64,000 bases of DNA from the NCBI GenBank assembly GCA_015345905.1, contig JADDTR010000009.1, forward strand, positions 682,001 through 746,000, given 5' to 3'. Each line of letters starts with the position of its first letter. The stretch's first letter is position 1. The DNA is from Aotearoamyces nothofagi. Its lineage: Eukaryota; Ascomycota; Leotiomycetes; Leotiales; Tympanidaceae. Of the stretch, positions 1 to 64,000 are shown piece by piece. Under the pieces are notes generated by a model. That model ran no database searches, was not told the origin of the DNA, and was given only the letters and a program-made list of their open reading frames with translations. Position numbers and translations under genes: made by a program.

Positions 1-273
1 GAGGGACCGAAAAGGAAAGAGTCTCTGGGGATGCTGGCGAAAGGCTCGGGAAGCTGCACCGTCGAAGACATGTTTACCTCAAATGCGAAAGAGCCTATTC
101 TCGATCAACAATCGCAAATCGGCTTCACTGCGATGTGGGAATACTGTAGATTGAAGACGGACGACGGCGCTGTTTGCAAGTTATATATGGATCTTATAGA
201 TCTCCACTCCGATAATCGGGTCGTCACTACCCGCCGCCTACCCCTGAAGATGCTTATCGGTACAGCGGAGTAG
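1..273 (+). CDS. Possible 3' end of a gene entering from the left
   Basis: Frame 1 is open from the first base to a TAG at 271-273 (90 codons). The reading is mixed and hydrophilic, with no domain I recognise, so it could be the last exon of a gene that starts outside the window. An ATG at 31 also exists, but an independent 80-residue gene is less likely. Confidence is low because an open stretch of this length can occur by chance. Confidence 0.25.
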   Translation, partial: EGPKRKESLGMLAKGSGSCTVEDMFTSNAKEPILDQQSQIGFTAMWEYCRLKTDDGAVCKLYMDLIDLHSDNRVVTTRRLPLKMLIGTAE

Positions 274-839
274 ACGTACGTAACGGCGACATCTAACATC
301 GCCGATGGCCGATTCGAAGAGCGAGCGCTCGCAGTAAGCATAGGAATGTTACAATTACATAATCCTAGAATAGATAAGAATCTATTATTCTTTATATCTG
401 TGGATGATAGAGAACAGATACACTCGAGTCGTCATGCAAGATGATATAGCTTCGCCTATCCACCCTCCTTATCCTTATCGAAAGGGTTATAGAATTCGAA
501 TAGATATATAATATAGTAGTCTGTCCACGTTCTAAACTATAGTATATATAGAGCAGAAAAAGGGCCTAGCTCTGTCAGATTAATAGTGGTATTTGAAAGG
601 ACTCTCTTGGGAGTGCGTTATATCCTACAAACTTTATATTTCGCTATAGTGCTATTTCCCGTTGAGGCCCCAAAGTACGGACTGGGTAAACGTGAGAAGT
701 TTAGATGTCAGATCTGGCGCACGGCGTATCATTCCAGCACCGGTAGCTGATTGAGAAAATCCATGATGGTTGAATCGTGCCTGGATTACACATATTAGAA
801 AAGACTTTGTAAAAGAAGCAGCATTTTAGGAGCCAAGAC
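274..839. other. AT-rich intergenic stretch
   Basis: The stretch has many short A/T runs and TATA-like words (for example around 500-550). It lies downstream of the minus-strand regulator that ends at 840. I see no coding frame and no clear repeat. Confidence 0.6.
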
Positions 840-3221
840 TCACAAAGCAGCATCCTCGGCGTCGAACTGGCTGGACCGAAGAGGCGTCCACAGCCACGGG
901 TACAGACTATTCAACTGCGTTTGCGGACTCTCCTCCGTCGGCTGCTGGAGGTGAATCTCATGCTCCATATCCAGAAAGCTGCCACAGAGCACACCGATAA
1001 CAGCCAGACACCTCTCGGCCGCCGGGTTCAGGTGCACCATATGCTGCAATGCGGTGGTGCTTTTGCGGATCTGCTCACGCCAGCCCAGGGCTGCAGCGGC
1101 TTGCGGGTCGTTGCGGAGACATATCACGGGGATCATGACGGCCTGGAAGATGAAATACAGCGCGTACCAGCACGCCAGCAGGGTCCTGTGCTGTGCGTGG
1201 CTCCAGAACGCCGTGACGAGATCGATGCTCTCGGCCGCCGCCGCCACGCAGCGCCGGACCGCCACATCGGGGACGGGGAGCCCGCGCGCGCCCTCGGCCG
1301 TGCGCGGCGCGGGTGTCAGGGAGCGCGATTCCAGAACCACGCGCTGGATCACGAAGGGCCGGTACATCAGGATACGGAAGTTGCGATAGCGCCACTGCAG
1401 CATGGCGTGGCTCAGCGCGAATTTCGGGAGCTGCGACGACGTCTCGCGGAAGTGGTGCGGGATTGTCTGGAGCCACTCGCCGAGACACGTGTCGTCAAGG
1501 GTGATGAGATCGCTGGCGGACGGGAAGGGCGCTGAGATTATGCGCGAGTAGATGCGGGAGGTGGCGAGGTGGAAGGTGGAGTGGTGGCGGAGGTGGGTGT
1601 AGGTTGTCGTCTGGTCGGATTCTTGAGGGATGTGACTTGTGGACGCGGTGAGGTCCTATTCTTGTGAGAAAGACGAGAGGGGAAAAGGGGTGGTGCTGGA
1701 CCTACGAAATCATGAATGTTGAGAGGCAGGCTCACTTCGATACCGCCTGTCGGGATATCCATGGGTCTGGAAAAGGTGATTGTGGCACCAGCATCAAAGA
1801 CAAAAAGACACCACCACGTCCGCCTCTTCTGCTCCATCTTCAACAGCGTCGTATCTGACGCGCCGAACTCCTTGTGCAGGCCAATACCCATCGCCATGCG
1901 TCTCGCAAGACCCAGGTAATTATACCCCGAATTCGGCTTGTTCCTCTTCTGCAGATAATTCGCCATCAAGGCCATCGCCTGGACGAGGATCAGACTCCCA
2001 GTCTCGAGCATGTCGACCGAGAATCTCTTCTTTGCTTCCGAGAAGAGGGCCACGTCGGTGTCGGTGGATTGCGTCGAGCCGCAGAAGGCCCCGAGGGCCG
2101 CTACGACGTACAGCAGCACGTGCCAGGCGCTGTCTGGAGGTCGGGGAATGACTTCCATGAATTGGGCGCGAAAGGTGGGCTCGTGGACTGTTGCGGAGTT
2201 AGCTAGGATGTATTGTTTCTTGAGATGCTGTTTACCCATCGGATAGGACACATGATAGGTTCGGAAATAGGCGTCGACGTAGTTGTCGAGCTGGATAGGA
2301 GAAGAGATTGAGCGGGAAAAAGACGAAGATCGGTCTGTTAATGGCGACCTTCTATGGATAGATGGGCCGAAGGGTCCGGTATCTGTCAAACGTAACAGTG
2401 CCGCCCCTGATGCGACTCCTATGCTTAATTAACCGCTGCTCATACTTTGGTAAGGTATTGGGATGCACCTAGATAGCCGCACTCATCGTTACTGCTGCTA
2501 AGACTAGCCATTCCATCAAGCACACTTTCTTCACCTGAGCCACCCACTCGTTCATCCCATTCAAAGAGTCCGTGAACAGGCGTTGACTCCAGAGATTGTA
2601 CAGTCCGTTTAGGTACGTTGGGACGCACATTCAGACATCTTCCATTGTATGATGACCACGAAGAACCCTGGCCATTTGGGTCTGATACATGAGTTGTTTC
2701 GGACTCTACTAAACTTTGATGAATAAGGGCATTCGAATTGATGGACGTTGTAAAATTTGATAGCTGAGGTACAGCTGCTCCCTCCTCTTGAGGTGAAATG
2801 GCGATGTGATTCTCGCCCTCATAGAAATCCTGCAAATCTCGACTTGAAGACTCCGGCAAAGATATCTGACATGATCGCGGTGACAGAATCTGTCCATCTA
2901 GACCTTGGGGACGGAGTCTCTGAATGAGCGCCTTTGCACGAGCCAGCTCTGCTTCGACCTCTGTCAAATGTCTAAGTACGAGAATTAGTCTCCATTACTG
3001 TAAAAGAATCTGTACAATCTATGCCTTCTAGTTAAGGGTGTTTTCCACTGTTTCTCATATAGACACTGTCTGCGATATCTTGAGCACTGGAGACAAGCTG
3101 GCAAGGCACGATTGCATCTCGACTTTCGTCGTTTGCATTCTGTGCAGACTTGTTCTGCTCTGGGGTCTGGGTTATCGGCCTCTCCTTCTTCATGCCTTTC
3201 TTCGCTCATTATGCGAGACAT
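840..3221 (-). CDS. Zn2Cys6 (Gal4-type) transcription factor
   Basis: This is a predicted nuclear regulator of about 733 residues. Exons are 3221-3016, 2971-2469, 2382-1706 and 1655-840, giving 2202 coding bases. The N-terminus carries the binuclear cluster CX2CX6CX5CX2CX6C, starting CTECKRRKSRC (about residues 25-52), followed by a linker and a short helical region beginning LTEVEAELARAKALIQRL, typical of a dimerisation element. The middle exon holds the fungal-specific regulatory domain (PF04082 type), with the GLHKEFGAS and RRTWWCLF signatures. The second intron joins in phase only from a GTGCAT donor (2468); the better-looking GTATGA donor at 2445 is out of phase, so that junction is the weak point. 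The gene diverges from the arabinitol dehydrogenase gene, so a role in sugar-alcohol use is possible but inferred only from position. Confidence 0.85.
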
Positions 3222-3934
3222 GAACGGACGTTTATTGAGTCTAGGGCGAGGATTGAAGGATTACAATTTATATCTTTTCTTTTACAGACTTTCTGGGGTG
3301 GATGGTGGGGTGCGGAGACTATCAGGTGACTTGTATAGGCGACCGCCTGGGGTTTTTTGGAGACTTGGAGTTGGCCTTTGGACGTCTGGAGACAAGGACA
3401 CCACGTCGATTCTCAAACTCGCCCTCCTGTTAAAGGGCGCATTGCGTAGCTGATCCGCTGAGAATTGTGTAAATAACCTCCGGGTTCAAGAGCTACGGGT
3501 TGTAGGTGAACAGGCCAGCGGCTTGGGAGTAGCTAGCAGTCCTCATCGCGACAGCACCGGCCTCGACAAGTACTTGTACAATACAATGCAAACAGAACCA
3601 CCACCAAAAGTCGAGTCCGAGTCCGAGTCCAGTGCCTCGGGGCCAACATGGGCCGTGAGAGTTTGCGGGGAACAAACAGGAAAACCTCATGCGACCCCGC
3701 ACTTTCCATTCCCCGCAGATCCGGGAATAGCATCGAGTCGGCCTGGGTCGGGAATGCCACGCCGGACGATCTCTAGCTCCAAGGAGCGCTCTTCCCCGAC
3801 GGCGGTGCTTCATCGCCGCCGCCGCCTCCCCGCCGCCTCGTCCTCCTCCACACCACCACTGCGGCTCCTGAACCTCAACTCCGGCGCTGCTACTCCGTGG
3901 AGCTGGCTATATACAGCATCCAAATCCTACGGCG

Positions 3935-3948
3935 ATGCGGCGCCGCAT
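3935..3948. promoter_or_regulatory. 14-bp perfect palindrome with CGG-N2-CCG core
   Basis: The word ATGCGGCGCCGCAT equals its own reverse complement and contains inverted CGG/CCG triplets two bases apart. Zn2Cys6 dimers are known to bind paired CGG triplets. It lies between the Zn2Cys6 gene and ladA, so it is a candidate site for that regulator; binding is inferred. Confidence 0.4.
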
Positions 3949-4191
3949 ACCCTGAGCAGCGACGCCCGGGATCTGGAATCCGAGACCGTTGCTAACCGCC
4001 CGAAACCCTTACACAACACGTGGGATGCTCACACTGGGATGAGTGACGCCGACTGCTTCTCGCAGCCGGGAATCCTCAGGTAGCATTGTGAATCCTACAG
4101 CTGCTATAAACCTAAGGAATATGTGACTGTTATTAGATCTTCATAGGGCCCATAGCGAGAATCAAGTCACTGTATCAGAGACGTTGAGCAA

Positions 4192-4235
4192 GCACTGAAC
4201 AGGCAGTGAACAGGCACTGAATGGGCTCTGAATAG
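4192..4235 (+). repeat. 11-bp tandem repeat, four copies, just upstream of ladA
   Basis: There are four consecutive 11-base units (GCACTGAACAG, GCAGTGAACAG, GCACTGAATGG, GCTCTGAATAG), each differing by one to three bases. The array ends 18 bp before the ladA ATG, so it probably lies in the 5' leader. Confidence 0.8.
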
Positions 4236-4253
4236 TTATCACTCACTACCAAG

Positions 4254-5405
4254 ATGACGGCAGCGATAACGGCCTTGAAAGCCAATATTGGCGTATACAC
4301 GAACCCAGCTCATGACTTGTGGATTTCAGACGCCCTTCCAAAAGCCGAGAGTATCGAGAAAGGAGAATCACTATTGCCAGGAGAAGTCACCGTCGCCATC
4401 AAGAGCACTGGAATCTGCGGGTCTGTACCACCCATCCCCATCACCAGCCCAACGCACCTCACTAACTCGAACCTCAGATCTGATGTTCACTTCTGGCATG
4501 CCGGCTGTATCGGTCCTATGGTCGTAGAAGACAACCAGATCCTCGGCCACGAAAGCGCCGGCGTAGTTCTCGCAGCCCACCCGTCAGTGACGCACCTCCA
4601 GGTCGGCGACCGCGTCGCCATCGAGCCGGGCCTCATCTGCAACGCCTGCGAACCATGTCTCACCGGCCGCTACAATGGCTGCGAGAAGATGCAATTCATG
4701 TCCACGCCGCCGTTCCCCGGATTGCTGCGACGCTACGTCAATCACCCGGCGGTATGGTGCCATAAGATCGGCAACATGTCGTTTGAAGAGGGCGCCTTGC
4801 TCGAGCCGCTCAGTGTCTGTCTGGCGGCTATGGAACGAAGCGGTGTCAGGCTGGGCGATCCCGTGCTTGTCTGCGGTTCTGGGCCCATCGGCCTCACGGC
4901 CTTGCTGTGCTGCCGCGCAGCAGGTGCAGAGCCTATTGCAATTACTGATATCGACGAAGGGCGGCTGAAGATCGCAAAAGACCTCGTGCCTTCAGTCCGC
5001 ACCGTCAAAATCGAGCGTGCGTCGGCACAAGACACAGCGAAGGTGATCGTCAAAGCTCTAGATGGCGTCGAGCCTGCCGTGGCGATCGAATGCACCGGCG
5101 TGGAAAGCAGCATTGCATCTGCCGTCTGGGCGTCCAAGTTTGGCGGGAAGGTCTTTGTTATCGGCGTCGGGAAGAACGAGATACAGATTCCGTTCATGAG
5201 GTCGAGCACGCGGGAGATAGATCTACAGTTCCAGTACCGCTACTCGAATACGTGGCCGAGAGCTATCAGGCTGCTGCAGAGCGGTATCATTGATATGGGG
5301 AAGCTTGTCACGCACAGGTTCAAGTTGGAGGACGCGGTCAAGGCGTTCGAGACGGCTGCAAATCCGAAGACGGGGGCTGTCAAGGTGCAGATTAGGAATG
5401 ATTGA
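4254..5405 (+). CDS. ladA: L-arabinitol 4-dehydrogenase
   Basis: This NAD-dependent medium-chain zinc dehydrogenase oxidises L-arabinitol to L-xylulose in the fungal L-arabinose pathway (cytosol). The product is 364 residues once a 57-base intron (4421-4477) is removed. That intron is a multiple of three with no stop, so the unspliced frame stays open, but splicing restores the family motif [13 protein letters not shown]. Visible features are the catalytic zinc ligands (Cys in GICGSD, GHESAG), the four-cysteine structural zinc loop starting CNACEPC, the strongly LAD-like [12 protein letters not shown] segment, and the nucleotide-binding glycines in VCGSGPIGL. An acidic residue follows the second strand (ITDIDE), fitting NAD rather than NADP. 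The start fits the family N-terminus. The related xylitol and sorbitol dehydrogenases are less likely given the LAD-specific segments. Confidence 0.92.
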
Positions 5406-5898
5406 TGATGGCACCTCTTACTTGTGACTATCAAAGTGACATGACCATCTAGATAGCTTTCGCTCTTGTTACATTTATATTCTAATTGTCTAAAAAATGG
5501 AGTTGATATAAAGCCGAACGAAGACCATTTTCTCGAGAACGTGCATATATCAACACACTGCTCCAACTAACGACACCAGACTTCCACTCGGCAGGCAAAG
5601 ACACAACATCCTCCGCAGGGTGGAGCTCAGCACGCAGATTATAAATCCTAGCCTCTTACATTCTGCTGCACCCCAAGCCGCCCGGTCTCCCAGTCCGTAG
5701 CTAGAGTCCCCATACGGGTCGCGCTGTCCGGACACTGAATGCCGCACCCCTGTCCCTCGAGGTCAAGATTTCTACTTATAAATGGCGTGCAAATGAAATT
5801 AGATCTTTTGTTGATTAGTTCTTCCGTTTTAAAATATCTCTAATTCAAACCTAGGACACCTTTTATTCAACGTCTGAAGCTGTTATTGAGTTTTCATC
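5406..5898. other. Intergenic region, ladA 3' end to ADH promoter
   Basis: The region is AT-rich near 5440-5520 and again before the next start (5770-5880). I see no coding frame or repeat. It should hold the ladA terminator and the promoter of the next gene. Confidence 0.5.
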
Positions 5899-7334
5899 AT
5901 GGTGTATCCGGAGACTTTCACCGGCTATCAGATCGACGGCCCAGAGACGTGGACTACATTCCACAAACGAGAAGTAATCTATTGATCAAGACTCCCTGAC
6001 CTGGATTTCCTTCTAATAAATGCAGTTTCAACCCAAACCATTCGAAGACTACGATGTCGACGGTACGTATGCTCAAAAATATAATCTTTAAAACCCCCGT
6101 CTCGAGACCTATCCGGCCAGCTTCTCCGGCGATTAAGCCTACCTCACAACACGCATTCCTCTCCCAGCACCCGTCAATTTGCTAATCGCCTCCCAGTCAA
6201 GATCCAAGCCTGCGGGATCTGCGGCTCCGACATCCACACCATCACCGGCGGCTGGGGCCCCAAACGCTTCCCGCTCTGCGTCGGGCACGAGGTCGTCGGC
6301 GTCGCCCTGCGCGTCGGGCCCAGAGTGAGCCTCGTCCAGCCCGGACAGCGCGTCGGCGTCGGCGCGCAGGTCTATGCCTGTCTGCGGTGCAAGCAGTGCA
6401 AGGACGACAACGAGACGTACTGTCGGCACCAGGTCGATACGTACGGCGCCGTCTGGCCGGACAGCGGGATCGTCTCGCAGGGTGGCTATGCGAGCCACAT
6501 CCGCGCCCACGAGGTCGGTTTCGCCCCCCAACCCCAACCCTAACGTCTCTTGAAAAATAGGACGCCCTTTTCCTTTTCCCTTGCGCCTCTTGGCTTTGGC
6601 TGAGCGGTTTTGTAGCATTGGGTCTTCCCGATCCCCGACGCGCTCGCGACGAGCGAGGTGGCGCCGATGCTCTGCGCCGGCCTGACCGCCTACTCGCCCC
6701 TGGTGCGCAACGGGGCGCGCGGAGGCAAGAAAGTCGGCATCGTCGGGCTGGGCGGGATCGGGCACTTCGGCGCGCTCTTCTCCAAGGCGCTGGGGGCCGA
6801 GACGTGGGTGATATCGCGCTCGCGAGCGAAGGAGGCAGACGCGCTGCAGCTGGGGGCGGACGGGTTCATCGCGACGGAGGACGCGGACTGGAATGAGAAG
6901 CATCGCATGTCGTTCGACCTGATCGTCAATACGGCGAACAGCAGCGAGGGCTTCGATCTGGGCCGCTACTTGTCGCTCCTGGATGTCCACGGCAGGTGGA
7001 TCAGTGTCGGCTTGCCCGAGGGCCAGGGCCAGGAGGTCAAGAGCCACATGTTTATGGAGAATGGCTGCTTGATTGGGGCGAGCCATCTGGGGTCGAGGAA
7101 GGAGACTCTGGATATGCTGCAGCTTGCTGCGGATAAGGGCATCAAGAGCTGGGTCGAGGAGGTGCCGATTTCTGAAAAGGGGCTTGCGGATGCTGGTGAG
7201 TTTTTCCTTGCTGTCAACGCTTGTAGATGTCTGATTCGATGCTGATCCTGTGTCTGCATGTTCTAGTCATGAGGATGAAGAAGAATGATGTCAGGTATCG
7301 GTTTACTCTGACGGGATATGACGAGGTATTTTAG
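5899..7334 (+). CDS. Zinc alcohol dehydrogenase, cinnamyl/Adh6 type
   Basis: This is a medium-chain NADP(H)-dependent alcohol dehydrogenase, probably reducing aromatic or medium-chain aldehydes in the cytosol. Exons 5899-5973, 6026-6062, 6197-6513, 6616-7195 and 7267-7334 add to 1077 bases (358 residues). Motifs are KIQACGICGSDIHT with the catalytic Cys, GHEVVG, the structural zinc loop starting CLRCKQC, and the dinucleotide motif VGIVGLGGIGHFG. Tandem orientation behind ladA suggests, but does not prove, a shared sugar or aldehyde role. The second intron (134 nt) is long for this window. A basic residue after the second strand (ISRSRAK) fits NADP. Confidence 0.88.
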
Positions 7335-8148
7335 AGGAATCTACTACTAAGCAAACTCGGGACACCTGAATAGTAATCCCAATCTTCAAAGCACCGTCTC
7401 AGCAACTGGAAGTGCATATCTTAGTTATAAATATATCATGAATAAAACTTCAATATCCATATCTTCAGCACACCCTTTAAATCATGATGTAATCAACATC
7501 AACGACTCTATGTACCGTACCTGAATGTTCCCAATGCCTAACCAAGTTTTTGGGCGGTGAATCAAGTCAGGAGCCGCCGATAGTCATGATGAAACTCCAG
7601 CTGAGCCGACTATACGACGAAGGCCGTAGTCCAAATAACGGATCTGGAGATTTATAAGAAATGAGACATTCTAGCACTTTGCTGGAACATTATGTAAAAC
7701 GAAGAACTTGACTACCTAACACAATACTTTAGGAGTTAGCAAGATATAAAACTGCCGATCCCACTATATATATATATATACACATACGTACTATCAGCAC
7801 TTTATCCAGCAACAGTGAGAGAGTAAATGGCAGTAAGAACAATACCGACGGTAAGATAAAGACAAAGACGGCGACAGCAGCAACGACAACAAGATACTTT
7901 TCCCCCATCAGAAAGAAAAACTGTCATTCCTCAGTCTCTACTCCACATCCTTTCCCCACCGAAACCGACTTGTGCTTAGGATTTAGAACTGTTAGATAGA
8001 GATCACCAAGCAGTCACCATGTAGCTATTTATATTCCAATATTTTCTTTCGCAGCATTCAGAGACTAGCTGGCATAAAAGAAGACGGCGTAAACCAGCAC
8101 AGCTTTCGATTTCTAAGTAACACCCTACCTCTTCTAAACCTATCTAGA
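7335..8148. other. AT-rich convergent intergenic region
   Basis: The region lies between two genes that converge. It contains a short (TA)n tract near 7767-7782 and A-rich stretches. No open frame of note is present. Confidence 0.55.
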
Positions 8149-10152
8149 CTAATATGCAATACCCTCCTCGATCGCCTTGATCTGCAGCGCCACGAATCTC
8201 GAATAGATCCGGCAGAGCGCCAAGCTGCCGCCCATGAACCAGAAGCCGGGATGGCCGCTGGGTCGCCACATCTGCGCACGCGGGATCAGTGGTGATATTC
8301 CCAGGCGTCGCTGGGGGGGAACTTACGGTGTTGACCTCGCCCTCGTCGTCCAGGTCCCAGACGTCCCTGAGCCTGTCCGCCACCGCATCGCCAAAGATCT
8401 TCCTCGCGCTGGTGCGCATGTTATCGTAGCCCGTCGCCAGCACGACGACGTCGGCCTGGAGCCGGGAGCCGTCCGCCAGCACGAGGGCGTGGGGCTCGAA
8501 GTGCGAGACGCCGTGCGGGCTCTGCACGACGGCGATGTGGCCGTCGATGATCAGCTGGCTGCAGCCGACGTCGATGTAGTAGCCGCCGCCGCGCGTGATG
8601 TACTTGCGATAGATGCCGCTGCGGTCGCGGCCGAAGTCGACGCTGAAGCCGGCCGCCGCGAGGCCCTGCAGGCTGGCCGCCTCGGCGCCGGCGATGCGCG
8701 CGGTGAGGTCGACGTTGAGCGCGAACTGCACGGGGATGGGCAGGGACTGGCCCGCGATGTCGGCGTCTTCGATGGGCGGGCCGCTCTCGTCGTACATGCC
8801 CTCGTGGAGCATGAAGAGGCCTTTGGCGGCCGAGATGACATACGTGCCGCGCCGCTGCACCATGGTCACCGACGCCCCGTTCTCGTAGTAGTTCTGGGCG
8901 ATGTCGTGGCCCGAGTTGCCGGTGCCGATGACCACGACTTTCTTGCCCTTGGCGTCGCCGCTCAGGGAGGCATCTTGGTGGAAGCTGGCGTGGTGGGCGA
9001 GGCCTTGGAAGGAGGACTGTCCGGGGAAGGAGGGGATCTTGGCTTCTCCTGCGTGCCCGGTGGCTAGGACGACGTGTTTGGGGTGCAGAGTACGCACGCT
9101 GCCGTCTGAGCGGACGATTTCGGTGGTCCAGGTCTTGGTGCTGTCGTCGTAGGTGGTTGAGCCCTGCTTGGGGTAGGAGTTGGTCCAGACGTTAAGCTCC
9201 ATTAGAGAGGCGTACGCTTCGAACCAGTCGCCGAGTTTGTCTTTGGGAGTGAAAAGGGGCCAGTTGGCGGGGAATGGCATGTAGGCCATATGCGTGTACT
9301 GCACCGGGTCGTGTGTGACCAGCGTCTGACCATATCAGCAATGCTGTAGGTGATTCTGGAAACCGAACTCGACTTACTCTGTACCTGTTGCGCCAGTTAT
9401 CTCCGACTCTGTCATTCTTGTCGACAAGCAGTACAGGCACATCCAGAGCTTGCAGACGAGCTCCGAGATTGAGTCCAGACTGGCCTTTTATGAATTAGTC
9501 CATATCAAAGCAGCTGTTGATTCTCTGACGTACCAGCGCCGATGACGAGAACGGTAGGTTCTCCGTCCAGGAATTCAATCTGCCTCTGTCTCCTCTCGAG
9601 CCAGTTCCCGCTGATAGCACCACCAATCAAGGAATTGTTGCCGCCATGTGGTCGTCTCGACCAAGCCTTCTCTTCGAATCCCTTCAGTTCCTGCAGAGCA
9701 GTGTAGACAAAGCATCCTTTCCAGACGCCGTCCTGGCCCTGCACGAGCCTAATCATCCCCGACCCACGCCCGACCTTGGTCTCAAAGTCGAACTGGGACT
9801 CGACCCACTCCACGCCCTCGATCGGGCTTCCCAGAGTCGGCACAAACCTGCCCGTTTCCCGGAGCCGCAGGTTCTGGGGAGCGGCGAGGAGCAGGTTCTC
9901 GGAGAGGTAGCCGGACACCTTGTTCAGCCCGTGCAGAGTGCGGACATCCCATGAGATGGCGAACGCGTCCCGCCACCAGGAGTCCTGATGCAGCACGCGT
10001 CCGAGCCCGGCGATGTCGTTGCTCGTCAGTACGGATTCGAAGCTGGCAATCCATTGCTGGGCGATTGCAGCAGGAGAGGGTGCTGCCACCTGCGGCTTCG
10101 CAACAGCCTTTGGGAAGTGCGGGAGCTGGACTGTATGGCGTTCAGCAAGCAT
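8149..10152 (-). CDS. Flavin-dependent monooxygenase with NTF2-like N-terminus
   Basis: The product is a 615-residue oxidoreductase; exons are 10152-9534, 9484-9378, 9325-8327 and 8271-8149. Residues about 25-160 resemble an NTF2/SnoaL-like fold (SFESVLTSNDIAGL, then aromatic-rich strands). The rest is a class B flavin monooxygenase: FAD motif VIGAGQSGLNLG, NADPH motif VVIGTGNSGHDIAQ, and LATGYDN near the C-terminus. Relatives include YUCCA-type and other N- or S-oxygenating enzymes; the substrate is unknown. The NTF2-plus-FMO layout is known in fungi and is not an assembly error, because a single frame-consistent splice joins the halves. The upstream region carries one copy of the shared word GACATGGCCCGT (10361-10372), 209 bp before the ATG. 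Confidence 0.88.
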
Positions 10153-11201
10153 TGTGTGGGATTTAGATGAGGATGGGAAAATGCTATATGGAGAAAGTCG
10201 GAGAGCGAGGGAATGCTCTTATATAGCAAAATACGCCGTTTTTCTTAGACTTTATCACTCCTTCCACAGGTTAGAAGCACTGAATGTCGCCGTGTTATAC
10301 TCGCAACACGCTGTGGAGAAGCTGGAGAAGCTTGCACCGGCTGCTTGGCTGTTCGGCGGCGACATGGCCCGTTGATTTTGGGCAGAGATGGGCCGTCACT
10401 GTCATAGGCGGGGTGCGGGGTCGAGTCGTGTACTATATCCAGTGTATACTGAGTGTGTACCATATATTCCGTACTGTGTACACCGAACTATGCGCTCTGT
10501 TCTAGCCGCCTACCACGGCATACACCACCAGGAATCCCGCACAGCCGCACCGTATCACCATTCTCCCATTTAGGTTCTCCATTATCCGGACCACAGTCAC
10601 CCGCTGAGGATGCATAATCCGTGCCAAGAAAGCACGTTGCGTCAACTCTTCCCGTCTTATCTTGGCTACAGCGGACCAGAGCCGAAACTTCCAGCTTTGG
10701 GATTAGTCTTCTGCATCTGAGCAGACGCCGCCTGCTGGATGCTTCATAATCATGGAATGACGGCTCTTGTGTTCGGGATACTGGATTAGGAAATCCGTTT
10801 GCGGCGCCGGTCCGCTGAGAGATCGTAAGCAACTTTGAATGTTATCGCTGCATTTGATATACCAGATTGACATCACTTTCACATCGCTGCCAGTCTCAAA
10901 TCCGAGTTGACACAAACATTCTTTTGGCCTTGCGAAGATATAATTCTATCGCTGCTCCCTGGGTGGACTTCGAGTTGAACCACTTGGAGATGGTACGCGA
11001 GAAGTCATTCCGATATCAATTTTGGGAGAATGGACACTTTGCGCATTCCTGTGAGGAGACTCTTTGACAAGATTCAATCCGTAGCTATTAAGCAATTCAA
11101 GCAAAAGTCGCCATAAACCCGGCTTCATTCAAGCCGTCATAGCCTGCTAGGTCGGGACCTCCTCTTCCCTTACGCCCGCTCCAGCCCTCATCCCAACCCA
11201 A
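10153..11201. other. Intergenic region with one copy of the shared 12-bp word
   Basis: This is the upstream region of the flavin monooxygenase and the downstream region of the sugar porter. It contains GACATGGCCCGT at 10361. The open frames here (such as 10488-10832 minus) have no family features and look accidental. Confidence 0.5.
10361..10372 (+). promoter_or_regulatory. Shared 12-bp word, copy 1
   Basis: GACATGGCCCGT lies 209 bp upstream of the flavin monooxygenase ATG. The same word recurs at 13454, 13589 and, inverted, at 14284. It is a candidate site for the Zn2Cys6 regulator at 14291; that link is inferred. Confidence 0.5.
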
Positions 11202-13113
11202 CTATTCCGAACGACCAGTACCACTATCCTCCATATGTTCAATATGAACCGGATAACCCTTAATACTTAAATCAGACTTATCCCTCGCAGTAACCCGTCT
11301 CTGTTCCGCTTCCATCGCCTCCTCGGGACGCGCCGTCGATCTCGCAATCTTGTCACTGAAAGGTATGATCGTCTTGTGGCCCGAATCAACGTCAAAGTAT
11401 TCGTCAAGATCCTCTAATGTCCGGTTGGCCGTCTCTGGGTACAGGAACCAGACGATTGGCACGAAGAGGAGGTTAAATGCTGCAAAGACTAGTGGATGTC
11501 AGTTGTGGAGAGGTAGAGTTGGAGGAACAAGACTCACTAATGTAGAAACGATAGCCAATGTTCTTGATGCCAGTTGGTGTGAATTGGGTGCAGACGAAAC
11601 CGAAGAGCTGCAGGCTGTCAGGACTTTCCTAGCATCTTCTAGAGTAAGCACTTCAACTTACCCAGTTTGTTGCAGTTGCAGCAGATGCACCTCTCGTCCT
11701 CATTGCAAGAGAGTTGACTTCGGCTTGATATACCCACGGCACCATTCCCCATGTACATCCGAAGGCGGCATAGTAGAAGAAGAGAAAGGTAATAGCTACC
11801 GCACCCCACTAATAACAGTCAGTAAAATATCCAAGAATAGAGTCGTGCTTTATCACTCCATACCTCGCTAGGTGCTCTCGTCAATAGTGCGACGGCAATA
11901 GCAACCATCACGTATGCCAAACATTGTAGTCCCAGTCCAGTCAGCATAAGTGATCTACGACCGAAATTCTCAATCATCCAAAAGCAGAGTCCGGACGATA
12001 TCATATAAGAAGTTGCATTGCAGCCGGTCAGGATCCTAGCCAAGAGCTCGGTAAGGCCCAGGTTCTCGGTGAGAATAATGGGGAAATAATAGTTTAGAGC
12101 GTTGATGCCGCCGAATTGTTGCATGAATTGGCCACCACAGCCAAGTAACAGTCGCTTGAGGTGTCTCGAGCGGTCTCGGCATAGAATGACTTCCTTAAAT
12201 GTGATGGCAGATTTACGTTCGATGTTGTAAGATTCCTGGATTGATCTCAGCTCGAGCAACACGGCCGGGTCGTCGGATGCTAGGTCTTCTCCCAGATAGC
12301 GACGCAGGGCTTCTTGGGCTTCCTCGACTTTGTCATGCATGATGAGCCAGCGAGGAGATTCGGGGACGAATTGCAGCAAAAATAGCAATGCTGCTGCAGG
12401 AACCAGCTGCACGGAATGTTAGCTGGCAGATGGCTTGGCAAGCGGTGAAATGATTACCTGGAGAGCAAGAGGAAGTCTCCATTGGATTCCGTTCTTTGCG
12501 AATGAACAGCCTAGGGTGAGCCAGCTAGCAAGACAGTAGAAGACGACGTTGTGAAGGACAACTATCACAGACAGCTTTCCTCTTCGTGGTCCTCTACACG
12601 ACTCTGCTTGGAAAACACCGCATGTAGAACTCGTCATTCCTATCATCGCCGTGGTCAGGAATCTGTGGTGTCGCACATGCAGGGATTCTCACCGTTTCCA
12701 AACCCATTTATCACTCGACCAACAATAAACTGAGGGAATGTCGTTGCGGAGAACTGCAGTATAGCGCCAATTGCAGAAATAATTGCTCCCGTTCTCAAGG
12801 TATTCTTACGGCCCAGGCGGTCGCCGAAGATAGCCGCCAGCAGACAGCCACCAAGATTTCCAAGCTTGTCCTGTGGTCAGCGGGATCTCTTGTACTTGTA
12901 CATCTCATCGGAGAAGCTCACAGAGAAGCAGCTCGCGGTTATGCCCTGGATATCAGAATCTTTGGTCTGCGGAAACGTGTTTATGAAATCCTGCCCGATA
13001 AGGATTCCGGATATCACCCCTTGATCGTACCCGTACCAAGCCTGTGCGGCAGCATTGGCCGCAGTGAGGATAATCTCAAGCGAGGGCCCGCTGAACCTGT
13101 CTGCGAGGCCCAT
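11202..13113 (-). CDS. MFS sugar porter
   Basis: This plasma-membrane sugar/proton symporter has 529 residues and probably 12 membrane helices. Exons are 13113-12922, 12870-12693, 12639-12458, 12406-11864, 11808-11662, 11607-11538 and 11479-11202, all in phase. Family signatures are YGYDQGVISGIL in helix 1, GDRLGRKNTL after helix 2, PESPRWL in the central loop, QQFGGINALNYY in helix 7, ENFGRRSL after helix 8, and PETANRTLEDLDEYF at the C-terminus. The substrate (hexose, disaccharide or polyol) cannot be read from the sequence. Two copies of the shared 12-bp word lie 341 and 476 bp upstream of the ATG, in the region shared with the divergent regulator. Confidence 0.92.
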
Positions 13114-13453
13114 AACGGCAGGCGGGAATAAGAATAGAGAATATGCAGATATTGTGTGGCCTCGGTGTATGTTTATGGGAAGAGCAACTTAGAAGACGAA
13201 AAGTCAGAAGGAGAGAAGCCGCTGATATCGGCATTATATATACCTTGGGGACTTGGACTGTAGGAGATATGAAGTACGGGGTATGGGGTATTCTCCACAC
13301 CCCGCAATGGTAAGGTTTATAATCTTGCAGCAACCTGACAGGGCGTGGTGCGCTATACAAGCATATGAAAGGATGGATTAGGTCGTGATTTAGCTTCATG
13401 TTGCATTTAGAATTCTGTTAACTGGATGAGAATGCGGAACTTGGCTCGCTGCT

Positions 13454-13465
13454 GACATGGCCCGT
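13454..13465 (+). promoter_or_regulatory. Shared 12-bp word, copy 2
   Basis: This is an exact GACATGGCCCGT, 341 bp upstream of the sugar porter ATG. Confidence 0.5.
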
Positions 13466-13588
13466 AAAAGGAGGTTGGCTGTGCGGGCTGTTACGTCCCA
13501 GAGTCACCTTGGAATAGTGGTATAGAGGGGGGAAAGGGCTAGCTGAGTCGGTGGGCGACTATCAAGGCGTCGCCGACAACACGGAATC

Positions 13589-13600
13589 GACATGGCCCGT
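13589..13600 (+). promoter_or_regulatory. Shared 12-bp word, copy 3
   Basis: This is an exact GACATGGCCCGT, 476 bp upstream of the sugar porter ATG. It overlaps the first unit of a 16-bp tandem duplication. Confidence 0.5.
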
Positions 13601-13623
13601 ATCCACGATGGTCCGTATCCACG
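13592..13623 (+). repeat. 16-bp tandem duplication
   Basis: ATGGCCCGTATCCACG is followed directly by ATGGTCCGTATCCACG, with one mismatch. The duplication extends part of the shared 12-bp word. Confidence 0.8.
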
Positions 13624-13800
13624 GCGGCTTAATAGCTGGATATCACTGTTAGAGGCGCCGATGTCTGTCTGGGTGTCGACAGATGACGTCAACTGGCGGC
13701 TTGGGACGAGCGGACCTCGAAAGCGATGTTCGACTGTCCGGCGGCACCAGAGCGTAGTTCTACCAAGACCGACAGGAGTCATTATATCCCTATTTACCTG

Positions 13801-13836
13801 ATATACCTGATATACTTCATATACTTCATATACTTC
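13801..13836 (+). repeat. 9-bp tandem repeat, four copies
   Basis: The units are ATATACCTG followed by three ATATACTTC. The array is AT-rich and lies upstream of the regulator gene. Confidence 0.8.
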
Positions 13837-14283
13837 GGTATCATTGAGTCGCGCCTGGAGTCAATGGGTGCCACCGACGGGGATGTGCTGGAGTATGCGA
13901 ACTCCAGGAAACTGTCTCCCGCCCCGACAATCGTATCCCCGCCACCCCGCACTCCATTGACCCGGATCTGCGCCGACGACATACTCGACTCCATACTCGA
14001 GCACATACCCCAGATACGCTCCCCGCCTTTTGCGCCGCCGGGCCCTGATGGTCCCAAGTCGCTGCTAGCAAGACCACAAGTCATGTCGTATCTGCACTGT
14101 CAGCATGTATTCGTATATCCCATAATCATATCGACAATATTAGAATCGAACCGAGGGCTCTGCTCATTAAACCAGATATGGACCGAAGTAAAGTCGTGTA
14201 AGTCTGTCCTGATTCTCGCCGTCGTTGCATTTAGTTGATACTCTGGGTGGGGTGAGCTCTTCGATTGCATGTCCCAGACGCTG

Positions 14284-14295
14284 ACGGGCCATGTC
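14284..14295 (-). promoter_or_regulatory. Shared 12-bp word, copy 4, over the regulator start codon
   Basis: ACGGGCCATGTC on the plus strand is the exact reverse complement of GACATGGCCCGT. The ATG inside it (14291-14293) is the start codon of the Zn2Cys6 gene. A factor bound here would sit on its own gene's start or early transcript region, suggesting autoregulation (inferred). Confidence 0.45.
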
Positions 14296-16376
14296 AAGCT
14301 GTTCCCTTTGCCGGCAGAGAAAGGTGAAATGTGATCGTCAAAAGCCCAGTTGTGGATTCTGCATAGAGATCGGTCGCATTTGCCAATACGTATCTTCTGA
14401 AAAGAAAAGGGGCCTGCGCGCTGGCTATGTCTCGGCATTGGAACGCCGTCTAGGTATGAGCATCAACCCGCCTGCCAGCTCCGATGCATCTTTCAACTTA
14501 CTCGGAATAGACAAGCTGGAACAGGAGGTTGTTGCCCTGAAATCCCAGCGGCATCGTATGTATCTAGACCTTCGGCGATGATGCTGCTGGTACTGACTCC
14601 TAGTAGAGCCTGAATATGTAGATGTCAATTTGCCAGTACCACCGACGCCGTCGGACCATGACGGGACGTTTGAAACTGCTTCGCCATCATCACAGCATAG
14701 TCGGATGGCCGCTACTTCTGATCACGGAGCACTATCTCAACAAACATTGAGCGACCTCTGTGATACGTGGTTTGAACGATACCATCCTTGGTTTCCTATC
14801 TTACACAAGATCTCTTTGCTCCAAGAGGTCAAGAACAATACAGCGCCGTTAATCGATTCACCCCTCAGTATCGTTCTAAAAGCTATTATAGCTATAACTA
14901 TTCCTCATTGGTGCCTCTCAAACCCGCTGAGTCGAGAGCAACGTCTCGAGCTCTCAAAGCAGTTTAGAAATGAAGTTATTATGCAAGCCATTGGTAACTT
15001 GTCCCTTCAGTCGTTACAGGCGATTCTCATCATCACCAACATCGAATACGGAGCTGGAAAGCTCTCGGAGTTCTTCAATCTTCTTGCGTTATGCAAAAGG
15101 TCAGCATCCTGTTTGAAATACTCGCATGACTTCTATACTCAAGTGATGGCCTAGGATGGGCATCCAGCTCGGGTTACGAGATCTCGTGATCAACAATTGC
15201 GACAACTTTAATAGACTCTCGACTCTACCACCTCGAATGCTCTCACTTCCAACTACTCTAATCGAACAAGAAGAGCGCATCCGAGCATACTGGATGACCG
15301 AAGTCCTCGACAGCATGTCTTCTCTAGGTGCCGGTTGGAATCTCGGTCTCTCCCGACCAGCTGACGAAGCATGGTTCCCGTGCAACGAAACCATATGGGC
15401 CTTCCCCGAGAACGCAAAGGCCTTTTCCTCCTTCGGCGACTCGGAGGTCTCGTCAGCCTTCTCATTATATTTGACTCTTGTCACGCGCCAACTGTATCAA
15501 GTTCACCTATTCCTGCAACAGCCATTCGATATGACGTCTGCTGTAGACAGACTCCGATGGCAGGAGCAATGCACCACTGTTGATGAGTCGTTGAGGCACT
15601 GGCGGAGCTCGGCGGCCACGATGCACATATTAAGTCAGACGAATATGGCATCTGATTCGACTTTGGTGATGATTAATGTGACTTTTGACACGTAAGGCTC
15701 CTTCTCTGCGTATGGTAATTAGACAAGAGTTTTGATTAGAGAGGCAGTGCAATTGTTGCTCTATACCAGAGACTAGCGTTGCCGCCTGGAGGTCTCGGAG
15801 AGGTTCACGGTCCTTGGTATCATGCCATACAACGATGCTTGAGCGCTTGCGACGATATGAGCACCGTAGTGAGAGCGAGCAGTGATGCCGAGCTTGAGAA
15901 TATCAGTCCCTATATGATCTTCTGCATATTCATAGCCGCAAGATTCTATCTCGGTAGCGTGCTCCGTCGAGTTGTACAGTTATAAATCACTAATATGTGC
16001 ATAGTTCATGCGAAGATCCTGTCCGTCGAGGTCCCTCGAAACCTCGACTTGCTTGTTTATGGGCTGAAGACGTGTGGTCAGAGATGGTCCTTTGCTCGTA
16101 AGTCTATCAGCACTAGCATGCAATCGACAAATTGTTGACACCACCACCGGCCGTCTTGAAAGGGTCTTGTGCACTGCTATGGCAGAGAAAAGGGTACCGA
16201 TAGCGCTATCATCACTACCGCCACAGTTCTACGATTTGCAATACTCGTCGCTGGATATCGATGACGCTCTTCGCTTATGGACCGATCGTCTGGATCCCGA
16301 CTATCATATCCCAAGTTTCAGTCCCGTTGGAAGCTCGCCGCAGGATAGAGAAGGACCGGATGTTGCTAGCTGTTAG
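14291..16376 (+). CDS. Zn2Cys6 transcription factor
   Basis: This predicted nuclear regulator starts directly with the cluster: MSSCSLCRQRKVKCDRQKPS, then CGFC and CQYV, followed by the linker KRGLRAGYVSALERRL. Exons that fit in phase are 14291-14555, 14604-15099, 15155-15691, 15740-15953 and 16001-16097. The middle exons form the fungal-specific domain (SLSDLCDTWFERYHPWFPIL-like opening; AYWMTEVLDSMSS; AWFPCNE), with a VPRNLDLLVYGLKTCGQRWS segment near the end. The last join is unresolved: the final open frame (to 16376) can be reached in phase only through an implausible 19-base intron from 16098, so either a less obvious intron or a frame error lies near 16098-16163. It diverges from the sugar porter and is the likely local regulator of that gene and of the flavin monooxygenase. 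Confidence 0.82.
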
Positions 16377-17430
16377 ATGCCGGCTTTGATTAGACTCCGT
16401 GGTTCAAAAGGGGGGAGAATTGGGGCTCGCAATGCGATAGCGGCTTTCTACGACGAGGGTCTGTAGCCCAATGCCGTCTGCTAATGTTATTCATGAAATC
16501 ATTACTCACTCTAGATACAGAGCCGGTATACAGACCTCCTACTAAGCCTGAAACCAGCCGAGAGAGATATATGTGTCTCTATCTTATAGGCTTCTTCTCG
16601 TCACGCTATATTGAATATAATGGTATAGAGAGCGTTGATGAGATGTTGGAGCTGTATATAATGAAAGACAAAAACATAATAGTGTTAATATATTTGTATT
16701 TTTTAATTTTGTAATGTATGTAACCAATCTCTTTATACCTCATTTAACTCTATCAAAAGAAAATTCTAAAACAAAATCAGTTTTTGATTAATAATTCTTA
16801 TTTTATCTATTGCTACGTCAGACTCTATAATCTAGTTTACAGCAATAGATACAGAAATAATCAAATCTTGCTTAACAGTCCCAGTCGTGCAAGATGTTTG
16901 TAAGAATACTCTATTCCCCTTGTCGACAACTCTACAATCGTCTTCTACCGCTAACGATTCTACCAGGGCCTCTCTGATTACCATAATTCTCTCCCTCTAA
17001 ATAGCTACCTTGCAGAGGAACTGAATCTCGGTACGCAAAGAGCCGTCATTGCCAGTGTAAGCGTAGTAGTGCATGCACATGCTCTTCTACGGAACTCTTG
17101 TTCTCGCATTATATGACTACTGTAAATGCATACTGGCCACAACAGCGGAGCTGGAGCACTGGCCTGTGACAAATATTGCACGATTGGAGGTCTTGGAGAT
17201 TATATAGGGGCTAAATGCTACATGAGCAGGAGGCGCCCAAGGATGTGCGTTCTGCTGTTGAGCAATTTAACCTTGGAAGTACGAGGGATCTTCTGACTTG
17301 AGAGGAAATCTTCATACATAGAAGGAGTCGTATAGATAGACTCTTTGCCTGGACCCTCTTCTGTTGCTTCGATGTAATCTACTATTTCTATTCAGAGCGT
17401 GTACACTTCGACAAGTGCAAGGGGGATATC
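16377..17430. other. AT-rich stretch without a recognised gene
   Basis: From 16480 to 16860 the sequence is clearly richer in A and T than its surroundings, with runs such as TTTTTTAATTTTG. One 76-codon frame (16484-16714) has no family features. The stretch could be a mutated, transposon-derived or simply relaxed region; I see no terminal repeats that would decide it. Confidence 0.4.
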
Positions 17431-17883
17431 TCAGAGAATAGTACAGGTCTTTGGAACTAGTATATGAATGTATCTGTTTGAGGTTTGTGCTTTGAGCCCA
17501 CCCACTTGATACATATAATGATTATCAGCATCGGGCACCAATGATAAATGACCACCGACAGAAGTCCGGAAGCCTGAAAGCCGCAAAGTCCCCATCTCTA
17601 CTCCCGTAAGGCTGAATCGTGGAATGAAGATGTAGGGGTGTGTGAGGCGGGCGTATTGTCCTGTTGATGATACGAAAGCTGCATGCAAGAGAGCAGATCC
17701 GAATGCAATAGGGCTGTTCTGAGGCTCTTTATAGGTGAGTAATATCGTTCTTCGCTGGTTATTACTATGTAGAGTCGTGACGTGGCGTGCGAGGCTGGTA
17801 TAGCACCATGGAATACTCGTCACATGTAAGATCTGTACAGCACCATGAAGGCCAACTAACCAGCCAACCCCCTCTATCTTCAC
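17431..17883 (-). CDS. Hypothetical protein, 150 residues
   Basis: This is a single uninterrupted frame with protein-like composition and periodic hydrophobic strands (for example TILLTYKEP, YIFIPRFSLTGVEMG, HLSLVPDADNHYMYQ). I see no signal peptide, membrane segment or named domain. The ATG at 17883 lies 260 bp from, and diverges from, the GTPase gene start. It reads more like a real gene than the shadow frames around it, but I do not recognise the family and it may lack introns it should have. Confidence 0.4.
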   Translation of the reverse strand: MKIEGVGWLVGLHGAVQILHVTSIPWCYTSLARHVTTLHSNNQRRTILLTYKEPQNSPIAFGSALLHAAFVSSTGQYARLTHPYIFIPRFSLTGVEMGTLRLSGFRTSVGGHLSLVPDADNHYMYQVGGLKAQTSNRYIHILVPKTCTIL

Positions 17884-18143
17884 GTTTGGCAGCGTCTGAG
17901 AAGGGGAAGATTATATTGCATTGTTAGGCTCTCGCTGGAATTGCACTCGGCAAAGGATAGATAACGGCCCAGAGGGCATGATACATGCTACGTGGCGGCT
18001 GAGGGCTTCATTATATAGCAGTCATCTCAACCATGCTTTCGAATTATAAATATCGTCGCGCTTTCATCATTTACTATAGTTCCCTCCTGAACGCATACTA
18101 CTCTTCATCTTTTTTGTCCACGTCTGTTGAGCCAGGCGCAGAA

Positions 18144-19135
18144 ATGATGACTCCATCAGATAATGAAGTGATTATCGCAGTCCTTGGTGTTACCGGTGCT
18201 GGGAAGACAACATTTATATCAAAGGCCACGGGGCGCACAGATCTTAAAATCGGCCACGGTCTCACATCTTGTAACCGTGGCCCTAGTCTTGTCGAGTGCG
18301 ATCAGGATTGCTGATTCGCTTTCTAGGCACTCAGGAAATTGCGATAGCTCGCGTTGCCTTGGACGGAAAAAACGTCGTCCTGATTGACACCCCGGGGTTC
18401 GATGACACCCATAAGAGCGATGCCGATATTCTGGAGCTCATCGCAAAGTTCCTCGCCAAGACATACGCGGAAGACATATTGCTTTCCGGAATCATCCTTC
18501 TGCAACCGATCAACGATAACAGAGTCAAGGGCACCGAAGTAAAGAGGACGCGGCTGTTCGAGAAGGTGTGCGGGCCTGATGCGTGCAAGAAGGTCATCAT
18601 CGCGACGACGATGTGGGACGATCTCCGGTACGAAGCGGACGGCGAGCAGCGGATGAGGGAGCGCGCGGCCTCCAATGATTTCTGGGGCAAAATGGTACTG
18701 GACGGCGCGGAGATCGTCGGACACAAGCAGAACACCGCTGCTTCTGCGCGGGCCATCATCTCCAAGCTCTTGAAGAACTCGGGAACGGTGGTCTTGCAGA
18801 TGCAGAGAGAGCTTGCGCAGAACGACGGCCAGGTCGCCGCGACCTCGGCTGGTCGCCAGTTGATCCATGATCTGGACGAGAAGAGCAGGAAGCTTCGCGA
18901 TGAGCTCGACGAGGCTCGGAGAGAGCTGTCCAGCAGCAGCCAGGAGCTTCGAGAGCTACAAGAGAAGATCGAGATTGCAGAAGAGGAGACTAGGGGCTTG
19001 AGAAGATCAAGAGTAAGTGGATATCTTTTACATCCGTTTAGTTTTAGCTGAGTATCAAAGGTCCCGATCACCGCTGCCGGACTAGGGACCTTGGCTCTTA
19101 TATTGATTCCAGCATTAGCGTGTACAATATCGTAA
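18144..19135 (+). CDS. AIG1/GIMAP-like GTPase with C-terminal membrane anchor
   Basis: The product has about 295 residues from exons 18144-18270, 18327-19012 and 19061-19135. It is a septin/AIG1-class G domain: P-loop GVTGAGKTTF, DTPGF for the G3 switch, and TTMWDD in the place of the G4 base-recognition motif. A highly charged coiled coil (about residues 205-265, LDEKSRKLRDELDEARREL onward) follows. The short last exon encodes a single hydrophobic helix (ITAAGLGTLALILIPALAC) ending three residues before the stop, so the protein is probably tail-anchored with the GTPase domain in the cytosol. The start chosen is the first ATG close to the G domain; an in-frame ATG at 18033 would add 37 residues. 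The function of fungal members is unknown to me; vesicle or organelle membrane work and a defence-like role are both possible. Confidence 0.8.
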
Positions 19136-19394
19136 GTATATATGCTAAACTTGTTTTAGATATGCGTGATCTTATAAGGTTGAACCTTTCATATATAGTT
19201 ACAATAGTCACTTCGTCATATAATGAATATTCTTCTATTTGAAGGATTTAGAGAGCATCTAAAACATGTGAAATACGCGTGTTAACGGCGAAGATGGCTA
19301 GTATCTGGAAATTAAAGTGCAGCATCTGCTATATATACTCCCATCAAACACCTACGCTCCCTTTTCGACTTCGAGTCAATCAGAATATGAAATT

Positions 19395-20968
19395 CTAGGT
19401 ATACCAAGACGGTACGGGTGGCTCTCTCAGCAGACTCCACGTACCAACCTCACGGAACTTATAGGCCGGCGGGTCATGAAGGCTGTGGACTATGCATGAA
19501 TCAGTAAATACAAACTGCATTAGATATTCTGGAGTGTACTGACCTCTCGTATTCCTCCAAAACCTGTCGAATCCGAACTTGCTCAAGCTACCTCTAGCTC
19601 CTACAAGTTCGAAGATTTTGTTTGAAACCTCTAGAGCGACCTCGATGGCGTTTACCTTGGATGCGGCGACCTCTGGAGGATGTGTGTCAATATTGGTAAT
19701 TACAGGGATGATACTTGGATTGGAATACATACGGACGGCAATCTCTCCTCTTGCTTGTTCTGTGAATGTACCACGTGGCGCATGGATAAGTTTCGAGATG
19801 CGTTCTCCGGTGCGGTCAATAAGTGCCTCTGCGGCCCATAATTTAGTTTGGAGTCTGCCATAACCTTCAAGGATGTACTGTATTGTTGTCAGCTTAGGAC
19901 CGAATTTCTCTATGCTTCAGCATTACATGCCCATTCTTCAGTGGCTTTAGCCTTATTGTCACCACCGTAAGGCCAGGCACGGGTGATTGTTCTGGTATAT
20001 TCCTGAGCCGCTTCCAAAGCACCAAGTCCAACTCCTAAATGCACCGCTGCAAATTGTAGCTGGACCGGAGGTAGAATAAAATCATGGTAAGCGTCTCTTG
20101 GAGTCAGCTTCTTGTCTACAAAACCAGCAATATCTTCCCATGGCACGCGGACGTCTTTAATCACGCAGCCTCCTGATTCCTGCTAAGGTTAGAAGAAGTG
20201 ATGTTTCAATGGTATAAAAGATTCACGAACCGTAAGTCTTTGACCAATGACATCCCAGTCACCCTTGAAAGTGATCCCTGGCTGGTGGGTGCGTACATAG
20301 GCAAACGCATGAAGTCCACTTTCTGGGATAACACCTTCTAAGACTGTTACATCGCTTATTACACCGCCTTGTAAAGGTGAGTTATTGTTCGGCAGCCATT
20401 AGGACTCGGGCACTTACCAGTAGAAAAGAATTTGTCTCCGTTGAAGACGACATCATCTCCATCGTCAGCAGCGATCATATCTGCATTTCGCGGGTTCACA
20501 GCTCCTCCGAGGTAGTAGTTTCCCTCACTAAACTCTCGCAGCCATCGTTCGGCCTGCTTGGGTGTACCAAGGATTTGACTGCTCCAGAACCTTCGGAAGT
20601 TAGAACAGCCCATTGCCAAGTACGAACTACATCTATGATACTCACCAGGAGTAATGATTTCCAAGAAGGTGCCCAATGCTTCCATCCGCCTTTGCAATCT
20701 CCGTGGTCACCTTGTAGCTTATCTGCCATGTCGCGCCTCCACCACCGAATTCACGAGGTCCAAGAAGGTTAACCAAGCCGGCATCTTTCAGAAGCTGTAC
20801 TTCTGCATAAGGGGGTTTGCTCGCCGCATCTCTCTCTACAGCATCCAGCTTCAAGATCTGTGCTGCCTCTGCTGCACGGGTAACCCAGCCTTCTAGGCTT
20901 TCAGGCTTGGGACTGGACTTCCAGCGGATAGAGGCCGCTGCACGTGCCTGCTCCGCTTCAGAACTCAT
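19395..20968 (-). CDS. Acyl-CoA-dehydrogenase-fold flavoprotein, DszC-like
   Basis: The product has about 436 residues from exons 20968-20646, 20590-20418, 20367-20231, 20179-19931, 19877-19544 and 19489-19395. It has the acyl-CoA dehydrogenase layout: a helical N-domain with EFGGGGATWQ and ADGSIGHLLGNH, a central beta-domain, and a helical C-domain ending RVHSLHDPPAYKFREVG and PSWYT. That ending is typical of the DszC/sulfur-type FMNH2-dependent monooxygenases rather than fatty-acid beta-oxidation enzymes. The substrate is unknown. Two splice oddities are present: the fourth intron (19930-19878) works only as a GC-AG intron, and the third uses a GTTCGT donor. The fifth intron (54 nt) is a multiple of three and stop-free. 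It diverges from the ABC-C transporter across a region rich in TCACGTGG. Confidence 0.86.
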
Positions 20969-21073
20969 AATGACGGATGGGGGAGAATTGGGATGGGACA
21001 GCGTACGGTATTAGAGGATTAAAGGACGACAAGCACGTTCGATGTGGATGATGGTAGACGTCGGTCCACGAGC

Positions 21074-21110
21074 CTTGGCCTTGGCCTGCCACGGCCTGCC
21101 ACGGCCTGCC
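21074..21110 (+). repeat. Short tandem repeat (CCTGCCACGG type)
   Basis: GGCCTGCCAC-like 10-base units are repeated about three times, preceded by a duplicated CTTGGC. It is 100 bp upstream of the DszC-like start. Confidence 0.6.
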
Positions 21111-21275
21111 GGAGCCAGGAAGCCGGTCGGATCGGGCAGCTTGCCAGGGTTGATCCGGAATCCTGACATATCTGGTAACTGATATGCCAAGCAGGGAGTC
21201 CGTCCGGACGATTTTCAAGCCAGCCAATCAGATGTGTCGTGTCGGCTTATCTCCGAGGTCATATAGGCAAGGGTT

Positions 21276-21309
21276 CTCCACGTGACTGCCCCGGAGCGGT
21301 CACGTGGAG
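21276..21309. promoter_or_regulatory. Inverted repeat, 11-bp arms with CACGTG in each
   Basis: CTCCACGTGAC and GTCACGTGGAG are perfect inverse copies separated by 12 bases. CACGTG is the E-box bound by basic helix-loop-helix factors; TCACGTG is the Cbf1-type sulfur-gene element in yeast. Its place here is 308 bp upstream of the DszC-like ATG. Confidence 0.6.
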
Positions 21310-22599
21310 GTCTGCTTACGGAAAACCTCGTCTCATCGTAGCTATGCTAAACGCCATACAGGGGTCTAGAAGGGCAACTCGAGCCTGTTTGGAAAGAAGA
21401 CGCCGCTCTTTGAATGACATATTGGAACCTATTCGCTACGGTCCGCCTCCGTCTAGTTACTTTAGGGATGAGATATGTCGACACATCGGCTAAAAGCACG
21501 TATTGTGGACAGCCCATGTATTGCATTTAACGGCACAAGGCTTAGAAACCTGGCAGATCAAACAGTGATAAATGCTCTGCTCAACAAAACGGTCTGGTCC
21601 ATTGAACCCGCCTGTTAGATTCCGTGAATGTGGATATCGGACGGAGATATAGGTATGTAGTCTTGTTAGATGAGGGTTTGACTATTCCTTGCCAAGAGAT
21701 GTTAACGCCGGTGGTTATTTCTGATGGCTGTAGACGCCCAGAAAGCAATGCGCTAGGCTTATAGATTCCACATCGAAATGGCAGGGAACAAGGAACCCAG
21801 TTGATGTGTAAGGCTATCCTCGGTATATATATTTAAAAGCTGTTGTATGCTAGACTTCTTCCTCGCGAAGCTACCGATGCTAATCATTACTTGGAATAGC
21901 CTTGCCAGCTACCATTACTGAATCAAGAACTGCCAGTTGGATATTTTGCACCAGTAAAGAAGCACCTGTCTTGGCTTCCGAGACACTATCTACGAGCGAG
22001 GAATTCACGTTGTTGGCTGACTCAGCATCGCCGAGCATAACAGTAGCTGCTTGGCGATAGATCTGTCTTGGCTCTTCAACCACCACGCAGATAAGATTTC
22101 GGAGATACACGTTCGCAGCGTATACATATAATCGACATATATTTCGCACTGGCCGTTCGAAAAGATATGAGGCTGCTCAAGGCTGTGAGGCTGTAAGGCA
22201 CTCTACTGCATATGCTAAAGCTAATAGCCTAAAGGGAAACCACGTGATACACTGAGTGCAGTGCCTCTCTAGTAGCCGTGAATGGCAAAGTCGCCCGACG
22301 CTAAGCCGCGTGTCGAAGAAATGAAGATTCCGGCAGCAGATGGAGAGATGCGATGAGGTACCGGGGCGCCATCTTATCGTGCCCACTTATTGCGCTTCAG
22401 CCTACCTAATCAAGCAGTTTCCAGCATAGCTCACGTGGCTAGATGATAGCTAAAATGGATAAACAGGTGAATATTCCTCTCTCTGCTTCAACGTCAAAAT
22501 GTCTGTCCTTCGGCGCTTCAACGACGCATCTTGAGCTTCAGACAGCCTTCTTTCTCTCGGCGCGTCGACGACTTGCTGGTGTTGCGGCGTCCTTTCTGT

Positions 22600-25500
22600 A
22601 TGGCCGGACGCTCTGTCTCCGGCAACCAGGCCTATATCGCCGAAAACCGCAGAAACTCAAACGCGTCGACGAGGACTCGTTCCCCAGGCCACTTGTCCCG
22701 AACGAGTGCCTCTGAGCACCACAGTGAGGAAAAGGGTGATGTAGGGCCAGACAATATTAATGGCAGGATGGCCGGTACGGACGGTGACAATGGGGGGAGT
22801 CGAGAGAGGAATATAAAGACGTGGGGTGAATGGATCAGAAACCCCTTGAAGAAGAGGAGGATACCGCCAATCCCAACAGAGCGACAAAAGAGTCGAGAAG
22901 GGGGCGCAGGGATCTTCAGCAGCATGTTTTTCACATGGATGGGGGATCTGATCGTTACTGGCTATAATCGCCCACTGGATCCCATGGACTTTCCCCTTCT
23001 ACAGGGTAAACGCAAGAGCGAGAGCAACAGCGAGAAAATCAATCGTGATTTCCATCGACGCGCCAAGCGTGGAGATAAATACCCTCTCCTTTTTGCACTT
23101 AACAATGTCTTTTTCCGCGAATTCTGGTCTGCTGGCCTGTGTCAATTTGTTGCCACCGTATCTTTTACGGTATCGCCGCTCATACTCAAGGCTATGGTTA
23201 GCTACGCCTCGGACGCATATTATGGCAACTCTGAATCTGTAGGAAAAGGCGTTGGTCTCGCAATTGGGCTCGTTTGCTTACAAATCATTGGCAGTCTTTG
23301 CATAAATCAGTTTTTCTACCGCGGGTTGACGGTGGGAGGAATGACCAGAGCAAGCTTGATCAGCATGATCTATGCAAAGAGTCAAGTGATTTCCAGCCAA
23401 GCAAAGGCTGAAGGCTTAAAGAAACGATCTTCTTCGGATGCGGCAGACGAGGACAAGGATAGAGCAAGGCTAAAAAAGGAAGACAACAAAAAGAGCTCGA
23501 AGAAAGATCAACAGGATGATTCTGCGGGTTGGTCCAATGGAACGGTTATTAACCTTATGGGTATGGACACTGCTCGTATAGATGCAGCATGTTCATGGTG
23601 CCAGCTTGCCTGGGCAACACCATTCCAGATAATTCTAGCGGCCATCATACTTCTCATTAATATAGGGGTTAGTGCTTTGGCGGGTCTAGGACTTCTATTG
23701 ATCGCAACCCCATTTCTTACGTGGGCAGTTAAAGTGCTTGCGCGTCGCAGAGTACAATCAAACAAGATTACAGACAAGAGGATTAGTCTAACTCAAGAGA
23801 TCTTGCAAGGCATCCGATTCGTGAAATACTTTGCCTGGGAAAAAAGCTTTCTCGAAGAGTTAAGAAAACTTCGCAAAACGGAGATTAGAGCGACCCAATT
23901 TCTTCTTGGACTGAGGAGTGCTGTAAATGCAGTGGCAATGTCACTGCCGGTCTTTGCCGCTATTCTTGCCTTTGTTACGTATTCCCTCACACATGCGACT
24001 TTGAACGCCGCGAGCGTCTTCTCCTCACTTTCTCTGTTCAATGGGCTTCGAATGCCACTCAATATGCTGCCCATGGCAATCGCCCAGACCGTTGACGCTC
24101 TAGTTAGCTTAGAGAGAATCCAAGAATATCTGCTTGCTGATGAAGAAGACGAGCCACGGGTCGTCGATGAAACACAAGAAGTAGCCCTTCAGCTTGTGAA
24201 TGCGAGCTTCACGTGGGAGACGTCTGGAAAACCACACACGGAAGAGGAGGACCGTGCATCTTCGTCTGGGAAGCCAACTACTTCGAAAAGGCACTCGGGT
24301 ACAGTCGAGGAGGTTGATCTTGAAGCAGGGACTTCCGAAAAGAAGGAAGAGGAGGAGAGCACGGTTCCTTTCCACATAGACGAGATCAACCTATCAATCG
24401 ACCGACACGAACTACTCGCAGTTGTTGGAACTGTGGGCTCAGGAAAGTCGTCTCTTCTAGCGGCTCTTGCGGGCGATATGCGTCTAAAATCCGGGAGTGT
24501 AACGCAGGGTGGCTCAATGGCATACTGTCCTCAGTACGCTTGGATCCACAACGCTACTGTCAAAGAAAATATATTATTTGGACGCCCGTATGATAAGGAG
24601 CGGTACGAGAAAGTTATAGATGCCTGCGCACTTGGCATGGATATCGATATGCTTCCTAATGGAGATCAAACCGAGATTGGCGAGCGAGGGATTACACTCA
24701 GTGGCGGACAGAAGCAACGCCTTAATATTGCTCGAGCGATTTACTTTGACGCACAGATCGTGCTACTGGATGACCCCTTGAGCGCTGTAGACGCTCAAGT
24801 TGGACGGCATATCTTCAAGAATGCCATATGTGGTCTGCTGCAAGATCGATGTAGGGTTTTAGCAACCCATCAGCTCCATATTCTGAGCCAATGCGATCGA
24901 ATCCTTTGGATGCAGAACGGTACCATTCAGTCCATTGGGACATTTGACGAGCTGATGGCTACGAATGCCGACTTTGTGCAGATGTTGTCTCAGACAGCCA
25001 ACCACGCCAAATCGTCTGAAGAAGAAGAAGAAGAAGAAGTAGATGTCTCCGACGAGGAAGGTATCTCAGCTGCGATTGGAAGAAAGATTTCGAAAAAGAG
25101 TGCAAAAGCAGCTCTAACACATGAATCTGCAGGGGAACCTGCAGGGCTGATGCAATCAGAAGAAAAGGGTGAGGACGGTATCAAGTGGGAAGTATATTAC
25201 ACCTATATCAAATCAAGCGGAAGCATACTTATAGCTCCTCTTATCTTCGTGATGGTCTCTCTAGCTGTCTCGTCAAATATTATCGGGACGGTTTGGTTGA
25301 GCTGGTGGACAAGTGAGAAGTTCCCACTTCCCAATAGCACATACGTATGTAAACTTTTATTTCTTCTTCTTTCCGCGCGGACTTGGACGCTATTTATCTC
25401 TCAAGTCGAGATGAACCTCTCAAGCGGGAGACGGAACGCAGCATTGCAAGATCAAGCTTCTAATGCATCTACTGCGGACGAAATCACTTCGAAATGGTCC

Positions 25501-27398
25501 TTGTCTCTTCTAAAAGGATACAAGAAAGCTTACGATTCATTCTAGATTGGAGTATATGCAGGCTTAGGAGTGGTACAAGGGGTTTTCATGTTCATGTTTT
25601 CAATAACATTGACACTCGGAGGTACAGAGTCGAGTAAGAAGATGTTGCAGCGAGCAATGGTGAGAGTACTTGGAGCACCTATGTAAGATACTTACTCCAA
25701 CTTAATGAAGCCTTCAAGCGTGGCACCTAACAAACATTTCAGGTCTTTCTTTGACACAACGCCACTTGGCAGAATTGTAAATCGATTTTCGAAGGATGTG
25801 GATGTCATGGACAATTTCTTGACTGACTCTATACGGCTGTATCTCTTCACACTGATGACAGTCCTCTCAATCTTCATCTTGATTCTTGTCTACTTCCCAT
25901 ATGTAAGAACCCGCCTTACTTCGTTCTAGATGCTAATGGAAATGGCTGATATTTCGATGCTTTGTCTAGTTCATCGCCGCAATCGTCCCCTTTTCGGTCC
26001 TAATATATTTCGCAGCTGCCTACTATCGCGCATCTGCGCGTGAGATCAAAAGACACGAGGCAGTTCTGCGCTCCATAGTGTATTCTAGATTCAGCGAGGC
26101 ACTCTATGGTACCGCTACAGTTCGCGCATACAAGCTCCAATCGCACTTCCAAGACAGGCTCAATACAGCAATTGACGAGATGGACTCTGCATATTTCCTC
26201 ACCTTCTCCAACCAATGCTGGCTCAGTATCCGACTTGATCTGATCGGCAACGCGCTCGCATTGATAACGGCAATCCTTGTTGTAACTAGCCGGTTCGACC
26301 TCAACCCAAGCAGTGCTGCTGTGGTTCTGAGCTACATGATGCAAGTGGTCGGCCAGATTCAATTTGCGGTCAAGCAGCTGGCGGAGGTTGAGAATGGGAT
26401 GAATTCTACAGAGAGGATTCATTACTACGGGAATGACTTGCCACAGGAGAAAGATAGAGCCGCGGCGGTGGAAATCACGCCTGATGCCTCTTGGCCCGAG
26501 CATGGAGAAATTGTTTTCACCGATGTGCAAATGAGGTATCGTGAAGGACTGCCGTTGGTCTTGAAGGGGCTAGATTTGAATGTCAGTGGAGGTGAGCGCA
26601 TTGGAGTTGTGGGCCGAACCGGAGCAGGAAAATCCTCGATTATGTCTTCGTTGTTTCGGCTGTGCGAGTTGAGCGATGGGAAAATCGAGATTGATGGTAT
26701 TGACATCGCCAAAGTCGACCTGCATGAGCTTCGGAGTAGGCTTGCTATTATTCCACAAGGTAAGCAATCTATGCTGTTCTTTATCCCTGATATTTGACTA
26801 ACTGCGTCCTCTTGAACCAGACCCAACATTATTCCGTGGCACTGTTCGCAGTAACCTCGATCCCTTCCACCAGCACAGCGATCTCGACCTATGGAAAGCA
26901 CTGCAGCAATCCTTCCTGGTCAAGTCCGAAGACGAAGCCTCGTGTCTGAGGCGGACAGAAGAGTCCACCCAAGACACTCCAGGGCAGGCTTCCCCCAAGA
27001 CGGCAGAGGACAATACCAATACCGTGCAACAGATCACTCTCGACACCATCGTGCTCGAAGAAGGACTGAATTTCTCCCTCGGTCAGCGCCAACTCATGGC
27101 GCTCGCACGTGCACTGGTGCGCGACTCGCGCATCATCATCTGCGACGAAGCCACGTCCTCGATCGACGAAGAGACAGACCGGAACATCCAGCTCACCATG
27201 GCAACGGCTTTCAAGGGTCGCACGGTGCTATGCATCGCCCATCGTCTCCTCACGATTGTGCGCTACGACCGTATCGTTGTCATGGACGAAGGACGGATCT
27301 CGGAGTGTGCGACGCCGCTGGATCTGTGGGGTAGAGAGGGGAGTATTTTCAGGAACCTTTGTGATAAAAGCGGTATCCGTCGGGAAGACTTTGATTAA
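22600..27398 (+). CDS. ABC-C (MRP/Yor1-type) transporter
   Basis: This full-size ATP-driven exporter of organic anions or drugs has about 1469 residues. Exons are 22600-25344, 25546-25682, 25743-25902, 25970-26759 and 26821-27398 (4410 bases). The order is a charged N-terminus (about 90), TMD1, NBD1, TMD2, NBD2; no extra TMD0, as in Yor1. NBD1 shows Walker A GTVGSGKSS, signature LSGGQKQR and Walker B IVLLDDPLSAVD. NBD2 shows GRTGAGKSS, the divergent signature FSLGQRQL and IIICDEATSSID. Two lysine/aspartate-rich insertions (TMD1 loop, after NBD1) and an insertion before the NBD2 signature are low-complexity. The first intron (201 nt) is long and stop-free up to its own acceptor. No ATG precedes 22600 in frame within the open stretch. 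It may share regulation with the divergent DszC-like gene. Confidence 0.93.
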
Positions 27399-27907
27399 CA
27401 GATCCTGTGAGAGGGCTTTGCTAGAGGGGGCTGTATATATTCGTCGTGGGTGAAGGGCCTTGAAGGTTTTATAGAGGTGGCGGTCAAAAGGGTTGGGAAG
27501 GCTGGTTTGTTTCTAAAAGAGATTCATGGCATGTATCGCTTTAGAAAGGAAGATTTTTTGAATATATAATATATATATATATTTATAATATATCAGTTGT
27601 GAAGAGCGCGCTGGAGTGATGCTTGGAATGCCGACCTCTGCCGGAATATCGTTAACCCTCGCCTTTGGCCCTTGGCATACCCTACTGCTCCATGACGTCC
27701 CCGTAAAATATACCAAAACACCAGCACTGGAGTTCTCCCATTTGTGTCGAGGATGCAAGATTTCCGTTGATGCTTCTCTCGCCTCGTAGTGCTTGTTCGA
27801 GGAGTGAGCCACCACGTCTCGCGGCGCCGTTCTTGGAATAGCCATCAATGCGCTGCTGGCGACGTCATGCGGGGGATGGAATTGGCTTCACAACCTCGCA
27901 CCCCCTG
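27399..27907. other. Intergenic region, ABC-C 3' end to GH16 gene
   Basis: A TA-rich tract lies at 27560-27592 and probably belongs to the 3' end. I see no coding frame of note. Confidence 0.5.
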
Positions 27908-28939
27908 ATGTCTCGCCTGCAACGCCGAAAGACGCTTCTCGCCATCACCGTCCTCATCGCCATCGCCATCGCCCTCCTCACAGACACGATGTCTTTCGGA
28001 AAGCGCCTCGAAGACCTCGTCAACCAGGGCCGCGCCCGTCTGGAAGAGAAGCTCGGCAGCGGCGGCCACGCGTCTCGCACCGTCGACGGCAGCAGCTCGA
28101 GCACGCCGCCCCCGATCCCAACACACAGCAAGCCGGGCTACAGTCGCCAGACGCCAGCCTCGACGTCGTACTTCCGACCCGTCTTCGACCCGGCGGTGCC
28201 CGTGTCGCAGCACTTCAGGCACGAGCTGGGCGCGCACGGCTGGGGCAACGGCGAGCTGCAGGACTACGTGGACGCGGGCGCCAACTCCTTCCACACGCCG
28301 GCGGGCCAGCTCGTCGTGCGCGCCGTCGCCGACTCCAGCGCGCCGCCCGCGCAGCGCTACACCAGCGCGCGGCTGACGTCGCGCCAGACGCTCGCGCGCG
28401 CCCGCGGCTGTCTCACGGTGCGGCTGACGGCGCCGTGCGCGGCCGGCGTGTGGCCGGCCTTCTGGCTGCTGCCGGCCGAGCCCTTCTCGTGGCCCAGCGA
28501 CGGCGAGGTGGACGTCTGCGAGACGTGGAACGGCGACGGCCTCAACCGGTCGTGCCTGCACTGGGGCCACTTCGGCGGCGAGGACAGCGGGAAGCACCGC
28601 GTGCGCGAGACCCGCGTGCCGGACCTGGACCGCCCGGACGGCCACGTCTACGGCTTCGTGTGGGACCAGCCGCCCGCCGCGCACGCCGGCCGCTTGCTCT
28701 GGCTCGTCGACGGCCGGCCCGTCATGAGGGCTGCCATCCCCGCCGGCACGCGGCCCCTCGCCGACTTCAGGATCATTGCCAACGTGGCCGTGGGCGGGAA
28801 CGTGTGCGCCGGCGAGGTGCCGCGCGACGGGACCTACGACCTCGTCATCCACGAGCTGCGCTTCGACGAGCAGCCGGCGGGCGGCTGGGAGAACTTCGAC
28901 GGCCTGTGGAGCGCAGCGCCGGAGGGGCACACGATGTGA
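27908..28939 (+). CDS. Glycoside hydrolase family 16 enzyme
   Basis: This is a predicted endo-acting beta-glucanase-type enzyme without introns (343 residues from 27908). The GH16 catalytic signature ExDxxE is present as DGEVDVCETW, preceded by GVWPAFWLLP and followed by the conserved aromatic pocket (CLHWGHFGG) and NVAVGGNVC, the usual GH16 strand near the end. A hydrophobic segment TLLAITVLIAIAIALL at residues about 9-24 would act as a signal anchor; an alternative ATG at 27989 would remove it and give a soluble protein, and an earlier in-frame ATG at 27848 also exists. The body is very GC-rich compared with its flanks. Substrate (1,3- or mixed-linkage glucan, or galactan) cannot be told. 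Confidence 0.85.
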   Translation: MSRLQRRKTLLAITVLIAIAIALLTDTMSFGKRLEDLVNQGRARLEEKLGSGGHASRTVDGSSSSTPPPIPTHSKPGYSRQTPASTSYFRPVFDPAVPVSQHFRHELGAHGWGNGELQDYVDAGANSFHTPAGQLVVRAVADSSAPPAQRYTSARLTSRQTLARARGCLTVRLTAPCAAGVWPAFWLLPAEPFSWPSDGEVDVCETWNGDGLNRSCLHWGHFGGEDSGKHRVRETRVPDLDRPDGHVYGFVWDQPPAAHAGRLLWLVDGRPVMRAAIPAGTRPLADFRIIANVAVGGNVCAGEVPRDGTYDLVIHELRFDEQPAGGWENFDGLWSAAPEGHTM

Positions 28940-29558
28940 TGGGCTGGGCTGCGTCAGAGCGGCCAGGGCTCGATATATATATCCATCAGATCGCTGTCGA
29001 GGAACTCTGGTCTTGCCCTTTTCAGGCACTCGTCGTAACCCTCTCGGCTTGGTATCCATCCGTGATTTGGGGTCGAGAGACAGACATCTCATCCGAGCAA
29101 CTACATGCGTGACGAGGGGGTTTGGCATATCTTGTGGTACATCTACATCTACATCTGCGAGGTGGGACGGGATATCAATGGCCTGAAGGGGACGCATGGT
29201 GCTGCGAACAGTGAGGGGCTCTGCACTTCAGCATCCAAGGTTTGCTATTTTGGGGTGGTGTTCATACTGGATGGGCCTCCTACACCTATATAGGGACTCT
29301 CAATTACTATATCATGTTTTTTACATACACACTCGACGCTGCAAATTGGCCAATGTCTTAATGTCTCATGCACCCAGGTATATCCACCCGCAACCTGATT
29401 CTTCCAAGGTATATATAGAAGTCCAAATCTTTAAATATTCGCGCTATGCCAGCACTTCAGTGTCGATGTTTCATATACCTCACTTGCGACGCTCTTCGCC
29501 CAAGTAAGTTTTGCCATTCCGGATGTCGCTACTTTGTCATCGTCTCATAGGGATCATA
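28940..29558. other. Convergent intergenic region
   Basis: The region lies between GH16 and the iron permease, which converge. It has short ACATCTACATCTAC repeats near 29140 and several AT-rich stretches. No gene is recognised. Confidence 0.5.
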
Positions 29559-30841
29559 TTAAGACCTCAAGACCTCGCCTGAACTCGCCTCTGTCTCGAG
29601 TTCCTCGTCCTCCTCGATCGGATCCGTTAACAGCGGATCGCTCTCGGTCAGCACCCCGCCATCGGCAGGGGATGGATCTTCCGGCTTTGCTTTCGCCAAG
29701 GGCCAGCGGCCGTTGACCTCACGGAACCGTAGTGACAAGAAAGTAAGGACGACCACGATCCAGTACACGTTGTACGAGATGACAGAGCCGTAGGTGGCAG
29801 AGTTTTGCCAGCCCAGAACAGAGTTGAAAACGCCCCAGAAGCCTCCTGCTTCAAGGTACGGGCTGCAGCACTGTAGATTCGAGTTAGCACGACACCAAGT
29901 TGAACTGTTCGGTATCGGGATGCTTACGTTTACATGCCACACGCTCTTGGTGATGTCGTAGGAGCCAGGCCCTGCGCCGGTCTCGGCAGCATCACCACCG
30001 ATCAAATTATTCCATTGTTGGGCCTCGAAGAACCAGACAGCCTTTGAAAAGAGTCCGGCAGCGACGAGATATAAGAAGCAGGTCGAGACCACCAAGAAAT
30101 ATTGCAGATTCGCTGTTACGCCTCCTCTGTTCTTCATGTCAGCTTGATCTCAATTGGATTTGAGAAAACGAAAGCTTACCTGTATATCAGATAGCCAACA
30201 AAGCACCCGGCAGACAGGCCAACCACGGTTGGCAGCGGTACGGACGAAGCCGGCGCATTGAATGTTACTCCGGCGATGAAGACGACCGCCTCGATTCCCT
30301 CTCTCATCACCGTGATAAAGGGTAGGATAAACATGGCGTATTTTTCCAACCAGTGTTTCAGCGCTCCCCTCGCCGTCCTAGTCGACGACATCTTCACCTC
30401 CATGGATTCGACGACCTTTGTTCGCCATTTGGCTTGCATTCGGGACATGCGGAGCATCGCCGGTCCAACGATCGTAATAATGACAGACGCGAGAAGGGCA
30501 AAGGAGCCTTCCCAGTAGTACTCGTAGCTTGACCAGTGGTCGTTTCCAACGATGTAGAAGACGCCAATCAACGTCCCTGCCAGGAGCATGGTGAAGGCGA
30601 TTCCAAGAGCGACTCCCCACCAGACCTGTTAGGAGTCAGTATGGCGCCGACATGGCAGAGAGGAGGTTGTAGATGGGAGGCTGACCTGGCGCACGAGCTT
30701 GCTGTAGACGCCCGCATCCTGATTCGGCCCATCCAGCGTCTGCTTCAGAAAGGCAAGGAGCACAGCGACAATAATGACGACCTCGAGGGCCTCTCGAAAG
30801 GTGATGAAGAAGACGGGAACCGAGAAGATATCGACGCCCAT
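29559..30841 (-). CDS. ftr1: High-affinity iron permease, Ftr1 family
   Basis: This plasma-membrane Fe(III) permease works with a multicopper ferroxidase. It has 370 residues from exons 30841-30686, 30625-30180, 30126-29928 and 29870-29559. The RExxE iron-exchange motif appears twice, as FREALEVVI in helix 1 and [10 protein letters not shown] in helix 4. The conserved W-H-V-N-C-C segment and [11 protein letters not shown] loop are also present. The third intron (57 nt) is a multiple of three and stop-free, so an unspliced model would carry 19 extra residues. The usual partner gene, a ferroxidase, is not adjacent here. Two ATCWGATAA sites lie 132-172 bp upstream. ATG 30841 is preferred to 30862 because the family starts near the [11 protein letters not shown] segment. 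Confidence 0.93.
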
Positions 30842-30972
30842 CCTGTCACAGACTGCCCGCACTCGACGGTCTGCTGTATACGGCTCTCAGCTATCGCTCT
30901 CGCAGCGCAGGGAATGCTGTTGCAGAAGGAAGTAGAGTCGTGGTCGTCGGTGGGAAATTATCATACGAGCGG

Positions 30973-30981
30973 ATCAGATAA
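30973..30981 (+). promoter_or_regulatory. Iron-type GATA site ATCAGATAA
   Basis: This exactly matches ATCWGATAA, the site of fungal iron-responsive GATA repressors (SreA, Sre1, Urbs1). It lies 132 bp upstream of the ftr1 ATG. Confidence 0.6.
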
Positions 30982-31004
30982 TGCAGGTGGGGTCGTGGCA
31001 GCGG

Positions 31005-31013
31005 ATCTGATAA
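31005..31013 (+). promoter_or_regulatory. Iron-type GATA site ATCTGATAA
   Basis: This is a second exact ATCWGATAA match, 32 bp further upstream from the first. Confidence 0.6.
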
Positions 31014-31257
31014 CCCCGATTGGGCATGGCTGCCCTGGCCGTGTGCTGGGGATTGGGGAGCTAGGCCTGTTCGGGACGGCGAGCTCGGAGCCTTATGTCA
31101 GCAGTCTTGCTATCTTGGCTATCAGGCGCGATCACGTTGCGATATCTGACCTGGACACACGTGACTGGAAGTGGCATTGACGGGGTATTCTAGCAGAGAG
31201 GCAGATATGGATGTAGCCTGTCGTGTTAGTCCTCGTGATATCACATTGCCAACATAA

Positions 31258-31909
31258 GTGATGGGGAACAAGTTCGATGACTTCTTTCGCTATACTGCTA
31301 CGCGGTTTCTTTTCGACGAAGTGGACGAGCTCTCTCATCGCTATATGAAGTTCGATATGAACGAGCTGGCCTATATAGCAGTACAGCCAACCGGCTCAGT
31401 CTCGTGTTCCAAGATTACCAAACTGCCCGAGGGGCAGTATAACAAAACTTTTCTCTTGACAAGGAGCGGCAATTCCCAAGTCATTGCCAGAGTGCCCAAT
31501 CCAAATGCAGGACCGCCTCACTGTACCACTGCTAGTGAGGCTGCGACCATGAACTTCGTAGGGACACTCGATAATTTACGTATCTCTACTAACATTGTAA
31601 TTCTAAATGAGGAGCACGCTGAACATACCTGCGCCAGGAGTATATTCGTGGAGCTCGAGGGCTACCGAAACCGTGGTTGGTGCCGAGTACATTAGAACAG
31701 AGAAAGCAAGCGGAGTTCAGCTCAGCCAGAAAGGGGATGGCATGACTGGAGTCGAAAAGCAAGCACTGATCGAAGCAGTAATCAGGATTGAATCAAGTCT
31801 TGCCTCTGCAATATTCAGCATGCGGGGGAGCCTCTACTACGAAGCCGAGTTGAAGCCGGGCGAGTATACCAGACATATAGGCTCTCTCATTACTAGCGAT
31901 AGGTGGTGA
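31258..31909 (+). pseudogene. Truncated APH/AIM9-type phosphotransferase remnant
   Basis: The sequence matches the N-terminal third of the fungal phosphotransferase family (PF01636). It shows the conserved start (FFRYTATRFLFDE, then SCSKITKLPEGQYNKTFLL, IARVPNPNAGPPHCTTASEA) and, in another frame, the following part (IPAPGVYSWSSRATETVVGA and VGAEYIRTEKASGVQL). The two parts can be joined by no simple in-phase GT-AG intron around 31580-31620. The catalytic half (HxD and DxD region) is missing: the sequence after 31909 shows no further similarity. It is therefore probably a broken host gene, not an active enzyme. Confidence 0.6.
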
Positions 31910-32587
31910 ACGGCTAACGCGACCCAAGCAAAACAGCTCCGAGGAACGCTCCTGACGAGAGACCTCTGTTTTTCTTCCTTGTCTTGGAGGTGTAGAGACC
32001 GGGGGGGCGTGGCTGGGTTAAGACGCGCAGATCACGACGCGCTTGGAAGTCGGCTGGAACGTCGACGCTTAAGCTTTGACGAGAACACGACGACTAGTGA
32101 GGAGAAGAGGGCTCGGTGGAATGCAGTATGGCCATTCCAAGATTCGGCGTCGCACGAGCTGTTGGAACCATGGCGTGGCGGGTTACAATGGGCGGGAAGG
32201 GGGGTGCCACAAAGGCGAAGAAATAATGTAGCCCGACAAGTTCTTTCCTGCGTGCAGTACAGTACAGTAGAAGTAGCGATGCGAAGCGCCTCGATATGCA
32301 AGAACTCTTACTGAAGCTTTCGTATACTAGTTTCGCCTTGGGCAGCAGCAGCACCACGTCCATCCTGCGACACGTGTATGGTTATATTATCGTTCATTAT
32401 TTTTTGCTCGCTCCTATGCAAGTCCCTAGAAGGAAAACGACGGATACGGTTTTCATCCCGTCCGTCTAGTCTAGTAGATCTAATCTAGCCCAAACTCCAG
32501 AGCTTCATACATACAGAGCTCATGCCTGACAGTAAAGAGTATTTTACAACGAATGGCCGAACAGGGGCGGCAAGCGAGCAGACCTTC
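31910..32587. other. Intergenic region
   Basis: The region lies between the broken phosphotransferase and the desaturase stop codon. Several open frames overlap on both strands but none shows family features. Confidence 0.5.
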
Positions 32588-34423
32588 TCAGACCTCAATC
32601 TTGCCCTCCGCGGCCAGATGCTTCTGGCACGCGACCAAAATATCCAGCTGCTTCGAAATCTCGGCCAGCTTCCCAATCACCACCTCGTTCCCGTCGACGA
32701 ATCCGAAAATCGTGTATTTGATGCCGACCTCGGCACAGAACTCCCTGACCAGCAGCTGCGCCTTGCGCAAATTGTGGCGTGGTAGCCGAGGGAAGAGATG
32801 GTGGACAGCCTGGAACTGGAGCCCGCCGTGGATGAAATCAAGCCAGGCGGGACAGTCGACGTCCATTGTCGTGCGGAGCTGTTTCTGCGCGAATGATTCA
32901 CTGGCCCCGAGATCCGTCGTGGACATGCCCCAGTGCGAGAGCGTGATCTGGACGTGCAGCGGCATGGTTGCGATGTGCGACATGAGTACGAAAGCGACGC
33001 GGATGGGCCAGTTGGGGAGCGTAAGCCACACGAGACGATAGCCGAACATGTACCAGAAGAACACCATGCCGGAGATCTCGAGTGGCCGCGTCCAGATGGC
33101 GCTCGGGAGTCGCGAGGCTTTGTCTGAGACGAGGTGGCACCAGGAGAGGAAATAGAGGTTGAAGCGTGCAAGCGCCATGATGGGGTAGTAGGTGTATTTC
33201 TGGATCGGGATCAGAATGTCGGCTACGGCGTCCCAGGGGAAGATATTGCCGTAGTAGGTGGAGCGGATGGATTTGAAGAACGACGGCGAGGTGGAGAAGA
33301 TGGGCACGTTTTGGATATCCGGGTCGTGTTCCTAGGCTTGTTAGTTAGCTGAAAGGGATGCACTGGAGAGATGGTAATTACGGGATGGTTTGGGACCAAA
33401 TGGTGCACGTTGTGACTGCTCTTCCACCATCCAATCGACAAGCCGCAGCAGAAATCCGCGACAAAGATGCCAATGATCATATCGAGGACAAAGTCGTGCG
33501 TGATAGCAAGATGGCCCGAGTCGTGTGCCGAGAACATGATTTGGTGCCAGAAGCCGCCGAGGAAGACGGCTGACGTGATGTACCATTCGTATCTCAGAAA
33601 GACGAGGAAGAGCGTGAAGAGTATAGAGTAGCGCGTGATCTCTTTTGCGTAGTTGGACAGGTGGCAGTAGTATAGGCCACTTTCTCGTACTCTCTGGTGC
33701 AGCTCTCTGAAATTCTCCGAGATCTTGCGTTGCGTTTCGGGGTCGATGGAGGGATATTCGCTCAGGTCGACTTTGATATCTAGCTCCTCGGCTTGCTTGA
33801 TAAATGCCTCTCGAGAGAACTCGGCCGCGTGGTCCGCATTGTGGCTCTTCAGGGTTTCAGAGACAACGCCGTGTGCTGAGAGATATTGGCGGTGATCGGT
33901 ACGGGTGACTGGGCTGTCGTTGATGAATTGCCGTAGATTGGTTTTCTCCTCGTCGTGCGACTCTGCCTTCTCGTCGCATGGGATCTCCCCAGGACATGCT
34001 TCAACAGGTAATACGCAATCGACGCCTGTAGCTTTCGGTTCTTCCTCAATTATTTTCTCATTTGTAGCATTGGACCTGAAGACTCCTCCAGAAACGGGAG
34101 GTTCGAAATCGATCCACGGTTCGTCAACAACGCCGATTCGGTAGCCGCACATTTTTCGTAAGACCGCTTGAGAATGGTACCTGGAATTGGACAAGAGGTT
34201 AGCAAGACATTCTACAATTGAACCCGACTGGACAATAGAATACGCACACTTCAATCTGATCTGTAGCATCTTTCCCCACCATATGCAAAACTGGCAAGCG
34301 TCCACCTGGATGATGCTCGATCCATTTATCGAGGCGCAAGACTTGTTTGTTTGAGATGACAATCAGTTGGCCATCGGCAATCCTGGCCTCAATGTCCGAT
34401 CTGGTGAGAACTTTCGAAGACAT
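32588..34423 (-). CDS. Delta-8 sphingolipid desaturase (cytochrome b5 fusion)
   Basis: This endoplasmic-reticulum membrane enzyme probably introduces the delta-8 double bond into the long-chain base of glucosylceramides. It has 572 residues from exons 34423-34248, 34180-33382 and 33331-32588. The N-terminal cytochrome b5 domain carries the haem motif HHPGG (about residue 38). The three histidine boxes of front-end desaturases follow: HDSGH, SSHNVHH and QFQAVHHLFPR, the last with Q in place of the first H as in all b5-fusion desaturases. A hydrophilic, acidic linker of about 110 residues separates the domains. Delta-6/delta-5 acyl desaturases are less likely in this type of fungus. The gene is not next to other sphingolipid genes. 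Confidence 0.88.
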
Positions 34424-35530
34424 GGTATATATCGACGTTCGCTCAGTCGAACTCAGCAACGAATCTGAATATTAAAAAGGGAGTTTCAGAACGAAGGTAC
34501 AGCACAGGAAGGACGATAAAAAAGGAGTGACTTTTGCGCAATATGAACAATGAAGAAATCAGTGTTATTTTTTTTGGAGAAACAAGGAAGCTCAAAGGAC
34601 GGCAGCCGGTGCTTAAAGGCCACCTTACCCCACAAGGCCGTACGTCAAAGGTAGTCCAAGTCGACGATGGTGTATCGGTACGAAGAAGACTAGAGGCTGT
34701 AGCGGTAGCAGAAGAGGGAGCCAGCTAGTAGTGCCCAGAGCTCTGGACAAGCCATTATCCATTATCCACCACCGTTTAGCAATGCCAGTTCGAGGCAATT
34801 ACGCCCAATGGCACGCTGTAGTACACGGTAACACATCGTAATTCACTCCTAGTGCTGCTGCCGTCGGTTTGATCCTCCACCTAAGACATACGCGTAGACC
34901 AGGGTGGGACAGCCAGGAGGGTAGTGGACGGGCAGTGGATAGGAGGTGGACAGCGAGACAGTGGAAAGCCAGACAGCAAACAGCCAGAAAGTGGACGGCC
35001 AGGAAGATAGCGGGCATCCGTGGCGACTGAACGGGTACAAAACCGCCCCAAACGCAAAGCAGCCGGCCGGTATCCATTCCCCGTTTCTCCAACTCTGCGG
35101 GTTCCTGGCTATCCCGACCATCCTGACCATCCCGACTCTTGCGCCCGTTGCAGCGACGCCGCCTCTCGAGGGCGCAGTGCGAGCCAGCCACGGCGCCTGG
35201 GCGGGAGGCGACTCGACTCAATGCGACGCGTATGCCCTCTCTGTCCTGCGCCTCCAGTGCGTGTGCGAGTGCGTACGAGGCGGACGAGGACCGCACGGCG
35301 TTGAAATGTAACAAAGTGCAGTACAGTACTACAGTACATTCCCGTCCCGAGTACGCATCTCCCTGCACGCTGTGCGTGGATGGGCGGCCAGGATGCGCAA
35401 CGGGGGATTAGCCAGTGGAAGGGACGTTCACGTTCAGTACAGGACTACAGTACCTACTGTGCCAACGCAGCCAAGATAGCTGAGGTTTGCTATTTCCATA
35501 CCCACGTGCGCTGCATGAAGTGTGCGTACA

Positions 35531-35556
35531 GGACAGGACAGGACAGGACAGGACAG
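35531..35556 (+). repeat. GGACA microsatellite, five copies
   Basis: There are five consecutive GGACA units followed by GTGCA variants. Confidence 0.85.
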
Positions 35557-36000
35557 TGCAGTGCAGTATCCGCATTCCGGTCTTGGTCTTTTCACCTAAC
35601 CAACACTGAACAGCGAAACGCGAAGACGATGAAATGAAGACAGCTCCCGGCTCTCGACATATCCATATCCCATCGCGAGAATCGCATTGGCACCGCCCAA
35701 GAACGGCGGCTTCGCGCTGTCCTGTCGCATGGAGCGCCAGAAGTCGCCGAGCGAAGAGCTGAAGATGCGATGGGGGATGGGGGATGCGAGATGCGAGATG
35801 GGCAATCTAGGTTGCAGATCCAGGGTCTCCGCCAAGCCGCCAAGCCCCGGGGCGCCGTCCACTGGTGGCGGAGGACGCGTCGCAATGCGGGCTTGGCGGC
35901 CGGGATGGGGCGGCGTAGTGTCGCGGGGCGCGCGCCCAGTGCAGCGGACTCCGTGCCTGTAGCGCCGGAGGGAGGAGAGGAGGGCGGAGGAGAGCGGAGG

Positions 36001-36041
36001 GGAGGAGAGGAGAGGAGAGGAGAGGAGAGGAGAGGAGAGGG
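36001..36041 (+). repeat. AGGAG purine tract
   Basis: GGAGA-type pentamers are repeated about eight times, and purine-rich sequence continues on both sides (35966-36045). Such strand-asymmetric mirror tracts can form unusual DNA structures. Confidence 0.8.
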
Positions 36042-36424
36042 GGGCCAGATGGGCATCCAGGAAGACGAGAGGGGCTCTGTTCTGCTCGTCGCCTCGATTC
36101 TGGATATCTATATATATTATATATATTATATACACCGTCCCACCTCGCTCCGCTGCCCTCGAAGCTGCCCAAGCAAATCTCAGCAAAGAGAAGACACGCC
36201 CGCCGCACACCGCACACCGCCCGCTGCCCAAACCCTCCCCTCCTCCTCGCCCTCTCCCTCCCAGGCCCCTTTCTTCTCTCCCCTCCCCTCCCTGCCACGC
36301 CAGGCCAGACCTTGTTAGCTGCAGCGGACCCTTTTTTTTTTCTCTCGTGCGCGCCCTCCTGCGGTCTGGGCTGCCGCTTGCTCGCCGGGCGGTGCGCCGC
36401 CAGTAAGAAGCGCGGCGTACACAA

Positions 36425-36446
36425 GCAGCAGCAGCAGCAGCAGCAG
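36425..36446 (+). repeat. GCA triplet repeat, seven copies
   Basis: Seven perfect GCA units plus one base. Confidence 0.9.
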
Positions 36447-37326
36447 ATCGCGGAATCTCACTTTCCTTCAGTCGCCGACGCGGGACATGGGGGGGGTTCT
36501 GCCGACTAGGGGGCTGGCTGGCTGGCTCATGCGATTGGCGGGAGACGGCGAGGGGCGGGTCTGCGCGTGCGAGGACGGCGTCATGTGATTGGATCATGTG
36601 ATGCGAGGTCGTGTTGCCGCATGCTTGTTTGTTATTATTACTGCTTGGACGGTGCTGCGCGTGTCCAGCACTGTGCTGCTGGGAGTTGTGGTCTCTGGTC
36701 AAGGCTGGAGTGTGTGCGAGCCGAATATACTTTGAGTTTGCTATACTTTGTAGGGTCGGTCGATACGAAAAATTCCAACAAATCTCCGGCAACTGGAGTA
36801 TTCGCGGTTACGAGCTTTACGAGGTTACGACGGTTTGCCTAGAAAGTCTGGGTTTGAGAATAATTCAACCCGTATAATCGAATCAAGTCAAATCAGGCCA
36901 ATTCATTCATTACCATGGGACTTCGTTAGAATTACATGTAGAATAGCTTATCTTAGATATCAGCACTAGAATATAATCATCCTAATAATAATAATAAATA
37001 TATTACAACAATACAATTAAATTAATTCTCAAAGTTTACTGAATTCATAAACCATCTATATATATAGTGTAAGCTAGAAGTCGAAGACACATACCCCAAG
37101 TAGCTCCTTCCAACAGTATCGCATAAAATTAAATTTCATCAGCATATATATCATCTACGTAATATACCCAAGAACATCGTAATATTAAAGGATATCATCA
37201 CCAAGCCCTAGCCTTGTATTCGAACATGATGGGTCCCCCAACTATACAAGTCTTCCCTACGAGACAGCTTGAAAATTCGAAAACAGCCCAGGCCCGTAGC
37301 GCGCACATTATGAAACGATCACAACT

Positions 37327-40300
37327 CTAGTCCCACGTCGTCGGTCCAAAAGTCTCTCCATCCGCAACCGTTTTCTTGTAGGCCGTATACAAGACGTCCT
37401 ATCGTCCAAAGTCAGTGATCATCTCCACCAAGTACCAAGGTCTCAAGATATGACCCGGCTTACCTTTGTTTCAAAGACGGCTGTATTACCCCACCAGTCT
37501 GGAATCGCGACGTTGGGGAAGCTGATGGCGAAGAAGATGATGATGGTCGAGATGATAAGGCCCGAGTCCAGCGCGGCAGCCGTGACATAGTTATAGGTGT
37601 GCCACCAGCCGCCCCACCGGCGTCGGATATAGTAGTTGAAGAGGAGACCGAACATGACCCATGTGGAGAAGGAGAGGGGAGTTGCGCTGGTTTGGTGGGT
37701 TAGCAACTATCTTGTACGGGGGAGATGGAGGGATGAGAGAAGAGATTGACTTACGGTGGAAGCCAAGCCATTGCACCAAGCATGCTGAGTATTGTTAGTT
37801 TACAGAATTAAATTGAGTTATAGAATCGAGGGAGCGACTTACACAGGTGCATTTAGGAAGCGGGCTTTGGACCGAGGGAAAAAGCGAAGGACGACGTAGA
37901 AGAGTAGTGGGAGGAGGGCACCGAGAAGCCAGTAGTACTGCAGTTTGCCGTATATGGACCCAGGACCAAACATGCGGTCCGGACCAATGACACCTGAAGT
38001 GCGTTAGAATTATCCTCGCGAAAAACTTGATATTCTGGTGAACTTACCCCATGTGATGCTGGAGGAGAAGAAAGTTTTGCCATTCGGGCAGGTGAAGTTG
38101 TCTTTTTGATCTCTGAGAGGCGTGAATTAGTTAATCGAGCTAGGTGTGTTCGACGGCGTAGAGAATGCTTACGTTTCGCACACTCCGTCAATGGCACCGA
38201 GAGTCCAGTTCATGACAGCGATTTGAACAAAGCATGCCCATATTGTCGCAACGATTTGGCAGGAGAAGACTGTCTTTGGTGGGATTTTCATGTAATGACC
38301 GAGCTTCGGAGGAGTTAGTAAGGCAACGGAGAAATGTCCGGAGTAGAGGTGATATTTGAGGAGTGAGAACGTACTTTCATATCAGAACAATAGGTTTGTC
38401 TGTATTTCTTATCAGCTGAGAGCTCTTCAATAGTGTCGTAAAGACGGCTTACGCTTGTCCCAACGTAATGGTGCTGAAGACCTTGAAAATCATTACGCCG
38501 ATTGGCTTCCCGGGGATCATATAACCAGCGAGGAATGGGCTGAGAACATTGAGCGCTGGAAGTCTTTAGCAACAATCGACATTTCCTTGACTTGGGATAT
38601 CTTACAAAGCATAATATTTGTTGTAGCTAAGATCATGCAGGTAGGTATCTGTGCGACTATGAGCTTCGGTCCGAAAACAATTGAAGATACGTACGATGAA
38701 GATCAGTGCAATGATATTGGAGACGAAGAATCCCCACCCTATTTCATGTGTTAGCTTAAATGAACAAATAATATGACTCCACTGGTACACTTACAAGGTA
38801 ACTGCGAATTATAGCCTAAAATAGTTGCTAGACCAAATGCGAGTGATATAACAAACAGTATACCGTACCACCAATCGGGAGCTTCTTTGTATTTTGCCAT
38901 CAATCTCATGTGAATATCAGGCTCCTGTTCTTTAGAAGCTTTGTACCTATACCAAACTTCCTTTCCATGGAAAATAGCAGTGTGAACAATAGAGGCGGTC
39001 AGTGCAGCAAATGAAAGGCCGTAGTTTAGTGCAAAGGTTGGCGCTAGAAACATAGGTGAATATGCCTTGTACTTTGCGTGATCAAATTCGAAATTCGAGG
39101 TTAGGATCTTGGTTACGTTGTATTTTTGCTGGGTATTGTCGAAGGTTGAGGAGGTATTGATTGGTAGGTAATCCGAATAACTGAAGATCTGTAAGCAGGA
39201 AATAGAATTGCTGGAGATGGTTGGCTTACAGTGCTCCTGTATATGCAATGCCAATTGTTGTGATGATCACAAAAACTACCAAACCAACGAAGGTGTTGAG
39301 CAATGCATGGACCGGGGCCAGCAACGGATCTAGCAGATAGGCGGAAACGTAGCTGATAGTGTTTCAGTATGGCATGTCTCTCAAAATAGCAATTGAATAC
39401 ATACGTCCAGTCAAATGTGATAGGAATCAACGACAACCCTGTAAAGCCTCCAAAAAGCTGATTCAGAACGACGCTCTCTGGCTTTATCCCTAAAGAAATC
39501 GTTAGATTCGGTTGACATAATTTGGTCACTAGCTACCACCTACACGTTACAAAGGCGAAGACAGAAAGTCCCTGCCATAGAACTGCGGGAATCCTAACGT
39601 CGGTCAATATGAAGATATAGATAATGTAGGTGAGGTCAAGACGTACCAATACCATGCAAACGATCCCAGCATGACATACATGAACCAGCGATAACGCGAG
39701 ATATTCCAACCATTCGCATCGGAGGCCTTGGATTTACTCTTGTCGTGAAGGGCATAAAAGAGAGACGTATTGGAGAACTGGCCTGGCCATATCATAGCAG
39801 ATGGCCTGTGGAGGGAAGTTAGTGGGCGATAGATGAAGATGGTTCAGGGATACTAACCAAACCAGAAAGCGGCGGAATAATCCGGCTATGGAGATGCCTA
39901 TGAGCTGACTGCTGAGTGTGAAAAGCAACTGAAAGCCCCAGCCCATATCGATGTTGTAGTATGCTACTTTAGGTCAGTATCATTCAAGCCTCGGAGCAAG
40001 AGGAACACACGTTTCGCAGCAAGTGCTAACAACGCATCTGTGCTGTAGGCATAACCAATTGAAACACTATTTTGAAGTTAATATTATTTTGATCTATTGG
40101 AAGTAAATGTCAAGCTTCCGGCAAGGGACGTACTTAGCCATAAGCTGGTAAATAGTTAGTAAGTCGTCTACGAAGCTCTGGAGGATTTAAACTGACAGTA
40201 ATAACAGTGTGCTCCTTGATGTTGAAGGGACCAGTATTAAAGGTCCAAGGGATTCCAAATGTATGGAACACCCTTGTAGACACGGTCTTGGCCCAGAGGC

Positions 40301-40888
40301 AACCGATCGGATACACAAGCCTTTGAGGACAGTCAGCCTTATCTCCAAGGCGCAAGGGAGTTGGGGACGAACAATTGCACCACGACAGACGGGAATGATA
40401 TAGCTGGACTCCTATAATGCAATTGATCAGTACTTCCCCAAGCATACTTCCTCAAGCGGAAGCTGAATTCATGCTAACCTCATGCTCAAGAACATATTCA
40501 GCCCACTACCAATGGTCACAAAAAGCATGCCAAGAATCCAAGCCCGGACAGTGTTCGCAACTTCTCCGTTGTCGAAAGGTCGGACAGCTGCGCGAACTTG
40601 CTCGTAAGGCGAATCTTCAGTGAAAGCAAGCTCAATAGCATCTAAAGTCTCAATATCTCCCGTCTGAGTCGCATCGTGAAGGGCGTCGATCTTGGATTGC
40701 TCTAAATTGGGATCGAACTGATGCGATTTCTGGAACTTCTTGAGATCCTCCGCCACGATCTCTACGCTATGGTCTTTCCCGGCGATAATTGTGCTGCCAT
40801 CTTTGGGACTCGAAGTCTCGCTCTTTTTCTCATCGATGATTTCTAGCGCACCATCGTCGGCGACATGGGGTGCCGGATTGGAGGCCAT
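37327..40888 (-). CDS. Oligopeptide transporter, OPT family (copy 1)
   Basis: This is a proton-coupled small-peptide transporter of the OPT/Isp4 type with many membrane helices. A hydrophilic N-terminus of about 135 residues (with SPYEQVRAAV just before the first helix) leads into AWILGMLFVTIGSGLNMFLSMR. Further signatures include FNIKEHTVITV, LIPITFDWTYV, NYGLSFAALTASIVHT, the pair TCPNG and FFSSSITWGVIGP, LFNYYIRRRWGGWWHTYNYV and DWWGNT. The C-terminal exon ends TFGPTTWD at 37327. The gene is cut by about a dozen short introns, many more than the paralogue at 54681; one (near 40384-40333) needs a GTTCGT donor to keep the conserved VVVQLLVYPIG segment. Exon borders in the middle were judged from family motifs, not all checked by phase. 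Confidence 0.88.
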
Positions 40889-42594
40889 GTTGAAGTGTTG
40901 ACTTGCAGCAGTGCCAATGGTTTTGCTTAAGGTGTCACTTTATGACCGGAGCTCAATTAAAAGCACTGCATGGCTGTTAAGGTATTTATATCTAGACCTG
41001 CAAGGAGAGACGTGCCATAATATGGGGAATCATGGGGCGTTTACGCATCGATTCACTTCTGGAAGCAGACTAGAGGGTCTGGGCATGATATGGTATGAGA
41101 CTGTGTACAAGACGATAAGCATCTCGCCGTCTGCATCCCTGCTATGCCAATTCGACAAGATTGTCGAGCTGCTAAACTAGGATGCCCCGTTATCAACCGC
41201 TGAACTACAGCGGAGCAATGATACTTTAGGTTGGAGGGCTCTTACCCCATACCATGCTTCGATTGGAGTGCTTGTAGCACGGCTAAAGTCGATTATACTG
41301 TATGTATTACGACGGTTTAATTAGCCCATACAATTAACAAAAGTAGAATTTGTATAGCAATGGTCTAGGGCCCATGGTTACAGCATATACTCAGGCTTCC
41401 TATTCCAGAGCTCCAGTGGATGTATCCAGAGTCGTGTTGAGGTCTGTTGCTGTGAAACAGAAAGAAACGTTGCTACGTTAAGTGGTCGTGAGAGTGATCA
41501 CTGTCTCTGGTCACGCTGTCGCTCTATCGCGAGTGTCGCTTCCCGGGTATGACCGCCGAGACAGCCTTTAGATAACACGGAACGCGCATTTGATATTCCT
41601 TGCTCCGGGTGAGGATTCCGGCGCAGTCGATGTACTGATAAAAGCCAATTGATATCCTGCCATTCTGTTAATATATTTAGGCGTTATCTAGATAAGACAG
41701 CTCAATTGTACAGCACTTGTAGACGTATTCATGTAGCACATGCACAAGTTAGCAACAGCAGTTAATGACAGCAGCCCCGGTAAAATGACCGGACAATGCT
41801 ACAGATAAGACTGCCCCGGGGCTTATGTGAAGCCGGCCGTATCATATCTCGAATTGCCGAACGAGCGGTATATCATACTATACAGTAGTAGTTGAATCCG
41901 GAGACAGCATCCGCACTCGAATTAGCCGCGTTGAGCCGAGGTCAATTGGCGGTGTCAAAGCAGATACCGAGCAGATACGGCACGGCGGGTTGTACGCAGC
42001 TACAACTAACTTCCAACCGTCTTAAATTCGGACACGAACTATCGAGTGCTGTATATTCGAAGACGCTGCATCTAGCAGAGATGGCCCCTGAGCGCTTACT
42101 GGCAAAGAATACCGTGCGTGGCATGTTGTGACGGGTGATATGGCAAAGACCTTCCTCATAGGGAACGCGCCTTGCGGGGAGGGGACTGCGGCAAACTTCG
42201 ACGTTGGAGCATCTCAGACAAGGTCTCGATTGGAATCAAGCCGGCAGGTGAAGGGGAAGTGATAGGAGTTGCCCGCTGTTGTCCGCTACAGACCATCTTT
42301 CTCCTTTCTCGCCATTCCACTTGTGGTTGTCGAGAACGACCGAGGACGGAGGCCGGGAGTTCTGCAGATCCGCGAGATAAGGGTGCCGATAGCTGTGTCA
42401 CGTGACAAATGTACATCCCGAGCCTTCGCTTATCCGGCGTCAGCCTTGCCTGCGAGGCCGAAAGCAGAGCATCTTTCTACATTCCTTCTATGCCCTTAGC
42501 ATTTCCATTATATATATATATATTTTTTGTAGAGGAGCAGTCTTTCCAACTTCCAACATCTGATCCTCATAAGTTGACACTGATAAAACACGAC
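40889..42594. other. Intergenic region between OPT copy 1 and the DUF885 gene
   Basis: This 1.7-kb divergent region is AT-rich at 41280-41350 and 41660-41720. It carries the 10-bp palindrome GTCACGTGAC (42397-42406) and a TATA-rich tract (42510-42522) before the DUF885 ATG. No gene is recognised. Confidence 0.5.
42397..42406. promoter_or_regulatory. GTCACGTGAC palindrome (E-box)
   Basis: This perfect 10-bp palindrome with a CACGTG core lies 189 bp upstream of the DUF885 start. Confidence 0.45.
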
Positions 42595-44364
42595 ATGCGG
42601 CAACGAATCGACCATGACGGCGAGGACCGAGACTATGTGAAGCTTGAGCGGCTACGTGACCTCGGTATTTCTACTCAGTGCCCGCCTCGTTTTCGTGGGT
42701 ATGACCCGGAGCAACGTTCTCAAGGAAGCGACGTCATGGGGCAAAGAGTTGATCGAGTTCGGGAGGATCTAGATACGCTGGAGAAGTTTTATAACATCAA
42801 GGTCTCCCCGCAGCGAGCAGCACGGCTGCGGAAATACTACGAAGAGCAACTAGCGGACCTAAAGAATCTTCTTTTTGGCTCTTATAGCCAAGAAGATAAG
42901 ATTGATTATATCCTTTTGCAGGGATTCCTTAGCAAGAAGTTAAAGCAGCTCGACCTAGATGCTGCTAAAGACAAAGAGACAGAGCCATTGCTTCCTTTTG
43001 GACCAAGCATTATACGTCTCAGTGAAGACCGACAGAAGATGTTACCGGTAGATGGGAGGAAGGCAGCACAGGAAATCTACGAGGTAGAGAAACTTGTTTT
43101 GGATACGAAGCTGAGAGTTGAGAGTGGAAATATTAAGATGGAAAAGACAGTAGCGTTTCGTGCTGCAAATACGGTAGATCAGCTAAGGGTGCATCTAGCG
43201 GAATGGTTCGGATACTTCAACGGCTATGATCCAACATTTACCTGGTGGGTTTTGGAGCCATATGCCAGAACGAGTAAAGAACTGGAAGCTCTCGCACCGG
43301 TGATCCGTGAAAGGCTGGTTGGGATCAAACCTGGTGATACGGACACTATTGTTGGTGAGCCAATAGGATACAAAGGACTTATGGCGGATTTGGAGTTAGA
43401 AAAGATCCCTTACACACCAGAAGAATTGATCGAGATTGGCGAGAAAGAATACGTTTGGTGCGAGACGGAAATGAAGAAAGCATCGCGCGAATTAGGTTAC
43501 GGCGACGACTGGCGGAAAGCATTGGAATATGTCAAGAATCTATACGTTGAGCCAGGCAAGCAATCTCAACTCATTCTCGATCTAGCGAACGAAGCTATCG
43601 AATATGTTAAGCAAAGAGACCTTGTGACAGTACCACCTCTCGCCGCGGAGACATGGCGGATGTACATGATGTCGCCCGCAGAACAAAAGATCAATCCCTT
43701 CTTCCTCGGCGGCGAGGCAATTCAGGTCTCCTACCCAACCAACACCATGAATCACGAAGAGAAACTAATGAGCATGCGCGGCAACAACATCCACTTCGCG
43801 CGTGCAACCGTATTCCACGAACTAATCCCCGGACACCACCTCCAGTTATTCATAGCTTCTCGATCTCGGCCCTATCGCTTGTTATTTGAAACACCCTTTT
43901 CCATCGAAGGCTGGTCTCTCTACTGGGAGATGATTCTCTGGGACGACAAGAACTTTCCCAAAACGCCCGAAAACCGCATAGGCATGCTATTCTGGCGCAT
44001 GCACCGCTGTGCACGCATTATATTTTCAGTAAAATTCCATCTAGGCCTAATGACGCCGCAGCAATGCATTGATCTCCTGGTAGACTGGGTAGGACACGAG
44101 CGATTGACGGCCGAGGGTGAGGTACGCAGGTCATTTGCGGGTGATTATTCGCCTCTGTATCAGGCGGGGTATATGCTGGGTGCTTTACAGCTCTATGCGC
44201 TGAGGCAGGAAGTCGTGGGCGGAGGAAAGCTGACTGAGAAGGAGTTTCATGATAGGTTCTTGAACGAGAATACGATGCCAATCGAGCTTTTTAGAGCACT
44301 AATAGAGGATCAGCCAGTAACGCCCGATTTCAAGTCGTCCTGGAAGTTTTATAAGGGTTTATGA
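42595..44364 (+). CDS. DUF885 metalloprotease-like protein
   Basis: This single-exon gene encodes 589 residues of the DUF885 (PF05960) family. The family motif HELIPGHH (HExxxGHH) appears at about residue 408, followed by EGWSLYWE, which together resemble a zinc-binding helix with a downstream glutamate ligand. It is therefore probably a zinc-dependent peptidase or amidohydrolase, although the reaction of fungal members is not established. No signal peptide is visible from this start. The frame is open upstream to 42409 with other ATGs (42409, 42490), but the longer N-terminus is translated promoter-like TA-rich sequence, so 42595 is preferred. Peptide transporters on both sides would fit a role in peptide use (inferred). 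Confidence 0.85.
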   Translation: MRQRIDHDGEDRDYVKLERLRDLGISTQCPPRFRGYDPEQRSQGSDVMGQRVDRVREDLDTLEKFYNIKVSPQRAARLRKYYEEQLADLKNLLFGSYSQEDKIDYILLQGFLSKKLKQLDLDAAKDKETEPLLPFGPSIIRLSEDRQKMLPVDGRKAAQEIYEVEKLVLDTKLRVESGNIKMEKTVAFRAANTVDQLRVHLAEWFGYFNGYDPTFTWWVLEPYARTSKELEALAPVIRERLVGIKPGDTDTIVGEPIGYKGLMADLELEKIPYTPEELIEIGEKEYVWCETEMKKASRELGYGDDWRKALEYVKNLYVEPGKQSQLILDLANEAIEYVKQRDLVTVPPLAAETWRMYMMSPAEQKINPFFLGGEAIQVSYPTNTMNHEEKLMSMRGNNIHFARATVFHELIPGHHLQLFIASRSRPYRLLFETPFSIEGWSLYWEMILWDDKNFPKTPENRIGMLFWRMHRCARIIFSVKFHLGLMTPQQCIDLLVDWVGHERLTAEGEVRRSFAGDYSPLYQAGYMLGALQLYALRQEVVGGGKLTEKEFHDRFLNENTMPIELFRALIEDQPVTPDFKSSWKFYKGL

Positions 44365-44674
44365 GATGGAATTACTTTATTTTTTAAAATCTATGCCTGA
44401 TAATCTATTTCACGGTATCATTTCGATGTTAATCTGGGACTGAAAATGGCCGATGTCTCAGGATTTGTGACAAGGCTATCTGTTTGGAAAACTCCTTACT
44501 ACATCAAAGGGGATGGATTGATATGTATATATTGTGAGCAGTAAAATTTTCCTTTGGTACCGACCATTATGCTATTTGAATTACCTTGAGATACGATTAT
44601 ACTTAACAACGGCGACCTACGTCACCTACCGTTCATCAAGCACAACCCCCAGTACTGTCCAACCTATCTTTTCA
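44365..44674. other. Short convergent intergenic region
   Basis: This holds the 3' ends of the DUF885 and DUF1348 genes. It is AT-rich and shows no other feature. Confidence 0.5.
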
Positions 44675-45264
44675 CTACCAATGAGCCTCAGAGATGGCGA
44701 CCTCGTTTACGTCAACACCATCTTTAAACCACCTCTCACTTTCAGAGATCTGCACGTCATTCCCACTCATCATCCTCTTCCTCATCTTCCCATCCTCACC
44801 AAAAGTCCAATCCTCCAATCCATAGCACCGAGTCCACTTCCCCGTCTGCCAATGCTGATACTCATACCAGAACTGCACCGCAATCTACAACCTCTGCATC
44901 AATAAGAAAAGATCTCAAAGCCAGAGCAGAAAATAACATACCTTGTTCTCGGTGAACGCAAAGAGTTCTTTGCGCAGGCGGTAGTTCTTCTCTTTCTTCC
45001 ATTTGTTGCTCAGCATGCTGACGATCTCGTCATGGCCGCGGATGAAGATGTCTCGATTACGCCAGATGCAGTCAGCTGTATAGCCGTTCTTGATCTTCTG
45101 CGGATCTCTAGCTCGCGAGTCACCGTAATGAGTGACAGCTTCATGAGGCCCAGAGACAGGACAGCCACTCACTGCGTATTCCACATATCTTGAGCTGCTT
45201 TTACTTTGAGCCTGGCTGTCTCGGCCGTGAATGGCGGAACGAGAGCGGGTGCTGGAGCAGACAT
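44675..45264 (-). CDS. DUF1348 / NTF2-like small protein
   Basis: The product has 155 residues from exons 45264-45173, 45107-44942 and 44884-44675, all in phase. Features are the start PPFTAETARLKVKAAQDMWN, then YTADCIWRNRDIF, NKWKKEKNYRLRKELFAF, AVQFWYEYQH and the C-terminal WTFGEDGKMRKR. This matches the DUF1348 (PF07080) subgroup of the NTF2/SnoaL-like fold. The family is small, cytosolic and of unknown reaction; a ligand-binding or isomerase-like role is possible. The gene converges with the DUF885 gene. Confidence 0.88.
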
Positions 45265-45951
45265 TTTGAAATGGAGTTGGTTCGGGAATGTGTATTTGGC
45301 AGGACGTGTATAGATATTATATCAGTCCTTTTGAATGGGTTCAACGGAATCTAGGAGAGGCGCAAAAGGTAAGACGACGCAGTAATTATGCTGTCTAAAG
45401 CTGTCTAAAGCTATCTTTGTCGTTCATATGACTTGCATGACTGGAGGTGTTGACAATTCCAGCAGGACCCAGCGAGCGACTAATCAGACGTAGCCGCAAC
45501 AAGCTATCAAAGCTTCAGGGATGTTACCTATTAAGGCGAATACGAGCAATCACTAATCAATTTATATATTTGAAAATGCACCATAATTCTGGCATGATTG
45601 CAATATTGAAAGAAGTCCTGGCCTAGTGGAATTCCGACTTTGGAATAAAACTTATCGGATTGAGTATAACTTAAGGAGTAAGTTATATAATAGAGCCTGC
45701 GTCGCACGATGGGGGGATTCTCACCCCCGGAGTAGCCCCGGGCCCAGGTGCGTGCGTGCGCTGGCGGGCTTATTATACCCCGCGAGATCTACCTCCGATC
45801 ACGTGGAAGGCTTCCTGGAAGGCTTTCCTGGTGTTGCCTTGAATCCACAGCTCTGTTCCTTTCCTCCTTCACAGATACACCAATATACCAATACACCCAT
45901 ATACCAATATTTGGAGCAGACGTACTGGCAACGCAGCTCTGGAACTATGCC
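45265..45951. other. Upstream region of the TPR/TIR-like gene
   Basis: The region contains a TCACGTGG word at 45799 and short ATACCAATAT-like repeats at 45880-45910. The frame of the next gene is open back to 45748 but has no ATG before 45952. Confidence 0.5.
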
Positions 45952-48897
45952 ATGCTCTCCACGGCTCTTCCTACCTGGCCGGTCACTACCGACCACAACG
46001 GCGAGACTTCAGCAAAAGTAGACCACAGCCTCGTCGCCGACGATGGCAGCAGCAATGGTAACGAGGGCTACATCATGCGCTCAACGCTCCTGAGGGTTCT
46101 TCAAGGAGTCGCCGTGGCTACAAAGACCTCCGAAGATGGCATAAAGCCCATCGTCCAGTGGATCTTATCACGTAGGATTCCCGGTGGTCGTCCTTATAAC
46201 CGTGATCATGGCAACGATCAAGAATACGACAATACAGCTTCTGCTCTATCACTCTGCTCTTGGCATGCTGCTATCGAATCAGACCTCTCTGAGGACGAAG
46301 ACTTGCGGCAACTCGCCAGCCTGACACTCGCTGTTGGATTTCTGCACGAAAAATGCAGGCGGACACAAGGTACCACCGCTGCTGCAGTCAGTGCAGCCGA
46401 ACTCGCACTTGTTTGGGGTCTGGTTTACGGCGCTCTCACTAGTCCGCTGCTCACACAGCCTCTCTGCAGTGCGTCTCGTAGCGCACAGGGATTCCTGGCC
46501 GTTCCGCTGTGTAACTTGGTAAAGGATGGAAATATAGAGGAGCTATTTCGGCTTCATGTCTGGTTACCAGATGGGCAGCGGGGAAACCATGAATTCGCCA
46601 TACATTCTCACCAGTCTTTTGCCCGGAGCTGGGTGCTGGCTGGTGAAGGAAACGATCATTCATACAAAGTCGAGCCTGCTGCAGACCCCATGGTTGCCAC
46701 TCATGCCGAGTACGCGCTGGCCTGGAACGATGGGAAGAATCTTGATACAACTTATAAAGCACATCAAACATACTCTGTTGTTGTGAATACAGAAAGGCTG
46801 ATGTGTGCCACCCCAACAGACTCGGCAATTCACGCCCGTAGCGTGAGCTACTCGATCCCTGCGGCTGCATTTCATCGATCAGAAGTTTCGCCCGACGCCC
46901 TACATGCCACTATCTTCGTCTTTGATTCCCACCACGGATTCGTGGAAAACGCGGGTGTGCTAGGCCCAAAAGACGCCAAGTCCTTTACACAGCTTCGTGA
47001 TCCCGCCGGTTTTACGCCTGCAGCGCTTGCAAGCATGGTTGACGTTGTCCGTTCGTGGGAGAGTTTTATGGAACAGGGACAGCAACATGCCCAGCGTGCT
47101 GAGTTGGAACATGCGTTGCGGGCATTCAATAGCGCCCTCAACCTGTGTGAATCTGTGAAAAACTTCCCGAATGCGACCCGTTACAGGCATCTAATTCTTG
47201 GCGAACTTGGATATACAAATAGACGTTTTGGAAGATATGAGCAAGCTAAGGATATTCTGGAGAAGGCTCTTGCAGAGATGGGACCTAGTCTGGACCGCAT
47301 CGAGTTTAGTGGAGAACTGGGCGTGGTGTATCGTCATATGAACCGTATTGTAGATTCCAAGCGAGCATTGGAGATTCAGTATAACACGGCGAAGCAGCTC
47401 GGTTTTGAACGTGCAACGTGTCGTGCTGTTGGTAATTTGGGCATGGTTAACTATCAACTTTCCCAGCAGAATCACGACGATGCTTTGTTAGAGTTAGCGA
47501 TCAGACAATTAATCGAGCGTGTTCAGAGTGCTCGACATATCAAGGAAGCTATTGATAGCCGGGTGATAGACCCAAACACAAAGACTCGTTTGATAAAATA
47601 TGCTACAACTAGGGAGACCATCGGCCTCGCTCGCCTCTCGCTTTGCTATACCGCCAAAGGCAACTCAGAAGATGCTATAAATATAGCGTTAGAGTCACTG
47701 AATACCACTATCAGCTCGGACGATTCTACTGTGATGGCAATGTCACGATTTTTCTACGGACGTGCATTGCTGCTGAACGGACAACATGCCGAAGCACTGA
47801 AGCAGTTCAATCATTCTGAAGCATGCGCGCCGTCTGTTGCATTATGCATGGAGCCTTCAGATGAGCATCGTGAGTATTTGCGAGAGATGGTAGAAGCTGG
47901 CGCAGATATGGATCTTGTTGACGAACAGGGCTATACCGCGTTGGATTATGCCGTGTTCAACGGTGACGTGGCTACTGAAATGCTCGTGCTTGAGGGGCTC
48001 CGCCGAAGGTTCGATGGGGACGTGGAGCATAAACTCTTGCAGCGGCAGACAGAGGCAAGACTTCGAAAGGGTTATCGCGAGTTATTTCAGGAAAAGCTAC
48101 GACCTGTACTCCTCGGCGGCGGTGACGACAATGTTTTACACAATCTGAGGCGCGTATATGCGGATGCGCTTGCCGCAGACGAGGTCAAAAGAAGTGTATT
48201 TGATGGACTTAAATATTTGCGGTACTCTGACTTTTTACGCTTTGGCAAGCTCCCACGATCAAGCGATGGTTTGGCGCAACAATTTATGTCGGAGTCTACT
48301 GAAATCCAGCAACACAGTGCAGCTGAATTTGTGATTTTCTTCTCGTATAGATGGATCAATAAGAAAGTAGGAGCAACTTCACCGGATGACAATACGAATA
48401 CCCAGTATCGACGGATGGTTACAGCAGCCGAGGAATATTTGAGACTTCATCCCTCTGTTGACCGAGAAAGTTTGAGCATTTGGATGGTAAGTCCAATAAA
48501 AAAAGTTCACTAATCTCTATAGTATCTGACTTTAGCTCTCAAGGATCATGCCTGCGTCAATCAGGACGACCCGATGCCTGGTGTCTCCGCCCTGCCCATG
48601 ATTATCGCCCAGTGCAACGCTATGATCAGCCTCGTCGATGATGATTACTACAACCGCGCGTGGTGCTCAGTGGAAGTAATGATGGCGCAGACCCTCAAAA
48701 GATCTTATAACCTGCACCAGTGGTACGAGCATGTCCCTATCGAACCGTCTGAGGATCAAAAGGGAGGCGATGAGAAATGGGTATTGCGAGAGGGACCAAT
48801 GAATTTAGAGATTGTGATGGCGGAGAAGCAGTTGACCTTCGAGGAGGATCGGCCCAAAGTACTGTTTTTAGAGAGGCAGAGTAAGTTGCTGGGATAG
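45952..48897 (+). CDS. TPR / ankyrin / TIR-like multidomain protein
   Basis: The product has 962 residues from exons 45952-48486 and 48544-48897. Layout: an N-terminal region (1-350) without a domain I recognise; a TPR-like helical array (about 370-620, e.g. AFNSALNLCESVKN, LGELGYTNRRFGRYEQAKDI, FFYGRALLLNGQHAEALKQF); one or two ankyrin-like units (REMVEAGADMDLVDEQGYTA, then LDYAVFNGD); and a C-terminal domain starting VIFFSYRWINKK and running through SIWMDHACVNQDD and NRAWCSVEVMM. That C-terminal domain resembles a TIR-type or related signalling fold (FSYRW start, W-C-x-x-E helix). The intron falls exactly between SIWM and DHAC. No NACHT or NB-ARC ATPase is present. It could work in self-recognition, stress or cell-death signalling; that is inferred from domain type only. 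Confidence 0.82.
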
Positions 48898-49634
48898 ATT
48901 GGGAGTGTGGTCGCAGGAGCACTTGAAGACTTATCCCCTGGGTGCAACGCTTAACAAGGTAGTGCTCACTCTCGATGTCTGCTATTTATTTATAACATCA
49001 TCTGTAAAAAGAATATAATAGACAGGCCAATTCTTTCCAAGCGCCAATTTTCTTTCCAACTCTGAGAATCATCAATAATAGCTGATTACCATAATACAGT
49101 TAACTCACCCCACCAACCATACCTTCCATCCGTCTAAACTAAAAGACATCCAAAGATTTTTGCATACACAGAAATGTCTAACTAACGCGTCGAATAATGA
49201 CGACAAGTGATAAAGTTAAGGTTTACAAACTAAGAGCTCGAAATGCGGAAAAAGAGGCTTTTATTTAGCGTCGGCATTTTTTAGCGTCAACCCCATACTG
49301 GTATATATCACGACAACGATCTTAAATATCTGTCTCTCTTCAACCGCGACTACATCAGAGCACGCCGAGGATATATACAATTTCTGTCGTGCAAAATCAG
49401 CGTCGATTCGGGGTTTCATCTTGTATCACGGAAGTTGTAGCGTCTTTCTGGTTACACCTATCATCCCTGGGACAGCGCGTTTGGATTTTCTTAAATTTTG
49501 GAAAAAAAAAAAATTCATACTGGACTACGCCAGAGCATTAAGTAAACGAGAAATTAAAACCTAGGAAACAGCCAGAACAGGCACCTATTTCATATACCGC
49601 ATACCATACTATAGAAGTATATCTCTTCCTAGTC
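48898..49634. other. AT-rich intergenic stretch
   Basis: The stretch runs from the TIR-like gene to the methyltransferase. It has poly-A/T runs (49501-49512) and several TATA-like words; no coding frame. Confidence 0.55.
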
Positions 49635-50408
49635 ATGGCATCGCCGCCGTCTCCAAAAGAGATCCCAACCAGGATATTCGAAGTACCAATCGACAACGCC
49701 GGAGGAAAGATGTCCGTCAAGATCAGCGAGCCGCGCCTCGTGTCCGAAAACCTGGGCCTGGAAACGTGGGGCTCGTCACACGTCATGGCATCCATCCTGC
49801 ACCGATTCGGCGACATGAGCTTCCCGCCCGGCACCAGCAGCACCATCTCCTCGGCGTCGGCGATCCCGATCCTGGAACTGGGCGCCGGCACGGGCCTCGT
49901 TGGGATCTCGGCCGCTGCGGTCTGGAGGCGTCCCGTCGTCCTGACTGATCTGGCACCGATCGTACCGGGGCTCGCCATGAATATCGCGCTTAACAAGGCC
50001 CTCATCGAGACGCATGGGAGCAGCGCGGTGTGCGGCACCCTCGACTGGAATGAGCTGGACTCGCTCGCCGTATTCGAGCAGCCCGGCGTGTCTGAACTGC
50101 GCGTCCAGTCCAATAAAGCACACGTCATCCTCGCGGCCGATACGATATATTCGCCCGATCATCCACTGATGCTGACGAATGTCATCACGCAGTGGCTGAG
50201 CCGCGACGCCAGCGCGCGCGCTATCCTGACCTACCCGCTGCGCGCGGCGTACCTCGACGAGATCCGGGAGCTGTGGCGGCTCCTGGAGGCCGCGGGGCTG
50301 GAGGCCGTGCAGGAGGGCAAGGAGAATGCTAACGATCTGATTTTCGACGACGAGTGCTTGTGCGAGTGGAGTATCTGGAGGTGGAAAATAGACGGGGAAC
50401 GAAAATGA
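49635..50408 (+). CDS. Family 16 (Rrg1/Nnt1-type) SAM methyltransferase
   Basis: The 257-residue protein lacks introns. It is a seven-beta-strand S-adenosylmethionine-dependent methyltransferase of PF10294 type, which in fungi methylates lysine or N-terminal residues of proteins. Features are the pre-motif LGLETWGSSHVMA, the SAM-binding glycine motif ILELGAGTGLVGI, the acidic VVLTDLAP, and ILAADTIYSPDHP (the D-x-x-Y substrate-side motif). The C-terminal LCEWSIWRWK also fits the group. The protein substrate cannot be told. It converges with the amidase gene. Confidence 0.88.
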   Translation: MASPPSPKEIPTRIFEVPIDNAGGKMSVKISEPRLVSENLGLETWGSSHVMASILHRFGDMSFPPGTSSTISSASAIPILELGAGTGLVGISAAAVWRRPVVLTDLAPIVPGLAMNIALNKALIETHGSSAVCGTLDWNELDSLAVFEQPGVSELRVQSNKAHVILAADTIYSPDHPLMLTNVITQWLSRDASARAILTYPLRAAYLDEIRELWRLLEAAGLEAVQEGKENANDLIFDDECLCEWSIWRWKIDGERK

Positions 50409-50824
50409 TACCATGAGAGACTATCTCTAGAGGGAGTTCGGTTTGTGAGATATCCTCTGGCTGGATAGATAGGTAGACAGATTCTGGATATTTGAATAAT
50501 GAGAGGAGATTTTGGAACTTGGTTCATCTTGCTATCGTTCGCTACTTACGTTTCTTCTGTGGGCGTGCAAGCTACTGATTGCTGGCGAAAGCAGATCAAA
50601 CTTTGAGAGCTTTTCCACTGGAGCACGTACTCGTGGGCGTGATGAATAGGTAACGTGTGCTCTCCAAGGGTACGTTAAAGTCGACAAACAGGGCTACGCC
50701 CGAGTCAAATCGTAATCAGATAATTATAAACTCATTCGGAAATCAGCCTGACGGGAGACCCCCGCAAATACACAGCTGGCAAAACGTCGAGTCGTCAACC
50801 CATGCCCTTGACCCCTCAAATCTC
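50409..50824. other. Convergent intergenic region
   Basis: This lies between the methyltransferase and amidase 3' ends. An ATCAGATAA word (50715) occurs here but in a position without a promoter. No gene is seen. Confidence 0.5.
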
Positions 50825-52638
50825 TCAGCCCTTCAACACCCCACCCACATACGCCGCAATGGTCAGCATCTTCTCCTCATCCATCTTCCTCCCCACAAGC
50901 TGCACCGAGACCGGCGCTCCGTCATAGATCTCCGCGTCGTCTGCTATAGCATTAGCACGGCTAAGTCTGTACGGGAGCAATACACTTACAGGTCTCCTGA
51001 ATAAGCCGATCCGCCTCGTCCACAGGGACGAAACCGAGATCTGCTTTATCGATACTCTTGTCGACTTTCGTGACAGGGACCACCACGCTCGTGTAGTCGA
51101 GGACGTTGACCCAGGACGTATACGTGTAGTACGTATACATGCCCGGCCGCGCCGCCGCGAAAGGAGCGACCGGCGAGATGACGGCATCGACCGGCCTCCC
51201 CGTGCCCGTCAGCGCCGCGGTGCTGGTCCAGTAATCCAGATACTCCTTCTCGGCGTCGCGCTTCTCGACTTGGGTGCGCATGATGTCGCTCGCGGTGGCC
51301 TCGACGACGGGCGGGACGATGATGTTGGGTTTGGGCGACTCGCCGCTGAGCCCGAAGGCGTGGCGTGCGTCGGCGCCGCCGTCGTAGCCCCAGGCTGTCA
51401 GGGCGATCTCGCCGAGCTTGGCGTGGCTGGGGGGGTGCCAGTCGATGACTTTGTGGCCTTGGGCCTGCAGTTTTGTGACGAGTTCGCTGATGGCGCGTTT
51501 GATGGGTGGGTGTACGGCGATAACACCGTCGTGTTTGAAGACGCCGAATGCGAGGTTTTTCTGGTGGATGAGATGATTGGTCTGGTCTTCAATTTCGCTG
51601 CGCCAGGGAACCGGGAGGACGAGAGGGTCGTAGAGCCATGGTTTTGTTCCGAGGACGGACTGGATGATGAGCTTCAGTGAGCTTGGCGCCGGTGCTAGGG
51701 GTCCTATGACGCTCAGAATTGACGGGCCGCCATCATAGCTGTTAGCCACGCCCTGGTATGGCATACGTCCTGTACTCGGACGGAGCCCATAGATCCCATT
51801 AAAGGCAGCGGGAACCCTGACACTGCCACCAATATCTGACCCGAGACCAACTGGGCTTCCTCTCAGCGCAATCAGAGCGCCTTCGCCGCCAGAGCTGCCA
51901 CCGCTGCTGAGATATCTGTTGTTAGGGTTCCAAGTATAGTCGATAATATTGTTCGTCGTCTCGCCACACATGAGAGTTTGCGGCACAGCAGTCTTGACAT
52001 ACAGGACTGCTCCGAGGCCGCGCAGTTCTCTGACAATTTCCGACTCGAAGGTTTTCTCCTTGCCAGTGCCTTTCTTGCCTTGGAAAGTCCCGATCCAGCC
52101 GACGTATCCCATATGCGTCCCGACCCCTTTCACATGGAACTGGTCCTTCAGGGATACGGGAAGGCCGTGGAGAGGCCCGATAGGCTTCTTGTTTTCGGCA
52201 TAATATTCATCTAGCTGCTTTGCTGATTCGAGGGCCGCATCGAAGAATATCTCGTGCAGGCAGTTCACCTATTCGATAGTTAGAAAACGGCATTTGCCAT
52301 GACAGGGCCTTTGAGTCTCGCTGCTTCACGAGATATTTTGCGAGGCGGTGCTGAAATGAATATACCAGTTGATGAGCAAGGGCCGCCCTGTGGCAGAACG
52401 CTTCTGCCACTTCATAGGAACTCCAAGTGCCATTACTAGTATTCTGGACAATATCAGTGGCGTCCGTTTCCGTGATCTCGATCTCCTTGCTGTCTAGATA
52501 CTGGTGCAGGAAAGTGCCCGTGAAGCTACGCTGCTCTTCAACCGGCGGGATAGAAGCAATGCGCCATTTCTGAGGGATCAACGCGAGTACCGCGTCCCGC
52601 TTCTCGGCGGCCCTTATCATCCAGTCTTCAGAGGCCAT
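50825..52638 (-). CDS. Amidase, acetamidase-like (amidase signature family)
   Basis: This amide hydrolase releases ammonia from a carboxamide. It has 555 residues from exons 52638-52366, 52268-50990 and 50940-50825. The Ser-cisSer-Lys triad is visible: Lys in LPVSLKDQF, Ser in SSGGSSGGEGALIALRG, and the nucleophile Ser in LGSDIGGSVRVPA. The family end EIYDGAPVSVQLVGRK is reached only by the second intron (49 nt), which also supplies the conserved Tyr. The N-terminal part (EDWMIRAAEKRDAVLALIP) is typical of fungal AmdS-like enzymes. The real substrate is unknown; nitrogen scavenging is likely. Confidence 0.92.
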
Positions 52639-54680
52639 GTTTGATTCCTACAATAGCTATCGAGGATACGACGGGATGGGGAGAAGGGATGGATTAGATC
52701 GATAGGCACGGAAAGCAAAGTCATATCACACACCAGCTATCACGATTGGAGACGCGCGAGGAGGGGTAATCGTTCAATTCAAAACTCCAAGCTTCTGCCT
52801 TGAGCTCCGTAGATGATGTGTTGCGAAGAGGGTTCAAGTGAGCTATCACTGTCTTATCCACACGACCCGTCCCTCATAGATACAGGGTTCATGATAACGT
52901 GTCGGAGATGCGGGTATGCGGAACTCCCATATCCGCATTGGATAAGCGCTTATTGTACAGGTGTAGTAATTACAAAGCCTCAAGATCATTAAAATAATCT
53001 CGTCAGCCAATTCTTCAAGTGATGGATCGGAACTGTTGAAGAGAAGCAATCGGCTTAGAAGGATAGGTGACGTTTGATATGTCATATGATAAAATAGAGG
53101 TATGGATGCTCTTTGAAATAGTACGACTTGAACGTCAGTCGATTGTCGACGGTGGTAGAATATGCGTGTAGTACGTTGCGGGTCGCATAAGCACAGGATC
53201 TCTTCTGCTTCCGGCCGCTCTTCAAAAGTTGGTGCATACATGCCATCCATATGATAGCCAAGCAGACGCTATAATTTCCGAAGATGGTCAAAGTAAATAT
53301 CTTCAATTGTGAATGGCATGGTTGTGATGATTGACCAATACCTTAGGATTCTTGCATTGGTGCCATGCGATTGTTGATTGCCTCCCAAGAATTGCGTATG
53401 CAATCCGATCAACGGCTGCAAATGACCGGAATACTCGAATCTTTTCTAAAAGCTCATGAGGTACTCTCTGGATGTTAGTCCTCGTTTCGAGCTCAACAAT
53501 GTGCAGACCCGGCTGCTGGATCACGCCAGATGCCATGCAGTTGAACATCCAGGCACGAGTCGAATCTCCTCCGACGGTCTGCTGTCGATGTCTTGCGCTG
53601 TTGAGGGAGTTATTTCTAAACCATCCATTAGCGATTCTGGTGCAGTGGCAGCTTTGTCACCGACAGCTTGCTCGGTCGGAGTAGCTATTGCTTGAACTGG
53701 TTGATCATGTAACGGGGGTTTCCTATTCCCCTGTCTAATTGAGGCTGATCAAGTACTTCCGTACAATATATGGATAACATTGAAGATGAACAATATGGCC
53801 GCCGACTCTCGCCAATGACCTGGTATACAATGCAGTGGCCGGTGGATCAGTGGGCCTACAGCAGTGAGGGTATAGATAGTGAGTTGATGTCAAACTGCTC
53901 ACCACCAAGCGGCAGCGCATATCATCGGTCCATTCCGTCACCTCGCGCCTATCTAATCTGTCCTTATCGCCCGACGTGCCCGTGCCACCCTGTCACGTGT
54001 GTCCCCTCTGTTCCACTCCCGCCGCCATTGTCTACAGGGGATTTACTGCCCTTTACTACCGCCTGCCTATTTTAATATGCTGTCGGCTATATATCACTCG
54101 CAAAATAAGCAAATAAGCAGTAGAACAACAGAGCAACAGAAGTACAATGGCAGCACAGCAAAGCTCATCTGTCCATGCTCTTGTCAATATGGAGATCTCG
54201 TCGCCGTGGATGGAGCCCCTGAGCCCCCTGTATCTACTGCCCCAGATCCTCGGCTGCGCGAAGGACGCCGACGACGGAAGCGGAAGGTGGCCAGCAGCTT
54301 ATCATGTCCTTCCCCCACTTGTGGGCTTCACCTCCCCTGACCTTGCTGATCTCGCTGATATCGCTGATATCGCCAGGACTTCTATGCCAGCATCATGCCA
54401 GTGCCAGTCATAACATTGCAGCGCATCTTATTCTTATCGTGCTGTCCATCGAGATAGCGACTAGCCGGCGAATGGAAACATTAAGCAGTACCATGTCGTT
54501 GCACTCGGTGGGTCGAATTCGCCGCATCGGACGGTGTGACCCTAAACCTCCAAGGGCGCCGGACCTCTGTTATATTGCATCTTTCTCGTAACCTTCCTTC
54601 TCTCTTTTCTATATTTTCGCGGCCTTGCATATATTGCATAGTGTTCAACTTTGGTCGCGGGCTACGCTAGGCCTCTCAAG
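52639..54680. other. 2.0-kb region without an intact gene
   Basis: The left half holds a probable decayed gene (52846-53330). The right half (53700-54680) has several overlapping open frames on the plus strand with no family features, plus short CTGATATCGC-type repeats (54347-54376). It ends in the promoter of OPT copy 2. Confidence 0.45.
52846..53328 (-). pseudogene. Decayed hypothetical gene
   Basis: A frame beginning MPFTIEDIYFDHLRKL (ATG about 53320) is interrupted by a TAG, then runs on in the same frame through GMYAPTFEERPEAEEIL and ends at 52846. The continuous protein-like composition on both sides of one stop suggests a real gene recently broken, or a stop that an unseen intron removes. 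An adjacent frame at 53303-53548 (VPHELLEKIRVFRSFAAVDR) may be an upstream exon. No domain recognised. Confidence 0.35.
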
Positions 54681-57369
54681 ATGTCGATTGCGCCTGAAGT
54701 GTCAGAGGATAACCCCAGCAAAACGGAAAAGACAGCACAAACCTTGGATGTCGAAGATGGCCGTGGTGAGGCCGAGTTAGAGCATGGCCACCTGAAAGAA
54801 TTGGAAGTAGATGTTGGGAAAGTGTTGGAAGAAGAGGGACTAGCAGACATTGACGGGGACGACTCGCCTTATCCAGAAGGTACACTAGCGACAGTCAATT
54901 CAGCCTGCCAAGAGTGATTGAGTAGATTGAGTACTGGCTGACCTTTGCAATAGTACGTGCCGTTATTCCTGCGGTGGATGATCGAGCTATACCTGTTAGC
55001 ACACTGCGCATGTGGGTTCTTGGCTTTGCATTCACGATGATTGGATCTGGAATCAATCAGTTCTTCAGTCTCCGATACCCTTCTGTTCATATCGTATCTC
55101 TTGTGGCACAATTGCTGGCATACCCTTGCGGTGTACTGCTAGCCAAGATACTACCCATATATACGCTCGATCTTGGACGTCTTGGAAAGTGGTGTATCAA
55201 CCCAGATCACCACTTTAACATCAAAGAACATGCTACCATCACCATTATGAGCAATGTCAGCTTTGGGTACGGAAGCGCGGACTCAACAAGCATCATCCAG
55301 GCTGGAAAGGCCTTCTACAACTTTGATTTGAAACCTGGATTCTGTGTCCTGATTGTGCTTTGCTGCCAGCTTTTGGGTTTCGGCGTCGCAGGTCTGGCAT
55401 CACCGTGGCTGGTCGAACCGGCATCAATCATCTGGCCTGGTGTGCTTTCCAACTGTGCATTGCTCACAACTCTGCATTCGCGGGCCAATGCAATCGCAGA
55501 CGGATGGAAGATTAGCCGACTTCGGTTCTTCATGTTTGTCATGGTTGGAGCAGGTATCTGGTACTTCTTCCCAGGCTTGATGTTTGTGTCGCTTTCATAC
55601 TTTACATGGGTATGCTGGATAGCTCCGAACAATTTGATTGTCAACCACCTCTTCGGCATGGTTACTGGACTTGGACTGAGCCCAATCACATTCGACTGGT
55701 CCCAGGTTGCCTACAACACCAATCCGCTTCTTTCTCCATCTTGGGCGGGTATGATTCCTCTATTGCAGATGGTGTGATGGCGTGTACTAACAATCTCATC
55801 AGCAATCAACGTATTTTCTGGTTTCGTGGTATTCTTCTGGATTGTTACTCCAGCATTATACTACTCAAACACGTGGTATTTGGCATATTTGCCGATCTGC
55901 ACAGCTAATCTATACGATAACACCGCCCAGGAATACAATGTCTCTAGCGTGATGAACTCGGACGGGACATTCAATGTTGCCGCATACGAAGCATATTCGC
56001 CGCCATTCCTTCCGGCTACATTTGCATTCGTGTACGGTATCTCATTCGCTGCTTTGACGGCAGTACCGGTGCATATCTACTTATGGCACGGGACTCAAAT
56101 CCGAGAAGCATTTGCTGGGAGAACAAAGCTTGACATTCATGCGAGACTAATGAGATTGTACCCAAAGACTCCTTGGTACTGGTACGGTATAGTGACTGTA
56201 ATCATTTTCGTGATATCAATGGTCATGGTTCACGTATACCATACGGAGCTGCCGGTCTGGGCCATTCTCTTGGCTACGATAATTCCTGCTGTATACATGG
56301 TTCCTTGCGGTATTATTCAGGGCATTACTAATGTTGATGCGAATCAACTAAATGTTCTAGCCGAACTCATCGGAGGATATATGTTCAACGGCAAGCCCTT
56401 AGCCAGTGAGTCTGGCTCGTTCTCATGTTCTAACTATAAGCTTACAAGAATACCAGATATGATTTTCAAGATCCTCTCAACCGATGTTGTTGGCCAAGGG
56501 TTGTATTTTGCTCAAGATATGAAGCTCGGACACTATCTCAAGATTCCTCCTCGCACCTTGTTCTTTGCCCAAGGGAGTGCAACAGTAAGCATGCTCGATA
56601 TGCGCATGACGTAGCTACTAACTTCCCTTAGATTCTAGGGGCATTGACACAAGTCGGAGTTACGTTATGGATGCTCGGTAATGTTGCTGACATTTGCTCC
56701 GAGGACCAGTCCAACGGGTTCACCTGCCCGCAAGGTAGAACTGTATTCTCGTCGTCGGTAATCTGGGGAGCGATTGGACCTGGGCGAGTCTACTCAATTG
56801 GCAAGATCTACTCAGGACTCCTTCACTTCTTCTGGATCGGGGCTTTGATGCCGGCAATTACTTGGTTGATCTGGAAATACTGGAAGAAAGCAAATGGTGC
56901 AGGAAGAGATTGGGTAAGACTAATCAACTGGCCTCTCATATTTGTCGGCACGTATAATGTACCCCCTGCGACTGGTATCAACTACAGCAGTTGGGCACTC
57001 GTCAACTTGATCTTCAATTATTACATCAAACGGAAGTTCTTTGCCTGGTGGAGTAAGTATTTTCCCCACGCTTTCAACGTAATGTAATACTGACTGGTTG
57101 GAAGCAAAATACAATTACGTGCTCGCTGCAGCGCTTGATACCGGATTGGCTCTTTCGGCGCTAATAATATTCTTCTGCATCACCTACCCCGGAGGAGTAT
57201 TTCCCGACTGGTGGGGTAAGTGATACATCTACCGAAAGGCAAAGACACCAAGCTAATCATTGTTATAGGCAATACCGTGTACCTGAACACGGCTGATAAT
57301 AATGGACTACCTTGGAAGCAGCTACCGGAAAGCGGGAGGTTCGGACCTGCTAATGGAACGTGGCATTAG
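54681..57369 (+). CDS. Oligopeptide transporter, OPT family (copy 2)
   Basis: The product has 785 residues from seven exons (54681-54879, 54954-55748, 55803-56405, 56457-56584, 56632-57052, 57105-57215, 57269-57369), all in phase. It is a proton-coupled small-peptide importer. Signatures: SPYPEVRAVIP before helix 1, AFTMIGSGINQFFSLR, FNIKEHATITIMSNVSFGYG, LSPITFDWSQV, PCGIIQGITNVDANQLNVLA, the TCPQG cysteine loop, INYSSWALVNLIFNYYIKRK and DWWGNT near the end. The N-terminal 80 residues are acidic and cytosolic. It is a clear paralogue of the gene at 37327-40888, but has six introns, fewer than that copy. The first intron splits the SPYPE/VRA motif. Confidence 0.93.
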
Positions 57370-58090
57370 TGCCTTTCTATTTTGTGGGAGCAAGTAGAAT
57401 AGCACTAAATAGATGGCGGAGAAGGCTGAAGAAGGCTGGCGAGTTTTGATCCTTTGAAAAGTAACATTCCGCTCAGCCTAGACGAATAGATAGTACTACA
57501 TCAGTCTTATTTTAGGAGTATGGTTTCTTCGTTAGTAAATAATAAGAGCTTTGAGCCAATTGCTATATTTCAGGTGTATTATTCCTCTTGTCGTTCACTG
57601 ACGAAGCAGTAAATCCAGAACTTACTATATTAACGACATTGCAACACAAAGACAGAAATGGAACAAAAACGAGGGATGTTCTAGGCGCAAAATGACGCGA
57701 TCGATCTATCTGATCAGATTTGGCAGAGATAAGCGACAAGCGATAAGTGATCAGAGATAAGAAATGCGAAAAATCGTGGGCTGGAGTTTTCCGGCCCGGA
57801 ACAATATCAAGGATTATATTGCGACATCCTCGTCACTCATTTGCAACTGCGAAAAGCCCCGACCTTTCTCCTGGTATGGCCGGCTCTGAAAATACTCGAG
57901 AACGTCCAGCATCATTCCCAACTCATATATTATAGCAGAAAGCTGCAGTCCTATATGCGGAGCGGATAGGTCCCTGTACTCGTTACAGATCGCCCCCGTT
58001 ACGTGGCGTGGATGCGCCCGTCGGACGTTCGACCTTGCCCTTTCGTAGCACGGCCTTCTGGGTTATAGCATCCTGTCGACCCGCGATAGT
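57370..58090. promoter_or_regulatory. Region between OPT copy 2 and the MFS gene, with a GATA cluster
   Basis: The left part is AT-rich and probably the OPT 3' end. Between 57708 and 57761 lie a 12-bp palindrome ATCTGATCAGAT and three GATAAG words (57728, 57742, 57756). GATAAG is the site of AreA-type nitrogen regulators; the cluster is about 330 bp upstream of the MFS ATG. Confidence 0.5.
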
Positions 58091-60122
58091 ATGGGCGTCC
58101 ACATAGCCACTGGGGCAGAGCGTGAAGAGGAGAATAATTTGACTGGCGATGTCTCTAGCAGAAGGACCGACTCGTCATACATTACCACCATAGACTGCCT
58201 CGACGCCCAACTGGATCCCCAGGTGGACAGCTCCAATGAAATTCAACCAGCGAAAAGGCCGCAGGTCTCATGGATGAGCCTCCCTAACAAGAAACAGCTG
58301 GCTGTTCTCGTTATTGCACGTCTCTCAGAACCTCTCGTACAAACATCATTACAGGTATGTCAGATCCAGCCGGAGGCATAGTCTGATCCAGGCGTGGCCT
58401 AACTCTTCTCGGACCTGCATTAATTTGATCAACTTCTCAGTCTTATATGTTCTATCAGCTCAAGTCCTTTGATCGAAGCTTACCTGACTCTGTTATTGCA
58501 GGCCAGGCAGGTGTAATGCAGGCAAGCTTCAAGGCCGGCCAGCTCGTTACAGCTATGATCTGGGGTTCAATCGCAGATTCGGATTGGTCAGGCAGGAAGA
58601 CTGTAGTTCTGATTGGCCTTTTAGGAACTCGTAAGCTGAGCTGCTCTGAGAGACATGATCACGGACTGACACCTATTGCTAGTGGTGTCTTGTGTTGGAT
58701 TTGGATTTTCAACTACCTTTTGGCAGGCGCTAACATTTCGAACAATTGGCGGTGCGTTGAATGGTAATGTCCCTGTGATGAGGACTATCATTTCAGAGAT
58801 CATATTAGAGAAAAAGTATGTCAATCCCAGCTGCGTACTGACAGCTCTTATACTAAACAGCTACAGATATCAATCTAGAGCTTTCCTACTTCTGCCAATG
58901 TGCTTTAATATAGGTTCAATCGTTGGACCGTTACTTGGAGGAGTACTAGCAGACCCAGCAAACAGCTATCCGGACCTGTTCGGTAACGTCGAATGGCTTC
59001 GTAAATATCCGTATGCTGCACCAAACCTTGTGAGCGCAGTATTTATGTTATGGTCAGCATGTTTAGTGTTCTTCGGTCTGGAAGAGGTATTATTCCCAGT
59101 CCAAAGACAATCTAGCATACTAATGTAGACAGACTCTGGAATCTATCAGTCATAAAGAAGACATAGGTATTAAATGTAGTCGGAAAATTTCACAAATAAC
59201 GGGAGCTATCTTCCGGCGTTTTCGAACGGCTAAGGATGCAATTCCTGATAGACGAATTGGGGGCTTAGAAGGATCAGATGAATCAGAAGGGCTTTTGGAA
59301 AATTATGGTGAGAGAAGCGGTGAACCGGACGATGACAGGCCAAAGGCAAAGGCGAAAAGAATGCCAAGGTATACTCAGAAGCTACCGTTCCGCAGGATAT
59401 TTACACCCAACTTGATTAATACCCTGATTGCCTCGGCAATCGTTGGAATCTATATGGGTGCTTTCCAACCACTGTGGCTCATATTTCTATCTACTTCTGT
59501 CGCCGACCCTGCAGGTGATACCCAGCATCCACCGTTTTTCTTCACTGGTGGTCTCGGTATGCCGCCCCGCGATGTCGGTTTTGCCATGGCTCTCCTCGGT
59601 ACGATTGGGATCACGCTTCAACTCTTTGTCTACCCCACTGTCACGCACAGGATTGGCGTGGTGCGCTGCTGGCGCATATTCCTCTACAGCTTCCCGGTAG
59701 CCGCTATATTCGCACCCTTCCTCGCACTCGTCCCGTCTCGATCACCACCTCCAGCCGGAAAGGATGGCGCCCTGATTTGGTTAGCGATGTGTGGAGTTCT
59801 GATGGTACAGGTCGTGGGCCGAGTGTTTGTGGGTCCAGCAACGGCTATCTTAATCAACAACTGTTCTCCACATCCCTCGGCATTGGCTACCACACATGGA
59901 ATTGCACAGACGGTTGCAAGTGCCGTACGGACGATCGCACCAGTGTTGGCCGGCTGGCTCTATGGGGTGAGCTTAAGTCATGCTATGGTAGGGGCTGTGT
60001 GGTGGGGATTGGCCGTCATAGCACTTTATGGGTGCATTGTAAGTAACTGGGTTGTAGAAGGGAATGGCCATGAGATCTTGCTAGAAGGCGATGCTGAGTG
60101 GGAGGATGAAGCAGAGGCTTAA
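58091..60122 (+). CDS. MFS transporter, DHA1 / ZIF-like type
   Basis: This exporter-type membrane protein has 600 residues from exons 58091-58354, 58441-58630, 58683-58815, 58861-59086 and 59133-60122. Features are a hydrophilic N-terminus (about 75 residues), AGVMQASFKAGQLVTAMIWG with the GSIADSDWSGRKTV loop, RTIGGALNGNVPVMRTIISE, YQSRAFLLLPMCFNIGSIVG, a long acidic central loop (about 300-355), and a C-terminal half with NNCSPHPSALATTHGIAQTV. That last motif is characteristic of the fungal group related to plant ZIF and yeast YCR023C-like transporters. The substrate is unknown. Four short introns (45-86 nt). Confidence 0.88.
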
Positions 60123-60363
60123 ATGGGAGCCTTATGATTGATATAGATGGTGAGATCTGTGAAAAGCGTGCATTCAATCTGAAGATAGTATATATGATTT
60201 CATAGCCAGGGTGTAAATTATGTAGTAGAATATCCCTGCTATTAGTAGATTCAAAGTTTTAGCCTAAATACCCTGCAAAAAGGCAATTGCTAATAGCATT
60301 AAGCTTGTCATCACTATAATACTTACCAGGCTATCAGGCATTCCCGGATTTAAGACTAGTTTG

Positions 60364-61512
60364 TCACGCCAGGAATTTATTCTCTTTGTCCGTCGTGGAG
60401 CTGTCTCGACCGTCTTCTAGCGGCTTTTCCGTCCTCAGCAGCCGTAGAAACCAGTGTTCCAAGGGAAGCAAGACCAGCAAGAACTCGTTAGTTCTCCAGC
60501 CAACGACCGGCACCAGAGCTCCCACAACAGCATCGAGGATGAAGTGGTTTGCCGTAGCCAGTATCGTTAGCAGCATCATGGTTGGCCAGATCGGGGCTAT
60601 CATCCGGACGATTCTGTGCGGGGAGAATCGCCACAGGCACACGGCGATGAACGCCGCAGTGCCGAAGTGTAGACTTGGCATGGCTGCGATCGTGAGCTGA
60701 TGCCTGTTCTTGGACCATACGGTCTGTTTCTTCTGGTGTAGGATGTCGATATATCCGTACATATAGGGCAGCAGCCGCGGAGGCATGCATCGCCAACACG
60801 TGACGATAATGAACGCGAGGAGGTTGTCCATGGCTATCGTGCGTCGTATCTTGCAGAACAGCGACCGGGGCAGGTAGCTATATGTGTAGACGAGAAAGCA
60901 GACACCCACGAAGATATGCGAGTAGTAAAAGCTCGGCAGGATGCGCATCAGGACCGGCCAGCTCTCGAGGATGTATCTCTGGAGCCCCAGCTCGATGTCC
61001 AGGCCAACACGGCTCTCGACGGAGAGCAGGAACAGAGCGTGTCTCCGAGCGCGGTCGAAAATGGCCTTGTTGTCCCGGATGCAATAGGCGGAGAATGCTC
61101 GGGCAAGTTGATATACCTGCTGTGGTCAGCGAGGGGATCCGTCTTTATCATGCTGCTCCGCACGCCGAATGGAGCATACCCAGTATGTCAGATTCCAGTA
61201 CCCGAGCTCGACCAGGAACGGGAAATGGTCCAGGAGTCTCGACGTGAAGTTCTGGCGAAACGGCCGGGTGTCCGGGGCAGGCTCCGCGCGTGGCACCTCG
61301 CCGGCACCTCGAGACATGAGGCGGACATCATTGTCGTCGTCGCCGGGATGCTCGTTTCTTCGCGTCGACTTCGGGCGCCTGTTGATGAGCGTCCCGGCTA
61401 CAAAGGCGACGAGGATGGCTTTGGGATTTATCAGATTAGATTGACAATTCCGAGGTTTCGGGCGGGCTTTCCACTCACAGCCAGGCTCGACAACATTCTT
61501 CATAAACCCCAT
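60364..61512 (-). CDS. PAP2-superfamily membrane phosphatase/transferase
   Basis: The product has 362 residues from exons 61512-61180 and 61119-60364. About six helices follow a hydrophilic loop rich in R and E (about residues 45-80). The PAP2 acid-phosphatase motifs are visible as NRHQLTIAAMPSLHFGTA (motif 2, catalytic-type SLH) and ATANHFILDAVVGA (motif 3, H and D). The arrangement resembles the Aur1/inositolphosphotransferase-like subgroup (PAP2_3) used in lipid headgroup chemistry. Start: the ATG at 61512 (MGFMKNVVEPG); an earlier in-frame ATG at 61536 exists. Specificity unknown. Confidence 0.85.
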
Positions 61513-63168
61513 GGTCCCAAGTACACGACTACGCAACTACACTGCGAACAGATTGCTTTCATCACGGCTTCGGAGCGCGGAGCCATTATGTATGGTCCTG
61601 CGCGAGAAGAGCAGCGTGAGGAGCGCTCGATTGAAGGACGGGTGATGACGTGGGCGCTTGTATACTACGTCTCGAAACATTACGCATTACCTCGCGGATT
61701 GCTTACGTACACTCCGAGGCCTGCGCGATGGTTTGGACAGAACGGAATCTAGCCAGGATAGCAAGCCCGCAATATATGGTTTTGACGCGTTGATATCACG
61801 TTTGCCACAGTGGTCGTGTGTTTTCGGCGCCGGCGTTTCGGCGCAGCCGAATAGTACAGACTGTCGACTTGGCGATGCTGATGAAAGTCGTGCGCGAATG
61901 TGCTGTTATATTGAATAGTTACATGCTCCAGGCTGGTATTGGCCGTCCATAGAGGATGGCTAGGTTCTTCCTACGCAGATAAATATACAGTACAAGACCC
62001 ATGCACACGTAGTATAATCGAGCCAGCGTGGTAGGATTATCTTTACCGTGGTCTTGGAAAGGCGGAGAAGGACACAACGGAATTAACTATTGCTCAACAA
62101 GGCTACTTACATTTATACAATACCGGATACCCCAAATATGTATGCCGAGATGGAGTGTCTGAGGATGAGCTTGTTGCCTCTTTACGGCGTAGCAATGTTC
62201 CATAAATCCATACCGGACGACTAGCTTCGTGAAGCTCTCATGATTTCGCGATTCTCCCAACGGAGAGCCCCACAATTCTCCAGCGCACGTTCAGCCCCCT
62301 AAATGCCTCGGCCAGTGACTTAACAGTGACCTAATCAGAGCGGTGACAACTTCAAGACATTGATCTGGAGTTTTTCCAGCGCTGGCGGAGAGGCAGTTCT
62401 GAAAGATGCTGGCAGGATGTAAGATAGAAGGAAATACGCGCGGGATATGATAAATTGATGGTACGGGCTTGAACTCCGCCGAGTGGATGAAATCCTCAAC
62501 TATAAACGGATCGGACGATCAAGTAAAATTGGTGAGTAAATAACCAAGAGGCTTGGATAATTATAGATTGTTTACGACATGTATATGCCTAATAATGTAA
62601 AATATTCAGAATACTTATATACTCGATAAACAGTAAATCGGGCTCTCTCTAAGTTTTGACAAAATAATAGATAATCGTCGGATTTTGACCACCTTTGGTG
62701 ACATATTTGGCCAATGCCGTGAAGGGTATATTTCGGTACAGAGAGTCCAGAAGATCGAACCCCAAGTTAAGGCGAAACGTAAAACAAAGCAGGAAACAAT
62801 TGTCAAGGCTTTACCGACGTGTGATGGATTCTTGGACGTAGTAAGATCGAGGGCGAAATGGTCGACTGAGGTGGATATTATAAAGTTAGATGATGTCAAG
62901 GACTGCTTAAAATGATGGGCAGAGAATTCTTACCAATGAACATCCATCTGACTCCAAAGACAAGGGACTTTCGACAACCATGTGCTCGATAATGTAAAGA
63001 CCAAGGTTAGTTCTCGTATATTTGATGAGTCAAAAAATAATGACTTGTTTGCGAATTTAACAATTCTTTTTATAAAACTTTTGACTGCCTAACATAAATC
63101 ATTAAAACAAAGCATTATTCTACAAACCTCATTATGACTCCTTATATGTGAACCTAACCCTAATCTCA
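61513..63168. other. 1.7-kb region without an intact gene
   Basis: The left part is the upstream region of the PAP2 gene. From about 62500 the sequence is AT-rich and contains a sugar-porter-like fragment on the minus strand (62740-62870). No intact gene seen. Confidence 0.5.
62740..62873 (-). pseudogene. MFS sugar-porter-like fragment
   Basis: A short stretch in the frame 62615-62899 reads CFVLRFALTWGSIFWTLCTE, followed by IYPSRHWPN. It resembles the helix 10 / loop region of sugar porters (FACxWGPxxWVYxxEIYPSR). The surroundings are AT-rich and show no other porter motif. Probably a decayed fragment, possibly altered by repeat-induced point mutation. Confidence 0.35.
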
Positions 63169-64000
63169 TTAATCCTGTACCTCTTTGATTGGTCCAACGT
63201 AAGTTTCTTTCCCATACCATAACCAAGCAATGCCGCTAACGATAATTGTCCCACCGTAGACGACGCAAGTGTAATTCATGTTCAAAGCCGTGACTGGAAC
63301 CGTGGACGGGAAGAACATCCATATGGAGATGAACATGCTGTAGAATATTGAGAACAGGTTGATTGGCATTCCCCAAGCGCCAAGCTTCCAAGGCCCAAAT
63401 GGTATTTCCTGTCGAGAGAAGCGCCGCATGACGAGCAATACCACAGGAAGTAGATATGAAGTATATAGAGCGACGGTTGCTAGGCCCGTGATGGCATAGA
63501 ATGCTGCGGTTGAGGCAACGTTAATAAGCCCGAGAATGAGGAGGAGAATGGTTGTAAGAATGATAGATCGAACTGGGATTGCACGGCTGTTGTGGACCTG
63601 TGATTCTCATGTTAGCGATGATGAGTGATTCAGGGACTGATGATATGAAAGTGCTGAATTACGTGTGATAAGTACTGTGAATATGGGAGGCCATTATCGC
63701 GCGCAAACGCCCAAGTGATGCGAGATGCTGCAGCAAGGAGGCCCCAGGTAGATGTTATTGCCGACACTACAAGGCCCGCAATCATAAGAGTTGCTGCAGT
63801 CTTCGAGCCTGTGGCTTGATAGAGTATTTCAATAATTGGGTACCCGGTTTTAGTTCCTAGAGCAGCGTACAGATCACCCATGCTAAAGAGGAGAGCTATT
63901 AGGAAACCAAAGCCGAGTGCACCGTTAAGGACTATGCTTGTGACCATGGACCGTGGCACGACTGTTGCTGCGTGCTCAATTTCTTCGCCTATGTTAAACA
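63169..64000 (-). CDS. Amino-acid/choline permease (APC family), partial
   Basis: This is the C-terminal part of a plasma-membrane permease; the gene runs off the right edge. Exons visible are 64000-63663 and 63597-63169. Upstream frame reads EEIEHAATVVPRSMVTSIVL, the typical APC helix 6 region, followed by GYPIIEILYQATGSKTAATL, STWGLLAAASRITWAFARDN and the final helices ending YVGPIKEVQD. The choice between GABA, choline or amino-acid permease cannot be made from this part. The intron (63662-63598, 65 nt) separates QYLSH from VHNSRAIPV, a common fungal position. Confidence 0.9.

Follow-up and report, generated by a model that had tools for sequence, protein, structure and literature searches.

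Gene content of the locus

The window, that is, the whole 64-kb stretch of DNA analyzed, is fungal to judge by its introns and Zn2Cys6 genes, and it contains a gene neighborhood ordered from left to right as TF2 (-), an L-arabinitol 4-dehydrogenase homolog (+), an Adh6-type gene (+), a monooxygenase (-), a porter (-), and TF1 (+). Gene boundaries and splices were built by hand, and for TF2, the porter, and the Adh6-type gene library tests covered parts of the gene only. TF1 (14291–16376, +; exons modeled to 15692) encodes a Zn2Cys6 regulator with Zn_clus and Fungal_trans domains. Its zinc cluster begins at residue 3 (Pfam E 7.7e-10) and is closest to that of Gal4 among solved structures (E 3.2e-7). 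The regulator gene lies beside its candidate targets: the porter adjoins TF1, and the monooxygenase adjoins the porter.

The porter (11202–13113, -) belongs to the MFS sugar porters, as judged from a Sugar_tr match on one exon fragment, for which GLUT and XylE are the best solved matches. TF2, a second Zn2Cys6 regulator (840–3221, -), carries Zn_clus at 3060–3221 and Fungal_trans at 1541–2428; it was taken as one unspliced gene with its ATG at 3221 or 3209 and an approximate 3′ end. The L-arabinitol 4-dehydrogenase homolog (4254–5405, +) matches 3m6i over residues 5–362 (632 bits). The neighboring Adh6/cinnamyl-alcohol-dehydrogenase type reductase (5899–7334, +) was library-tested over 6616–7242, and its ends were set by eye.

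The monooxygenase (8149–10152, -) is of the flavin-dependent type II and was assembled from four hand-placed exons into a protein of 615 amino acids, with 8ACS as its best solved match (420 bits). A 92-amino acid stretch of it shows up to 66% identity to bacterial proteins among the best 80 of at least 266 relatives, which could reflect either an old horizontal transfer or strong conservation. In genome contigs, a first scan for monooxygenase relatives returned none from eight pattern matches; with the 92-amino acid fragment as query, the best 80 of at least 266 relatives were all titled as bacteria, with no fungal locus among them. Viral contigs yielded no relatives of either TF1 or the monooxygenase fragment.

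A 12-bp word in two intergenic regions

The word GACATGGCCCGT occurs in four exact copies in the window, on the (+) strand at 10361–10372 (site A), 13454–13465 (site B), and 13589–13600 (site C), and on the (-) strand at 14284–14295 (site D), each at the position given in the initial annotation. In the orientation of the nearest gene, each copy spells ACGGGCCATGTC, which places A, B, and C on the (-) strand and D on the (+) strand. Site A is 209 bp upstream of the monooxygenase start codon, B and C are 341 and 476 bp upstream of that of the porter (C also ∼700 bp from that of TF1), and D contains the start codon of TF1. The copies had been described as lying upstream of genes in three promoters. 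Because B, C, and D share the one divergent region between porter and TF1 (about 1.2 kb), the regulatory regions number two and not three.

The analytic expectation for a 12-mer in the window is 0.0076 copies, in agreement with the ∼0.008 estimated before, and none of 100 dinucleotide shuffles contained a single copy of GACATGGCCCGT. Sixteen distinct 12-mers reach four or more copies in the window; seven of these are simple, eight stem from 5-base tandem repeats near 35.5–36 kb, and the last is GACATGGCCCGT. Under a stricter simplicity filter, GACATGGCCCGT is the sole 12-mer with at least four copies in the 64 kb. We compared this count with order-3 and order-5 Markov simulations (150 each), a null that allows for the post hoc choice of the word. 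Simulated windows held on average 0.013 (order 3, largest 2) and 0.007 (order 5, largest 1) non-simple 12-mers with at least four copies, against one in the real window, so the earlier judgment that chance is an unlikely source stands.

Could the copies nevertheless be accidental, or remnants of small duplications? A true 16-bp tandem duplication does exist beside site C (see below), and chance alone yields 12-mers with at least three copies, at a mean of 1.4–2.3 per simulated window. Four-copy 12-mers, however, almost never appear in the null models, and the 40-nt flanks of the exact copies share only 3–14 of 40 positions in pairwise comparison (random mean 10.0, 99th percentile 17). The flanks are thus no closer than random stretches, as had been noted, and the exact copies are not merely copied segments. 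We therefore hold an origin by chance or duplication to be hardly credible. Relaxed matching speaks against the word: sites with up to two mismatches number eight in the window including the four exact ones, which is no clear excess over shuffles (4.7 ± 2.4; 13 of 100 shuffles reach eight).

A looser core and its placement

Near-copies beside the exact sites suggest that the fifth base of the word is free, which reduces it to the core ACGGNCCAT. Site A2 (ACGGCCCATCTC, 10385–10396, -) lies 24 bp from A. Site C2 (ACGGACCATCGT, 13605–13616, -) lies within the 16-bp tandem duplication with C (13592–13623) and is for that reason not independent of it. Site E (ACGGCCCATGTT, 3645–3656, -) separates the divergently oriented genes for TF2 and the L-arabinitol dehydrogenase homolog. 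No copy is present in the Adh6-type promoter, which counts against a site shared by the whole neighborhood.

The core matches eight times in the window, and seven matches fall in promoters of the cluster neighborhood (3648, 10364, 10388, 13457, 13592, 13608, and 14284), the eighth lying outside them at 63946. The cluster promoter set comprises 3,272 bases, or 5.1% of the window. Among 26,840 gapped words of the same shape, ACGGNCCAT is the most promoter-enriched (binomial 7e-9; next best 7e-6), and multiplication by the number of words tried gives about 2e-4. Neither the core nor the promoter set was fixed before the data had been seen, and the first stretch of the set starts at 3214, though the TF2 ATG may be 3209 or 3221; these probabilities are therefore only indicative. 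Four of the seven promoter matches are the founding exact copies, and 13608 is the tandem duplicate of 13592, so that 10388 and 3648 constitute the independent support for the core. Two of the four two-mismatch sites in the window also fall in cluster promoters (0.015).

The core combines a CGG triplet with CCAT, a mirror-like second half one base away, and is usually followed by GTC. All eight matches are asymmetric, none having the symmetric form ACGGNCCGT or ATGGNCCAT, in contrast to what would be expected of a plain homodimer site. Given this lack of symmetric forms, CCAT is probably recognized as a second half in its own right.

One may ask whether the word acts as an RNA or translation signal, through start-codon context or upstream ORFs, and not as a DNA site. 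In the orientation of the nearest gene, each of the four exact copies includes GCCATGTC, and in one case this is a real start codon. Yet A2 and C2 retain ACGGNCCAT and lose the ATG, which is thus apparently not the element that is kept; copies extend up to 492 bp from an ATG, where they would be unlikely to lie within the mRNA; and the window has no Rfam match at gathering scores. An RNA-level role thus appears very improbable.

The copy at the TF1 start codon

The start codon of TF1 (14291–14293) lies inside the inverted copy D, just as the initial annotation had it. An in-frame TGA (14282–14284) stands directly upstream, inspection by eye found no AG splice acceptor between this TGA and the ATG, and the Zn2Cys6 domain begins at residue 3; together, these features make the assignment of the start codon nearly certain. 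The part of D that precedes the ATG is noncoding, and protein coding therefore does not explain the word at this position.

Because D spans the TF1 ATG exactly, bound TF1 might cover its own start codon and block transcription or initiation, which would create negative feedback. We regard this as a tentative possibility, and a doubtful one. Equally, D might act as a downstream activating site, might serve the divergent porter, or might be an older site whose ATG was later taken over as the start, and an out-of-frame upstream ATG at 14269 offers an alternative way to tune translation. Opening a frame of 21 codons (14269–14334) that runs across the start of TF1, this ATG may tune TF1 translation; its context is weak by the start-context rule.

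Two further features were observed in the divergent region between porter and TF1. The first is a possible gene, a 124-codon open frame (13864–14235) that includes an ATG but has no Pfam match, and from which no convincing in-frame splice into TF1 was seen by eye. Its codon score of -0.08 lies within the off-frame range, but the TF1 exons themselves score -0.07 to -0.15, so that the score is neutral as to coding. The second, midway along the region (13784–13836), is an AT-rich 9-bp tandem repeat that is perhaps TATA-like.

Known binding patterns in the cluster promoters

We scanned the cluster promoters for binding patterns of known fungal regulators. Except for UaY, GliZ, and AflR, the patterns come from published papers available as excerpts. 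The PrnA, CGGNCCG, PDR-1, GaaR, CLR-1, XlnR, UaY, and GliZ patterns had no match in the cluster promoters. RhaR (1, with 1.1 expected), LeuB (1, with 1.1), NirA (1, with 0.7), and AflR (2, with 2.3) were at expectation, and AmyR/InuR reached 6 versus 3.5. Sites of the RhaR/PDR-1 type were not enriched, with 1 of 22 window matches for CGG-N11-CCG (1.12 expected) and 0 of 2 for TCGG-N11-CCGA (0.10 expected). The symmetric CCGG-N-CCGG of the PrnA type, CCGGNCCGG, was tried as a candidate and rejected, as it occurs once in the window and not in the cluster promoters. Likewise, none of nine window matches to CGGNCCG falls there; this pattern equals motif M18 of a survey of Fusarium promoters, for which the excerpt at hand gives no function (PMC2853525). 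Among the full Zn2Cys6 sites scanned, none was clearly enriched in the cluster promoters.

Enrichment was found for words of the CreA type. SYGGRG, described as the CreA site in the accessible part of PMC5795998, has 29 of its 261 window matches in cluster promoters (13.3 expected), and GCGGGG has 10 of 25 (1.3 expected), which would fit a predicted glucose repression of the cluster genes. The word ACCCCGCA/TGCGGGGT, which contains GCGGGG, lies in the monooxygenase promoter (10414–10421, -) and recurs at 3694, 13299, and 13944; all four of its window copies are in cluster promoters. The AlcR half-site TGCGG is likewise overrepresented (16 of 134, 6.9 expected), and other factors may therefore act at these promoters; as TGCGG overlaps many CreA-type words (e.g. 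TGCGGGG), the two signals are indistinguishable here. A separate word, GGGGTGCGG/CCGCACCCC, was observed at 3307, 5742, 10410, and 11799, with three of its four window copies upstream of the TF2/dehydrogenase, Adh6-type, and monooxygenase genes.

In the open-access literature, spellings of the word and its core gave a sole match, on an unrelated calcium-channel topic, a search too narrow in scope to imply that the site is unpublished. The combination of monooxygenase, sugar transporter, and Zn2Cys6 gave no match there, which likewise does not imply unpublished status.

A putative regulon

Taken together, the word is probably the DNA site of a pathway-specific Zn2Cys6 regulator, most likely TF1, that would control the porter, the monooxygenase, and TF1 itself. 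The observations proper are the sequence of the word, its placement and statistics, and the families of the adjacent genes. From them we infer protein binding to the word, TF1 as the bound protein, and the role of an inducible upstream activating site that is subject to glucose repression of the CreA type. The small regulon proposed at the outset is well supported as a shared regulon by the non-random word, by the placement of seven of eight core matches in promoters, and by the gene contents. The word is shared among cluster promoters beyond chance and contains the CGG that is usual for Zn2Cys6 sites. TF1 is a plausible candidate for its binder. Autoregulation of TF1 is plausible as well, by analogy to precedents in the Zn2Cys6 family and from the sites upstream of and at its start.

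The word might instead be regulatory and be read by TF2 or by a regulator encoded elsewhere. TF2 is also of the Zn2Cys6 type, lies in the same neighborhood, and has the near-copy E in its upstream region; moreover, two cooperating Zn2Cys6 regulators per cluster are known from Yna1/Yna2 (PMC4559421, in the portion available). However, three of the four exact copies lie in the TF1/porter region and none near TF2, and we consider a binder other than TF1 unlikely.

The cluster would probably be one of glucose-repressed sugar or polyol genes. An inducer derived from a sugar, a polyol, or a related compound would activate TF1 (or TF2) at the sites, and the active regulator would switch on the porter and the monooxygenase. 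TF1 would also regulate its own gene, and TF2 and the L-arabinitol dehydrogenase homolog are perhaps under the same regulator. By way of the copy on its start codon, TF1 might limit or tune its own expression, which is a guess.

The findings provide a concrete candidate site for an uncharacterized fungal regulator and a probable small regulon for sugar or polyol catabolism, which may join an L-arabinitol dehydrogenase homolog with a type II flavin (Baeyer–Villiger-capable) monooxygenase. Should the start-codon copy prove functional, it would represent an unusual operator, one set within the first codon of the regulator's own gene. In its most far-reaching form, the proposal holds that ACGGNCCAT(G)TC is an asymmetric site of a new kind read by TF1, and that TF1 governs its own expression by occupying its start codon, in a so far undescribed cluster for polyol/ketone catabolism. 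We judge this full combination to be distinctly improbable; if true, one 12-base stretch would be operator, translation-start context, and first codon of its own binder at once.

Comparison with known systems

The monooxygenase resembles JsFMO (8ACS), a type II FMO that is its best solved match over residues 35–613 and differs in being bacterial (PMC10028610, as excerpted). Among regulators, PDR-1 of Neurospora crassa and RhaR of Aspergillus are likewise Zn2Cys6 regulators of sugar catabolism. According to the accessible part of PMC5469009, their regulon contains an L-arabinitol dehydrogenase, and in N. crassa putative sites precede pdr-1 itself as well as a consecutively numbered series of catabolic genes. 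Their site, TCGG-N11-CCGA, is different, with neither of its two window matches in cluster promoters.

Yna1/Yna2 of Hansenula polymorpha, which act on nitrate, offer a parallel in having two Zn2Cys6 genes per cluster and an asymmetric CGG site, and positive autoregulation is proposed for them in the excerpted text (PMC4559421). Their site, CGGAGAATA, and their pathway are unlike those of the window.

PrnA of the proline cluster of Aspergillus nidulans is a cluster-specific Zn2Cys6 regulator with several intergenic sites within its cluster, and it binds CCGG-N-CCGG inverted repeats with half-sites one base apart (PMC5983819, in the part available). The one-base spacing of the site described here resembles this arrangement, whereas its second half is CCAT and not CCGG, and the pathway genes differ. 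The layout of the cluster is of a familiar kind, whereas the site itself is unfamiliar, with one copy placed oddly on the start codon of the regulator.
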